DNA from: Bacteroidota bacterium
GTDB lineage: Bacteria > Bacteroidota > Bacteroidia > JACCXN01
Reading direction: 5' to 3'
NCBI GenBank assembly: GCA_013696965.1
Contig: JACCXN010000026.1
Span: 1 to 46,957 of the forward strand
Length of the DNA: 46,957 nt
How positions within the stretch are numbered: position 1 is the first letter of the stretch; every line of letters begins with the position of its first letter. Made by a program: the position numbers and the translations under genes. The notes under the pieces were generated by a model. It saw only the letters and a list, made by a program, of their open reading frames with translations, had not been told where the DNA came from and made no database searches. Positions 1-46,957 of the stretch are shown one piece after another.

Positions 1-1
1 T

Positions 2-109
2 GAAAGTTACAGAAGGTTAAGTAAAGATTTTGAATATCATACTGATACAAGTGAAACTATGATACAATTAGCAATGATTCGACTAATGCTTAATAGAATT
101 AAAAATTAA
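2..109 (+). mobile_element. IS5-like transposase, C-terminal fragment cut by window edge
   Basis: An open frame enters from the left edge and ends at TAA 107-109, giving 36 codons. The residues include YRRLSKDFEY and ETMIQLAMIRLML, which match the usual C-terminus of IS5-family DDE transposases (arginine-rich RRL, then an SEAM-like helix). Just after the stop, an AT-rich segment with AAAACAGTTTCTAAA (114-128) could be the right terminal inverted repeat, but the other end lies outside the window. Whether the transposase is complete upstream cannot be told. Confidence 0.6.
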
Positions 110-164
110 ATTCAAAACAGTTTCTAAATACTTTCCTTAAAAATTTAATTAATATAAGACTAAA

Positions 165-551
165 TTAATTTAGTTTATAAGGAGTTTCCATTTTGAATTC
201 AGGAATTTGAACATAAAAACGATTTCCTGTAACAAGGTGCTCCATTAAATAAGTGCCTTGCATTTTCCCCATATCCGTTGTTAAATTACAAGCAGATTCA
301 TATTCAAAAATCTCACCCGGGGCAATTACCGGCTGAAGCCCGATTACGCCTTCGCCTTCTACTTCGCTGTGATCTCCTGAAGAATCAAAAATGAACCAAT
401 GCCTGCTTAATAACTGAACAGGGAATTCGCTTTCGTTTTCAACACAAATTCTGTATGAAAAATAAAAATGACTTTTAAGAGGATGAGAATATTCTGATTT
501 GAATTCTGGAACTACACTAATTCTGATACCTTGAGTTACATGTGTAATCAT
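165..551 (-). CDS. apaG: ApaG domain protein
   Basis: This 128-residue protein has the full length of the ApaG family and consists of one fibronectin-III-like beta domain. Family landmarks are the early strand with YFSYRICVENES, the RHWFIFDSSG segment and the late GTYLMEH and FYVQIPEF strands. ApaG is a small cytosolic protein linked genetically to Co2+/Mg2+ resistance in enterobacteria, but its biochemical role is not settled. It is read toward the window edge with an ATG at 551. It lies downstream of the T9SS plug gene on the same strand, separated by about 90 bp, so co-transcription is possible but not shown. Confidence 0.9.
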   Translation of the reverse strand: MITHVTQGIRISVVPEFKSEYSHPLKSHFYFSYRICVENESEFPVQLLSRHWFIFDSSGDHSEVEGEGVIGLQPVIAPGEIFEYESACNLTTDMGKMQGTYLMEHLVTGNRFYVQIPEFKMETPYKLN

Positions 552-641
552 ATATATTAAGGTTGATTTTACTTATTCTTTTGGCAAGTATAAGATATGT
601 TTGCAAAAAATCCTAGTTAAAATTTCAAGGAGTTATTAACA

Positions 642-2000
642 TTAGAAGGGCCCTCTGGAGTTAAAGTGCTTGTATCCAATAATTTTAAAATGGTTTGTTG
701 AAGGCTCTCTATGGTACACAAATATGGTGTATTCATTTTCTGTTTCAAAATAAGAACCATCAATTAATTGGGGATTTCCGGTGCTTGTTCCATCTTGCAA
801 AAAAGAGTAGGAGTAATTGTAATAACCTTGTTTTAAGTACAAAGTAGCATGGTAAGTTTTTGACTCAAAATCATACTTTAATTTATAATCATTCTGGAAG
901 GTCCAGTCAGAAAGTGCACCGAAAATATATAAATTGCCATCAATAACAGGAGTTGGATATTTCAGCCTGAAATGCACATAGGAGTAGTCAGCTTCCAAAT
1001 CACTGTTCCAGCCTTCCTGGATGCGAATAACAAATCTTCCGTTTATGTCGGGTTGTGTGCTGTATCTTGCTGTACTTAGAATTAAATCGTCTGTAAGAAT
1101 TACGTGGTTTTGATTATCTTTAAATAGTATTTCCTTCACATTTTCTGTTTTAAAACGCAATGTTTTTATATCAAAATTCCTGAACTCATTTCCACCATGA
1201 AACAAATTTTCACGGTCATAATTATAAACAAGTTCACCTTCTCTGATAAACAGAGGTTTTAATTCCGTTTTTGCATTGTCCCACCTGTTGTTTTGCAGCA
1301 CTGCCACACGTAAATCAAGATTTGGATTTAATATAGTATAGCCAGAATGTAAAATAGTGAAATCGACCTTTTGTTTTGTTGTTCTTTCTTCAGGAATAGC
1401 GGCCCTTACCACATTTGGATTTACAATTACTTTTTCTTCATAAACCATAAATCTTCTTGTTATTACAGGTTTGTCCCGGTTACCCTCCTCATAAACAACC
1501 AAAACATAATTACCTGAAGTAGTAAAATTAATATTATCATTAGGAAATAGAAGATTGTAATGTATATAACGCTCCAGCGTATTGAATGAAAACTGAAAAT
1601 CTGTAATGTAATTCTCGAAAAAACCATCCAGATATTCTGCCTCATGCAAGGGGGATGGTTCCCACATGGCATCACAATGAATAAAAGCATACATGTAATT
1701 CCTTAATTCAAGGTCCAGAATATCAAAACTTAATTTTAAAACATTACTGCTGTTTAATTTAATAACAGCAGGAGCAAGTTCATCTTCATTTAGTGTGAGA
1801 AGAACAGTTTTAATGCTTGAAATATAAACATGATTTTCATGCCTTAAAAAATCAGTTCGGTAATAATCATCCTGAATTAATTCTTTTTCCTCTTGATGTT
1901 TTGGTTTGTTTTCCTGTGCAATTAATAAACTACTTTGAAAAAAAAGAACAAGTTTGAGAAGAACCAGATAAATAATTAAAGGTTTTGTTTTGTTTTTCAT
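642..2000 (-). CDS. Type IX secretion system plug-domain protein (DUF5103)
   Basis: A 452-residue exported protein with an N-terminal hydrophobic segment (about residues 8-28, ending ..LLIAQ) that looks like a signal peptide. The body matches the DUF5103 / T9SS plug family: an N-terminal beta domain with YMYAFIHCDA and EAEYLDGFFENYITDFQFSFNT, a middle domain, and a late immunoglobulin-like part with NLYIFGALSDW. In Flavobacterium johnsoniae the Plug protein closes the periplasmic side of the SprA translocon pore, and this gene presumably has the same job. At least four proteins with T9SS sorting tails are encoded in this window, so the system is relevant to its neighbours. The long AT-rich leader upstream (2001-2190) is shared with the divergent nqrA. 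Confidence 0.85.
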   Translation of the reverse strand: MKNKTKPLIIYLVLLKLVLFFQSSLLIAQENKPKHQEEKELIQDDYYRTDFLRHENHVYISSIKTVLLTLNEDELAPAVIKLNSSNVLKLSFDILDLELRNYMYAFIHCDAMWEPSPLHEAEYLDGFFENYITDFQFSFNTLERYIHYNLLFPNDNINFTTSGNYVLVVYEEGNRDKPVITRRFMVYEEKVIVNPNVVRAAIPEERTTKQKVDFTILHSGYTILNPNLDLRVAVLQNNRWDNAKTELKPLFIREGELVYNYDRENLFHGGNEFRNFDIKTLRFKTENVKEILFKDNQNHVILTDDLILSTARYSTQPDINGRFVIRIQEGWNSDLEADYSYVHFRLKYPTPVIDGNLYIFGALSDWTFQNDYKLKYDFESKTYHATLYLKQGYYNYSYSFLQDGTSTGNPQLIDGSYFETENEYTIFVYHREPSTNHFKIIGYKHFNSRGPF

Positions 2001-2207
2001 GATTTTGGAAACATTGTGTAAATACTGTGGTATTAGCCTTTTTATTAAGATTATTTAGCAATTTTTCAATGGGTTTAACAATTGCAATAGTATGAATAAT
2101 ATCAAAAGTACACATTTGTTTTTAGTGAAATCCTCAGGTCCTTTTGAGTTGCTTATATAATTTAAGAAAAAATATTGAAAAAACAGCAGGTTGATAAAAG
2201 TTATTTA

Positions 2208-2215
2208 TATTTTTG
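2208..2215 (+). promoter_or_regulatory. Bacteroidota-type -7 element of nqrA
   Basis: TATTTTTG followed by C matches the TAnnTTTG -7 consensus. It lies 35 bp before the nqrA ATG, giving a leader of about 30 nt. No TTG occurs at the expected 20-bp distance upstream; the TTG at 2191 is only 14 bp away. The -33 element is therefore weak or absent. Confidence 0.5.
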
Positions 2216-2250
2216 CAGCACAAATTAAAAAGGGCATAAATTTTCTTGAA

Positions 2251-3603
2251 ATGTCAAAACACATAAAGATTAAACAAGGTTTAAACATAAAACTAAAGGG
2301 CGAGGCTGAAAAGTTGTATTCAACTGCTCCTTATCCAGAAGTTTTTGCCATAAAACCAACTGATTTTACTGGCGTTACACCTAAATTGCTTGTAAAGCAA
2401 GGAGATGTTGTAAAAGCAGGTTCTCCATTATTTTATGATAAATACAATGAGGCCATGCAGTTTTGTGCACCAATCAGCGGTGAAATCATCGAAATAGTAA
2501 GAGGGGAGAAAAGAAAAATCTTGGAAGTAAAAATACTTGCAGATAAGGAAATTGCATATAAGGAATTCAAAATAGCAGATCCTTCAAGTTTAACTCGGGA
2601 GGAAATTATTGGAATTCTGCTTGAAAGTGGAACATGGCCTTTTATTAGGCAGCGTCCCTATCATGTAATTGCAAATCCAACTCAAGTACCAAAGGCTATA
2701 TTTATTTCTGCATTTGACACAAGTCCGCTTGCGCCGGATAATGATTTTATAATCCATAACAATGCGGAGGCTTTTCAAACAGGATTAAATGCTATTGCAA
2801 AATTAACTGAGGGTAAAGTTCATTTAAATGTGAGTGCCGATTTAATGCCTTCTAAAGTATTCACAAATTCAAAAGGTGTTCAGGTAAATAAAATTTCAGG
2901 TCCTCATCCTGCAGGAAATGTTGGTGTTCAAATTCATCACATTGATCCGGTTAATAAAGGTGAGGTTGTGTGGTATTTATATCCACAGGATGTTTTGATT
3001 ATAGGGAAATTATTTAACCTGGGCAAACTGGATGCAACTCGTGTTGTAGCCCTTGCCGGATCACAGGTTAAGAACCCAAGATATTTTAAGACAATAGTTG
3101 GAAGCTCATTAAAAAATATTCTTTCTGGTAATCTTATAGAAGATAAAAACAGGATTATTAGCGGAAATGTATTTACAGGTACTCAGGTTTTGCCTGATGG
3201 TTTTTTAGGTTTTTATGATACGCTAATATCTGTGATACCAGAGGGTGACGAACCACAGTTTCTAGGTTGGTTAATTCCTGGAAGTGAAAAATTTAGTTTC
3301 TCCAGAACCTTTACTTCTTGGTTAAGACCAGGTAAAGAGTATGTTCTGAACACAAACCTTAATGGAGAAGAAAGACCTTTTGTTGTAACTGGCGAATATG
3401 AAAAAGTGTTTCCTTTTAATATATACCCTATGCTTTTGTTAAAGGCAATTTTAGTAGAGGATGTAGAATTAATGGAGAAACTAGGAATATATGAAGTTGC
3501 GGAAGAAGATTTTGCTCTTTGTGAATTTATTTGTCCTTCAAAAATTGATTCCCAAAAAATTATCCGTAAAGGTTTAGATACTATTAAAAAAGAATTCAGT
3601 TAA
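2251..3603 (+). CDS. nqrA: Na+-translocating NADH:quinone reductase subunit A
   Basis: A 450-residue peripheral subunit of the NQR complex, which couples NADH oxidation and quinone reduction to Na+ export across the inner membrane. The N-terminus (SKHIKIKQGLNIKLKG), the FAIKPTDFTGVTPKLLVKQGD segment, the barrel-sandwich part with APISGEI and the PGSEKFSFSRTF region are family hallmarks, and the length is that of Bacteroidota NqrA. A longer reading from TTG 2191 would start upstream of the -7 element, so the ATG at 2251 was chosen. It is followed after a single base by nqrB, so the two are translationally coupled. The other four subunit genes are not in the window. Confidence 0.93.
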   Translation: MSKHIKIKQGLNIKLKGEAEKLYSTAPYPEVFAIKPTDFTGVTPKLLVKQGDVVKAGSPLFYDKYNEAMQFCAPISGEIIEIVRGEKRKILEVKILADKEIAYKEFKIADPSSLTREEIIGILLESGTWPFIRQRPYHVIANPTQVPKAIFISAFDTSPLAPDNDFIIHNNAEAFQTGLNAIAKLTEGKVHLNVSADLMPSKVFTNSKGVQVNKISGPHPAGNVGVQIHHIDPVNKGEVVWYLYPQDVLIIGKLFNLGKLDATRVVALAGSQVKNPRYFKTIVGSSLKNILSGNLIEDKNRIISGNVFTGTQVLPDGFLGFYDTLISVIPEGDEPQFLGWLIPGSEKFSFSRTFTSWLRPGKEYVLNTNLNGEERPFVVTGEYEKVFPFNIYPMLLLKAILVEDVELMEKLGIYEVAEEDFALCEFICPSKIDSQKIIRKGLDTIKKEFS

Positions 3604-3604
3604 T

Positions 3605-4741
3605 ATGAAAGCGCTAAGAAATCTTCTGGATAAAGTAAAACCGAACTTTGAAAAAGGAGGTAAATTCGAAAAATTACTTCCTCTTTTTGACGGTATTGAA
3701 ACATTTTTATTTGTTCCTGGCCACACAACTCACAGTGGAACACATATTCGTGATGGTATCGATTTAAAAAGGACCATGATTACGGTGGTGTTTGCCCTTA
3801 TTCCATGTTTGTTGTTTGGAATGTGGAATGTTGGATACCAATATCATTTGGGATCAGGCATTGCTGATGCATCATTTATAGATAATTTTATTTTCGGTGC
3901 AATCCGAGTACTTCCTATTATAATAGTTTCTTATGGTGTAGGTTTGGGTATTGAATTTGGTTTTGCTATTGTAAAAAAGCACAGTGTAAATGAAGGATAT
4001 CTGGTATCGGGTATGTTGATTCCATTGATTCTTCCTGTTGATATTCCTTTATGGATGGTAGCAGTTGCAACAATTTTTGCAGTAGTTATAGGAAAAGAGG
4101 TTTTTGGAGGAACAGGGATGAATATTTTAAATGTAGCCCTGGCTGCGAGAGCTTTCTTGTTTTTTGCTTATCCAACAAAAATGTCTGGAAATGATGTTTG
4201 GTTTGCTGATGCTGTTTCCGGGGCTACCCCACTTGCTGCTGCAATTGAAGGCGGTGTTGCCGCAATACCCTCAATTGCTGATTCTTTTTGGGGTTATATT
4301 CCAGGATCAATTGGTGAGACTTCTGCTGCTGCCTGTTTAATAGGTGCATTTATACTTTTATTTACAGGAGTTGCCAGTTGGAGAATTATGGTTTCTGTTT
4401 TTGTGGGAGGATTGGTAATGGGTATGATTTTCAATGTTTTTGCTGTAAATCCTTTAATGGCAGTTCCAGCCATGCATCATATTATGTTAGGTGGTTTTAT
4501 GTTCGGTCTTGTTTTTATGGCTACTGACCCTGTTACTGCCTCACAAACCAATACGGGTAAATATATTTATGGTTTTTTTATAGGAATTTTCGCCATTATG
4601 ATCAGAGTTTTTAACCCAGCATTTCCTGAAGGAATGATGCTTGCCATCCTTTTCATGAATGTTATGGCACCACTCATTGATCACTATGTAGTACAGGCAA
4701 ACATTAACAGAAGACTTAAAAGAATCAGCATAAAAGCTTAA
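3605..4741 (+). CDS. nqrB: Na+-translocating NADH:quinone reductase subunit B
   Basis: A 378-residue integral membrane subunit with about nine to ten hydrophobic helices. The SGATPLA motif carries Thr208, the residue to which FMN is covalently attached in NqrB. GGTGMNILNVALAARAFLFF and the HHIMLGGFMFGLVFMATDPV segment are also diagnostic. It starts directly after the nqrA stop. The protein is complete and slightly shorter than proteobacterial NqrB. The expected nqrC does not follow: the stop is succeeded within 10 bp by structured tandem repeats and then by an unrelated gene. The operon is therefore split, or its distal half has been lost or moved. Confidence 0.93.
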   Translation: MKALRNLLDKVKPNFEKGGKFEKLLPLFDGIETFLFVPGHTTHSGTHIRDGIDLKRTMITVVFALIPCLLFGMWNVGYQYHLGSGIADASFIDNFIFGAIRVLPIIIVSYGVGLGIEFGFAIVKKHSVNEGYLVSGMLIPLILPVDIPLWMVAVATIFAVVIGKEVFGGTGMNILNVALAARAFLFFAYPTKMSGNDVWFADAVSGATPLAAAIEGGVAAIPSIADSFWGYIPGSIGETSAAACLIGAFILLFTGVASWRIMVSVFVGGLVMGMIFNVFAVNPLMAVPAMHHIMLGGFMFGLVFMATDPVTASQTNTGKYIYGFFIGIFAIMIRVFNPAFPEGMMLAILFMNVMAPLIDHYVVQANINRRLKRISIKA

Positions 4742-4750
4742 TTTAATTAT

Positions 4751-5010
4751 ATGAAATAGCCATGCACGAACCGTTCACAAACGCTAATGAATATAACATG
4801 GCTATACCAAATGACCTTTAAAAAACAAATTATATAAATATGAAATAGCCATGCACGAATCTTGCACAAACAGCAATGAATATAACATGGCGTCCCGATA
4901 AATCGGGATGACATTTAAAAAACAATTATATACATATGAAATAGCCATGCACGAACCGTTCACAAACGCTAATGAATATAACATGGCTATCCCGATAAAT
5001 CGGGATGACA
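4751..5010. repeat. Three structured ~90-bp tandem repeats behind nqrB
   Basis: Three direct copies begin at 4751, 4840 and 4936 (spacing 89 and 96 bp), each starting ATGAAATAGCCATGCACGAA. Within each copy ATAGCCATG near the start is the inverse of CATGGCTAT near the end (CATGGCGT in copy 2), and copies 1 and 3 have a small inner stem CGTT-CACA-AACG. Copies 2 and 3 end with a second hairpin, TCCCGAT-AA-ATCGGGA, which copy 1 has lost. Copies 1 and 3 are nearly identical and copy 2 differs in the middle. Each copy opens with a start codon, one Lys codon and a stop. The 341-bp gene-free stretch 4742-5082 consists mainly of this array. Confidence 0.9.
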
Positions 5011-5021
5011 GTTAAAAATCA

Positions 5022-5054
5022 AATGCTTTAGCATTCTTGAGTTCCTTAAAGGAA
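5022..5054. repeat. Two short perfect hairpins upstream of the GNAT-nitrilase gene
   Basis: AATGCT-TT-AGCATT (5022-5035) and TTCCTT-A-AAGGAA (5042-5054) are perfect small inverted repeats lying between the tandem array and the next start codon. They are not followed by T-runs, so they are not convincing terminators. They may be part of the same repeat family or of the 5' leader of the gene at 5083. Confidence 0.5.
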
Positions 5055-5082
5055 AAATTAAAAACGAATAAATTATATAAAT

Positions 5083-6609
5083 ATGAAAAAGATAAACAAA
5101 ATAGAGATTCGCCACCTTACCATTAAGGATTATGAGGCATTGAAAAAGGTGATGATTGAATCCTATCCAAATTGGCCAGGAGCTCATTGGCAACCCGAAC
5201 ACATTAAAAATTTGATTGATTCATTTCCTGATGGCCAATTGTGTGTTGTAGCTGATGGAAAACTGGTTGGTTCTGCTTTGTCCATAAAGGTTAATTATGC
5301 CAATTACAGCAAGGATCATACCTATGCAGATGTTACTGGAAATTATTCCTTTAATACGCATGATTCAGAAGGCAACACTTTATATGGAATTGATGTATTT
5401 ATTCATCCTGATTACAGAGGAAACAGGTTAGCCAAGAGATTGTACGAAGCCAGAAAAGAGTTTTGTGAAAACGCTAATTTAAAAGGTATTCTTTTTGGTG
5501 GGCGTATTCCCAATTACCATAAATACCAGGAAAAATTTACCCCTAAAGAATACATACAAAAGGTAAAGCTCAGAGAAATACATGACCCTACTTTAAGTTT
5601 CCAGCTTTCCAATGATTTTCATGTTATTAAATTACTTAAGAATTATATGCCTGAGGATGTTGAATCTGGCAATTACGCAGTTTTGTTGCAATGGGCCAAC
5701 ATTTATTATTCGGCAGAAGAAAAACTCATTAATTTAGAAAAGTCAACGGTACGTTTAGGATTGGTTCAATGGCAAATGCGCTCATTGAACTCTCTTGAAA
5801 ACCTATTTGAACAAATGGAATTTTTTGTTGATGCGGTATCAAATTACAAAAGCGATTTTATCCTTTTTCCAGAGTATTTTAATGGTGCCCTTATGGCAGA
5901 TTATAACCATTTAACAGAAGCCGCAGCAATAAGGGAACTGGCAAATTTCACGGAAGCTATTTTGCAGAAATTCAAGCAGCTGGCCATTTCTTACAATACA
6001 AATATTATTACCGGAAGTATGCCTGAGGTAGATATTGACGGACATTTACTTAATGTAGGTTTTTTATGCCACCGAAGTGGAAAAGTAGATAAGTATGAGA
6101 AACTTCATACAACTCCCGATGAGGTAAAATACTGGGGCCTTTCCAAAGGAAAATCCCTGCGAACATTTGATACCGATTGTGGAAAAGTGGGAGTATTAAT
6201 TTGTTACGATGTTGAGTTTCCCGAATTGTCAAGGTTACTTGCCCTTGATGGAATGCAAATACTATTCGTACCCTTTTTAACCGATACCCAAAATGGATTT
6301 ACAAGGGTAAGAACCTGTGCTATGGCCAGGGCTGTGGAGAATGAATGTTATGTTGCCATAGCAGGAAGTGTGGGTAATTTGCCAAAGGTTCATAATATGG
6401 ATATTCATTATGCACAATCGGCTGTATTTACTCCCTGTGATTTTGCATTTCCTTCCAATGGAATAAAAGCAGAAGCAACTCCAAATTCAGAAATGCTCTT
6501 AATTGTTGATGTTGATATCGAACAGCTCAAAGAACTGCACATGTCTGGAAGTGTGAGGAATTTAAAGGATAGAAGGAATGATTTGTATGAGTTGAAATTG
6601 AAATTGTAA
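5083..6609 (+). CDS. GNAT acetyltransferase fused to a nitrilase-family amidohydrolase
   Basis: This 508-residue two-domain cytosolic enzyme has an N-terminal GNAT fold (about residues 5-215; the acetyl-CoA binding segment is around VFIHPDYRGNRLAKRL). A C-terminal carbon-nitrogen hydrolase domain follows (about 222-505). The nitrilase catalytic triad is intact: Glu264 in FPEYF, Lys340 in YEKLH and Cys374 in ICYDVEFPE. The same fusion is known in other bacteria, but its substrates are not established; an acyl or amide group on a small amine is plausible. The 19 bases ending in the start region (5070-5088) are repeated exactly at 4827-4845 in the preceding array. No partner gene is obvious, since the next gene downstream is convergent. 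Confidence 0.9.
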   Translation: MKKINKIEIRHLTIKDYEALKKVMIESYPNWPGAHWQPEHIKNLIDSFPDGQLCVVADGKLVGSALSIKVNYANYSKDHTYADVTGNYSFNTHDSEGNTLYGIDVFIHPDYRGNRLAKRLYEARKEFCENANLKGILFGGRIPNYHKYQEKFTPKEYIQKVKLREIHDPTLSFQLSNDFHVIKLLKNYMPEDVESGNYAVLLQWANIYYSAEEKLINLEKSTVRLGLVQWQMRSLNSLENLFEQMEFFVDAVSNYKSDFILFPEYFNGALMADYNHLTEAAAIRELANFTEAILQKFKQLAISYNTNIITGSMPEVDIDGHLLNVGFLCHRSGKVDKYEKLHTTPDEVKYWGLSKGKSLRTFDTDCGKVGVLICYDVEFPELSRLLALDGMQILFVPFLTDTQNGFTRVRTCAMARAVENECYVAIAGSVGNLPKVHNMDIHYAQSAVFTPCDFAFPSNGIKAEATPNSEMLLIVDVDIEQLKELHMSGSVRNLKDRRNDLYELKLKL

Positions 6610-6718
6610 TCTATTTAAAATTGGTTAAAAAGTGTAAGATTTATTTCTTTTAACAGGTCGGAACAGAACATCATTTACTAAATAGCGGACATTATTTTAG
6701 TTACTATTTTTTTTATGC

Positions 6719-9067
6719 TTAATTTTTTATTAGCTTAAATTGCTTCTGATTTATGCCATCATCTAGAGAAATAATATACAGTCCAGGAATGTAATTCTGC
6801 ATTGGAATTTGAAATTCATTGTGGTTAATTATTTTTTGATAGAGAACCTCACCAAGCAAATTTTGCACCATTACATGTACTTCTGTTTTTTTAGATATTT
6901 CCACCATAACATAGTCTTTAGCTGGATTAGGAGATATTATAACAGCTAATGGTTGTGATTGCCCAGCTATATTAGTTAGGGTGTCACTTTTGTTCGGAAT
7001 TGATATAATATTTGATTTTGACTGATAGGAGTGGTAATAATAATATGGGGAATCCATGGCCACAATTTGAACACGCAAGGAATCATCCATGGTAATTTCA
7101 TACTCATTAATTGCTATTTCAACTGAATCAAGTACCTGAAAAGATAAGCCGGGTTTAGCAGTACTGATAAAATAATGTGTAAAATTTCTTTTGCCTTCAT
7201 AATGGTTCCATTCTAGTTTTATTTTGTCTTCCTCAATTTTGCTTTTCAAATGAATGGTGCTGTAAATATGAGACTCAGGGGATTCTTGTCCGCAGCTATC
7301 CACTGCAACGAGTTTATATCTATCAGATTTTTTCGAAGGCACTGAAAAAGAATCTGAATATTGAAACAAATAATACCCGTTTCTTGGAACAGAATCTATT
7401 TGATGGAAAACTCCTTGTTCTGTTTCTTTCAATACTTTAAAATAAGTTATATGTGGCAACGAATTACTGGATTCAATTCTATTTAAATTATTTTCGACTG
7501 TTGCAAAATGAATTTCGACACTATCAGGAGCAGGCACTCTGGTAGTTTTCACACTTTTGGAAGTGGCAATACAACCCGAAAACTCTTTAACTTTAACATA
7601 AAAAATGCTGTTGAGAGATGTGGTGATTTTCTGTGAATTTTCTCCATTATTCCATAAATATTCTGAAAAACCAGGACCGGCATCAAGGGAAACTTGTTCA
7701 CAAAAAAAATGGGATTTGTCATAAATATCGTATCCTGCATTTACATTTATTACAGGGGGTGTACAGCTTATGTCAATTATTTTAACAAGGAATTCAGGAT
7801 AATCTGATTTATGTAAAACATGTTCTCCCAATAAAACACTGTCACCGCTAATATTTCCTGATGCATAAATACTTCCATTTGATGTTTGAACAATATTTTG
7901 AAAAGCTCCATTGTATAATCTAAGCTCACCTTTTATTTTAAGTTCTTGATCTAATTTTTTTATTACCCAATGCCCGGGATCAGATGCTGGACCATAAGGA
8001 ATACATGCTTCTCTGCCTATTAAAAAAATATCATCGTTTGCATCTAATAGATAATCCGTGTACCAGCCGCAATTAGTTCCATGTGCTATAATATTTTCAC
8101 CTATTTTGAAATCTGACTGAACTATTGATCCCCAACCACCGTATTTCCCCCTGGTATAAGTTAAATGAAACAGATTAAACTTTGAATCAGCCGATAATCT
8201 ATGACTTTGCCAACCATAGTAAGAATCAGGACCATGCTTACGCTCATTCCATAAGATGTTTAGATTTTCATCCAACCTTGCCAGGTATCTTCCTTTTTGT
8301 TGAATTTCTGGGGTAGGATCATCTACCCAATGCTTACCCTCCCTGTCATATAACGCAAAAAGATTTCCATTTTTTGAAATGATTTCAATTCCGGAATTAT
8401 TAAACCTGTAATAATCATTGGTATCGGGTAAAAAATTATACGTTTTCGAATTAATAAGATTTCCCTCAGAAGTGAATTTCCCAAAGAAAAGAGACCTTTC
8501 TTCTAAGTTACCAATACTAAGATCATTTATAAAAGTATTTCCAAAGACAGAACCTGTTAATAAAAACTGGTATTTGGAATTATAAAAGCAAATAGCATTA
8601 ATAATGATATTTTCAGAAGAACTAATCTTTTTAATCCAGATTAGCCTACCCTCTAAATCCATTTTGCCATACATTCCATCATAGTTCCCATCTGAAGTTA
8701 ATGTTATTCCATCTATTACATGGTTTCCGCTAAAGGTTCCTGAAAAATAAAAATGTTCATTGTTATCATAAATTAATTTAGTTACATGAAACGATTTTTT
8801 CCATCTCTTTAAAAAAACCAGATTTCCTTGGGCGGAATATTTTGTCAAAAAAGAGCCAATTGTATCAGAAGGAGTAGGATTGTAACTATCGTAAACACTG
8901 TAAAAATTCCATACTCCTCCATGCTCATAAATATTTCCATATTTATCGCTCAATAAAGCTTTTGGGGAACATCTTTCTGGTAAATGTCTTTTTTTTGCCC
9001 ACTCTATGTGTTGTGAATAGGATGTTGTGGAAAAAAGCAGTAGCAAAAGAAAAAAACATATCCTCAT
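6719..9067 (-). CDS. Secreted protein with T9SS type A sorting domain
   Basis: A 782-residue exported protein. Residues 1-18 form a signal peptide (MRICFFLLLLLFSTTSYSQ). Residues of about 20-430 contain repeated strand-rich units with GxxFLxKxSxxGxLxWxK-like patterns (for example YDGMYGKMDLEGRLIWIKK), suggesting a beta-propeller. A region around 440-500 resembles Ig/PKD-type strands (SEYLWNNGENSQKI), and fibronectin-III-like segments follow. The last ~75 residues (ISPNPAKDYVMVEI to KQFKLIKN) are a type A sorting domain, so the protein should cross the outer membrane by T9SS and be attached or released. Its ligand or activity is unknown. It is convergent with the GNAT-nitrilase gene. Confidence 0.88.
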   Translation of the reverse strand: MRICFFLLLLLFSTTSYSQHIEWAKKRHLPERCSPKALLSDKYGNIYEHGGVWNFYSVYDSYNPTPSDTIGSFLTKYSAQGNLVFLKRWKKSFHVTKLIYDNNEHFYFSGTFSGNHVIDGITLTSDGNYDGMYGKMDLEGRLIWIKKISSSENIIINAICFYNSKYQFLLTGSVFGNTFINDLSIGNLEERSLFFGKFTSEGNLINSKTYNFLPDTNDYYRFNNSGIEIISKNGNLFALYDREGKHWVDDPTPEIQQKGRYLARLDENLNILWNERKHGPDSYYGWQSHRLSADSKFNLFHLTYTRGKYGGWGSIVQSDFKIGENIIAHGTNCGWYTDYLLDANDDIFLIGREACIPYGPASDPGHWVIKKLDQELKIKGELRLYNGAFQNIVQTSNGSIYASGNISGDSVLLGEHVLHKSDYPEFLVKIIDISCTPPVINVNAGYDIYDKSHFFCEQVSLDAGPGFSEYLWNNGENSQKITTSLNSIFYVKVKEFSGCIATSKSVKTTRVPAPDSVEIHFATVENNLNRIESSNSLPHITYFKVLKETEQGVFHQIDSVPRNGYYLFQYSDSFSVPSKKSDRYKLVAVDSCGQESPESHIYSTIHLKSKIEEDKIKLEWNHYEGKRNFTHYFISTAKPGLSFQVLDSVEIAINEYEITMDDSLRVQIVAMDSPYYYYHSYQSKSNIISIPNKSDTLTNIAGQSQPLAVIISPNPAKDYVMVEISKKTEVHVMVQNLLGEVLYQKIINHNEFQIPMQNYIPGLYIISLDDGINQKQFKLIKN

Positions 9068-9385
9068 TATTCAAACTTTCAAAAAACTAAATCCATTATC
9101 ATTCCTAAATGATTGTGAGGAAAAGAATCTAAAAGATTGATTTTATTTTGAGGATAATGGATGCTAAAATGTGAAATTATAACCACATTTTAAATGATTT
9201 AGGATTTACCGAAACCCATTTAATTTTTAATTATTGATAGATTACTAAAATGGGTAAATGGACTTTAAAAATGGCTTAAGAAAAATGACTAAAGAGAAAG
9301 CACAAGGAATTTCTTTTGCTGTTTCCGCACTGGAAACTTTACATCCATAATGTATTGTATTATTACATTTGTGATTAAACAAGAG
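9068..9385. other. Gene-free stretch with one perfect inverted repeat
   Basis: No gene is recognisable in this 318-bp AT-rich stretch. The only clear structure is the inverted repeat TAAAATGTG (9165-9173) / CACATTTTA (9184-9192) with a 10-base loop, about 100 bp upstream of the T9SS cargo gene. It could be an operator, or a terminator for something lost upstream. The part after 9240 may be residue of the group II intron whose 3' end follows. Confidence 0.4.
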
Positions 9386-9461
9386 GAGCTGTGTGAAGGG
9401 AGACTTTCAAGTATGGTTATGTGAGAACGCAAGGGTGAGATTCCATTGGTGACTCGATTGG
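9386..9461 (+). ncRNA. Group II intron relic: domain V and probable domain VI
   Basis: The 34 bases 9386-9419 fit group II intron domain V. They open with GAGC (the AGC catalytic triad), form a nine-position lower stem with several G-U pairs, then a two-base AA bulge on the 3' side, a five-pair upper stem GAAGG/CTTTC and a GAGA (GNRA) loop. The closing base is A instead of C, and the bulge is AA instead of the usual CG or AC, so some decay is likely. Bases 9422-9459, ending GACTCGAT, can fold as a domain VI-like arm. No reverse transcriptase frame or 5' intron part is present upstream, so only the 3' end survives. Confidence 0.7.
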
Positions 9462-9801
9462 CAGATAATTTTAATTATTTCTGTCCTGCTATAATTTAGT
9501 AGCAAAATTTCTTTCGCTCAATAAATAAATACGTAGCTCGTGGAGATTCTCTTTCTACATGGCCATCTATCCAATCTCTATGTTTAGGATTGTTTAGTAG
9601 ATTTGAAAATTCAGAAATTTAATAATTTTTGACATCTTCATCTGCATTATTCATTTCTTCCCATTTGGATTCACTATTTTCCAAAACATAAATAATGTCT
9701 TCAAAATCTTGGCTTGTTCGCTTCCATCATTTTCACCACGACTTTTAAAGGCTTCAAATTTAGTGGCTACCAAATAGGGAGCACTAAGGATTTTCACTGT
9801 A

Positions 9802-9927
9802 CCTTTTCTGCATACCCGCAGGTGGGGCTGGTTTGCAGCGTTTATGTCCACCGGCACGAAAGGTAATAGAAAGCAATGACTTTTCAAAATGCACCAAGCA
9901 CCCCACTTGAGTGTAGCAGTGTTATCC
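9802..9927 (-). repeat. attC-like imperfect hairpin at the cassette end
   Basis: Read on the minus strand, GGATAAC (9927-9921) is followed by ACTGC, TAC and GTGGGG. The far end returns CCCCAC, GTA, one unpaired T and GCAG. The arms pair in blocks separated by unpaired bases, as in attC sites with extrahelical bases. In the circular form the far end would be completed by GTTATAG from the leading edge, opposite GGATAAC (five of seven positions pair). The length of about 130 bases is within the attC range. The sequence is too degenerate for certainty. Confidence 0.45.
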
Positions 9928-9932
9928 AGTTT

Positions 9933-10322
9933 TTAATTCTTCTCATTACAGAATTTTAAGTGTGAAAGTCTCGTAAAATTTAATCTGTTTCGTGACTTAA
10001 TGGATTTTTCGTTTTTATCAATTGTCCATTTATTGTGAATTGCAAAATCTGAATTATAGTTTTTTAAAATAATTGTATTGTTCTTCGAAATCCAATTGCC
10101 ATTAATATCCACCTTTTTATTTGGGTTGGAATTGTTAAGGTAATGGAAAGTAAAATCTTCATTGATTGTTAGTTTAATATATTCAGAAGATTCAGAATTA
10201 TTACAATTACAAACACCATAAATTCCTGTTTTAAAATTTAATTTTTTGGAAGGCGGTTTTGTTTTAAATGACATTACTGTCAGAGCAACTAATATTGTTA
10301 AAAGTAGGTTCATCTTTTTCAT
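9933..10322 (-). CDS. Small exported protein carried by the cassette
   Basis: An intact 129-residue frame surrounded by decayed genes. The start at 10322 (MKKMNLLLTILVALTVMSF) gives a clean signal peptide with a basic N-region and a hydrophobic core. An upstream ATG would add 16 residues and a second hydrophobic stretch and is less likely. The mature part is strand-rich, with GIYGVCNCNNSESSEYIKLT, FTFHYLNN and NGNWISKNNTIIL, recalling small lipocalin- or NlpE-like proteins. No catalytic motif is seen. Three cysteines occur (two in the CNC motif, one near the C-terminus). The function is unknown. Its intactness inside a dead gene is consistent with recent arrival. Confidence 0.6.
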   Translation of the reverse strand: MKKMNLLLTILVALTVMSFKTKPPSKKLNFKTGIYGVCNCNNSESSEYIKLTINEDFTFHYLNNSNPNKKVDINGNWISKNNTIILKNYNSDFAIHNKWTIDKNEKSIKSRNRLNFTRLSHLKFCNEKN

Positions 10323-10788
10323 AGTATTAAGTTTTAAAGTTAATGAGATAAAAATAACAAATAAATTCATTCTGTAGCATATCTCTTTTGCTGTTCTGTC
10401 TCAAAATTGGCTATAACATCTTTCATTAATTGTGTGAGTAACTGCACGATTAAATCCTTCAGGATACCAAATTTTTCTGAACCCGATTGAAGGATCATTT
10501 GTTGGCATTAAATCCACAGTAATTCCTTGTATCCGATATCGGCACACCACACCCGACTCAATATCATGAGAAAAACCTATATCCCTCAGTTTATCTTCAA
10601 GATCAATTCTATCTTGATAGTTCAATATTTCTATTATTACATCCACATCATCGGTAGGTCTAACTTCGAGCACTGATCTGTCAGGATATAGAGATATAGT
10701 GGCTCATCCAACGAAAACCACTTTTTCTTTTATATTCTAGTGCATTGGCAACAGCTATAATTCTAATTATATTAATGTGATGGCTCAT

Positions 10789-11296
10789 CTAAAATAATTT
10801 TTTTAATTCATTAATAGCATATATTATTTCTCTAACTTTTCCTACTCGAATAACATCGACTAAAGCTAGTAATTTATAAAATTCTTGATCCTCAATTACT
10901 GCCTGAACTTGTTTTGCATAAAATGGTTCAATCATTAATCCCATTACTTTCCCTGTATTATCTGGCCAGGCATAATTCATTTCACTAATGAATTTTTTTT
11001 TCATGTATGGGTGAGATTGTGCTGTTAGGATCCCTCTTACCATCGAGCCTGGTTGTTGGGGAAAGACATACTTAACCGCATGCTCGAAAAATTCCATTAG
11101 ATTCTGCCTATTAATTTTCTTCTAGTTATAATTAATAAGACTTGCCAATTGACTTCTATTTAATGATTCGGAAATTTCAGAAATACTTATCCTTAATGAA
11201 CTGGAAAGCCCTACCAGTTACCAAGGCTTACTCAATAGATACAATTTTCAATAGAATTGCGATATCCTGTGTACGCATACCATTATGTTTTCTCAT
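10789..11296 (-). pseudogene. Decayed winged-helix regulator (probable antitoxin partner)
   Basis: The gene starts at ATG 11296 with MRKHNGMRTQDIAILLKIVS. After a nonsense codon and a frame change it continues with ISEISESLNRSQLASLINYN, a recognisable helix-turn-helix, then an in-frame TAG. It then runs as an open frame of 102 residues (10789-11097) with MEFFEHAVKYVFPQQPGSM, NYAWPDNTGKVMGL and LLALVDVIRVGKVRE. I recognise the combined pattern as a roughly 170-residue DNA-binding protein found beside nucleotidyltransferases, but I know no gene name for it. The TAG stop is directly followed by the ATG of the nucleotidyltransferase. The palindrome just upstream fits autoregulation. The 102-codon part may still be translatable, but it has lost the DNA-binding domain. 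Confidence 0.7.
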
Positions 11297-11316
11297 GAGG
11301 CAAATATATATAGATA

Positions 11317-11333
11317 TTTCGCAAATCGCGAAA
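11317..11333. promoter_or_regulatory. Palindromic operator upstream of the winged-helix gene
   Basis: TTTCGC-AAATC-GCGAAA is a perfect inverted repeat with 6-bp arms, located 21 bp before the old start codon at 11296. It is the only GC-containing palindrome in an AT-rich leader. Its placement fits an operator bound by the winged-helix protein. It has survived although both genes are broken. Confidence 0.5.
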
Positions 11334-11440
11334 CGAGGAATTTTTGCAAAAGTTAAACAATTACTGAGTGAAAGAAAATGTAGATTGGGTAGAAAACTAA
11401 AAACAGATGAAGAGATAAAAATTACCCACTAATCGAGTAA

Positions 11441-11533
11441 ACGGCCCTGCCAAAACCTGATTACTGGCGCATAGAAACCGAATCTATTCCAATTTATATC
11501 ATCCCAAAAGGTGATTTTAAAAAGGAATATTAA
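11441..11533 (+). pseudogene. C-terminal remnant of an unidentified gene
   Basis: The plus strand encodes ALPKPDYWRIETE and SIPIYIIPKGDFKKEY followed by TAA at 11531-11533, with an in-frame TAA at 11438-11440 just before it. The composition looks like real protein, and upstream frames (KQLLSERKCRLGRKLKTDEE at 11352-11411) may be part of the same gene. It runs tail-to-tail into the MutS-like gene, overlapping its stop. I do not recognise the family. Confidence 0.35.
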
Positions 11534-13314
11534 ATCTCAATCCCCATTTTTTTCATGAGCACCGAAGCATTCAAGCTCTTACAAATTCCAGTATGCAACT
11601 TATAATCGAAGAAAAGCCTCTCCCCTTCTATTTGCACATCAAAACTGTAGTTTTCCACATGGTTTGGGAGTTCTTCTTGGAGCTTGCCTAATTCCAGGTC
11701 ATGAGTGGCGATAATTCCCGTTCCATTGTATTTGATCATTTGCTTTATCAATGCTTTTGATCCAATATGCCTGTCATTTGAATTTGTTCCTCTTAATATT
11801 TCATCCAGTAAAAAGAACACATTTTCTCCGTTTTTAACTGCGGTGATAATATCCTGTAATCTCTTTAATTCTGCATAAAAAGAAGAAGCATTTTCTTCCA
11901 GGGAATCAATAATACGCATGCTGGTAAAGGGAGTAACAATTACTAATTTAAAAGATTTAGCACAAACCGGGGCTCCTGCATTGGCAAGTACCATATTTAC
12001 ACCAACGGTTCGTAAATAAGTGCTTTTTCCTGCCATGTTTGATCCGGTAATAAGCATTACTTTAGCTTCACCTTCTATATCAATGTCGTTTGTAACACGA
12101 TCCTTAGGCTTAATTAGCGGGTGGCCTGCATCTTTTGCTTTTAGCACAAACCCTTCATTTACAACTTCCGGGAATATCCAATGGGGATGATTAAAGTAAG
12201 TGTTTGCAAAACAGGATAAGGCTTCAAACTCTGCCATTGCATCAAACCACTTAATAACCTTATCTCTGTTTTTTTCTCGCCAGTTTTCCATTTTTCTAAT
12301 CCAATGTATATCCCAAAAGGTGATAAGATTTATTGGAAAGAAAACCATGTGTAAACGAAAATCCAGGTACTTTACGATGGTAGAAAGTGTTTCTAAATTT
12401 TCAGATGCTTTAGCTCCATCTAGTATAAAATTATCCCTAAGTGCAGTTAACCTTTCTGTTTTAAAAGTATTTGATTCTATTGCCGAAATCAAGGCAACAT
12501 GCAATTTTAACAGATCTACTTTTTTTGAAATGTGTTGGTAACTTTCATTAATTTTATCGTAATTCAAATAAATTATTACTCCATGAATTAATACTGCCAA
12601 ATATGCATAGCCCTGAGGCATACCCATAAAAGCTGCAACAATTAAAGCGATTGTAATAAATGGAAATAAAATAGAAAAAACAGTTAAAACCTTCTTTTTT
12701 AAAAAATAGGCGGGTTCATTAAGCCAGTTTACAATACTTTGTCTTTCACCAGGGTTGCCTTCAAAGGATTGACCAGAAACTTGAAAATCCTGTCTCCAAT
12801 CAATCATTTCCTTTAATTCGTTTACTGCATTCTGGCGAAGGTAAATCACCTTTTCTTCTGCTGGCTTTATGAGCATTGAAGCTAGTAAATTGCTTCCAGA
12901 ATTACTGGTTGTACGGTTAATAAACTGAAACAAGGAAGCATTACCAAAAATATCAAGATCAGATGTATAAGGGTGAGAATGGTCAATATAGCCACTTCCA
13001 TCATTATAAATCTTATAATCACCACTCAAACTCCTTAACTCATTTTCATTGATTATCTTAAGCCTGTTAAAATTATTCTTCTTGGTATTTATTTTTGCAT
13101 CTAATTTAGTAATGAATGCGAAAACCATAAGAAAAACAATAAGCGCAACAAAAGAAAGGCCTACTGCAATGCTAAAAGCAAAATAAAAGCCAACAGCACC
13201 GGCTAAAAAGATCAAAAGCCTATATAAAGGAAACTTTGCTGCTTGTTTAGCAAAAAAGACCTCCTGTTGAGTGAATTTTTCAATCCTCTCTTTATAAAAC
13301 TGTTCTAAATTCAT
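11530..13314 (-). CDS. Membrane-anchored MutS-family ATPase
   Basis: A 594-residue protein with the MutS domain V ATPase at its C-terminus: Walker A GSNMAGKST (Lys430), the DSLEENASSFYAELKRL segment, Walker B FFLLDEI followed by GTNSNDR, and the ATHDLEL motif. Unlike MutS1 it has no mismatch-recognition domain. Hydrophobic pairs at about residues 28-68 and 205-255 predict a membrane-bound form, and the middle resembles the MutS lever/core helices. It belongs to a MutS-related group common in Bacteroidota whose substrate is not known, so classical mismatch repair should not be assumed. Upstream lies rimO on the same strand with a 75-bp gap. Confidence 0.85.
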   Translation of the reverse strand: MNLEQFYKERIEKFTQQEVFFAKQAAKFPLYRLLIFLAGAVGFYFAFSIAVGLSFVALIVFLMVFAFITKLDAKINTKKNNFNRLKIINENELRSLSGDYKIYNDGSGYIDHSHPYTSDLDIFGNASLFQFINRTTSNSGSNLLASMLIKPAEEKVIYLRQNAVNELKEMIDWRQDFQVSGQSFEGNPGERQSIVNWLNEPAYFLKKKVLTVFSILFPFITIALIVAAFMGMPQGYAYLAVLIHGVIIYLNYDKINESYQHISKKVDLLKLHVALISAIESNTFKTERLTALRDNFILDGAKASENLETLSTIVKYLDFRLHMVFFPINLITFWDIHWIRKMENWREKNRDKVIKWFDAMAEFEALSCFANTYFNHPHWIFPEVVNEGFVLKAKDAGHPLIKPKDRVTNDIDIEGEAKVMLITGSNMAGKSTYLRTVGVNMVLANAGAPVCAKSFKLVIVTPFTSMRIIDSLEENASSFYAELKRLQDIITAVKNGENVFFLLDEILRGTNSNDRHIGSKALIKQMIKYNGTGIIATHDLELGKLQEELPNHVENYSFDVQIEGERLFFDYKLHTGICKSLNASVLMKKMGIEI

Positions 13315-13389
13315 CTGGTACTTTACTTTTTTATTAAAATGATCAAAATAGAAATAATAAGCTCATAAAGTTTAAGCTATACTAGAAGT

Positions 13390-14703
13390 TTAAATTGAGT
13401 GACCAAAAAGATCATAATCTTCAGCCGATGTAATTTTGATGTTGGCAAAATCACCAATTCTTAAATATTCATCTTCTTTTACTGAAACAAGAACTTCATT
13501 GTCAACCTCCGGGGAATCAAATTCAGTTCTACCAACAAAATATTCACCTTCTTTGCGGTCAATTAAAACCTTAAAAGTTTTTCCAATTTTAGCCTTGTTA
13601 AGTTCCAAAGAAATATTTTGCTGCACCTCCATAACTGCCTCTGCCCTTTGTTGTTTAACTTCCTGAGGAACATCATCATTTAATTTAAAGGCATGGGTAT
13701 TTTCTTCATGAGAATAAGTAAAAATACCCAACCTGTCAAACCTTGATTGTTCAACCCAATGCAACATTTCTTCGAAATCTTTTTCTGTTTCACCCGGATA
13801 ACCCGCAATAAGTGTAGTACGCAGTGCTATATCGGGAACTTTATTTCTTATTGCATCTACTATATCAATGGTTTTTTGTTTTGTTGTACCTCTTCGCATG
13901 GATTTAAGCATATTATCAGAAATATGCTGCAAGGGCATGTCAAGGTAATTACAAACATTTTTTCTGTTTTTCATCACATCCATAACATCCATAGGGAAGC
14001 CTGCAGGAAATGCATAATGCAACCTGATCCATTCAATACCCTGTACATCCGCTAATTTATCCAGCAGTTCAGCCAGATTTCGTTTTTTATATAAATCCAA
14101 ACCGTAATATGTAAGGTCCTGAGCTATCAAAATAAGCTCTTTAGTACCATTAGCAGCTAATTTTTGTGCACTTGATACCAATTGTTCAACAGGAGTAGAA
14201 ATATGCTTTCCTCTCATTAAGGGAATAGCACAAAAAGAACAAGGACGGTCACATCCTTCTGCAATTTTAAAATAAGCATAATGCAAGGGAGTTGTAATTA
14301 ACCTCTCCCCTACCAATTCATGTTTATAATCTGCTTTGAGGGTTTTTAAAAGCCGGGGCAATTCCCTTGTTCCAAAAAAAGCATCCACCTGTGGAATTTC
14401 TTTTTCCAGTTCAGTTCTATATCTCTCGGATAAACATCCTGTAACATATACTTTATTAACCAGTCCTGCATCTTTTGCCTGGGCGTAGCGAAGAATTGTA
14501 TCAATTGATTCTTGCTTTGCATTGTCAATGAATCCGCAGGTATTAATTATGACTATTCCAGCATCATCCTTTGTGGACTCATGTTCTACTTCAATATTGT
14601 TTGCCTTTAATTGTCCCATCAAAACTTCTGAATCAAATATATTTTTGGAACAACCCAGGGTAACAACGTTTACTTTATTTTTTTTAAGTGTTTTAGTCTT
14701 CAT
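13390..14703 (-). CDS. rimO: Ribosomal protein S12 methylthiotransferase RimO
   Basis: A 437-residue radical SAM enzyme that adds a methylthio group to an aspartate of ribosomal protein S12. An N-terminal UPF0004 domain has cysteines in TLGCSKNIFDSE, INTCGFI and VTGCLSERY, which hold the auxiliary cluster. The radical SAM cluster is in CDRPCSFCAIP. A C-terminal TRAM domain follows (DRKEGEYFVGRTEFDSPEVD). The SKN-F-DSE signature and GKHISTP separate RimO from MiaB. It lies downstream of ftsY on the same strand. A palindrome sits 16 bp before the start codon. Confidence 0.95.
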   Translation of the reverse strand: MKTKTLKKNKVNVVTLGCSKNIFDSEVLMGQLKANNIEVEHESTKDDAGIVIINTCGFIDNAKQESIDTILRYAQAKDAGLVNKVYVTGCLSERYRTELEKEIPQVDAFFGTRELPRLLKTLKADYKHELVGERLITTPLHYAYFKIAEGCDRPCSFCAIPLMRGKHISTPVEQLVSSAQKLAANGTKELILIAQDLTYYGLDLYKKRNLAELLDKLADVQGIEWIRLHYAFPAGFPMDVMDVMKNRKNVCNYLDMPLQHISDNMLKSMRRGTTKQKTIDIVDAIRNKVPDIALRTTLIAGYPGETEKDFEEMLHWVEQSRFDRLGIFTYSHEENTHAFKLNDDVPQEVKQQRAEAVMEVQQNISLELNKAKIGKTFKVLIDRKEGEYFVGRTEFDSPEVDNEVLVSVKEDEYLRIGDFANIKITSAEDYDLFGHSI

Positions 14704-14718
14704 TGTATGGTATGGTAA

Positions 14719-14735
14719 TTTGACAGATTGTCAAA
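14719..14735. promoter_or_regulatory. Perfect palindrome before rimO
   Basis: TTTGACA-GAT-TGTCAAA has 7-bp arms and a 3-base centre and lies between ftsY and rimO. No T-run follows on the transcribed strand, so it is more like an operator or a 5' leader hairpin than a terminator. No regulator for it is recognised in the window. Confidence 0.45.
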
Positions 14736-14772
14736 CTGCCTGATAATTGAATTTATAAGAAAATTTAGAATA

Positions 14773-15729
14773 TTATTTAGCAGAGAATAGCGAATCAACA
14801 AATTCAGTTTTATTGAAAACCTGTAGATCTTCCATTTTCTCACCTACTCCAATATATTTAACGGGAATTTTGAATTCATCTGATATGCCAATTACCACCC
14901 CACCTTTAGCAGTACCGTCTAGTTTTGTAAGGGCCAGGGCATTAACTTCGGTAGTTGCCATAAACTGCCTGCATTGCTCAATGGCGTTTTGTCCTGTAGA
15001 GGCATCCAATACTAATAGAATTTCATGTGGAGCACCAGGAATTACTTTTTGCATAACTTTCTTGATTTTAGAAAGTTCATTCATCAGGTTTATTTTATTG
15101 TGTAGTCGTCCGGCAGTATCAATAATTGCAACATCCGCGTTTTTGGAAACAGCAGAACTTAAAGTATCAAAAGCAACCGATGCAGGATCGGCACCCATTC
15201 CTTGCGAAATAATTGGAACACCTGTTCTTTCAGACCAAATTGTTAATTGATCAACTGCAGCAGCGCGGAAAGTATCAGCAGCACCAAGAATAACGCTTTT
15301 ACCGGATTTTTTAAACTGATAGGCAAGTTTTCCAATTGTAGTTGTTTTTCCAACACCATTTACACCAACCACCATAATAACATAAGGAGAACCGGTTTTT
15401 GGAAGAACAAATTCAGTTAAACTTTGTGCGTTGTTTTCCTCCAGCAATGCTGAAACTTCTTCTTTTAGAATAGTATTTAATTCAGAAATACTTACATATT
15501 TATCCTTGGCAACACGGGCTTCTATTCTTTTAATTATTTTTAATGTGGTATTTACACCTACATCAGAAGAAATAAGGACTTCTTCAAGTTTATCTAAAAC
15601 TTCATCATCAACTTTAGATTTTCCTACAACAGCTTTTGAAAGTTTTGAAAAAACATTCTCCTTTGTTTTGGCCAGTCCGCTTTCCAGACTATCCTTCTTT
15701 TCTTTAGAGAAAAAATCAAATAAACTCAT
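14773..15729 (-). CDS. ftsY: Signal recognition particle receptor FtsY
   Basis: A 318-residue SRP GTPase with a short N-terminal region and then the NG domain. The G motifs are intact: GVNGVGKTTTIGKLA (P-loop), DTFRAAAVDQL, DTAGRLHNK and TKLDGTAKGG. FtsY is the membrane receptor for ribosome-SRP complexes that deliver inner-membrane proteins. The acidic A domain of E. coli FtsY is missing, as usual in this phylum. It sits between the DUF4295 gene (upstream, with a hairpin between) and rimO (downstream). The SRP RNA partner is encoded 6 kb away in this window. Confidence 0.95.
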   Translation of the reverse strand: MSLFDFFSKEKKDSLESGLAKTKENVFSKLSKAVVGKSKVDDEVLDKLEEVLISSDVGVNTTLKIIKRIEARVAKDKYVSISELNTILKEEVSALLEENNAQSLTEFVLPKTGSPYVIMVVGVNGVGKTTTIGKLAYQFKKSGKSVILGAADTFRAAAVDQLTIWSERTGVPIISQGMGADPASVAFDTLSSAVSKNADVAIIDTAGRLHNKINLMNELSKIKKVMQKVIPGAPHEILLVLDASTGQNAIEQCRQFMATTEVNALALTKLDGTAKGGVVIGISDEFKIPVKYIGVGEKMEDLQVFNKTEFVDSLFSAK

Positions 15730-15844
15730 ATCTAATTAAATTTTAACAGCATTAAAATTCTTTATATCATTCTTATTAACTATTGTATCATTTATAGGTC
15801 AATATCAAAAGTGTAAATTTCAATAGCGATTCATAAAAATACGA

Positions 15845-15873
15845 AAAAGCTTCCTCCTTACGAAGAAAGCTTT
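15845..15873 (-). terminator. Hairpin between the DUF4295 gene and ftsY
   Basis: On the minus strand AAGCTTTCTTC pairs with GGAGGAAGCTT around a GTAA loop (one mismatch in the arms), followed by TTTTCG. It lies about 25 bp after the DUF4295 stop. The position and U-rich tail fit an intrinsic or attenuating terminator that separates the ribosomal transcript from ftsY. The T-run is short, so read-through is likely. Confidence 0.55.
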
Positions 15874-15898
15874 TCCATTAATTTATAAGCACTGAATA

Positions 15899-16051
15899 TT
15901 ACTTTGCGAGAAAATCCTTAATATGATCGTTGTGCACAATTTCTTCTTTGAAAGCATATGCACCCGTTTCAGCGGATTTTGTCATTTTAATCACTTTTGT
16001 AAATTGATTTCCTTTTCCGGATTTCAATGTAGCAACGGTTTTCTTAGCCAT
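15899..16051 (-). CDS. DUF4295 small basic protein
   Basis: A 50-residue basic protein starting MAKKTVATLKSGKG and ending NDHIKDFLAK. This matches the DUF4295 family that accompanies rpmG and ftsY in Bacteroidota. Its context and size suggest a ribosome- or translation-associated role, which has not been shown here. It begins 46 bp after the rpmG stop. Confidence 0.88.
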   Translation of the reverse strand: MAKKTVATLKSGKGNQFTKVIKMTKSAETGAYAFKEEIVHNDHIKDFLAK

Positions 16052-16097
16052 TTTGAAAAATATTTTGAATAACGCAGTAGCACGCTATTCAGGTTAA

Positions 16098-16280
16098 TTA
16101 TTTAATTTCTTTATGAACAGTCATTTTCTTAAGAATTGGATTGTATTTTTTAATCTCAATTCTCTCAGGTGTGTTCTTTTTGTTTTTAGTGGTTATATAC
16201 CTGGAAGTTCCCGGAGCACTAGTTGTTTTATGTTCGGTACATTCTAAAATTACCTGAACTCTATTACCTTTTTTTGCCAT
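16098..16280 (-). CDS. rpmG: 50S ribosomal protein L33
   Basis: A 60-residue L33 with the family core [18 protein letters not shown] and [22 protein letters not shown]. It has a single cysteine, so it is the zinc-free form. In many Bacteroidota rpmB (L28) lies immediately upstream, but here no L28 frame occurs in the 165 bp before the next gene. A -7 element at 16313-16320 suggests that it starts its own transcript. Confidence 0.95.
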
Positions 16281-16312
16281 TTTTTTTAAATATTCTTTTA
16301 TTTTAAGGGCTG

Positions 16313-16320
16313 CAAATGTA
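16313..16320 (-). promoter_or_regulatory. -7 element of the rpmG transcript
   Basis: On the minus strand TACATTTG followed by C matches TAnnTTTG, 33 bp before the rpmG start. No TTG is seen at the -33 spacing, so only half of the promoter is supported. Confidence 0.45.
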
Positions 16321-16445
16321 AAAATTTAAATTTTAATTTCCTATTATGAATTAACGAAATTTATTGATTTTTCATATACCTGTGCTTCATTTTATTGTTT
16401 TTAAAGTAAAAACATTCACTTGTTCTATTAAAAGAACATGCTCGA

Positions 16446-17150
16446 TTATTCAAATCCTTTAAAATCAATTTGCGCTTTTTGGTAATCTTCAGGAATTCCA
16501 ATGTCAATAAAATAGCCACTTCCTGTATATCCTATTATTGTAAGATTCTTTAAATTTGGTTCAAAAAAATCTTTTTCCAATGAAAATTTTTCTGGCAAAT
16601 CAAATGCATTGAATTTTTTTCTGCGAAAAATATATACTCCCCCGTTAATCAGACCTTGGGTGTTTTCCCCTGTTTTTTCCTGGAATGCTATAACCCTTTT
16701 TTGATCATTAATTTTAACAGTACCGTACCTTGAAGTGTTAATCATGTTTCTTAAACATAAGCTGATATCAGCATTTTCCAATTGGTGGAAGTTGTAAAAT
16801 TCATTTAAATCAAGTTCCAGGAAAGTATCTCCATTTAAAATCAACACATTTTCTGTGGTGCATTTTTCTATAGCCTTTTTCAGCCCCCCCCCTGTTCCTA
16901 ATGGTTCTTCCTCCTTAGCATATACTATTGTTATATTTTCAAAGTAGGTTCCAAAATATTCAACTATAGCTTCAGATTTATATCCTACAGAAAAAATAAT
17001 TTTTTGAATGCCGAATTTCAATAAATACCTTACAAGGTATTCCAGAAATGGTTTTCCATTAACAGGCGCCATCGGTTTTGGAACATCACTCACAACCGAT
17101 TGAAGTCTTGTACCCAGCCCTCCTGCTAAAATTATGGCTTCTTTAATCAT
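16446..17150 (-). CDS. hddC: Sugar-phosphate nucleotidyltransferase (HddC-like)
   Basis: A 234-residue cytosolic enzyme with the nucleotidyltransferase signature LAGGLGTRLQSVVSDVPKPMAPVNGKPFLEYL and NGDTFLELDL. With gmhA- and hddA-like genes directly upstream, the likely reaction is guanylylation of D-glycero-D-manno-heptose 1-phosphate to GDP-heptose. From sequence alone the nucleotide could be GTP or another. Codons for Gly-Gly-Gly in GTGGGLKKA form a run of nine identical bases (C9 on the plus strand, 16884-16892), a possible slippage site in an AT-rich gene. It is the last gene of the glycan operon, 5 bp after gmhA. Confidence 0.8.
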   Translation of the reverse strand: MIKEAIILAGGLGTRLQSVVSDVPKPMAPVNGKPFLEYLVRYLLKFGIQKIIFSVGYKSEAIVEYFGTYFENITIVYAKEEEPLGTGGGLKKAIEKCTTENVLILNGDTFLELDLNEFYNFHQLENADISLCLRNMINTSRYGTVKINDQKRVIAFQEKTGENTQGLINGGVYIFRRKKFNAFDLPEKFSLEKDFFEPNLKNLTIIGYTGSGYFIDIGIPEDYQKAQIDFKGFE

Positions 17151-17155
17151 TCTTT

Positions 17156-17737
17156 TTATTGAAACAACTCATTTTCAATTATTTCACAAAGAATGTGGCC
17201 AATAAGTATATGCGATTCCTGAATTCTAGGAGTATCATTTGATGGAACTTTAATGAGATATTTACATAGTCCATTCATTTTACCTCCTGTTTCTCCCGTT
17301 AACCCAACAGTAACCAATCCTTTTGCGTTGGCAGTTTCAAGGGCCTTTAGTATATTAGGTGAATTTCCGGATGTTGAAATTCCAATTAAAATATCCCCTT
17401 GCTTTGCTGCAGCTTTCACCATTCTTGAATATACTTCATCAAAGGAATAATCATTTGCAACAGCAGTTAGATAGGAAGCATTTACATGAAGAGCTTCAGC
17501 ATTTAAAGGCTCACGGTCTTTGTAAAACCTTCCGGATAATTCAGCTGAAATATGCTGGGCATCGGCAGCAGAACCACCATTTCCACAAAAAAGTGCTTTC
17601 CCACCACCTTGAAAAACCCTAACCAGCTCATGGGCAACGTCCTGTATTATTTTAATCGTGTTTTCATTTTCAAGCAGCCTTACTTTTACATCAATTGAGG
17701 CTTGAATTCTGCTTTTAATAAGTGTTATATTGTCCAT
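17156..17737 (-). CDS. gmhA: Phosphoheptose isomerase (GmhA-like)
   Basis: This 193-residue SIS-domain protein carries FCGNGGSAADAQHISAELSGRF and the ISTSGNSPNIL loop, both typical of GmhA. GmhA turns sedoheptulose 7-phosphate into D-glycero-D-manno-heptose 7-phosphate, the first step of ADP- and GDP-heptose synthesis in the cytosol. Its start overlaps the end of the kinase gene by 13 bp, showing tight coupling. The family length is normal. The phosphatase GmhB is not encoded in the window. Confidence 0.88.
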   Translation of the reverse strand: MDNITLIKSRIQASIDVKVRLLENENTIKIIQDVAHELVRVFQGGGKALFCGNGGSAADAQHISAELSGRFYKDREPLNAEALHVNASYLTAVANDYSFDEVYSRMVKAAAKQGDILIGISTSGNSPNILKALETANAKGLVTVGLTGETGGKMNGLCKYLIKVPSNDTPRIQESHILIGHILCEIIENELFQ

Positions 17738-18747
17738 GTAGATAATCCTTCTTTTGTAAATGTATAGCGTTTAACACTGCCACCAAATTTTTCAATAACT
17801 TTTATTACGTTGTATCGGGTTGTTCCAGGACAATAAAATATCATAAAACCACCACCACCTGCACCTGAAATTTTTCCACCAGTTGCACCAGCTTGAATTG
17901 CTGATTGGTAAATTTCATCAATCAGTGGATTAGTTATTCCTCCAGCCATTTGTTTTTTGTGTTTCCATCCAAAGTCCAGGATTTCTCCTATTTGATGTAT
18001 CTGCCCGCGTAAAAGAGCCTCTTTCATCCTTACAGACTGCTCTCGTAAATTATGCATTGCATTGATTGAACTTTGGTTTTTATCGTTTACATTCTTTGAC
18101 TGCTGTTCAATAATTTTGCTTGAAAAACGGCTGGTTTGAGTATAAAATAAAACCAGGTTATGCTCCAGTTCACTTAAATATTGTTCTTTGATTCGAAGCG
18201 GGTTTACAATAACTTTATCATCTTTAGAAAACTCCATAAAATTGACGCCTCCAAATGTCGCAGCATATTGATCTTGTCTTCCGCCTGCCATTTTACAATC
18301 AACTCGTTCAATTTCATAAGCCAAATGAGCAATATCATATTCCCCCAGGGGTAATTTAAGCCATTCTGCAAAAGCGCCTAAAATTGCTACGACCAAAGTA
18401 GATGAAGTACCAAGGCCAGAACCAGCAGGGGCATCAACAAAAGTACTGAGTTTAAAAGACAAGGGTTTTTTGGTAAAATCCTTAACAACGCGGTTATACA
18501 CGCATTTTAAAAGATCAAGGTTCCCATTTAAAGTCAATTCCATAGCAGAATCGAGTTTTTCAAATTCATTTCTGTCGGCTACATTAAATATGATTTCACC
18601 TGTATCTAAAGGTTCAATTGTGGCATAAGCATATAAACTAACTGTGGCATTGAGGATTGCGCCTCCAAATAAATCACAGTAAGGGCTAACATCAGTTCCA
18701 CCACCTGCTAAACCAATTCTTAAAGGAGCTTTACTTCTAATAATCAT
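17725..18747 (-). CDS. hddA: GHMP kinase, D-glycero-D-manno-heptose 7-phosphate kinase-like
   Basis: A 340-residue GHMP-superfamily sugar kinase. The N-terminal APLRIGLAGGGTDVSPYCDLFGG, the ATP loop PAGSGLGTSSTLVVAILGA and the C-terminal GGKISGAGGGGFMIFYC are the three GHMP motifs. HddA phosphorylates heptose 7-phosphate at C1. A fucokinase-type specificity is the alternative for this fold, but the neighbours gmhA and hddC support heptose. It is preceded by a 49-bp gap after the GT4 gene. Confidence 0.85.
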   Translation of the reverse strand: MIIRSKAPLRIGLAGGGTDVSPYCDLFGGAILNATVSLYAYATIEPLDTGEIIFNVADRNEFEKLDSAMELTLNGNLDLLKCVYNRVVKDFTKKPLSFKLSTFVDAPAGSGLGTSSTLVVAILGAFAEWLKLPLGEYDIAHLAYEIERVDCKMAGGRQDQYAATFGGVNFMEFSKDDKVIVNPLRIKEQYLSELEHNLVLFYTQTSRFSSKIIEQQSKNVNDKNQSSINAMHNLREQSVRMKEALLRGQIHQIGEILDFGWKHKKQMAGGITNPLIDEIYQSAIQAGATGGKISGAGGGGFMIFYCPGTTRYNVIKVIEKFGGSVKRYTFTKEGLSTWTI

Positions 18748-18796
18748 AGGGAAAAATCTGCGTTAAAAATACAGCTTTTTATCATTTTATTCAGAC

Positions 18797-19939
18797 TTAT
18801 TTCGAAGATATCTCAGAAATCACAGCTTCAATGTTTCTTACCATTTTATCCCAGGTGAATTTTTGCTTTTCAACTTGTATTCCATGGCTAAATTTTTGCT
18901 GATAATCCCCATCAAAAAATTGAATAATAGCATCAGAAATTGCTCGAGGATCAACAGGAACTACAAAACCAACTTTTCCATCAGGTACAAGTTCGGGAAG
19001 ACCACCAACATTGGTTACTATCATTGGTTTTTCAAAATGATACGCAATTTGTGTAACACCACTTTGTGTTGCATGTTTATAGGGTTGTACAACAAGATCA
19101 GAGGCACAAAAATAATCAACCACTTTTTCGTCAGGAATAAAATCGGTTTTTAATATCACCTGATTCTTTATTCCAAGCTCCTCAATTAATTGCAAATAGG
19201 GCGTTTTATCTGAATAAAATTCTCCGGCAACAATTAGTTTTAGTTTTTTGTCCTTCATCCTTGAATCAGAAAATGCATTCAATAGCAAATCCAAGCCTTT
19301 GTAATCCCTGATAAAACCAAAAAACAACAGATAATTGTATTCATCACTTATTCCTAATCTTGCACATGCTTCATTTTTTGAAATGGCAGCCCCAAAATTA
19401 TCAAAAAGAGGATGAGGGGAAATTTTTCTTGGCTTTGCTTTATCAAAAAAGTCAAGGTCTTTCAAAACAGAATCAGACATAGCAATAAATGCATCAACAG
19501 GTTTTAAAAAATAAGCAGTTAACTGCTTATCTCCCGGTCGGCTTTCATGGGGTATAACATTATCTAAAATGCAGGCAATTTTAGTTTTATTGTTCCTTTT
19601 TGCAATTCTTGCAATTGTTCCGAAACAAGGTCCCATAAAAGGGAGCCAGAATTTAAAAATTAAAATTTCAGGTTTTTCTTTTCTGATCCTGTTTCCAATT
19701 TTTATCCAATTTAAGGGATTAACACTGTTAACCAGCCTGGAAATTTTTAAATCATCAGGTGAAGGGGAATCCGAAAATTGTGTTTTTCCAGGAAACAGAA
19801 ATCCTGGGTATTGGATAGTAAAAGTATAAATTTCAGCCTTGTATCCTAGGTTCTGGAATTCTCTAATCAACCTTTCATTGAAAACAGCAAGTCCTCCCCG
19901 GAAAGGATGGGCCGAACCAACCAAAATTACCTTTTTCAC
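18797..19939 (-). CDS. Glycosyltransferase family 4 protein
   Basis: A 380-residue GT-B glycosyltransferase. The N-terminus SAHPFRGGLAVFNERLIREF has the donor-side glycine loop, and the C-terminal half has LLFFGFIRDYKGLDLLL, the LKTDFIPDEKVVDYFCASDLVVQPY segment and the GVTQIAYHFEKPMIVTNVGGLPE nucleotide-sugar region. It probably adds a sugar to a lipid-linked or surface glycan at the cytosolic membrane face. Its place between a GT2 gene and the heptose genes makes an activated heptose a candidate donor, but this is inference. Its start lies 2 bp after the GT2 stop, consistent with one operon. Confidence 0.85.
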   Translation of the reverse strand: MKKVILVGSAHPFRGGLAVFNERLIREFQNLGYKAEIYTFTIQYPGFLFPGKTQFSDSPSPDDLKISRLVNSVNPLNWIKIGNRIRKEKPEILIFKFWLPFMGPCFGTIARIAKRNNKTKIACILDNVIPHESRPGDKQLTAYFLKPVDAFIAMSDSVLKDLDFFDKAKPRKISPHPLFDNFGAAISKNEACARLGISDEYNYLLFFGFIRDYKGLDLLLNAFSDSRMKDKKLKLIVAGEFYSDKTPYLQLIEELGIKNQVILKTDFIPDEKVVDYFCASDLVVQPYKHATQSGVTQIAYHFEKPMIVTNVGGLPELVPDGKVGFVVPVDPRAISDAIIQFFDGDYQQKFSHGIQVEKQKFTWDKMVRNIEAVISEISSK

Positions 19940-19941
19940 GC

Positions 19942-20904
19942 TTACAGGTTTGTCTTTTTTGTAATTAAATAAGTGTTTCTTGTAGGCGAATTTCTTGAAA
20001 TAAGCTCGCCAAGAAACCCAGCCAAAAACAGTTGAGTTCCAAGAATAATAGAGGTTAGAGCAATGTAGAATAAGGGCCTTTGGGTTATTAAAGCTGCGGG
20101 AATATTATTGGCAACAAAATAAAGTTTTTGCCCCCCAAGCCAAAGTGTTATAAAAAAACCAGCCAAAAATATTAATGTGCCTAAAAAACCGAAAAAATGC
20201 ATTGGTTTTTTACCGAATCTAGAAACAAACATTATGGAAATTAAATCTAAAAATCCATTAATGAACCTTTCCATTCCAAACTTTGTGACTCCATACTTAC
20301 GCTCCTGGTGTGCCACTTCTTTTTCTGTAATATTAGAGAAGCCATTCCATTTAGCAATAACAGGTATATAGCGGTGCATTTCACCATAAACTTCAATGCT
20401 TTTTACAACTTCCTTTTTATAGGCTTTAAGACCGCAATTAAAATCATGCAAATTAATTCCGGACATTTTACGCGTTGCCCAATTGAAAAGCTTAGTAGGA
20501 ACAGTCTTGGTGAAAGGATCGTATCTTTTCTTTTTCCAGCCGGAAACCAGGTCATAGCTTTCATTTTTTATCATGAAATAAAGCTGGGGAATTTCATCGG
20601 GGCTATCTTGAAGGTCAGCGTCCATTGTAATAACTACTTCTCCACAAGCAGCTTCAAATCCAATATTAAGTGCTGCAGATTTCCCGTAATTCCTCCTGAA
20701 TTTTATTCCTTTAATGTCAGGATTTTGTGCAGATAACTCTTCAATTTGTTTCCAGGATGTATCCTTGCTACCATCATCAATTAAAATTATTTCATAGGAA
20801 AATTCATTTTCTTCCATTATTCTTTTAATCCACTGGGTAAGTTCAAAAAGGGATTCCTGCTCATTATAAAGCGGAATTACAACAGAAATATCTTTATTAA
20901 TCAT
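19942..20904 (-). CDS. Polyisoprenyl-phosphate-type glycosyltransferase family 2
   Basis: A 320-residue membrane GT2. VVIPLYNEQESL and the DADLQDSPDEIP motif are in the catalytic domain (about 1-230). Two C-terminal hydrophobic hairpins follow (FFGFLGTLIFLAGFFITLWL and a segment containing ALTSIILGTQLFLAGFL), as in DPM1/GtrB-like enzymes that load a sugar on undecaprenyl phosphate. The start ATGATTAA at 20904 overlaps the DUF4199 stop by 8 bp. A longer reading from TTG would add only five residues. It is the second gene of the glycan operon. Confidence 0.87.
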   Translation of the reverse strand: MINKDISVVIPLYNEQESLFELTQWIKRIMEENEFSYEIILIDDGSKDTSWKQIEELSAQNPDIKGIKFRRNYGKSAALNIGFEAACGEVVITMDADLQDSPDEIPQLYFMIKNESYDLVSGWKKKRYDPFTKTVPTKLFNWATRKMSGINLHDFNCGLKAYKKEVVKSIEVYGEMHRYIPVIAKWNGFSNITEKEVAHQERKYGVTKFGMERFINGFLDLISIMFVSRFGKKPMHFFGFLGTLIFLAGFFITLWLGGQKLYFVANNIPAALITQRPLFYIALTSIILGTQLFLAGFLGELISRNSPTRNTYLITKKTNL

Positions 20905-21433
20905 TCGAGTCTTCTTCAAAAGGTGATTTGCTATGCTTTAGGAAAGCAGCAGCAAGGAGTGAAATTATGATACCCCAAAAAAGTTTATTGGTAAATTCGG
21001 AAAATGAAAGTGATGAAATTGTAATCGCCTCAAGCTGTTCAATCATTTTATCATACAACTCTTCACTGAAAATCTGTGGCATTTGATCAGATGCTTGTTG
21101 CATTGCTTCCAATGACTCGGACCTTGTCATTTCAACAATTCCCGGATCTACTACTGTTCCGAAAATATAAACAAGTAAACCAAATAGGGAAGCAAAAATA
21201 AAAGTAATCATAAAGCCCATACCAAATGCCTGGCCATAGGTTATGAACCCTTCAAGGTTTTGATCCCGATGTTTTTTTATTCCAAGAATAATAAAAACAA
21301 TAGGAACCCAAGCACCTACCCAGCTGTAACTGCCCAATGGGTTGTATCCTAACATATAGATAATCAGGAAAATTGAGAATGCAACTACTCCCGCAATACT
21401 ACCATAATTTAAAGGTGTTTTAATATTCTCCAT
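20897..21433 (-). CDS. DUF4199 membrane protein
   Basis: A 178-residue integral membrane protein with about four helices: an N-terminal pair (GVVAFSIFLIIYMLGY and WVGAWVPIVFIILGI), a third around FGMGFMITFIFASLFGLLVYIFG, and a C-terminal LFWGIIISLLAAAFLKHS. This is the DUF4199 layout, a Bacteroidota family often found directly before a GT2 gene, as here. Its function is unknown. It is probably the first gene of the glycosyltransferase/heptose operon. Confidence 0.85.
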   Translation of the reverse strand: MENIKTPLNYGSIAGVVAFSIFLIIYMLGYNPLGSYSWVGAWVPIVFIILGIKKHRDQNLEGFITYGQAFGMGFMITFIFASLFGLLVYIFGTVVDPGIVEMTRSESLEAMQQASDQMPQIFSEELYDKMIEQLEAITISSLSFSEFTNKLFWGIIISLLAAAFLKHSKSPFEEDSND

Positions 21434-21479
21434 TTATTTCACGTTATATTAAAGTGCAAAATTATAAAAATGATATAAT

Positions 21480-21510
21480 TTGTGTATTCAAATGTTATTT
21501 TCTATTTTTG
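21480..21510 (+). promoter_or_regulatory. Promoter of the SRP RNA gene
   Basis: TTG (21480-21482) and TATTTTTG (21503-21510) are separated by exactly 20 bp. They lie 4 bp before the first paired base of the RNA. This is the Bacteroidota -33/-7 arrangement, and the same spacing recurs before the fsa gene. Confidence 0.7.
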
Positions 21511-21514
21511 CACT

Positions 21515-21610
21515 GGGTAAGTCTTATACGACCAGCTCCTGTGAACTCCCCCAGGTCCGGAAGGAAGCAAGGGTAAGCAGTTGTAGCGGTGCGATATAAG
21601 TAGCTTACCC
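21515..21610 (+). ncRNA. ffs: Signal recognition particle RNA, small bacterial type
   Basis: About 96 nt. The ends GGGTAAG and CTTACCC pair, and the apical part contains the SRP signature GGTCCGGAAGGAAGCA, with the GGAA tetraloop and the asymmetric loop that binds Ffh. It is the 4.5S-type RNA that acts with Ffh and the receptor FtsY in co-translational membrane targeting. A T-run follows immediately (21612-21619). Confidence 0.92.
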
Positions 21611-21640
21611 ATTTTTTTTGCCTTTATTTTTGTTTTTATT

Positions 21641-21685
21641 AGCCATTTCTCTGATAGTAATACATCGAAATGGCTTTTTTATTTT
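21641..21685 (+). terminator. Rho-independent terminator behind the SRP RNA gene
   Basis: AGCCATTTC (21641-21649) pairs perfectly with GAAATGGCT (21667-21675), and TTTTTATTTTT follows. The orientation is plus, so it ends transcripts coming from the SRP RNA gene. It would not work for the convergent deiminase gene. Confidence 0.75.
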
Positions 21686-21693
21686 TCCACACA

Positions 21694-23481
21694 TTATCTA
21701 ATCATTAATTTTTGGGCCTGCTTTACTTCTCCCTGTTGTAAAATAAGCAAATACGCTCCTGAACTGATTTCCTGGGTATTTATAAAATAATTACTGTTGC
21801 CACGCGTAAATTCTCCTTCGAAAATTGTTGCAATTTCTCTTCCGGCAATATCAAAAAGTTTGATGCTTCCCTTTACAGAACTTAGAGTTTGAACAGGAAT
21901 GCAAGTAATTCCTTTGGAAGGATTAGGATATGCATTTTTAAAATCAACTGCACTTGTCATTTCTTCGATATTTAAGGGCTGATATACTTCAAAAGTATAG
22001 TATCCTGTTGGTGCTGTTATTGGCCTAACCTGCTGTTTGCCGGTTACAGCCTGCGCTTGAATATAATAATGAATTATTGTTCCATCAATTTGAGCAGGAA
22101 TATTAGCGGTCCAGTTATCCGTTAATGGATTAAGCAAAGTCATTGAAACTGAAACAAAGGCTTGTGAAATATCGGTTCTATAATACATAGTAGCAGCAGA
22201 AATACCGCTTTTGTGCATTATTTTGGCTTCCACACTATAATCTATAGTAGAATTAGTTGTATTTGGCAGAGCCTGGTGCTTTATTAAAAGTGGATGAGTA
22301 ACTCCTATAGAATGTGTAATACAATGCAATGAACCACTTGCTGAAATAGTGCTTTTGGTATTTATCCCAACTACATTATAACCGGGCATAGCTTCTTGCA
22401 TAATACGAATTGCAATGGTATCATGGTATGAAGGAGTTGTAGCATTTACAGGATAGGTAGGCATTAAGATTGTTTTATTTACAATGCTATTGTTTGCATA
22501 GGTATAGTAGTAGCTGTTAGGAGGATAATCATATCCGGGTTCAGGAGGCATTGGAATTCTTATAATTTTAAAGGGTGTGCCAAAAACTGAATTGTGGTTA
22601 CTTAAAACATATTGAAGGTTAGCTTCAATTTGAGGCCCATCTGCAACTCCTGCAGGATATTCTCCAATTAAAAGTGTTTCTTCATCCAATAACTTCATGT
22701 GCATATCAATATGATGTATACCATCATAAGGAAGGGTATTCATTTTTATATAATTACCAGTGCCCATAAAGTTGTTCATAATCTGTCCTATTTCGGTGGA
22801 ACTCTGGGTTGGATTTTCATCAAGTACCAGATTGGAAGAAAAATCATTTCCAAACCCATCAGTCATATAATTGCCGCCCACATTAATTAAATTGTTAATT
22901 CCACCCGATGTTTCATATAAGGGGATATTCATGTAATTGGCAATGGATCGTGCCAAAGTATCATCTTTGGGGCGTGGACGGTTATAAATCCAATCAACCA
23001 AAACAAGAGAATCTACATTATTTGTATAGACTGAATTTGCCATATAATCCCTAATCCAAACAGAATTAAAAGGAGCTATAAGAAAACTTAAATTAGTGAG
23101 AGCAACACCATTTGAGGTGAGGTTACTTTTCACGGTATTTGAATCACTGCAAACAATAATAACAGGTGTTTCATTTTGCACAGCCTTAATTATTTCTCTA
23201 TGAACAGGCAAATAACTTGTCCATACAATAACCAATGCTTGAACTTCTTCCCATTCTGACATTGTTCTAATTGCCGATCCGGTTGGAGGTGTAGTTATAA
23301 CAGTGGAGGACCTTTGGTTATTCCTGTTTTCAAGATATTCTTTCATTTTCTCCTTTTCTCCAGGAGCAAACCCTTTTGGAAGAAAGGTTTGATCAATTTT
23401 CTGAGCTATTGAAAAACTGCAAATAAAAAGCATTGCTACAACTGCAAAAAGTTGTTTTAAAAAAGTAGAAGTATAATTCAT
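21694..23481 (-). CDS. Secreted peptidylarginine/agmatine deiminase-family protein with T9SS tail
   Basis: 595 residues. The start at 23481 (MNYTSTFLKQLFAVVAMLF) gives a proper signal peptide; an upstream ATG adds 17 residues and is less likely. About residues 60-400 match the guanidino-modifying deiminase family that includes agmatine deiminase and Porphyromonas PAD. Asp145 is in WIRDY, His257 and Asp259 in HHIDMHM, and the nucleophile Cys387 in GSLHCITH. An Ig-like region follows, then a type A sorting domain (NAYPNPSKGITCIPV to QKLMIR). The likely reaction is hydrolysis of a guanidino group to ureido plus ammonia outside the cell. Whether the substrate is protein arginine, free arginine or agmatine cannot be read from sequence. 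Confidence 0.85.
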   Translation of the reverse strand: MNYTSTFLKQLFAVVAMLFICSFSIAQKIDQTFLPKGFAPGEKEKMKEYLENRNNQRSSTVITTPPTGSAIRTMSEWEEVQALVIVWTSYLPVHREIIKAVQNETPVIIVCSDSNTVKSNLTSNGVALTNLSFLIAPFNSVWIRDYMANSVYTNNVDSLVLVDWIYNRPRPKDDTLARSIANYMNIPLYETSGGINNLINVGGNYMTDGFGNDFSSNLVLDENPTQSSTEIGQIMNNFMGTGNYIKMNTLPYDGIHHIDMHMKLLDEETLLIGEYPAGVADGPQIEANLQYVLSNHNSVFGTPFKIIRIPMPPEPGYDYPPNSYYYTYANNSIVNKTILMPTYPVNATTPSYHDTIAIRIMQEAMPGYNVVGINTKSTISASGSLHCITHSIGVTHPLLIKHQALPNTTNSTIDYSVEAKIMHKSGISAATMYYRTDISQAFVSVSMTLLNPLTDNWTANIPAQIDGTIIHYYIQAQAVTGKQQVRPITAPTGYYTFEVYQPLNIEEMTSAVDFKNAYPNPSKGITCIPVQTLSSVKGSIKLFDIAGREIATIFEGEFTRGNSNYFINTQEISSGAYLLILQQGEVKQAQKLMIR

Positions 23482-23561
23482 AATTTTTTGTTTTTGGATT
23501 AAGTGTTGTAATATATTGAGTTTTTTCATCAAATAAAAAAAAACTTACAAGTCAGATTAAA

Positions 23562-23592
23562 TTGCTAATCCCGATTAGGGTGGTTATTTTTG
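23562..23592 (+). promoter_or_regulatory. Promoter and palindrome upstream of the fsa gene
   Basis: TTG (23562-23564) and TATTTTTG (23585-23592) are 20 bp apart. Between them CTAAT-CCCG-ATTAG (23565-23578) is a perfect 5-bp-arm palindrome starting directly after the TTG. A protein bound there would block the promoter, so this is a candidate operator. The start codon lies 26 bp further on. Confidence 0.6.
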
Positions 23593-23618
23593 CGTGAAAA
23601 TTAATCTAAAAAGAAAAC

Positions 23619-24275
23619 ATGAAATTTTTTATTGACACAGCAAACCTCGATCAGATAAGGGAAGCACAGGATCTTGGAGTTCTTGATGGTGTAACCACTA
23701 ATCCTTCATTAATGGCCAAAGAAGGAATAAAAGGCCATGATAATGTTATAAAACATTATATTGACATCTGCAATATTGTTGACGGTGATGTTAGTGCTGA
23801 AGTAATTGCTACAGATTTTGAAACCATTGTGAAAGAAGGTGAATTTCTTGCATCGCTTCACCCACAAATTGTTGTAAAGGTACCTATGATAAAGGATGGT
23901 ATTAAAGCTATCAAACATTTTTCCGATAAAGGAATAAAGACAAACTGCACACTTGTTTTTTCAGCCGGCCAGGCATTATTGGCGGCAAAAGCAGGTGCTA
24001 CCTATGTTTCTCCTTTCATTGGCAGATTAGATGATATTGCTACGGACGGTTTGGATTTAATTGACCAGATAGTTACTATTTATCAAAACTACGGGTATGA
24101 AACACAAGTGCTTGCTGCTTCTGTTAGACACACAATGCATTTGGTGAAATGTGCTGAAATAGGCGCTGATGTTGTAACTTGTCCTTTAAATGTAATTACC
24201 GATTTACTTAAGCACCCATTAACAACAATTGGTTTGGATACTTTTCTTTCTGATCATAAAAAGAGTAATGCATAA
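23619..24275 (+). CDS. fsa: Transaldolase / fructose-6-phosphate aldolase-like protein
   Basis: A 218-residue TIM-barrel enzyme of the short transaldolase subfamily. [31 protein letters not shown] is the classical N-terminus. KVPMIKDG holds the Schiff-base lysine in VVVKVP context, and [28 protein letters not shown] is conserved. Members either split fructose 6-phosphate to dihydroxyacetone and glyceraldehyde 3-phosphate or act as transaldolases in the pentose phosphate pathway, and sequence alone does not decide. In this phylum transaldolase activity is the more common assignment. It has its own promoter and a strong hairpin after the stop. Confidence 0.9.
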
Positions 24276-24293
24276 ATGTTAAATAGTACAATG

Positions 24294-24331
24294 CTTCTGA
24301 AGTGCATAGTTAATTGCACTTTAGAAGTTTT
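24294..24331 (+). terminator. Intrinsic terminator after fsa
   Basis: CTTCTGAAGTGCA (24294-24306) pairs with TGCACTTTAGAAG (24315-24327) over 13 positions with one G-U, and TTTTA follows. It lies 18 bp after the fsa stop and ends that transcript before the next gene. Confidence 0.7.
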
Positions 24332-24369
24332 ACGAATGCAATTCAAAAAAACGAATATCTCAAATTAAT

Positions 24370-24978
24370 ATGCTTTTAAAAATCCATCCTGATAATCCTG
24401 CACCAAGACACATTAAAATGGTTGTAGACTGTATTAAAAGCGGTGGAGTTATTATTTACCCCACTGATACTGTGTATGGATTTGCCTGCGATATGAATAA
24501 TATGAAAGCGGCAGAGCGTATTTGTAAGATAAAAGGCCTGAAACCGGAAAAAGCGAATTTTTCATTTATTTTTTATGATCTAAGCCATCTTTCTGATTAT
24601 ACCATGCAAATTGATAACATTACTTTTAAGTTGTTAAAAAAAGTTCTTCCAGGGCCATTTACCTTTATTCTTAATGCAAATAATAAAGTTCCAAAATTGT
24701 TTAAAAGCAAGAAAAAGACAATTGGTATACGTATTCCTGATAATAAAATCCCGGGAGAGATTGTGAAAGAACTCAATAATCCTATTATCTCAACTTCAGT
24801 TTACGATCCGGATGAAATTATTGAATATACCACGGATCCCGAGCTTATTTATGAAAGGTATAAAAATCAGGTAGATATGGTGATTGATGGGGGATATGGG
24901 CACAATGTAGCATCAACAATTGTAGATTGCACTGAAGGGGAACCTGTTATTCTAAGACAGGGAATAGGAGAATTGTAA
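24370..24978 (+). CDS. Sua5/YciO/YrdC-family protein
   Basis: This 202-residue protein has the YrdC fold, with [54 protein letters not shown] and the TIGIRIPDN segment. Relatives make threonylcarbamoyl-AMP for the t6A modification of tRNA. The short form without a Sua5 C-terminal domain, with [11 protein letters not shown] and a C-terminal ILRQGIGEL, is closer to YciO, whose role is less certain. It has no obvious operon partner, because a terminator precedes it and a convergent gene follows. Confidence 0.85.
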
Positions 24979-25032
24979 TTGCTCTTTTTTTAACCGGAGT
25001 TCGATTTTTATTCTCTCCTTCTAAAAGCGTTT

Positions 25033-25749
25033 TTAAACTAATTCAACATATTTATACTCTTCCTGAACACCAGGAACGTTAGATAATTCAGTTCTTGAGG
25101 TAATAAGCCTGCTTACAGTATGCGCTTTCATGAGCTTAGCATCAAAAGGAATACAGAATGCCATTACATCTTCTTGGGAAATGTTGGGATTTAACCAGTC
25201 CGATTCGAGATGTTCGGGTAATATAACAGGCATTCTTTGTTTTGTATTGTGAATTTTAGTCAGTAAAGGATTGGCCTGGGTTGTTAATATTGAAAAAGTC
25301 TTTATTAATTCACCCGTTTCTTTATCAAGCCATTCTTCCCATATTCCAGCAAAAGAAAAAAAATCGTCTTGTTCAGGATAAATAAAAAAGGGATATTTTT
25401 TATTGTTCAGGGTTTGCCATTCAAAAAAACCTGTTGAGGGAACAATGCAACGGTTCTTTTTAGCGGCAACTCGAAAAGAAGGTTTTTCAAATACCGTTTC
25501 TGACCTTGCATTCAAAGTATTTAACTTTATTTCTGTGGCTTGTCCTTTTGATTTTACCCAACTTGGAATAAGTCCCCAGTCAAAAAGTTGAATGCAGTCT
25601 TTTTTATCATAGGTAATAACGGGCCATTTGGGAAAATTAAAGCCATTCCCATGATATATAGGAACAAAAATTTCAGCATTTAGAAAATTTGCCTTATACC
25701 TGTTTTGAATTACTTTGGCTTTTTTATGTATAGAATTATGAAAACACAT
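25033..25749 (-). CDS. SOS response-associated peptidase (SRAP, YedK/HMCES-like)
   Basis: A 238-residue SRAP protein. Cys2 directly after the start methionine (MCFHNS) is the residue that forms a thiazolidine crosslink with abasic sites in single-stranded DNA. NRCIVPSTGFFEWQ holds the conserved glutamate, and HNTKQRMPVILPE the conserved histidine. SRAP proteins shield abasic sites during replication. No LexA-type box was recognised upstream, so SOS control is not supported here. It is convergent with the YciO-like gene. Confidence 0.92.
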   Translation of the reverse strand: MCFHNSIHKKAKVIQNRYKANFLNAEIFVPIYHGNGFNFPKWPVITYDKKDCIQLFDWGLIPSWVKSKGQATEIKLNTLNARSETVFEKPSFRVAAKKNRCIVPSTGFFEWQTLNNKKYPFFIYPEQDDFFSFAGIWEEWLDKETGELIKTFSILTTQANPLLTKIHNTKQRMPVILPEHLESDWLNPNISQEDVMAFCIPFDAKLMKAHTVSRLITSRTELSNVPGVQEEYKYVELV

Positions 25750-25987
25750 TGTATTTTAAACTAGATCTGTTCTTTAGTTAGTGTAACAAGAGAAATTTTA
25801 ATTTCAGATGCTCGTTTTTTAAATTTTATTATTAAGGATGTATTGCCAAAGCCAAACATAGTAATTTTTTCCTTTCATAGCCAAAGTGGGTTTACATTTC
25901 ATGTTTTTCAGATTTTTAAAAGTGAAAATTATTTCCTATCTTCTTATCTAAATAAACAGTTGAAAAAAATACTAAATACTGGCCAAA

Positions 25988-27418
25988 ATGAAGCGTTTTA
26001 TTGGAACATCCGTATTATTCATAGTACTATTTACCTTTAGCGTGCAAGCTCAAATTAACCTTGTGGCTTTAGCAACCGGGTTCAATAAACCTGTAAGTAT
26101 TTCCCATGCAAATGACAATCGCTTGTTTGTGGTGGAAAAAGATGGGCGAATTGTAATTGTAGATACAATTGGTAACTTAAATGCCGGTTACTTTCTTGAT
26201 ATAAATTCCAAAGTAAATTCATCAGGAGGAGAACAGGGATTACTTGGTCTTGCATTTCATCCTGATTATGCATCCAACGGATATTTTTATGTTAATTATA
26301 CTGATAATTCTGACAGTACCTGTATTTCTCGCTTTACCGTAAATAGTCTTGATTCTCAAAGTGCTGATGTAAACAGCGAAACAATAATTATGAAAATTCA
26401 TCAACCATTTACCAATCATAACGGAGGAGATATTAAATTTGGACCTGATGGATACCTGTATATTGGTGTTGGCGATGGAGGAGGCTCGGGGGACCCTTTT
26501 AACAATGCCCAAAATCCGTTGGTATTGTTGGGAAAAATACTCCGAATAGATATAAATCAGGGACAAGCTTATTCAATACCAACTACAAATCCTTTTGTTG
26601 CAAGTCCTGATACTTTAGATGAGATATGGGCACTTGGATTACGCAATCCCTGGCGCATAAGTTTTGACAGGCTGAGCAATGATTTTTGGATCGCTGATGT
26701 AGGTCAAAACACGGAGGAAGAAATAAACATGCAATTGGCTTCCAGCCAGGGAGGGGAGAACTACGGCTGGCGGTGTTACGAGGGAAACCTTACATTCAAT
26801 CCTTCCGGTTGTGGTCTTGCATCAGATTATTTTTATCCTGTTTTTACCTATCCTAACACAGGATTTTTAAATGATTGTTCAGTTACCGGAGGTTATGTTT
26901 ATAGAGGTATAAAATATCCCGATTTTAATGGGCATTATTTTTATGCAGATTACTGCAGCGGCAAAATTTGGTCAATATCAGATAGTAGCGGCACATTGAA
27001 AAATCATTTTTATGGGGAATTTAGCAAAAGTTTAAGCACTTTTGGAGAAGACTCAAAGGGGGAATTATATGTGGCTTCCTTAAATCAGGGTGTAGTATAT
27101 AAATTAGAAAGTAATATTTCTTCTCAAACTCAAAATCAGAAAAAAAAAAATTCGGTAATAAGCCTATTTCCAAATCCAGTAATTGATCAACTCAATTTTT
27201 CTTTAACAACTGATTTCAGCAATAACACAGATTTATCCTTTACTTTATTTGATTTAACGGGTAAAATATTAATTTCATTTAACCTGAAACAAAAAGAAAA
27301 CTTAGATTATAACTTTTCTCTTAATGACTGGAATATTCAACCGGGATGTTATTTTTATCAACTTCAAAAAGGCAGTGAGAAATTGGCCTATGGAAAATTA
27401 ATTTTTGTGAGCAAATAG
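25988..27418 (+). CDS. PQQ-dependent sugar dehydrogenase-like protein with T9SS tail
   Basis: A 476-residue exported protein with a signal peptide (1-22, ending SVQAQ). A six-bladed beta-propeller of the glucose/sorbosone dehydrogenase type follows (about 25-370): GGEQGLLGLAFHPDY, NHNGGDIKFGPDGYLYIGVGDGGGSGDP, GKILRIDI and ALGLRNPWRISFD are family motifs. The C-terminus (FPNPVIDQLNFSL to KLIFVSK) is a T9SS sorting domain. It would oxidise sugars or alcohols at the cell surface if PQQ is available. PQQ synthesis genes are not in the window, and some relatives are non-enzymatic. The tail of the gene contains an A10 run around 27140. Confidence 0.88.
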   Translation: MKRFIGTSVLFIVLFTFSVQAQINLVALATGFNKPVSISHANDNRLFVVEKDGRIVIVDTIGNLNAGYFLDINSKVNSSGGEQGLLGLAFHPDYASNGYFYVNYTDNSDSTCISRFTVNSLDSQSADVNSETIIMKIHQPFTNHNGGDIKFGPDGYLYIGVGDGGGSGDPFNNAQNPLVLLGKILRIDINQGQAYSIPTTNPFVASPDTLDEIWALGLRNPWRISFDRLSNDFWIADVGQNTEEEINMQLASSQGGENYGWRCYEGNLTFNPSGCGLASDYFYPVFTYPNTGFLNDCSVTGGYVYRGIKYPDFNGHYFYADYCSGKIWSISDSSGTLKNHFYGEFSKSLSTFGEDSKGELYVASLNQGVVYKLESNISSQTQNQKKKNSVISLFPNPVIDQLNFSLTTDFSNNTDLSFTLFDLTGKILISFNLKQKENLDYNFSLNDWNIQPGCYFYQLQKGSEKLAYGKLIFVSK

Positions 27419-27454
27419 AACATGAACTATTTAGTTGAGTCATAAAACATTTCA

Positions 27455-29932
27455 TCAGAAAGATCCTCCATCTTCTTTTTTCAGGTCATCACTTTTATTT
27501 TCCTTACGGCCTTTACGGGATGTATTCTTGGTTTCTATCTTTCCAAACTTGTAACTAAAAGTAAGGCTTACTGCGCGAATTGGAACAATATTGGTGTTTT
27601 TCTGGTAAAAATTTTCTCCCCTTAATTCGGTTACGAATTTCAGTTTGCCGTTAATGGGGTTCATAACAACCAGGCCTATACTTCCTTTCTTTTTCCACAA
27701 TTCTTTTTTTGCTCCAAAAGTTGACATGGAAAATGAAGGAACCTTACCCTGCAAGGTTATTCGTGGAGAATTAAACATTAAAAATGCTTCCCCAAAGTAT
27801 CCTTTCCCGAAATCATAGCTTAAGTTAATGTTCATGTTGTATTGCAACCCTGAATTGCTTATAGACTTGCCTTCTACCACTCCGCTTTGAATCATGTAAT
27901 TGGTGTTTACTGATCCTCGTGCAGTAAGTTTTTTAGCAATTGTCATTTGTCCAAATAAATTAATCCCGTTGGAATTACTTGTGCCTATATTATAAAACGT
28001 GTTGTAAGTAACTCCGGATGAATCAACACCAACAAAACTCTGAATTGCATTGGTTGTATATTTGTTAAAAGCGGAAATGGTTAGGCTGAATTTTTTGGTA
28101 AAAGCAGCATAACCCAATTCGAAATTATGTGTTAATTCAGGCGTCAGTAAAGGGTTGCCATAAGAGATGTTTTTGGGATCACCTGCATTAATAAATGGAT
28201 TAAGAAAATTCAAACCAGGCCTTTGAATTCGTTGTGAATAATTAAAACGTAAACTTGAGGTTTGCTTTAATGTCCTGGAAACAGAAATAGAGGGAATAAT
28301 ATTTCCATATTCATTTTTTATTTTAGAGTCTCCATCATCATTAAAAGTGCCATTAATCAAAGTATATTCATAGCGGCCTCCTGCCTTTAACTCATATTTT
28401 TCTTTAAATTTAAAACCCATTTGTGCATATGTTGAATACACATCCTGCTGGTAAAGAAAGCTGTTTGATCTATTGTAATTAATTTCATATGAATCAGATG
28501 AATTATTGAAAATTTCATAGGTGTAATCACTGGTTATTGTACGGTTTATGGATTTAACACCCACTTCCAGTAAGGTTTTTTCTTTTAATGGATGGCTGTA
28601 ATCCAACTGGCCCGAAAACTCATTGTTAAAACCATTGTTAAAACTCCGCTCATTTAAACTGCTGTATTGCCCTGTTTGCATAAGGGTATAATTATCCTCC
28701 TTAATGTTGTTGTTATAAAGCAACGAAGCAAAAAATTCTTTTTTAGGGTTTGCAAAAGTTTTACGGTAATCCAGATTGCAGTCAATTGACTTGGAACCCG
28801 AGGGGTTTGTTGTGCTCCTCTGGTATTCCTGTTTATAGGCAAGTGCAGGGTCGTCAAAAGCAACATGGACATCGTTGTCCCTGTTGAATCCGAAGGTAGC
28901 TACTCTTATTCCTGAAGCAATACTGTTATAGGCATTAATATCATAATCTGCATTCAAAAAAGCATTTGTTCCTTTTCTTAATACCTGGAAATCGCCTGTT
29001 TGGGTTAGGGTTCGTGTTTGATCACCCGTGTATTCTTCTCGGTAAAATTCCGTTGAGCCATTGGGTGGAAGACCATAATGGCTATTTACTCCGGAATTCA
29101 GGTTAAACCTTCCCTTTTTAAGTCCTATGTTTGCATTCAAACTATTTCTTCTATTCCCTGCTGTTGCATTGATATTTCCTGTTACTCCCTCTATGTTATT
29201 TTTTTTTGTGATAATGTTAATTATTCCCGCAGTTCCTTCGGCATCGTATTTTGCAGATGGACTTGTTATTACTTCTACACTTTTTATCTGGTCAGCAGGA
29301 ATCATTTTTAGCGCATCTGCCGCGTTGTTTGCCATCATTCCTGAAGGTTTGCCATTAATAAGTATTCTCACATTTGAATTCCCCCTTAATTGAACATTCC
29401 CATCCATATCCACCGAAACCATTGGCACCTTACTTAAAACTTCTGAAGCATCACCGGCCTGGGAGGTAATGTCTTTGTCGGCATTATATACAATCTTATC
29501 CACCTTGCTTTCCAGTACTGAAGCCTCTGCCTCTATTTCTATCCCTTTCAAAGAAAACACTGTTGGGCTAAGAAAAACTTTTCCAATACTAAAGTCCGGT
29601 TTTTCAGGTGTTGTTTTTAATGAATCGATGGACTTTTTTTCATAGCCCATAAATGAAAAATTCACAACATAAATTCCAGGAGCAATATTCTCCAGCTTGA
29701 AATTTCCTTTTCCATCTGTGATTGTTCCATTTATAATTTTTCCTGAAATCAATTCATTTATTGAAACGGCTGCAAACTCAACCGGCTGTTTTGATTTTTC
29801 ATCAATAAGGGTTCCTGATATTTTACCAATGGTAAGGGGGGCCTGAGATCCTTTAGAATTGGGGTTTTGGCCAATTGTTAATTGGGTGATAAGAAAAAGA
29901 AATATGATGATATAAATGCGCAAAAAAGACAT
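27455..29932 (-). CDS. TonB-dependent outer-membrane receptor
   Basis: An 825-residue protein of the outer-membrane beta-barrel family 3 type. It has a signal peptide (1-22), a carboxypeptidase-regulatory-like Ig domain (about 36-115; GTLIDEKSKQPVEFAAVSI and GKGNFKLENIAPGIYVVNF), a plug (about 130-240; VLSKVPMVSVDMDGNVQLRG and SVEVITSPSAKYDAEGTAGI), and a barrel to the end. The C-terminus is hydrophilic and lysine-rich instead of ending in an aromatic residue. No SusD-like partner follows, so it is not a polysaccharide-locus receptor, and its substrate is unknown. It is convergent with the sugar dehydrogenase gene, 36 bp apart. Confidence 0.9.
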   Translation of the reverse strand: MSFLRIYIIIFLFLITQLTIGQNPNSKGSQAPLTIGKISGTLIDEKSKQPVEFAAVSINELISGKIINGTITDGKGNFKLENIAPGIYVVNFSFMGYEKKSIDSLKTTPEKPDFSIGKVFLSPTVFSLKGIEIEAEASVLESKVDKIVYNADKDITSQAGDASEVLSKVPMVSVDMDGNVQLRGNSNVRILINGKPSGMMANNAADALKMIPADQIKSVEVITSPSAKYDAEGTAGIINIITKKNNIEGVTGNINATAGNRRNSLNANIGLKKGRFNLNSGVNSHYGLPPNGSTEFYREEYTGDQTRTLTQTGDFQVLRKGTNAFLNADYDINAYNSIASGIRVATFGFNRDNDVHVAFDDPALAYKQEYQRSTTNPSGSKSIDCNLDYRKTFANPKKEFFASLLYNNNIKEDNYTLMQTGQYSSLNERSFNNGFNNEFSGQLDYSHPLKEKTLLEVGVKSINRTITSDYTYEIFNNSSDSYEINYNRSNSFLYQQDVYSTYAQMGFKFKEKYELKAGGRYEYTLINGTFNDDGDSKIKNEYGNIIPSISVSRTLKQTSSLRFNYSQRIQRPGLNFLNPFINAGDPKNISYGNPLLTPELTHNFELGYAAFTKKFSLTISAFNKYTTNAIQSFVGVDSSGVTYNTFYNIGTSNSNGINLFGQMTIAKKLTARGSVNTNYMIQSGVVEGKSISNSGLQYNMNINLSYDFGKGYFGEAFLMFNSPRITLQGKVPSFSMSTFGAKKELWKKKGSIGLVVMNPINGKLKFVTELRGENFYQKNTNIVPIRAVSLTFSYKFGKIETKNTSRKGRKENKSDDLKKEDGGSF

Positions 29933-29958
29933 GGTGTGTTTGGTTGGAAATTTTTATG

Positions 29959-29966
29959 CAAATTTA
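29959..29966 (-). promoter_or_regulatory. -7 element of the TonB receptor gene
   Basis: On the minus strand TAAATTTG followed by C matches TAnnTTTG, 27 bp before the receptor start. No TTG is at the -33 distance. Confidence 0.4.
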
Positions 29967-30069
29967 TGTATAATTAAATCTATTCTTTTTACCATTCATC
30001 ATAATTTTAAATTTTAACCGGCAAACTTTGGTTATTCATTCATCAAAGCTTCCAATACTTTCAGCAAAT

Positions 30070-30160
30070 TCGCTGTACGGCTAAGCTGAAGCGAAAGCCT
30101 GAGGGGCAGGGATTAGTGTGGAAACCAGCCGGTAACTTGTAGTTAACCTTGCAGCATGCC
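30070..30160 (+). other. GC-rich structured patch of unknown origin
   Basis: In an AT-rich neighbourhood 35 of the 60 bases 30071-30130 are G or C. Self-complementary pieces include GGCT..AGCC and TTCAGC..GCTGAA around the left edge. The runs GAAGCGAAAGCC and GGAAACCAGCC recall structured RNA (for example group II intron domain I), but I cannot identify it. On the minus strand short frames exist, none convincing. It directly precedes the IS3 relic. The remaining bases between the receptor gene and the patch hold nothing visible. Confidence 0.3.
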
Positions 30161-30192
30161 ATGTAAGAAAAATATAAAACACATTGTAATGG

Positions 30193-30552
30193 ATTCGCTA
30201 ATTTTCCATTCTGACCGTGGGATAGAATTTGCCTGTAAAACTTTTTGCAAACATATTAAATGGAAATAAATTTGTTACAAGAAGCATAAGTAGAAAGGGG
30301 AACTGTTGGGATAATGCAGTTGCAGAAGTTACTTTAAATCATTTTATATTGAATGGGTTTACACAAAGAAATATGCTTCTGGAGAAGATGCTCAATTATC
30401 TATATTTGAATGGATAGAATATTGGTACAACACAAGGAGAAGGCATTCTGCCTTAGGATATTTGACAATTAATGAGTTTGAAAATCAACTAAGTAAACAA
30501 AACATTGCTGCATAGCTTAACATTATGTCCGGTTTTATAGTTGCATATCCAC
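30193..30552 (+). mobile_element. IS3-family (IS150-like) insertion sequence relic, 3' end
   Basis: Frames broken by at least two shifts encode LIFHSDRGIEFACKTFCKHI, then SISRKGNCWDNAVAE, then FKSFYIEW and FEWIEYWYNTRRRHSALGYL up to TAG 30513-30515. These are the C-terminal DDE integrase core motifs of IS3 OrfB, including the final catalytic Glu in NAVAE. After the stop, TGTCCGGTTTTATAGTTGCA looks like the right terminal repeat. The left half and OrfA are missing, so the element is inactive. Confidence 0.8.
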
Positions 30553-30806
30553 TTTGTTTAGGCCTAGTCCTAATGGTTTTTATGTGTGCTTGCCGGGTGC
30601 GTTTTTTTTAGTGTCTTTGGCAAAAATTAAATCTTTTCAGGCCGAGTTTCGTGCCTTCTTGTTTTGCTGGTCCAAAACAGGTTTTATAATGGAAGTGAAT
30701 TTTTAAATTAGACTGTATTTATCTACACAAATAACATCTATTTTAAAGGATATGCCTAATCTGTAATTAATCCTTAAATTTAAATTAAAATTTTGAAACT
30801 AAAAAA
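30553..30806. other. Spacer between the IS3 relic and ndh
   Basis: 254 bp without a recognisable gene, RNA or strong promoter. It ends in the AT-rich leader of ndh. Confidence 0.4.
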
Positions 30807-32099
30807 ATGAGCAATATTGAATTACCCCTACTGCTTCCCGAGAGCAAATTAAAAAGAATTGTAATTGCAGGAGGCGGCTTTGGAGGATTACAATTGTGTA
30901 AAGAGCTAAGAGGGCAAAATTATGAAGTTGTTTTAATAGACCGGCATAACTACCATACTTTCCAGCCCTTATTGTACCAGGTGGCAACCGCAGGGCTGGA
31001 GCCGGATTCCATTGCTTATCCTTTCAGGAAACTTTTTAAACATTATCCCAATTTTTATTTCCGCCTGGCAGAAATAGAGAAGATCGATCATCAGCAAAAC
31101 AGCATTGTTACCGATATAGGCATTTTGGAATATGATATTCTTATTTTGGCAACAGGAAGCACAACCAATTTTTACGGGATTGAAGGCGTAAAAAAGTATG
31201 CTTTCCCTATGAAAACCATTCCCCAGGCACTGGACCTTCGCAGTATAATTTTACAAAATTTTGAACAGGCCCTGCCAATAACAAATGAGTTGTTATTAAA
31301 TGAACAAATCAATGTTGTTATTGTAGGTGGAGGCCCTACTGGCGTAGAAATGTCAGGTGCTTTGGGAGAATTAAAAAACAATGTTTTTCCAATTGATTAT
31401 CCCGAAATAGACCTTTCCATGATGCAGGTATATTTAGTAGAGGCAGGCGAAAGGCTGCTTTCAGGAATGTCAAAACAAGCTTCAGCTAAAGCCCTAAAAT
31501 ACCTGGAAGATTTCGGAATAAATGTGATGCGCTCTTCCAGTGTTAAGGATTTTGATGGAAAAACAGTTTTATTGAGTGATGGAAAAACCCTTTCTGCCAA
31601 AACGCTTATTTGGGCAGCAGGGGTAAAGGGAAATATTCCTGAGGGCTTGCCGGAGCAGCAGGTAACAAAAACAAGCCGCCTAAAGGTGGACAGATATTGC
31701 AAAGTGCAAGAGTTTGAAAATATTTTTGCAATTGGTGACCTGGCCTATATGGAGGAGGAAAAATACCCTGGGGGGCATCCCATGGTAGCACCCGTGGCAA
31801 TTCAACAAGCAAATTTTTTAATCAAACATTTCAACAGGCTTAAAAACAATTCAAAAACGACTCCCTTTTGCTATAAGGATAAAGGAAAAATGGCAACCAT
31901 AGGGCGCAATAAAGCAGTTGTAGATATGAAAGGCTTTAAATTCCAGGGAATTTTTGCCTGGTTTGTTTGGATGTTCGTGCATTTAATGTCATTGGTTGGT
32001 TTTAGAAACAGGGTGGTAGTGCTTATTGATTGGTTTTATAATTACATTTCTTATGACCAGGCCTTGAGGCTGATTATTCGGCCGTTTAAGCGGAGATGA
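30807..32099 (+). CDS. ndh: Type II NADH dehydrogenase (NDH-2-like)
   Basis: A 430-residue FAD flavoprotein. The first dinucleotide motif GGGFGG (about 22-27) binds FAD, followed by HNYHTFQPLLYQVATAGLEPDSI, which is typical of NDH-2. The second motif VIVGGGPTGVEMSGALGEL (about 171-189) binds NADH, and the FAIGDLAYM segment is the second FAD site. A C-terminal amphipathic and hydrophobic region (FAWFVWMFVHLMSLVGF) anchors it to the inner membrane. It passes electrons from NADH to quinone without ion pumping. It is read alone, between two decayed regions. Confidence 0.9.
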   Translation: MSNIELPLLLPESKLKRIVIAGGGFGGLQLCKELRGQNYEVVLIDRHNYHTFQPLLYQVATAGLEPDSIAYPFRKLFKHYPNFYFRLAEIEKIDHQQNSIVTDIGILEYDILILATGSTTNFYGIEGVKKYAFPMKTIPQALDLRSIILQNFEQALPITNELLLNEQINVVIVGGGPTGVEMSGALGELKNNVFPIDYPEIDLSMMQVYLVEAGERLLSGMSKQASAKALKYLEDFGINVMRSSSVKDFDGKTVLLSDGKTLSAKTLIWAAGVKGNIPEGLPEQQVTKTSRLKVDRYCKVQEFENIFAIGDLAYMEEEKYPGGHPMVAPVAIQQANFLIKHFNRLKNNSKTTPFCYKDKGKMATIGRNKAVVDMKGFKFQGIFAWFVWMFVHLMSLVGFRNRVVVLIDWFYNYISYDQALRLIIRPFKRR

Positions 32100-32191
32100 A
32101 GCTTAAAAAAAAATTATTTTCACTTTCATATTTGGTGACAAACTTTTAATTATGGCAGGTCTTTGCATTGGCAATGAAGAATTGGTCGAAG

Positions 32192-32513
32192 CTATCCTTC
32201 TTTTACTTTAATAAGACCAGGGAGAAGTTCCTTTAAAATTTTCTCCTTTATATGATTTACCAATTTCTTTAAAAATAAGTATGTATTGTCGGGAGCGCTT
32301 AAAACAAACACAGTCAGGGTATATTTATGGAAATCTACTGATGTTGTAAATTTTTGTAAAATCTCATTAATGCTAAGAAATTATATTCCAACATAAGTTT
32401 TAATAATTCACCATTGGTTTTGCCACTCCAGCCTTTTTATGGTATAAATTTCAAATTCCAGAAAGTCCTGTTTTAGTCTCTTTGGGTAGGTTCTCGTCAA
32501 GCAGCAGTTTCAT
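32192..32513 (-). pseudogene. Decayed DUF5615 PIN-like toxin
   Basis: The gene starts MKLLLDENLPKETK at ATG 32513, the invariant N-terminus of DUF5615 PIN-like proteins with its first acidic residues. After frame changes it continues with GWSGKTNGELLKLMLEYNF, NLQHQ and YTLTVFVLSAPDNTYLFLKKLV to NHIKEKILKELLPGLIKVKEG and TAG at 32192. The segment normally reading ITFDKN is altered to MRFYKN, removing the catalytic Asp region. At least two frameshifts are present. It overlaps the end of the DUF433 relic, as in functional pairs. Confidence 0.72.
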
Positions 32514-32688
32514 AATTTTTATGATATCTATAGACTGCAATCTCTATTACAGCTATAGTTTGTTCTTTTGTAATAGATGGGAAATATTCCAAAAAACTGT
32601 CTAGGGTTTCACCTCTTTCTATAGTCAAAGAGAGATTCCAATCGTAATTCTTGTGTTTTTTAACACAAGTTGGCCTCCTAATATTTCC
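32497..32688 (-). pseudogene. Decayed DUF433 antitoxin-like gene
   Basis: The readable part is PTCVKKHKNYDWN (corrupt), then LTIERGETLDSFLEYFPSIT and KEQTIAVIEIAVYRYHKNYETAA with TGA at 32497. This matches the DUF433 C-terminal helix-turn-helix core (GETLDxFLExFPxLT-type). The N-terminus is lost at the junction with repeat copy A at 32697. Its stop overlaps the start of the DUF5615 gene, the usual order of this toxin-antitoxin pair. Confidence 0.7.
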
Positions 32689-32696
32689 TGATTTCA

Positions 32697-32829
32697 GTGG
32701 GCATAGTTTCTCACTACGACCGAAAACTCAGGTAGCTTCAGCAACTCTTTGCAGAAATTTAATTTACTTTAATAGAGCTCAAAACCTTATCAATTTAATC
32801 AGCCTTAGTAGACAATAACACATCGTTTT
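32697..32829. repeat. Direct repeat copy A (about 133 bp)
   Basis: The copy runs from GTGGGCATAG to ATCGTTTT and aligns over its whole length, with about a dozen differences, to copy B at 32982-33116. Shared blocks include ACTACGACCGAAAACTC, GCAACTCTTT and AATAGAGCTCAAAA. It borders the truncated DUF433 relic. Confidence 0.85.
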
Positions 32830-32981
32830 TAAAACCCTATTACCCTGTTTAATGTCATTTTTCAAGTGAGTAAAAACAAAAAGGTAATAAGGTTATATTG
32901 CTGCTGACATAACATTTCTACTAAGGTTAAAGAAAAGCTATAAGGGTAAAAATGAATAAGCAAAAATTTAATTTTTCCCAC

Positions 32982-33116
32982 GTTGGGCGTAGTTTCCAAC
33001 TACGACCGAAAACTCTGGTAGCTTTCAGCAACTCTTTCAGAAATTTAATTAGCTATAATAGAGCTCAAAAACCTTACAATTTAAACAACCTTAGTAGAAA
33101 ATAACACAATCGTTTT
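32982..33116. repeat. Direct repeat copy B (about 135 bp)
   Basis: The second copy begins GTTGGGCGTAGTTTCCAACTACG, whose first part contains the hairpin GTAGTT-TCC-AACTAC (imperfect in copy A), and ends CGTTTT at 33116. It cuts into the secreted-protein gene beginning at 33361. TTTCTACTAAGG at 32915-32926, between the copies, is the exact inverse of CCTTAGTAGAAA at 33089-33100, suggesting a third, inverted and partial copy. The 152 bp between the copies hold no gene. The hairpin end recalls REP-type elements mobilised by IS200-like transposases; this is inference. Confidence 0.8.
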
Positions 33117-33361
33117 ATATCCTTATTAATATCCTCAAATATATCTTGATAACAATTTCCGGCACCTTGTAAATTAATGTTTCTTCTGAAGTAAAAAATT
33201 TCCTGATTTCCGTCAATCTCAACTGAATCCATTATTGTTGAATGGAGGGTTTTCCCGTCATTTTCTATAAAATAGGAAGTCTGGTCTTTGGGAAACATCT
33301 GCCAGTTTTGACCAAAAAGGCAGAAAGGAAATAAAAACACTACAAACAGGATTTTTTTCAT
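33117..33361 (-). pseudogene. N-terminal fragment of a secreted protein, truncated by repeat B
   Basis: The fragment starts MKKILFVVFLFPFCLFGQNW with a clear signal peptide. The following YFIENDGK, DSVEIDGNQEIFYFRRNINLQG resemble the start of the T9SS cargo at 39703-41151 (YFEDSNKD, DSVLPQTDSIFFPAPNINFDG). The open frame runs on into the repeat to a stop at 33074, adding residues that do not belong to the family. The rest of the gene, including any sorting domain, is gone. Confidence 0.65.
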
Positions 33362-33519
33362 GTTTTTCGGGGGTTGATTAGATCAAATATACAATAATAA
33401 AGGAGAGGATGATTACACTTACTTAATTCAGAAAAAAACAGTTTTGAAATTGCCTATTGTGCTTGAGACTTAATCTTTAGGACAATGCTTTTTTTAAAAA
33501 AACAAACGAAATATAAAAA

Positions 33520-34176
33520 TTAATTCCCCAACTCCCTGTTTATAACCTCATTGATAAAACTGGCATTGTTTAGTACCATAAAATGAGTACCTCCAGGCAC
33601 AGCAATGGCATTGTATAAATTTTTAATGGGAATTACTCTGTCACTTGTTCCCTGGATATGGATGATATTTACACCCTCACAAGAGCCCGATTGGCATGAC
33701 CAGCTAACAATCAAATTAATTGCGCGTTTGATGTATTTATTTGGGCATGACAGTAGCATTTCAAAAAGCAAATCCTTGTCTTGTCTGGAATGCCTTCCCA
33801 ATGTATTTTTCACCGTTTTGGAAAGTATTATAAAAAACCATTCGGGAAAAAATTTGTGGATAGGAAAATAGCGGAACATTTTTATAAAAAATGGCATTTC
33901 ATCCACTCCTTTTGCGCTTGAGATAATAACAGTTTTTACTGGCTTTAAAAATTTTGAAATTTCAATGGCACACATTCCTCCAAAAGAAACGCCTAAAAGA
34001 TAAAATGGTTCGGAAATATCTATTTGCTCAGCAAGTTTCTTAGCATAAGAAGCCATAGTATCCTTTTTTAAGGGGACTTCCCATTTAATAACTTTTAGTT
34101 CTGCATCCTTTATCTTTAGGTTAGAAAATAACCTTTCATCAGTAGCTAAGCCAGGAATTAAATAAATTTTTTTCAT
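33520..34176 (-). CDS. Alpha/beta hydrolase family protein
   Basis: A 218-residue cytosolic alpha/beta hydrolase. The nucleophile elbow GVSFGG places Ser64. The C-terminal IIHIQGTSDRVIPI holds the acidic residue, and PGGTHFMVL the catalytic His. The N-terminus YLIPGLATDERLF forms the oxyanion-hole region. The substrate is not known. It stands alone, with 85 bp to the ppa stop. Confidence 0.82.
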   Translation of the reverse strand: MKKIYLIPGLATDERLFSNLKIKDAELKVIKWEVPLKKDTMASYAKKLAEQIDISEPFYLLGVSFGGMCAIEISKFLKPVKTVIISSAKGVDEMPFFIKMFRYFPIHKFFPEWFFIILSKTVKNTLGRHSRQDKDLLFEMLLSCPNKYIKRAINLIVSWSCQSGSCEGVNIIHIQGTSDRVIPIKNLYNAIAVPGGTHFMVLNNASFINEVINRELGN

Positions 34177-34261
34177 TTTTGATTGTTGTGACTAAATCAA
34201 TGTCAAACTATTTAAACGAAAATATTTCTAAAATCATACCCTAAAATAGTAATTCACTGTA

Positions 34262-34942
34262 TTAGCTCAAAAACTCTTTTGAAAGTACTTCTTCTAAATT
34301 TCCATACTCTTTATGATAATCGATCCGGCTTCTGCGTATAACCTCAAGGGCTTCTTCCCTGCCATAGGTATGGGTAATTTCACAGCGTTTACTTTCAATA
34401 CCAGGAATATCTTTGTATGTTAAAAAGTAATGTTCCAGCCTTTTTACCATGGACTTAGGAAGTTTAGAAATGTCATCCCATGCCTCATACACTTCATCAC
34501 CTTTCATTACCGCAATTATTTTATCGTCAGCCTCTCCCCCATCAATCATTCTAAAACCACCAATCGGAATTGCCTGCACAAGTATATTTCCATTGGTAAT
34601 ATTTCTTTCTGTCATAATACATATATCCAAAGGATCCTTATCCCCTACTATTCCCTTACGGTTTGTTTTTTCAGCGCAAAAAAGTGCTACCTGTTCCGCG
34701 CAATAGGTTTGTGGAATAAAGCCATACAATGCCGGAATAATATTGGAAAACTTTTGTGGACGATCAATTTTTAAGAAACCTGAAACTTTATCAATTTCAT
34801 ATTTAACCGTATCGGTAGGCACTATTTCAATAAAAGCGGTAACTATATTGGGTGCATCAGCTCCAATACTTACACCATGCCAGGGATGGGATTTATATCT
34901 TAATCCTAAAATTTCCCAAATTCTATCTTTGTAATCACTCAT
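34262..34942 (-). CDS. ppa: Inorganic pyrophosphatase, family I
   Basis: A 226-residue soluble pyrophosphatase. DKDPLD (residues 101-106) is the metal-binding signature with its three aspartates. FIEIVPTDTVKYEIDK and YGFIPQTYC are also typical. It hydrolyses pyrophosphate to phosphate, pulling biosynthetic reactions forward. The Bacteroidota form has an N-terminal extension relative to E. coli (176 residues), as here. Its ATG overlaps the hutH stop by 8 bp (ATGAGTGA). Confidence 0.93.
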   Translation of the reverse strand: MSDYKDRIWEILGLRYKSHPWHGVSIGADAPNIVTAFIEIVPTDTVKYEIDKVSGFLKIDRPQKFSNIIPALYGFIPQTYCAEQVALFCAEKTNRKGIVGDKDPLDICIMTERNITNGNILVQAIPIGGFRMIDGGEADDKIIAVMKGDEVYEAWDDISKLPKSMVKRLEHYFLTYKDIPGIESKRCEITHTYGREEALEVIRRSRIDYHKEYGNLEEVLSKEFLS

Positions 34943-36437
34943 CTTTGCCTGGTAATTTAACTGTTTGAATAAAATTAATACTATTTTTAATTTCTTTATA
35001 CATTAACTTATCTTCATTTAAAAAATCAATTGTTTGCCTGAATTCTCCCACAAATTTTTCAATAAATTGAGATGATTTAATTGGTTTTCTTAGATCAAGG
35101 GCTTGTGCAGCATTAAATAATTCAATTGCCAATATCCTTTCCACATTGTATACAACCCTATATGCTTTAGTTGCAGAATTTGCCCCCATACTCACATGAT
35201 CTTCCTGCCCATTTGAGGAATCAATGGTATCAACTGATGCAGGAGTGCATAATTGCTTGTTTTGACTTACAATGGATGCGGCAGTATATTGAGGAATCAT
35301 AAACCCGGAATTAAGGCCAGGATTTGCAATTAAAAAGGGTGGCAATCCTCTTTGGCCCGAAATAAGTTTAAAGGTTCTACGCTCGGAAATGCTTCCTAAT
35401 TCAGCCAGTGCAATGGCAAGGAAGTCCAATGATAATGCCAGAGGCTGTCCGTGAAAGTTTCCAGCGGAAATAATAAGGTCATTTTCCGGAAAAATTGTTG
35501 GGTTATCTGTAACTGAATTTATTTCCGTTAAAAACACTCCTGCTACGTAATCGAACAAATCCTTAGAAGCTCCATGAACCTGAGGAATGCAACGGAAAGA
35601 ATAAGGATCCTGAACATGGGTTTTTGGCCTTTTTATTAGCTCACTTCCTTCAAGATAACTGCTTATTTTCTTTGCTGTTTCTTGTTGTCCTTTATGTGGT
35701 CTTATTTGATGAACCAGCACATTAAAAGGTTCTATTCTTCCATCGTATGCATCAAGTGAAACTGCAGCTATAATATCAGCTAATTGAGATAATCGGAAAG
35801 TTTTTAAAATGATGTGAACACTATAAGCACTCATAAACTGTGTGCCATTTAACAAAGCTAGCCCTTCCTTTGATTTTAAATGAATTGGACTTAATTGCAG
35901 GTCTTTGTATAACTCCTGGGTCTGTATCCTGTTTCCTTTGTAACTAACCTCTCCTTCTCCAATTAAAGGCAGGCATAAATGTGCAAGTGGAGCTAAATCG
36001 CCTGAAGCACCAAGAGAACCTAGTTGATAAACTATAGGAAGAATGTTATTGTTATAGAAATAGACTAAACGATTTACAGTTTCCAATTGAACTCCTGAAT
36101 TTCCGTAAGATAAAGCCTGAATTTTCAGAAGCAGCATAAGCTTTACGATTTCTTCTGGAACCTCCTCCCCTGTTCCACATGCATGCGACTTTACAAGATT
36201 TTGTTGCAATGTTTCTAGGTCATGCTCAGAAATTGAATGGCTGTATAAAGATCCAAAACCTGTGTTAATACCATAAATTGGTTTTTTTTCAGATGCTATT
36301 TTTTTATCAAGATATTCCCGGCAATGGTTTATTTTGGAAATGGATTCAGGGGAAAGTTCAAGCTGAAAATCCCCCCTGATAATTTTATCCAGGACTGAGA
36401 ATTCCAACTTCCCTGAAGTAATGTAATGTGTTTGCAT
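34935..36437 (-). CDS. hutH: Histidine ammonia-lyase
   Basis: A 500-residue MIO-type lyase that converts histidine to urocanate and ammonia. Ala144-Ser145-Gly146 in GSLGASGDLAP self-cyclises to the MIO prosthetic group. YGINTGFGSL, LVKSHACGTG (Ser84-His85 at the selectivity position) and DSSNGQEDHVSMGANSATK agree with HutH of Bacteroidota. Related tyrosine or phenylalanine lyases share most motifs, so histidine specificity is probable but not proven. The other hut genes (hutU, hutI, ftcD) are absent from the window. The gene sits between a DUF6340 gene and ppa, in the run that begins with hisS. Confidence 0.88.
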   Translation of the reverse strand: MQTHYITSGKLEFSVLDKIIRGDFQLELSPESISKINHCREYLDKKIASEKKPIYGINTGFGSLYSHSISEHDLETLQQNLVKSHACGTGEEVPEEIVKLMLLLKIQALSYGNSGVQLETVNRLVYFYNNNILPIVYQLGSLGASGDLAPLAHLCLPLIGEGEVSYKGNRIQTQELYKDLQLSPIHLKSKEGLALLNGTQFMSAYSVHIILKTFRLSQLADIIAAVSLDAYDGRIEPFNVLVHQIRPHKGQQETAKKISSYLEGSELIKRPKTHVQDPYSFRCIPQVHGASKDLFDYVAGVFLTEINSVTDNPTIFPENDLIISAGNFHGQPLALSLDFLAIALAELGSISERRTFKLISGQRGLPPFLIANPGLNSGFMIPQYTAASIVSQNKQLCTPASVDTIDSSNGQEDHVSMGANSATKAYRVVYNVERILAIELFNAAQALDLRKPIKSSQFIEKFVGEFRQTIDFLNEDKLMYKEIKNSINFIQTVKLPGKDE

Positions 36438-36453
36438 AGTTAAATTAACTGTT

Positions 36454-37497
36454 TTATTGCATTTGTTGTTTTAATCGCTCATTGTCACTAATTCGCGCCC
36501 TTATTTGATGCGAATGCCTCAATGATTTCTTATTGTTAAATTGTGTATAAGACTTTTTTGACCATTCCAGAGCTTCCTCTAGTTGGCCTGCCACTTCATA
36601 ACCAATGGCCATGTTATGGGTGCTTCTTCTGGCAATTTTCTTATCCTGGCTCCTTGATAACTTTAACCAGATTTCCCTGGCGGCATCCCAATCCTGAGTC
36701 CTTGCCATTCTGCCTGCAATTTTAAGACTTGGGGAACCCTTTGTATAATATTCCCTGTGAACCCAAACCCATTGAGGAGAAATTCTATATCCATAAACAC
36801 TACCTGCATTAAATGCAGCTTTATTGATTGCATCCCTGCCGTTTATAAGGGCTGCTGTTGCAAGTTGTTGAGTAGTTCCCCTTCCGCCAAAATCAAGGTA
36901 AGATTCTCCCCTGAACTCATCCACAATTCTCTTATTCTGATAATCGTAAATTCTCCATCCTGCTGTTACCATCATTCTTAGGTTGGCTACCTGTTCAATT
37001 ACGTCTGTGCTAACACCCTCTTTATTTGTCACTTTACGTGTTCCGGTTGTAAAAGACAAGACAGATTTTGTATCAAAAACTTCCAGTACAATTAAAGCTT
37101 CTGCTCCGTTTTCGATGCAAATTTTCTCAATTTGTTCCCAGGAAAGCGGAGCGGCAAATACCCCTGTTCCTGTTCCCCTTAAATCCAAACCAGCCGGCTC
37201 TGTTATAATATACCGGGGAGTTTTTAGAAGTGCATCTTTTAATCCGTTAAGACAGCTTTTACCTGCTTCCTTATCCGTCAACAAACCCACTCCACCGCTT
37301 AATATGCCATCCAGTACACTTGTTAAAATGTTTTCCTGGGAGGGCTTATGGCGGTGAACCACAGCAAGTTTTTCAAAATGATGCGGCATATTAATATCTG
37401 CGGGCTGCAATACTGAAATACGCAGGGATGTGGTACAAGACTGAAGGATTATTAACAATACTAAAAAGAAAATTACTTTCAGATAATCAGCTTTCAT
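36454..37497 (-). CDS. DUF6340 lipoprotein
   Basis: This 347-residue protein has a lipoprotein signal (hydrophobic core then LQSC, Cys21). The conserved body includes LAVVHRHKPSQ near the N-terminus, GAEALIVLEVFDT, a WRIYDYQNKRIVDEF segment, and a helical C-terminus with TPR-like units (DWDAAREIWLKLSRSQDKKIARRSTHNMAIGYE split over two helices). The family is known from Bacteroidota envelopes without an assigned function. It lies 36 bp after hisS and 16 bp before hutH, so it is likely in the same transcript. Confidence 0.82.
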   Translation of the reverse strand: MKADYLKVIFFLVLLIILQSCTTSLRISVLQPADINMPHHFEKLAVVHRHKPSQENILTSVLDGILSGGVGLLTDKEAGKSCLNGLKDALLKTPRYIITEPAGLDLRGTGTGVFAAPLSWEQIEKICIENGAEALIVLEVFDTKSVLSFTTGTRKVTNKEGVSTDVIEQVANLRMMVTAGWRIYDYQNKRIVDEFRGESYLDFGGRGTTQQLATAALINGRDAINKAAFNAGSVYGYRISPQWVWVHREYYTKGSPSLKIAGRMARTQDWDAAREIWLKLSRSQDKKIARRSTHNMAIGYEVAGQLEEALEWSKKSYTQFNNKKSLRHSHQIRARISDNERLKQQMQ

Positions 37498-37533
37498 AAA
37501 AAGGATTTTTTTAGAGTTTAAGATTGGAGGATA

Positions 37534-39009
37534 TTAAGGGTTCGTTTTTAATAAATTAATTATTTCACTAACTGTTAGTTTCTGCTGCTCACCACTTATC
37601 ATGTTCTTTAATGTGATTGTATTACTTTTAATTTCTTCAGAACCAACAATAGCTACAAAGGGAATTTTTTTGCTATCAGCATAACTCATTTGTTTTTTCA
37701 TTTTGGCCTGGTCCGGATAAATTTCAGCGTTTATTCCAGCTGCTCTCACTTTTCTTAAAACAGAAAGACAAAATTTCTCTTCATTTTCCCCGAAATTAAC
37801 AAACAACAATTTAGTTGTTTCTCCACTAAAATCAGGAAAAAGTCCTATCTCTTCCATTACATCATAGGTTCGGTCCGCTCCAAAAGATATGCCAACTCCT
37901 GAAACGCCAGGCAATCCAAAGTTTCCCGTTAAATCATCATACCTTCCTCCACCACAAATACTGCCCTTAAAATCACTTCTTTTATCGTTCACTTTAACTT
38001 CAAAAATAGCACCGGTGTAATAATTTAATCCCCGGGCCAATGTTACATCAAACTCAAGTACAGCATGGGGTAAACCAGATGTCAAAACAGAATTTTGTTT
38101 GTTCTCATCTTGTAAAATTTCAAGCGAGCGATTGAAAATATATTCCAGTTCCTCAATACCTTTCAGGCCAGTAGGGGAAGAATTTAAAAACTCTTTTAAA
38201 AAATCAATCCTTTGAGAGTGCGTTCCCGATAAACTCATTAGTGGTTTAAGCTGGTCAATTGCATTTTGCGCTATTCCCTTTTCAAGCAGCTCTTCATTTA
38301 CTTTTTCAAGGCCAATTTTATCTAATTTATCAATAGCAACTGTAATATCAATGATTTTTTCCGGTTCACCAATAATTTCTGCAATTCCGGTAAGAATTTT
38401 ACGGTTATTCACTTTTATGGTAACACCAATTCCAAGGCGAGCATACACTTCATCCATTATTTGAACAAGTTCAACCTCATTTAAAAGCGAATCACTCCCT
38501 ATTATATCAGCATCGCACTGAAAAAACTCTCTGTAACGTCCTTTTTGGGGCCTGTCTGCTCTCCAAACCGGTTGTATCTGGTATCTTTTAAAAGGAAAAG
38601 TAATTTCATTCCGGTGCTGAACTATGTACCTGGCAAAAGGCACAGTAAGATCATAACGCAAAGCTTTTTCGGCAATATCTTTTAAAATTACTTTGGATGG
38701 AAGAATTGAATCTGCAGCAACCTCTTTGATTGCAGTTGAATTTTCAATTACAGACTGCAAAGTTTCTTTAGGAATTTGAACTTTGGATAAAAAATCCCCT
38801 GAATTTAAGATTTTAAAAATCAGTTGATCACCCTCCTCACCATATTTTCCTGTTAATGTGGAAAGATTCTCCATGGAAGGAGTTTCAATGGGCATGAATC
38901 CAAAAAGCTGGTAAACTGTTCGAATAGTATCAAAAATATAATTTCTCCTGACCATTTGTTCAGGAGAAAAATCACGTGTTCCTTTTGGTATGGATGGTTT
39001 TTGGGCCAT
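37534..39009 (-). CDS. hisS: Histidyl-tRNA synthetase
   Basis: A 491-residue class II synthetase that charges tRNA-His. Motif 1 is around [12 protein letters not shown], and motif 2 around [25 protein letters not shown]. The histidine-binding [15 protein letters not shown] and motif 3 (GISFGADR) follow, with an anticodon-binding domain at about 395-491. The extra length compared with E. coli (424) is normal for Bacteroidota, from an insertion in the middle. It is the first gene of the hisS-DUF6340-hutH-ppa run. Confidence 0.94.
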
Positions 39010-39029
39010 TTATTTATGTTTAAAACTTT

Positions 39030-39037
39030 CAAAGTTA
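39030..39037 (-). promoter_or_regulatory. -7 element of hisS
   Basis: On the minus strand TAACTTTG matches TAnnTTTG, 21 bp before the hisS start. No TTG is at the usual -33 distance, so support is partial. Confidence 0.4.
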
Positions 39038-39291
39038 ATGAATTCATCAAGTTATTTAAAGGAATTATCCAAGGATAATGTAAAAGGTGACTAAAAATTT
39101 TGCGTTTTTTGAATGATATGGTAAAAAAACTTTGTGGGCAAGAAATTATGGAAGCTAGGGTTCAACTAAAAATTAAATGAATTAGGTTTGAAAATCTCGC
39201 TGAAATTAATTGAAATATAAGTAAATACAAGAAAAATTACAATTGAATTTCCGGCACAAAATTTTCTTATTTAACTATAAAATCAAAAAAA

Positions 39292-39465
39292 ATGGCTAAA
39301 TACGGTAAAAAAGCACAGGAGAAAGTTGAAAAAGCAATGCATGAAATGAAGCGCGGAGAGTTAAAATCAGGATCAGGAAAGAAAGTTAAAAGCAAAAAAC
39401 AAGCAATAGCAATAGGCCTTTCAGAAGCAAAAAAGGAAGGCGGAAAAGTTCCTTCAAAAAAGTAA
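39292..39465 (+). CDS. Small lysine-rich protein (DUF6496-like)
   Basis: A 57-residue, strongly basic protein: MAKYGKKAQEKVEKAMHEM, a glycine-serine-lysine linker (GELKSGSGKKVKSKKQA) and a C-terminal AIAIGLSEAKKEGGKVP. The KKQAIAIGLSEA pattern is typical of small stress-associated proteins in many genomes annotated as DUF6496. The basic, histone-like composition suggests nucleic-acid binding, which is inference. It stands alone and is read divergently from hisS. Confidence 0.82.
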   Translation: MAKYGKKAQEKVEKAMHEMKRGELKSGSGKKVKSKKQAIAIGLSEAKKEGGKVPSKK

Positions 39466-39467
39466 AA

Positions 39468-39572
39468 ATGCTTAAAAACCTGATCGGTTCTGCGTTAACC
39501 CTAATGCTAATTATTTTTTTCCGTTTATCATTATGGGTATATGATTCTAGAATTTATAGGATTGGAATTTAA
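39468..39572 (+). CDS. Possible 34-residue membrane peptide
   Basis: A frame starting 2 bp after the DUF6496 stop encodes a peptide with one hydrophobic stretch (LIGSALTLMLIIFFRLSLWVY) and a charged tail. Its position suggests co-translation. No ribosome-binding site or family similarity supports it, and a frame of this length can arise by chance. Confidence 0.2.
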   Translation: MLKNLIGSALTLMLIIFFRLSLWVYDSRIYRIGI

Positions 39573-39702
39573 TAGTTTGCTAAGGCAAAGTTTCAACCTT
39601 TTTTGGTAAATTCCTTTGATGGTTTAAAGAATTCTATTTGCAATCAATCTAATTCAATGAATATTTAAGCGCTGAAGAATTAAGGGCGTCTTGACCGGCT
39701 AT

Positions 39703-41151
39703 CTATTTTAGAATAACTTTCCCGGATTTAATAACCTGGTTTTCATTTCTAAAGCTGTAAAAGTATATTCCTCTTTCAAGAGATCCTACATGAACAAATG
39801 AAAGCATTGCTTTTAATTCCTGTTCCAATACTTTTCTACCCATAATATCATGCAAATCAAACATTAAAGGCAAAGTTAAATCTGTAGCCTTTAGCCAAAT
39901 ATGTTCTGTGGCTGGATTGGGATATAATTCTGGATTTTTATCTCTTGCATGTTCAGGCGCATCCAGGGCAATAAAGGGTGAACCATATGTTTGTACACCT
40001 TTTTTGTAGTAAATTAGCTTTTGTTCATTTATATTAAAGTTATAATAGCAAGAATAAAATGGGCCACCCAATCCTTTAACATAGAAATCATTGTTCATAC
40101 ATCCTGAAAAAATTATTTCTTTCCAGCAAGAATCTGATTCATTGCTTAAACCGAATAACGGAGTTTTTTGAAGGCGTGAATAATTTTTCATGGAAATTTC
40201 GCCTAATTCTGTTCCTTCCAAAAATGGTTCTAAAGGAAAATGGTCAAATAGAGGAAAAGGTTTAATGACTTTTATTAATGTATCGTGCGTGAATGATTGC
40301 ACCTTATCTCCCATGTAATAATTTAATTCTTTGGCCCTCCGTGTTTCAACTTTATAAACAATTGAATCCTGAAAATCATATCTCTCTAAATACTTTTCAA
40401 TGGTTTTAATTGTAGTAGAATAGGAAAAGCTACCATTATAGACCCCATTGTTATAGTACTCTGAATGTATTTCATCTCCTATTTGAAAATCATGAACCTG
40501 AAACCAAAGTAAATTTTGAATCCCAACCTGGGGGTCAGAAAGCCCTATAAGAGCATATTCCTGAAGTAAATCAATATAAAAAGGACTGAAGGAATACAGA
40601 TGCGGGAACAAATTAAAGTTTAAGACTTTAACCCAACCATGGTTTTTGCTCAAAATGATCGTTTTGTTATTCAAATCATGATTCATTGGAACCATTGCCT
40701 TATCATACACTTTGAATTCGATTGTTTTGGTGGAATCTGATACCCCTACAAATGAAGAAAGTGTGATTTGTATAACTTTTGCGGTAATTACAATAGAATC
40801 CTGTATTTGGAATGCAGTCCAGGTTTCATTTAAACTGGCAATGGTCTTAATTTTTACAGTATCCTTGTCTTTATTAAAATATAAATTATACCCATCATTT
40901 TTTACAATCACCATACTGCCTAACCAAGATGGACCATAGGGTGTAAAACATTCACCATCAAAATTAATGTTGGGGGCCGGAAAAAAAATCGAGTCTGTTT
41001 GGGGCAATACCGAATCAATCCTGATACACCTAACATCTTTATTTGAATCTTCAAAATATCCAATTCTATTAGACAAAACAGTTTGATAATTCTGTGCAAT
41101 CAAAAGCATTGCATTGAACAAAAAAAGAAAAATCAGGATTGCTGTTTTCAT
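39703..41151 (-). CDS. Secreted protein with T9SS type A sorting domain
   Basis: A 482-residue exported protein with a signal peptide (1-19, ending MLLIAQ) and a beta-rich body without recognised catalytic motifs. One cysteine pair is CWKEIIFSGC. The C-terminal ~75 residues (YPNPATEHIWLKATDL to SGKVILK) are a T9SS sorting domain. It probably ends on or outside the outer membrane. The fragment at 33117-33361 is a paralogue of its N-terminus, so it belongs to a small multicopy family. A palindrome next to a -7 element lies 20 bp upstream of its start. Confidence 0.85.
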   Translation of the reverse strand: MKTAILIFLFLFNAMLLIAQNYQTVLSNRIGYFEDSNKDVRCIRIDSVLPQTDSIFFPAPNINFDGECFTPYGPSWLGSMVIVKNDGYNLYFNKDKDTVKIKTIASLNETWTAFQIQDSIVITAKVIQITLSSFVGVSDSTKTIEFKVYDKAMVPMNHDLNNKTIILSKNHGWVKVLNFNLFPHLYSFSPFYIDLLQEYALIGLSDPQVGIQNLLWFQVHDFQIGDEIHSEYYNNGVYNGSFSYSTTIKTIEKYLERYDFQDSIVYKVETRRAKELNYYMGDKVQSFTHDTLIKVIKPFPLFDHFPLEPFLEGTELGEISMKNYSRLQKTPLFGLSNESDSCWKEIIFSGCMNNDFYVKGLGGPFYSCYYNFNINEQKLIYYKKGVQTYGSPFIALDAPEHARDKNPELYPNPATEHIWLKATDLTLPLMFDLHDIMGRKVLEQELKAMLSFVHVGSLERGIYFYSFRNENQVIKSGKVILK

Positions 41152-41170
41152 TGCATATATATTATAATTT

Positions 41171-41204
41171 GAATAAACAGATTATGTTTATTCATTCAAA
41201 TATA
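41171..41204 (-). promoter_or_regulatory. -7 element with adjacent palindrome upstream of the T9SS cargo gene
   Basis: On the minus strand TATATTTG (41204-41197) matches TAnnTTTG. It is followed three bases later by the perfect inverted repeat GAATAAACA-(5)-TGTTTATTC (41171-41193), which covers the expected transcription start. This fits an operator or a 5' leader hairpin. Confidence 0.5.
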
Positions 41205-41486
41205 ATTAATTTTTAAGCTTTTTCCTGGATTCTTATTTTAAAACTATAAGCAATACTCCCAGTAATAAAAATACGCTTTTATGAGAAGTAGAAAAAAAAG
41301 TAATTTTTAAAAATGAAGTTTTATTCTTTTTCAAGATTGAATTGCCCAGGCATTAAGCATGAAGGGAAATTTGAAGGCTTTTATCGGGAAAATTAGCTCT
41401 TTTTATTTATTGTTGCAATTGGAATCACCTCCATGCAATAATCAGGGGATTTTACCCTATTATTATAAACAGAAATAAAATTACGA
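41205..41486. other. AT-rich spacer
   Basis: The 334-bp gap between the T9SS cargo gene and the methyltransferase gene contains, apart from the palindrome listed separately, no gene or RNA that I can recognise. Confidence 0.5.
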
Positions 41487-42686
41487 CTATACCAACTTAA
41501 TCATCCTTGCCACAAACAAAGAATCGGCCCTGTTTTCAAAACCCTGTATCACTTGCATTTGATCAAGCTTTAGATTTAAATTCTCGCATAAGTAATTAAC
41601 TACATCCTCGTTTTCTGCTTTGAATATTGAGCAAGTTATGTAAATCAAAAATTTATTTGGTTTAAGGGAAGGAAGAACAGCCGTGGCAATTCTTTTTTGT
41701 TTTTGCTGAAAATTCAAAATTTCATCGGCTTTAAAAAGACTAAGCATTTCCGGTGTGCGTCCCCATGTTCCAGAACCCGAACAGGGAGCATCTACGATAA
41801 CACCATCCAGGTTTTTACCGGGTAAGGCAGCTGGGCCGAAAAAATCATAAACAGCGGCTTGGTATTGATTTAATCTGGCAGCTTTAAACCTGACTTTCAA
41901 ATTGTCCATGATCTGTGGCCTTACATCGGTTGCCAAAAGTTTCACGCTTGGCTCCTTATCAAGTAACATGATGCTTTTCCCTCCTGACCCAGCGCAACAA
42001 TCCCACCAACGTGAATCTTTTGCCGGATTTAAAAAATCGCCTGTTAGCTGTGATGACAAATCCTGCACTTCGTACAATCCCTTGTTTTTGCTTTCAAGGT
42101 GGTCAAGTTTTGTGGCAATTTCAAGCCCTATGGTTTGCGGATGTTCGGGAAAAACTTCAAAAGGAATTTCTTTTTTCTTCAGTTCTTCTTTAACTATGTC
42201 CTGGAATCCTCTTTTGGTTCTTATCCAAAGTTTTGGACGGATGAAAAACGACCTGTAAAACTCCTCTTTTTCAATACCTTCAGATAATTCAACATCCAAA
42301 GGAAACACATCGGCTAAATTAAATGAATCGTAATTTTGTTTAAGAATATCAATTTTCTCAACAAGGGGTTTTGTTAACATTTCATCTGAAAACCAGGGTA
42401 AAAACGAAAATAGGATTTTGAAAATTTCAGAATTTTCATTTTCACACAAAAAACTTCCAATGGCCATTCTTTCCTGCGAATCAAGGTAGGTTAAAATTTT
42501 TCCTAACCTGAAATAATTATAAAGCAGAGAAGATGCTATTTTCCTGTCCTTTGAACCCATTTGCTTGTTCTCCCTGAAGTATCCCTGTAAAAAAACATGT
42601 AAAGGTAAAACACCGGTATGGCCTCCGGCCTTATGCAGGTACAGTTCAAGAATTTTTGTTGCAATTTGTATTTGACGTGCGCGCAT
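41487..42686 (-). CDS. RsmB/NOP-family RNA (cytosine-C5) methyltransferase
   Basis: A 399-residue SAM-dependent enzyme. The N-terminal helical part resembles the NusB-like domain of RsmB. The SAM site is WWDCCAGSGGKSIMLLD. The two catalytic cysteines are in VDAPCSGSGTWGRTPE and YITCSIF, the usual pair of m5C methyltransferases. Substrate is probably rRNA, and the exact position is not predictable. It is read on the minus strand, 108 bp downstream of the DUF885 gene. Confidence 0.88.
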   Translation of the reverse strand: MRARQIQIATKILELYLHKAGGHTGVLPLHVFLQGYFRENKQMGSKDRKIASSLLYNYFRLGKILTYLDSQERMAIGSFLCENENSEIFKILFSFLPWFSDEMLTKPLVEKIDILKQNYDSFNLADVFPLDVELSEGIEKEEFYRSFFIRPKLWIRTKRGFQDIVKEELKKKEIPFEVFPEHPQTIGLEIATKLDHLESKNKGLYEVQDLSSQLTGDFLNPAKDSRWWDCCAGSGGKSIMLLDKEPSVKLLATDVRPQIMDNLKVRFKAARLNQYQAAVYDFFGPAALPGKNLDGVIVDAPCSGSGTWGRTPEMLSLFKADEILNFQQKQKRIATAVLPSLKPNKFLIYITCSIFKAENEDVVNYLCENLNLKLDQMQVIQGFENRADSLFVARMIKLV

Positions 42687-42794
42687 ACTGTTTTTTATAC
42701 TGGTTAAAATTTTATTTGTATAGATCTGAGGTTTTTTGGCAGGAAAAAGACAATTGCACCAACAGCTAACCCTATAATGGATATTTAAATAATG

Positions 42795-44555
42795 CTACTC
42801 AACGAGCATTAACTCCCTTACATACTTAACAGGTGCACTTCCATAACTAAGGAACTGCTCGTGAAACTGTTTTAAATTAAAGTTATTGGCCTTTTTCTTT
42901 TTGAGTTCTTCTCTAAAATCATAAATTTCAGTATATCCAGTAAAATAACTGCAAAGCTGGACTTGGGAAAGCGTGGCCCTTTTCCATTTTCCTCTAGCCT
43001 CAGTTTCTTCTTGAAATGCCTCGTTCATTAAAAGGTTTAAAGCCTGATCTTGTGTAAAATCAAGTACATGAATACTGTAATCCAAAATGGTGTTGCACAC
43101 TACTCTTAAATGCCACTTGTTGTACATAAGCCAAAGCTCGGGCTCAAAATTACCATAGCCTTCCTCCAACATCATCCTTTCGGTGTAAACTGCCCAACCC
43201 TCAATCATTGCGCCATTACCTAAAATACTTTTAATCATGCTTTTTGATTGGTTACTGTAAACAAGCTGAAGGTAATGTCCGGGAATGGCTTCGTGAATGT
43301 TCAATACTTGCAAAATATAATGGTTATATTCCCTGAGATAGCTTTCAGCCTGTTTTTCGTTGTAATTGGTTAAAGGAGTTACATTGTAATAGGTATCTCC
43401 ATCCACATCATAAGGTCCGGGGGATGATATTGAAGCACCTGCAACCCCTGCCATATATTCAGGAGTTTTGCGAACTACCAAGGGTTTGGAAGGATCAAGA
43501 TAAACAATGTTTTTTTCACGAATAAAGGTTTCAAGTTCAGGGATTTGCTGTTCAATTGCGGAAATAAAAGAATCGCGATGTACATGGTTTTTGGCAATTT
43601 CATCAATCAGCATTTTAACAATAGCCTGCTCATTTTCGGGTTGCTTTTTATCCTTAAAATATTTTGGCCACAATTCTTTGGAAAGCTTAATCATTTCATC
43701 ATTTAATTCAGCCTTTCTTTTTAATGCTTTTTTGTAAATTTCTTCAGCGGTATAGGCGGAATGAATTTCAAAAGCGAACTTTTCTTCAAAAAGCTTTTTT
43801 CCAATTCTGAAATTTCTTGAATTTGATGCCTTTAACTTAGGCAACAAATCTTTTTCAAGGTAATTTATGTAATTTTGAATTGCAGCAATTGAAATGTTTA
43901 GAGAGGCTTCGTAGCTTTGCAATTCATGGATTCCGATTTTAGCCTGGTTTAATGAATCCCGAATTATAGTATTAAAATAATTTATAGTTCCCCTGCCCTG
44001 TTCTATGGCAAGTTCGGTATGTTCAATTGTAGGGTTTTCAATATTTTGAATTGCGCTTTCATAATAAGCAGGTACATTTCTCATTCGTGCTTGTATCCTC
44101 CTCGCTTTTTCCTCCAGATTTATTTTCTTGTTTCCCAAAATTTTTGCAAAACCACCCGCTACATTATAAGATGAAGGGTTCCATTGATATTCTTTGAATT
44201 TTTCAATTCTCCAGGATGATTTCTCCAACTGGTTTTTTATTAAATGATAGTCGGTCCTGTTTGATGGGGAAAGCAAAGCAGGATCATAGCTTTTTAAAGA
44301 ATCAAGATAAGAAGCTAAAAAAGCTATTTCTTCCATCCTGTTTGACTCATTAGGAATGGATAACACAGTATCATATTTTTCATAGCCAACATAAGTTGCC
44401 CATCCTGGAGAAGATTCCCATAGCGCCTCGATGAAGTTTGTTTTATAGTTTTCAAAAGCAAGATCTTGCTGATCGGGATTGTTTTGGGAAGTTTTCATAT
44501 CTGAAGAACAGGATACAATAAACAAGGCTAAAATAAAAGTACAAATATTTCTCAT
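42795..44555 (-). CDS. DUF885 family lipoprotein, probable zinc peptidase
   Basis: A 586-residue helical protein with a lipoprotein signal (FILALFIVSCSSD, Cys16). The DUF885 metal motif HEAIPGHYLQ gives His421, Glu422 and His427, the HExxxH-type zinc site. IEGWAVYTERMML, with the likely third ligand, and the C-terminal ARGKWKRATLSQVQLCSYFTGYTEI are conserved. Members are thought to be cell-envelope carboxypeptidases related to M32. The natural substrate is unknown. Confidence 0.87.
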   Translation of the reverse strand: MRNICTFILALFIVSCSSDMKTSQNNPDQQDLAFENYKTNFIEALWESSPGWATYVGYEKYDTVLSIPNESNRMEEIAFLASYLDSLKSYDPALLSPSNRTDYHLIKNQLEKSSWRIEKFKEYQWNPSSYNVAGGFAKILGNKKINLEEKARRIQARMRNVPAYYESAIQNIENPTIEHTELAIEQGRGTINYFNTIIRDSLNQAKIGIHELQSYEASLNISIAAIQNYINYLEKDLLPKLKASNSRNFRIGKKLFEEKFAFEIHSAYTAEEIYKKALKRKAELNDEMIKLSKELWPKYFKDKKQPENEQAIVKMLIDEIAKNHVHRDSFISAIEQQIPELETFIREKNIVYLDPSKPLVVRKTPEYMAGVAGASISSPGPYDVDGDTYYNVTPLTNYNEKQAESYLREYNHYILQVLNIHEAIPGHYLQLVYSNQSKSMIKSILGNGAMIEGWAVYTERMMLEEGYGNFEPELWLMYNKWHLRVVCNTILDYSIHVLDFTQDQALNLLMNEAFQEETEARGKWKRATLSQVQLCSYFTGYTEIYDFREELKKKKANNFNLKQFHEQFLSYGSAPVKYVRELMLVE

Positions 44556-44861
44556 GGATTTTTTTTTGTTGAATCCTGAATTTTAAAGGATCCTGGAATT
44601 GAAAATTTTGCTCAAAAATACGATTCCCAAATTTAATAAGTCCAATTAACCGTGAAATTATTTCTGCTTAAATTTTATTAAATTTAATGGATGGAAGATA
44701 GACTTTGGAAAACCAGGTTGAAAAAAATTTTATTTGATGCTTTTTCAAGGTTCAAAATAAAATGATTTTCAGGCCTCCATTAACTTATAAAAGTCAGAAT
44801 TAAACGATACTAAAGAATAGGCAAGAGCATAAAATAAAACTTAATAAACCTTTATATTATT
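44556..44861. other. Divergent spacer with a -7-like element
   Basis: In this 306-bp spacer between divergent genes, CAAAAATA at 44613-44620 reads TATTTTTG on the minus strand with a TTG 22 bp upstream. It is a candidate promoter for the DUF885 gene, slightly off the 20-bp spacing. Nothing else is recognised. Confidence 0.4.
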
Positions 44862-46073
44862 ATGGCAAAAAGAAAAGATGCAGTATTTCCCTGGTTAACT
44901 AAAATAGCAGGCAATTATAATGAAGAGCTTCAATATGATGATTTAAAAGACAGGACAAAATATTATATAAAAGAGGCCTTCAAAGGGATTCCTGAAGGAG
45001 ATTTCAGGGATTATCACTGCCATATTCTTGGATTAGGAACAGGGAAATCGGGTAATTACATTAATCCAAAAATGACCTCCTGGATATTGCCTTTTAAGCA
45101 TTTAAAATTCAATGTTTTTGCCAATGCCGCAGGCGTGAAAAATATTAAAAAAAGCGATCAGCAGTATGTTGAACGATTAATTACGCTGGCTTATCAAATT
45201 CCTGGCAAATTTGCATTGCTTGCCTTGGATAAATTTTACCGCAGAGATGGTTCTGTAAACACTTCCAACACAATGGCGTATGTGCCCAACAGGTTGGTTT
45301 ATGAAATAAGCAAGCAGTTCCCCAATCATTTTTTCCCTTGTGCCTCCATTCATCCCTACAGAAAAAATGCAATAAACCAATTAGAAAAATGGGCTGAACT
45401 GGGAGTAAAGCAGATTAAATGGTTGCCCAATTCAATGGGAATGGACCCTTCGGATAAAAAATGCACGGAATTTTACAGGAAAATGGTTGAATTGGATTTG
45501 GTTCTGTTAACCCATACCGGAAAAGAAGAGGCAATACCAGTTTGGGGTTTCCAGCATTTGGGAAATCCCTTGCTTTACAGAAGGCCCTTGGATATGGGAG
45601 TAAAAATAATAATGGCCCATTGCGCGGGTTTAGGCCGCAATAGCGATTTAGACAGAAAACCTTCCATAAGAGAGAAAAATTATAAGCTTTTTCTCCGGCT
45701 TATGGCAGAGGAGCAATACAAGGGGAATTTATTTGGAGACATTTCGGCAATGACCCAGATTAATCGATTGGGAGCTCCGTTAAGGGCCATTTTAAAAAGA
45801 ACAAAGATACACCACAGGTTAATTAATGGAAGTGATTATCCTTTACCAGCAGTTAATTCCTTAATATGGACACGGGCATTGGTAAAAATGGGGTATTTAG
45901 ACAAAGAGGACAGAAAACCCTTAAATGAAATTTATAAATACAATCCTTTGCTTTTTGATTTTGTGCTCAAACGCAATATTCATCACCCAACTACAGGAGA
46001 TAAATTTGACACGGCTGTTTTTAGAACAAATTATTTGATTGAGCATGTTTCGGCAAAAGTCCATTACGAATGA
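44862..46073 (+). CDS. Amidohydrolase family protein
   Basis: A 403-residue TIM-barrel metal hydrolase of the amidohydrolase-2 type. Metal ligands are suggested by DYHCHILG, VLLTHTGKE, IIMAHCAGLG and NGSDYPLPA, placed in the usual order along the barrel. GVKQIKWLPNSMGMDPS is a conserved strand of the group. The N-terminal 50 residues are a family-specific extension. The reaction is probably hydrolysis or decarboxylation of a small molecule, and the substrate is not inferable. It is read alone. Confidence 0.83.
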   Translation: MAKRKDAVFPWLTKIAGNYNEELQYDDLKDRTKYYIKEAFKGIPEGDFRDYHCHILGLGTGKSGNYINPKMTSWILPFKHLKFNVFANAAGVKNIKKSDQQYVERLITLAYQIPGKFALLALDKFYRRDGSVNTSNTMAYVPNRLVYEISKQFPNHFFPCASIHPYRKNAINQLEKWAELGVKQIKWLPNSMGMDPSDKKCTEFYRKMVELDLVLLTHTGKEEAIPVWGFQHLGNPLLYRRPLDMGVKIIMAHCAGLGRNSDLDRKPSIREKNYKLFLRLMAEEQYKGNLFGDISAMTQINRLGAPLRAILKRTKIHHRLINGSDYPLPAVNSLIWTRALVKMGYLDKEDRKPLNEIYKYNPLLFDFVLKRNIHHPTTGDKFDTAVFRTNYLIEHVSAKVHYE

Positions 46074-46175
46074 TTGCAATAGGGTTTGTAATGGCTTATC
46101 CCTTAACTGGTTTTACATCAATTTTCTAATATAATAAATACGTTTTCTGGGGAGTTTTATTGTAAATCTAAGATT

Positions 46176-46440
46176 ATGGCACACCTAATTGGAATAAAAT
46201 AAAGGGATCAATAGAGAATAAAACCCATTTTACAAGTGACAACAAACAAATTGTGAAAACTCAATCCAATCTGGACAAGGAGAGGGTTATGGCTGACCCC
46301 GCTTTTGAAAACTCACGAAAGTGTATTTCTTAGTTTGGTGTTTGTTCTCTTGATGCTTCTAAATTAAGGAAAAGCCTATGCCCGGGTCAAAAAGATTATG
46401 GGGAACTTGGAACAGGTTAGTTGGAACCGTACAGGAAATG
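46176..46440 (+). pseudogene. Decayed Bacteroidota conserved protein gene
   Basis: After a start at 46176 (MAHLIGIK, then TAA), a shifted frame reads IKGSIENKTHFTSDNKQIV and TQSNLDKERVMADPAFENSR, then stops. Further frames give FGVCSLDASKLRKSL and WNRLVGTVQEM. The order of KGSIEN, NLDKERVMADPAFENSR and FG..S matches a conserved hypothetical family seen in Bacteroidota, but I know no function for it. At least two frameshifts and two stop codons are present. Confidence 0.5.
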
Positions 46441-46719
46441 AATATTATATATTAAAATTTTCTCCATTTTTATAGCTGACATAGTGAGTCTTGTTTATGT
46501 TATGGTCATATGCAAAAAGGACTCATCTCTTTTAATCCTTTTTTCATTCGTAGATCCTTAAGTCTATTGCCAAATTTTTTCTGATCTCCTTTTTTTAATG
46601 GAATTTAGAGTTCAGAATCATTTCTCTGAACACCTTGTAATTACAGATAAAAGTTTTTATTTTATATAAAAAATTAATTAATGATCTAATTTTTATATAA
46701 TTGTAAAAAATAAGATATT
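46441..46719. other. AT-rich spacer
   Basis: No gene, RNA or strong promoter is seen in these 279 bp, which separate the decayed gene from the start of the secreted-protein gene at the right edge. Confidence 0.4.
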
Positions 46720-46957
46720 ATGACTCTTCAAAAAATCTCTGCAAAAAATAATATTTGTACACTTTATTTTTTGCAATTTAAAACAATGGCAATTGTTTTT
46801 CCTTTCTTTTTATTTAACTGTATTACAACAGCACAAGGACAAGTACAAGGACAGGGCAACCCAGGTCCGTTTTTTCAGTTTGGTGGGAACAATTCATCCA
46901 ATAATGAAAGACTTGGGCTAAAATCAAATTCAAATCTTTCATTAATTACTTCTGATT
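46720..46957 (+). CDS. Start of an exported protein, cut by window edge
   Basis: An open frame from ATG 46720 runs to the right edge (79 codons). A hydrophobic segment MAIVFPFFLFNCITTAQ acts as a signal peptide. If the inner ATG at 46786 is the true start, the peptide is of standard length, otherwise the N-region is long. The mature part begins with glutamine- and asparagine-rich GQVQGQGNPGPFFQFGGNNS, as in many Bacteroidota surface proteins. The function cannot be judged from this part. Confidence 0.6.
   Translation, partial: MTLQKISAKNNICTLYFLQFKTMAIVFPFFLFNCITTAQGQVQGQGNPGPFFQFGGNNSSNNERLGLKSNSNLSLITSD

What the first reader, a model, noticed from the sequence alone, without database searches (positions are those of the whole stretch)
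9802..10416. Integron-like gene cassette sitting inside a dead toxin-type nucleotidyltransferase
The 615-bp insert has the layout of a mobile cassette: one frame, leading edge G|TTATAG, and a terminal imperfect hairpin beginning GGATAAC. Excising it between G and T at both ends rejoins the codons NERC-TVKILSAPY in frame, which defines the target as G|TA, close to secondary integrase sites (GWT). The carried gene is intact while its host gene carries several inactivating mutations. Insertion at a non-attI site would be a rare, frozen event of cassette spread in Bacteroidota.
Basis: partly seen in the sequence, partly recalled or inferred. Interest (0 to 1): 0.75.

Follow-up and report, generated by a model that had tools for sequence, protein, structure and literature searches.

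The report
Stray gene cassette, unorthodox Bacteroidota integron
A small mobile gene cassette has jumped cleanly into an unrelated, now broken gene, and tracing its source showed that this bacterium, like many of its relatives, carries integron-like cassette arrays headed by a recombinase that lacks the protein part thought essential for capturing cassettes.

Summary
Window 9802-10416 (minus strand) is a complete 615-bp cassette: its two ends are complementary, its last ~130 bp are an attC-like site, and an intact homologue of the host gene reads straight across the junction with no base gained or lost. Its likely source is in the same genome: about 50 attC-like sites in fragmented arrays, two of which begin right behind tyrosine recombinase genes with an attI. 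The recombinase family is widespread (profile hits in 147 of 295 Bacteroidia genomes). Downstream of 80 such genes there are 115 attC-like sites on the sense strand and 3 on the other, against 3 upstream in twice the DNA. Nearly all measured members lack the ~41-residue IntI-specific insertion (I2/patch) that defines integron integrases. Their sites have their own geometry: a 1:5-nt central spacer, few extrahelical bases, and two conserved A.C positions that become T.G wobbles on the bottom strand. The cassette is best read as inserted at a non-attI (attG-like) G|TA site and since decayed; the host system is a new variant of integron. No recombination was assayed; single-strand recombination without I2 is inferred. 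No held paper describes it; preprints and most subscription papers could not be searched.

The parts
9802..10416 (-). Complete gene cassette, 615 bp, inserted between G (10417) and T (9801)
   Evidence: Scarless junction against intact homologue; complementary ends
9933..10322 (-). Cassette gene, 129 aa, predicted exported, lipocalin-like small protein of unknown function
   Evidence: ORF; relatives in Bacteroidia; model pLDDT 87; weak lipocalin-like structure matches
9798..9927 (-). attC site as matched by the covariance model (R'' to the R' junction)
   Evidence: 121.7 bits, E 9.6e-26 in the 247 kb searched; the window site was one of the 21 in the model
9921..9935 (-). R'' arm TAAAAACTGGATAAC, with a 2-nt deletion relative to the cassette start
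10403..10417 (-). Cassette start arm G|TTATAGCCAATTTT; 10417 is the last host base
9901..9919 (-). Inner stem, 5' (L'') arm, one base shorter than its partner
9808..9827 (-). Inner stem, 3' (L') arm; spacer 1 nt (9920) on the 5' side against 5 nt (9803-9807) on the 3' side
10417..10783 (-). 5' part of the interrupted AbiEii-type nucleotidyltransferase pseudogene
   Evidence: Homologues; family of the intact homologue
9496..9801 (-). 3' part of the interrupted nucleotidyltransferase pseudogene
   Evidence: Residues from 126 onward of the intact homologue; end read from the sequence
10786..11200 (-). Upstream partner gene, also a pseudogene (in-frame stop near 11125)
   Evidence: Read: the gene next to L200's homologue is intact

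Best explanation
The 615-bp insert is a single integron-type gene cassette that was excised as a circle and inserted by a site-specific tyrosine recombinase at a non-attI, non-attC target (G|TA) inside a nucleotidyltransferase gene; it has since decayed in place. SHOWN: the cassette limits, the scarless target, the kinship of its attC to arrays in the same genome, and two recombinase genes in that genome each followed by an attI and in-line cassettes. SHOWN across species: this recombinase family stands directly upstream of attI and attC-like arrays, lacks the IntI-specific (I2) insertion, and its sites share a distinct geometry (10 bp, A.C, 4 bp outside the cut; a 1:5-nt spacer; 13 bp, A.C, about 6 bp inside; the A.C positions are T.G wobbles on the bottom strand). 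INFERRED: the recombinase acts on the folded bottom strand as IntI does; the wobbles and the asymmetric spacer mark the strand in place of the classical extrahelical bases; the C44 recombinase, whose array carries sites of the types found mixed with the window's type, moved this cassette.
For: Scarless junction. Cassette ends complementary. About 50 attC-like sites in the genome, many in arrays. Covariation. Recombinases with attI and in-line cassettes on C14 and C44. In 80 loci, downstream 115 sense against 3 antisense sites, upstream 3; a second set of 18 loci agrees. attI found by complementarity at 70-170 bp after the stop in 40 of 44 loci. Same-cassette complementarity with a fixed unpaired position. 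Bottom strand of the circle form more stable in 57 of 59.
Against: No assay. The integrases lack the domain described as necessary for cassette capture (PMC7790495, PMC9668308). G|TA is not a strict GWT site. The window attC is decayed (R'' -2 nt, L'' -1 nt; no bottom-strand preference), so its own complementarity is imperfect. The nearest intact host-gene homologue used is only about 71% identical in protein, so the empty site is shown at gene level, not in a sister strain. Several family members show no detectable array (6 of 18).
Confidence: 0.85

Rival explanations
1. The lone cassette is the last remnant of a longer cassette array (CALIN) that once stood here and was worn down by deletions, rather than one insertion event.
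For: Lone and partial attC sites are scattered over the genome, so erosion of arrays does occur.
Against: The host gene rejoins exactly at the codon level with nothing left over. Precise loss of the other cassettes would itself need the recombinase, and the first insertion would still have been at this site.
Confidence: 0.08
2. The cassettes are moved by a classical IntI supplied from outside, and the I2-less recombinases beside the arrays are unrelated neighbours or serve another task such as dimer resolution.
For: I2 is reported as required for cassette capture (PMC7790495). Classical IntI exists elsewhere in the phylum.
Against: In-line position, attI at a fixed distance behind these recombinases and array polarity over many species. 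Classical IntI was over the cut-off in only one sampled genome of this class and in none of this family. Site geometry differs from classical attC.
Confidence: 0.1
3. The recombinase works on ordinary double-stranded sites, Xer-like, and the palindromes are only paired binding sites, so this is an Xer-type cassette system without hairpin folding.
For: Catalytic domain is closest in solved structures to XerA, then IntI, and there is no I2 domain. Each half-site looks like a recombinase-binding arm.
Against: The 1:5 spacer asymmetry and conserved wobble positions only make sense in a folded strand; bottom strand favoured in 57 of 59; covariation. None of this is an assay.
Confidence: 0.25
4. A MITE or insertion sequence whose ends look like attC.
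For: A repeated ~125-bp palindromic element occurs many times in the genome.
Against: No target duplication; the repeat lies at one end only; copies form tandem arrays with different genes between them, each start complementary to its own end.
Confidence: 0.02

Closest known systems
Classical integrons (IntI, attI, attC), sedentary chromosomal type
   Same: Tyrosine recombinase, attI, tandem cassettes with one mostly co-oriented gene and a 3' palindromic site, crossover at G|TT, R''-L''...L'-R' layout, bottom strand the more stable fold
   Different: No IntI-specific I2/patch insertion (56-57 against 97-98 residues between motifs); extra N-terminal domain(s); recombinase in line with the array; spacer 1:5 with few extrahelical bases; two conserved A.C (T.G) positions
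attG insertion of integron cassettes into genomes (Loot et al. 2024, doi 10.1038/s41564-023-01548-y, known here through PMC12901181 and PMC12444791)
   Same: Single cassette inserted at G| outside attI and attC, without duplication
   Different: A natural, old, decayed event in Bacteroidota with a non-IntI recombinase; target G|TA
XerA-like tyrosine recombinases (NF040815, 'site-specific tyrosine recombinase/integron integrase')
   Same: Catalytic domain: the C14 recombinase scores 217.8 against a cut-off of 220; best solved structures XerA 5hxy and IntI 2a3v
   Different: These stand in front of attI and cassette arrays and carry N-terminal W-rich domain(s); the shared NCBI name does not describe this system

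Membership tests
Integron gene cassette | One gene with a 3' attC; cassette limits at G|TT | tested here: met
Integron gene cassette | R'' and R' complementary within the same cassette (circular form) | tested here: met
   Window 12 of 15 positions with a 2-nt gap; arrays per position 0.9 own against 0.3 other at positions 5-9
Integron gene cassette | attC foldable with covariation | tested here: met
   12 of 17 pairs with two-sided changes; the window sequence alone is not significant
Classical integron (IntI-type) | Integrase with IntI-specific additional domain (I2, patch III) | tested here: not met
   TIGR02249 below cut-off with a central gap; spacing 56-57 against 97-98; IntI4 66 against 24 residues
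Classical integron (IntI-type) | attI next to the integrase gene | tested here: met
   40 of 44 loci, including C14 and C44
Classical integron (IntI-type) | attC extrahelical bases on the R''-L'' arm and unpaired central spacer | tested here: not met
   Spacer is present but 1:5; a bulged base on that arm in only 16 of 115 sites
Classical integron (IntI-type) | Integrase-dependent recombination of the attC bottom strand | not testable with these tools
   Bottom strand predicted more stable in 57 of 59 circle-form sites; needs an assay
attG insertion | Cassette at a non-attI, non-attC site, crossover after G, no duplication | tested here: met
   Target G|TA; another lone cassette has right flank G|TAAC, another G|ATAT. 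The published consensus itself was not read
IS / MITE | Target-site duplication and paired terminal repeats | tested here: not met
   repeat at one end only

The most novel reading that the evidence does not exclude
Bacteroidota possess a second kind of integron whose recombinase captures cassettes by folded single-strand recombination without the I2 domain, reading two conserved T.G wobbles and a 1:5 spacer instead of extrahelical bases. It may be a side branch, or the state from which IntI later arose by gaining I2.
Probability: 0.5. Interest if true: 0.93.

Novelty: new variant of a known kind. Interest (0 to 1): 0.85.

Why it matters
The I2 domain is described as necessary for cassette capture and as the innovation that made integron integrases (PMC7790495, PMC9668308). 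Standard surveys search for that domain and so would miss these recombinases as integron integrases; Bacteroidetes were reported with very few complete integrons (PMC9024848). If these arrays are active, up to about half of Bacteroidia species may carry a cassette-capture system outside present counts, the question whether I2 is needed becomes directly testable with natural enzymes, and a class of recombination sites with clear rules becomes available. The window cassette itself is a natural example of spread into a chromosomal gene.

Tried and rejected
Rfam gives no attC family. Folding the single window hairpin is not significant. The host-gene search failed once through a wrong frame and was repeated. 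Classical IntI loci as a control for arm complementarity gave few sites with the same detector: own-end complementarity of about 8-9 nt with no fixed break at position 11; one aadA16 site suggests about 12 nt. So long end complementarity alone is NOT claimed as unique; the regular unpaired position and the spacer are. Left ends of the other isolated cassettes could not be fixed, so the target rule for lone insertions is open. Homologues of the cassette protein mostly have no adjacent canonical attC (0 of 17); one distant relative does. Phylogeny: IntI is one clade (100/99), the patchless sequences lie outside it, C44 and IS91-associated recombinases fall nearest to IntI, and long branches leave the origin open. 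MITE/IS rejected for lack of a target duplication. The host gene's two pieces were searched apart; its flanks were not joined.

Full report
WHAT IS AT 9802-10416. The insert lies on the minus strand between G (10417) and T (9801). The upstream piece of the host gene was searched in 395 Bacteroidia genomes, and both pieces were compared, apart, with the homologues found. In the closest usable intact homologue (L200, 226 aa; Pfam AbiEii; PADLOC PDC-M21B) the upstream piece matches residues 40-123 and the downstream piece starts at 126, with RC between...IDERC-TVKILSAPY. At DNA level GATGAAAGGTG|TACGG stands against AATGAAAGATG|TACAG. The insertion is therefore scarless, with no target duplication. 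The host gene is a pseudogene (frame breaks on both sides) and its upstream neighbour has an in-frame stop.

IT IS A WHOLE CASSETTE. In arrays of this type the first ~15 nt of a cassette are complementary to the 15 nt that end its own R'' box. For the window the start GTTATAGCCAATTTT meets GTTAT--CCAGTTTT, the best of 118 candidate starts, with a 2-nt deletion in R''. The insert carries one gene, a 129-aa predicted exported, lipocalin-like protein (model pLDDT 87; weak matches to lipocalin-like structures); 22 of 395 Bacteroidia genomes match, this one included. Seventeen homologues show no canonical attC beside them, but a distant relative (33% identity) is the gene of a cassette in another genome's array.

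THE SAME GENOME IS FULL OF SUCH SITES. The terminal ~125 bp recur at 92-95% identity on other contigs and, more diverged, in tandem. A covariance model from 21 sites (12 of 17 pairs with two-sided changes) finds about 50 sites in this genome. Many lie on short contigs or at contig ends, as expected when arrays of repeats break an assembly. The cassettes between them hold varied, mostly same-sense genes.

TWO RECOMBINASE-HEADED ARRAYS. On contig C14 a 375-aa tyrosine recombinase (L101:2321-3448, minus) is followed in line by an attI region, cassette 1 (TTATAGGGC...GCCCTATAAC) and cassette 2 (TTATGCGGC...CCGCATAAC). On contig C44 a 646-aa recombinase (L100:3214-5154) is followed by an attI at +138 and by an attC at the contig end, of a type that elsewhere stands mixed with the window's type in the same arrays. 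Neither passes the integron-integrase cut-off: TIGR02249 aligns in two pieces with about 60 positions missing between them.

THE RECOMBINASE FAMILY ACROSS BACTEROIDOTA. One scan gave 80 loci. A detector that looks only at YAAC, CGTTR and an inner stem found 115 sense-strand and 3 antisense sites downstream of the recombinases (314 kb), 3 upstream (699 kb) and 7 in 1.1 Mb of shuffled sequence. Control loci gave 2 sites in 130 kb, both in the array just mentioned. Contigs end within 3 kb downstream of the recombinase in 49 of 80 loci and within 3 kb upstream in 7. A second set of 18 loci, chosen by recombinase alone from well-assembled genomes, showed in-line sites in 12. The profile hits 147 of 295 Bacteroidia genomes; not all of these were checked for arrays. 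A Chryseobacterium plasmid carries one. Classical IntI passes the cut-off in 84 of 296 genomes of the phylum but in only one of the window's class.

NO IntI-SPECIFIC DOMAIN. The spacing between KGxxxR and HxLRH is 56-57 residues in 56 of the 57 family members measured (the odd one is a motif mismatch of 11) and 97-98 in nine classical IntI. Alignment to IntI4 shows 66 against 24 residues there. The model of the C14 recombinase (pLDDT 87) matches XerA and IntI best and shows an extra N-terminal domain (residues 1 to about 75). In the likelihood tree IntI is one clade (100/99) and the patchless sequences lie outside it; order and root are not resolved.

GEOMETRY OF THE SITES. The two regularities below were not required by the detector. 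Outside the cut, same-cassette arms pair for about 10 positions, position 11 never pairs (A.C in 49 of 59, A opposite another unpaired base in the rest), then 4 more pair; the second set of loci agrees (16 of 16 unpaired). Inside, the central spacer has 1 nt on the 5' arm and 5 on the 3' arm (difference 4 in 88 of 115, 3 in 23 of 115; 4 in 32 of 32 sites of this genome, the window included), then 13 mostly paired positions, an A.C at position 14 (87 of 101), and about 6 more pairs. A bulged base on the R''-L'' arm, the mark of classical attC (PMC2727003), occurs in only 16 of 115. On the bottom strand each A.C becomes a T.G wobble, and the bottom strand of the circle form is the more stable in 57 of 59 (mean -32.4 against -27.7 kcal/mol); once inserted, the outer arm meets a neighbour's start and mostly does not pair. 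The wobbles could mark the strand as extrahelical bases do for IntI; that is inference. The window site keeps both A.C positions but has lost 2 nt in R'' and 1 nt in L'', and its bottom strand is no longer favoured (-17.8 against -18.6): it looks decayed.

ATTI. Looking for the complement of the first R'' between recombinase and first attC put the crossover 70-170 bp after the recombinase in 40 of 44 loci, often with the ending TATAnACnAG|TT, although distance and sequence were not used.

WHAT IS KNOWN. Integron integrases are recognised by their additional domain, which IntegronFinder requires (PMC9668308); it is called necessary for cassette capture and its acquisition the key innovation of IntI (PMC7790495). 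Bacteroidetes were reported with few complete integrons (PMC9024848), and an earlier survey selected only integrases with the patch (PMC2426708). Cassette insertion at non-classical attG sites is known from experiment (Loot et al. 2024, cited in PMC12901181 and PMC12444791; the paper itself was not read). Ten library searches found no description of patchless Bacteroidota integrons; preprints and most subscription papers are not held. NCBI already names such proteins 'site-specific tyrosine recombinase/integron integrase', which is a name, not a description.

VERDICT. The window feature is a natural single-cassette insertion at an attG-like site. It works like an integron cassette. Its host system fails the membership test for classical integrons on the integrase domain and on attC geometry, and is best called a new variant. 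Function is inferred from position, complementarity and conservation, not from an assay.

Noticed in passing
window 9384-9458 (+): Group II intron domain 5-6 (Rfam RF00029, 42.1 bits) just past the end of the host pseudogene, on the strand opposite to the cassette; a 90% identical stretch lies at G000:C9:199435-199546.
   Followed up: partly
L033:7334-7411 (-), L036:4245-4322 (-), L254:14525-15841 (-): Group II intron ends on two contigs of this genome that also hold cassettes, and a group II intron reverse transcriptase inside the Chryseobacterium plasmid array, all antisense to the cassettes, as reported for attC-targeting introns.
   Followed up: partly
L031, L032, L036, L037, L038, L039, L041 (cassette starts and ends): Cassettes with different genes share near-identical first ~45 nt (GTAAGCRTTGCGC... 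or CGGCAGCCTCTTGGA...) and a common TCGTGACTTTCTA... stretch before R''; unexplained, perhaps shared expression signals or a trace of how cassettes are made.
   Followed up: no
L046:5007-5595 (-): Another isolated cassette in this genome: a DUF6933 gene plus attC with right flank G|TAAC, again G|TA; its left end could not be fixed.
   Followed up: partly
L100:2564-2635 and L101:4151-4224: Both recombinase genes of this genome stand within about 0.7 kb of a tRNA gene, as integrated elements often do.
   Followed up: no
L100:3214-4230: The C44 recombinase carries about 350 extra N-terminal residues that appear to repeat the W-rich N-terminal domain of the shorter family members.
   Followed up: no
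L256, L257: Tyrosine recombinases next to IS91-family transposases on two proteobacterial plasmids are the nearest rows to IntI in the tree (95/86).
   Followed up: no

Follow-up and report, generated by a model that had tools for sequence, protein, structure and literature searches.

The window, a 46,957 nt stretch of DNA, harbours on its minus strand an intact ORF of 234 aa (16446–17150) for a sugar-1-phosphate nucleotidyltransferase whose Pfam family is NTP_transferase (PF00483). The initial annotation had described this as a heptose nucleotidyltransferase gene, and NF049965 (HddC, D-glycero-D-manno-heptose 1-phosphate guanosyltransferase) is indeed the best of 43 models for it (9e-73, residues 3–225); its score of 244.6 bits, however, lies 55 bits short of the curated equivalog cut-off of 300, and the gene is therefore referred to here as HddC-like. 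The best solved relatives of the protein, 5xhw and 6jq8, are both named 'Putative 6-deoxy-D-mannoheptose pathway protein'. The product would be a putative guanylyltransferase acting on heptose 1-phosphate.

The genes upstream, also on the minus strand, comprise a GmhA-like sedoheptulose-7-phosphate isomerase gene with a SIS domain (17156–17737; TIGR00441, 195.9 bits, cut-off 209.45; PF13580), an HddA-like heptose-7-phosphate kinase gene of the GHMP type (17725–18747; NF049969, 446.3 bits, cut-off 600; PF00288 and PF08544) and two glycosyltransferase genes, one of group 1 (18797–19939; PF00534, PF13692) and one of family 2 (19942–20919; PF00535). The clustering with gmhA and hddA that characterises HddC is thus found here, with neighbours that are themselves matches below their cut-offs. 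The arrangement recurs in relatives: across 105 loci with an HddC match (the present locus included, out of 122 examined), a GmhA match is found in 76 and an HddA match in 70, these being counts in which orientation was not required and flanks were often cut off. Surrounding the cluster are 32 promoter-like sites, compared with 23.1 (sd 4.2) in shuffles, and four terminator-like sites, compared with 4.3, neither count being informative.

HddC would complete the GDP-heptose branch only, and the genome encodes, in addition, an HldE-type domain that scores over its cut-off, as well as a GmhB-like match elsewhere that does not (116.7 bits against 149.6). From the known pathways, loss of HddC should affect the GDP-heptose branch and, because of the HldE-type domain, should leave ADP-heptose untouched. 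The earlier description of the gene product as the last enzyme of the heptose pathway is hence narrowed to the former branch. With regard to RNA features, no tRNA is present in the window. A Bacteroidales small SRP RNA (RF04183, 104 bits) is located at 21508–21614, consistent with a Bacteroidota origin, and a match to the group II intron family RF00029 at 9384–9458 (42.1 bits, gathering score 40) sits in a region, 9068–9932, without listed ORFs of at least 80 aa, and may be a remnant.

A run of nine cytosines occupies positions 16884–16892 of the forward strand, flanked by G and T, and is the only G/C run of at least 7 nt in the window. On the coding strand it reads GGG GGG GGG, in frame, and specifies Gly87–89 within the motif LGTGGGLKKA, the run and its frame being as the initial annotation had them. 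The truncation predicted there is likewise borne out: removal of one base from the run leaves a product of 89 aa, and addition of one base a product of 113 aa, out of 234. The locus therefore displays two features by which contingency loci are recognised, namely a G/C tract of at least 7 within a reading frame and a product that is truncated when the repeat number changes.

The choice of codons is also as unexpected as had been suggested. In a genome sample of 446,957 bases, comprising the window and 20 further stretches of the same genome, GGG accounts for 975 of 7,875 glycine codons (12.4 %). Only one of the 49 Gly-Gly-Gly sites in this sample uses GGG throughout, and that is the site in question, for an expectation of 0.2 % per site. 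The G9 run is thus real and rare by codon choice, and a slip in it would be damaging.

Whether such a run is surprising depends on the model and the scale considered. Dinucleotide shuffles of the window (n=100) gave a mean of 0.95 G8 matches, with the observed number of at least 2 reached in 23 of them. Estimated from the genome sample, expected runs of at least 9 nt per window-sized stretch number 0.108 under an order 1 model and 0.006–0.023 under models of orders 2–5, whilst for the whole genome the corresponding values are 8.9 (order 1), 1.6–1.9 (orders 2–3) and 0.5–0.7 (orders 4–5). Observed in the genome, with counts derived by subtraction from overlapping pattern matches, are 42 G/C runs of at least 7, nine of at least 8, four of at least 9 and one of 10; by exact length, there are 33, 5, 3 and 1 runs of 7, 8, 9 and 10 nt, respectively, which is a steady fall without a peak. 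Given 42 runs of at least 7, the Poisson probability of four or more runs of at least 9 ranges from 0.0006 to 0.20 across seven extension probabilities (0.095–0.234), and from 0.008 to 0.06 where these lie between 0.136 and 0.187. Thus, the G9 run is improbable for a single window under the stricter models, yet it is one of four in the genome. Runs of this length are mildly over-supplied (four against 0.5–1.9 expected under orders 2–5), which counts against plain chance.

All eight of the other runs of at least 8 nt in the genome were read individually. The G10 run (contig C57, positions 2000–2009 of stretch L100) lies in frame within a CotH-like gene that possesses a type IX secretion tail. 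One G9 run, on contig C91, falls within a 142 aa frame on the minus strand (509–934 of stretch L104), where it precedes a secretion-tail domain; this frame consists of the tail only, with no long frame upstream, and is possibly a decayed or frame-broken gene. The remaining G9 run, on C103, lies in a 493 aa frame that has no Pfam match and begins with what appears, by eye, to be a signal peptide. As for the runs of eight, one of the two on C83 is in frame within a dehydrogenase E1/transketolase-type gene, the other C83 run and that on C14 lie in no frame of at least 60 aa, that on C20 touches only a 75 aa frame, and that on C70 overlaps frames of 97 and 338 aa. The 338 aa frame has no Pfam match at 0.001, and we take it, by eye, to resemble an RHS-type repeat protein. 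The four runs of at least 9 nt show a tilt towards exported or surface functions, albeit in a very small set; long tracts also occur outside surface genes, and several are in genes that may be exported.

Conservation of the run was assessed in relatives of the HddC-like gene. A first table held 115 aligned loci besides our own, 94 of them at ≥40 % identity. A search of the class then found 61 of 395 genomes, our own included, with matches at E ≤ 1e-50, and 31 further genes were added. The full table comprised 153 loci, in 147 of which the motif could be aligned; the six without the motif and 21 at less than 40 % identity were set aside. This left, besides our own, 125 relatives at ≥40 % identity, corresponding to 124 distinct sequences and 121 clusters at 95 % identity. 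Among the genomes covered, three including the present one belong to this family and order, each of another genus, so that the comparison is one between genera.

The G9 run is absent from all 125 of these relatives. Runs of G at the motif reach at most 2 nt in 89 of them, 3 in 19, 4 in five and 5 in ten, with a single example each of G6 (locus L190) and G7 (genome G113, loci L196/L166), the latter being in frame as GGG GGG GCA. The residues corresponding to Gly87–89 are Gly-Gly-Ala in 79 relatives and Gly-Gly-Gly in 46, and amongst the 46, GGG makes up 7 of 138 codons, with at most one per gene. The nearest relative by identity (62.5 %, aligned over residues 1–120 only) uses GGT GGC GGA, and the same-family relative (56 % identity) GGT GGC GCA, each with a longest G-run of 2 nt. 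The comparison of codon use at these glycines in orthologues, which the initial annotation had proposed, accordingly reveals a run that is not kept; a tract retained in relatives, which would support a contingency locus, was rejected as a description of this site, although a young locus could lack that feature.

The same motif was also sought in other genes. A pattern of Leu-Gly-Thr followed by G7 is found in 15 of 395 genomes of the class and 22 of 395 of the phylum, four genomes being common to both. As a backwards-pattern control gave about equal numbers of matches by hand count (18 compared with 15, and 21 compared with 22, respectively), there is no excess of the pattern as such. Five of the 31 pattern loci read have a nucleotidyltransferase match: our own, the G7 relative and, from a single distant genus, three genes with runs of G9 (L171, genome G560), G10 (L172, G673) and G8 (L173, G639) at LGTGGGLKK. 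The gene of this genus is a MurU-like nucleotidyltransferase, different from HddC; for the two of three genes that were scanned, MurU was the best model, below its cut-off. The glycines of L171 and L172 are all GGG, and in all three genes the glycine codons are in frame, with synonymous bases at the glycines or adjoining them accounting for the differences in run length. GTGGG motifs can therefore reach runs of this size.

Taken with the reading frame, the absence from the relatives examined and the peakless profile of tract lengths, the sequence supports the view that the G9 run is a lineage-specific series of synonymous codons that arose by drift within a glycine-rich motif, and we regard this as highly probable. 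In HddC-like nucleotidyltransferases, the GTGG(G/A) loop has two or three successive glycines and is therefore always encoded as GGN GGN followed by GGN or GCN; here every third position is G, and these positions would have drifted to that base, perhaps aided by mutational bias. A run so formed may be more prone to slippage than sequence on average, and the outcome of slippage would be a loss-of-function allele. Neither the sequence, the relatives nor the genome tract profile shows that the run is under selection or serves as a switch. Standing against drift are the four runs of at least 9 nt, in excess of the models of orders 2–5 and tilted towards exported or surface functions, and the single relatives with G7 and G6. 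The case is a caution: synonymous change can produce G9 in a glycine-rich catalytic motif, and finding such a run within a glycan gene does not on its own amount to evidence for switching.

Two technical or translational accounts fare worse than drift. The length of the run could have been misassembled or misread, homopolymers being well-known sites of indel errors and the genome being in 106 contigs; at a length of nine, however, the 234 aa frame is unbroken and can be aligned with relatives from end to end, and error was rejected as the main reading, being very improbable. Programmed transcriptional or ribosomal slippage, yielding a second product, occurs at long homopolymers in reading frames, of which G9 is one. 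Both one-base-shifted frames nevertheless end soon, and the run is not conserved in relatives, making slippage of this kind extremely improbable.

More probable than these two is phase variation, raised in the initial annotation, whereby slippage would switch HddC on at nine guanines and off at eight or ten, and so vary a surface glycan dependent on GDP-heptose. The surrounding glycan genes, the truncation caused by a one-base change and the mild genome-wide excess of long runs all speak in favour of such a switch, and the run exceeds the cut-off of 7 G/C given for Campylobacter in PMC6321876. According to the same source, 53 % of the poly-G/C tracts of 77 Campylobacter genomes, counted from 7 upwards, are at 9 and 26 % at 10. 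The poly-G contingency loci of that genus, the capsule genes cj1421 and 06810 among them, resemble the present case in having an in-frame G run in a glycan gene and a product truncated by a one-base change. They differ in that tracts there peak at 9–10, whereas in this genome the numbers fall steadily and the run is absent from the relatives examined. A further resemblance is that some Campylobacter jejuni capsule loci carry hddC, gmhA2 and hddA (13 of 18 loci in PMC5082957; PMC5808241). In the portions available of this literature, the genes that slip are those for methyl phosphoramidate transferases and not hddC, and no variable tract in hddC is described.

With G9 in none of the 125 relatives, no peak of the Campylobacter kind, and a conserved motif that provides G-rich codons in any case, the proposal of phase variation is not upheld, and we consider a switch unlikely. 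A narrower form of it, in which G9 would be a young, lineage-specific contingency locus switching a GDP-heptose surface glycan, partnered by a few G9–G10 tracts in exported or surface genes, appears quite unlikely. Were the G9 run nonetheless to vary, a lineage of the Bacteroidota would be switching its supply of a nucleotide sugar by slippage. The overall supply of such runs also speaks against switching, as the genome has five overlapping G9 matches, close to the median of 4.5 over 60 genomes (our own and relatives of its class), 26 of which have more matches than this genome. Three class relatives, G009, G020 and G054, have 191, 63 and 82 overlapping G9 matches, respectively, far above the median, and are better places in which to seek poly-G switching within the class.
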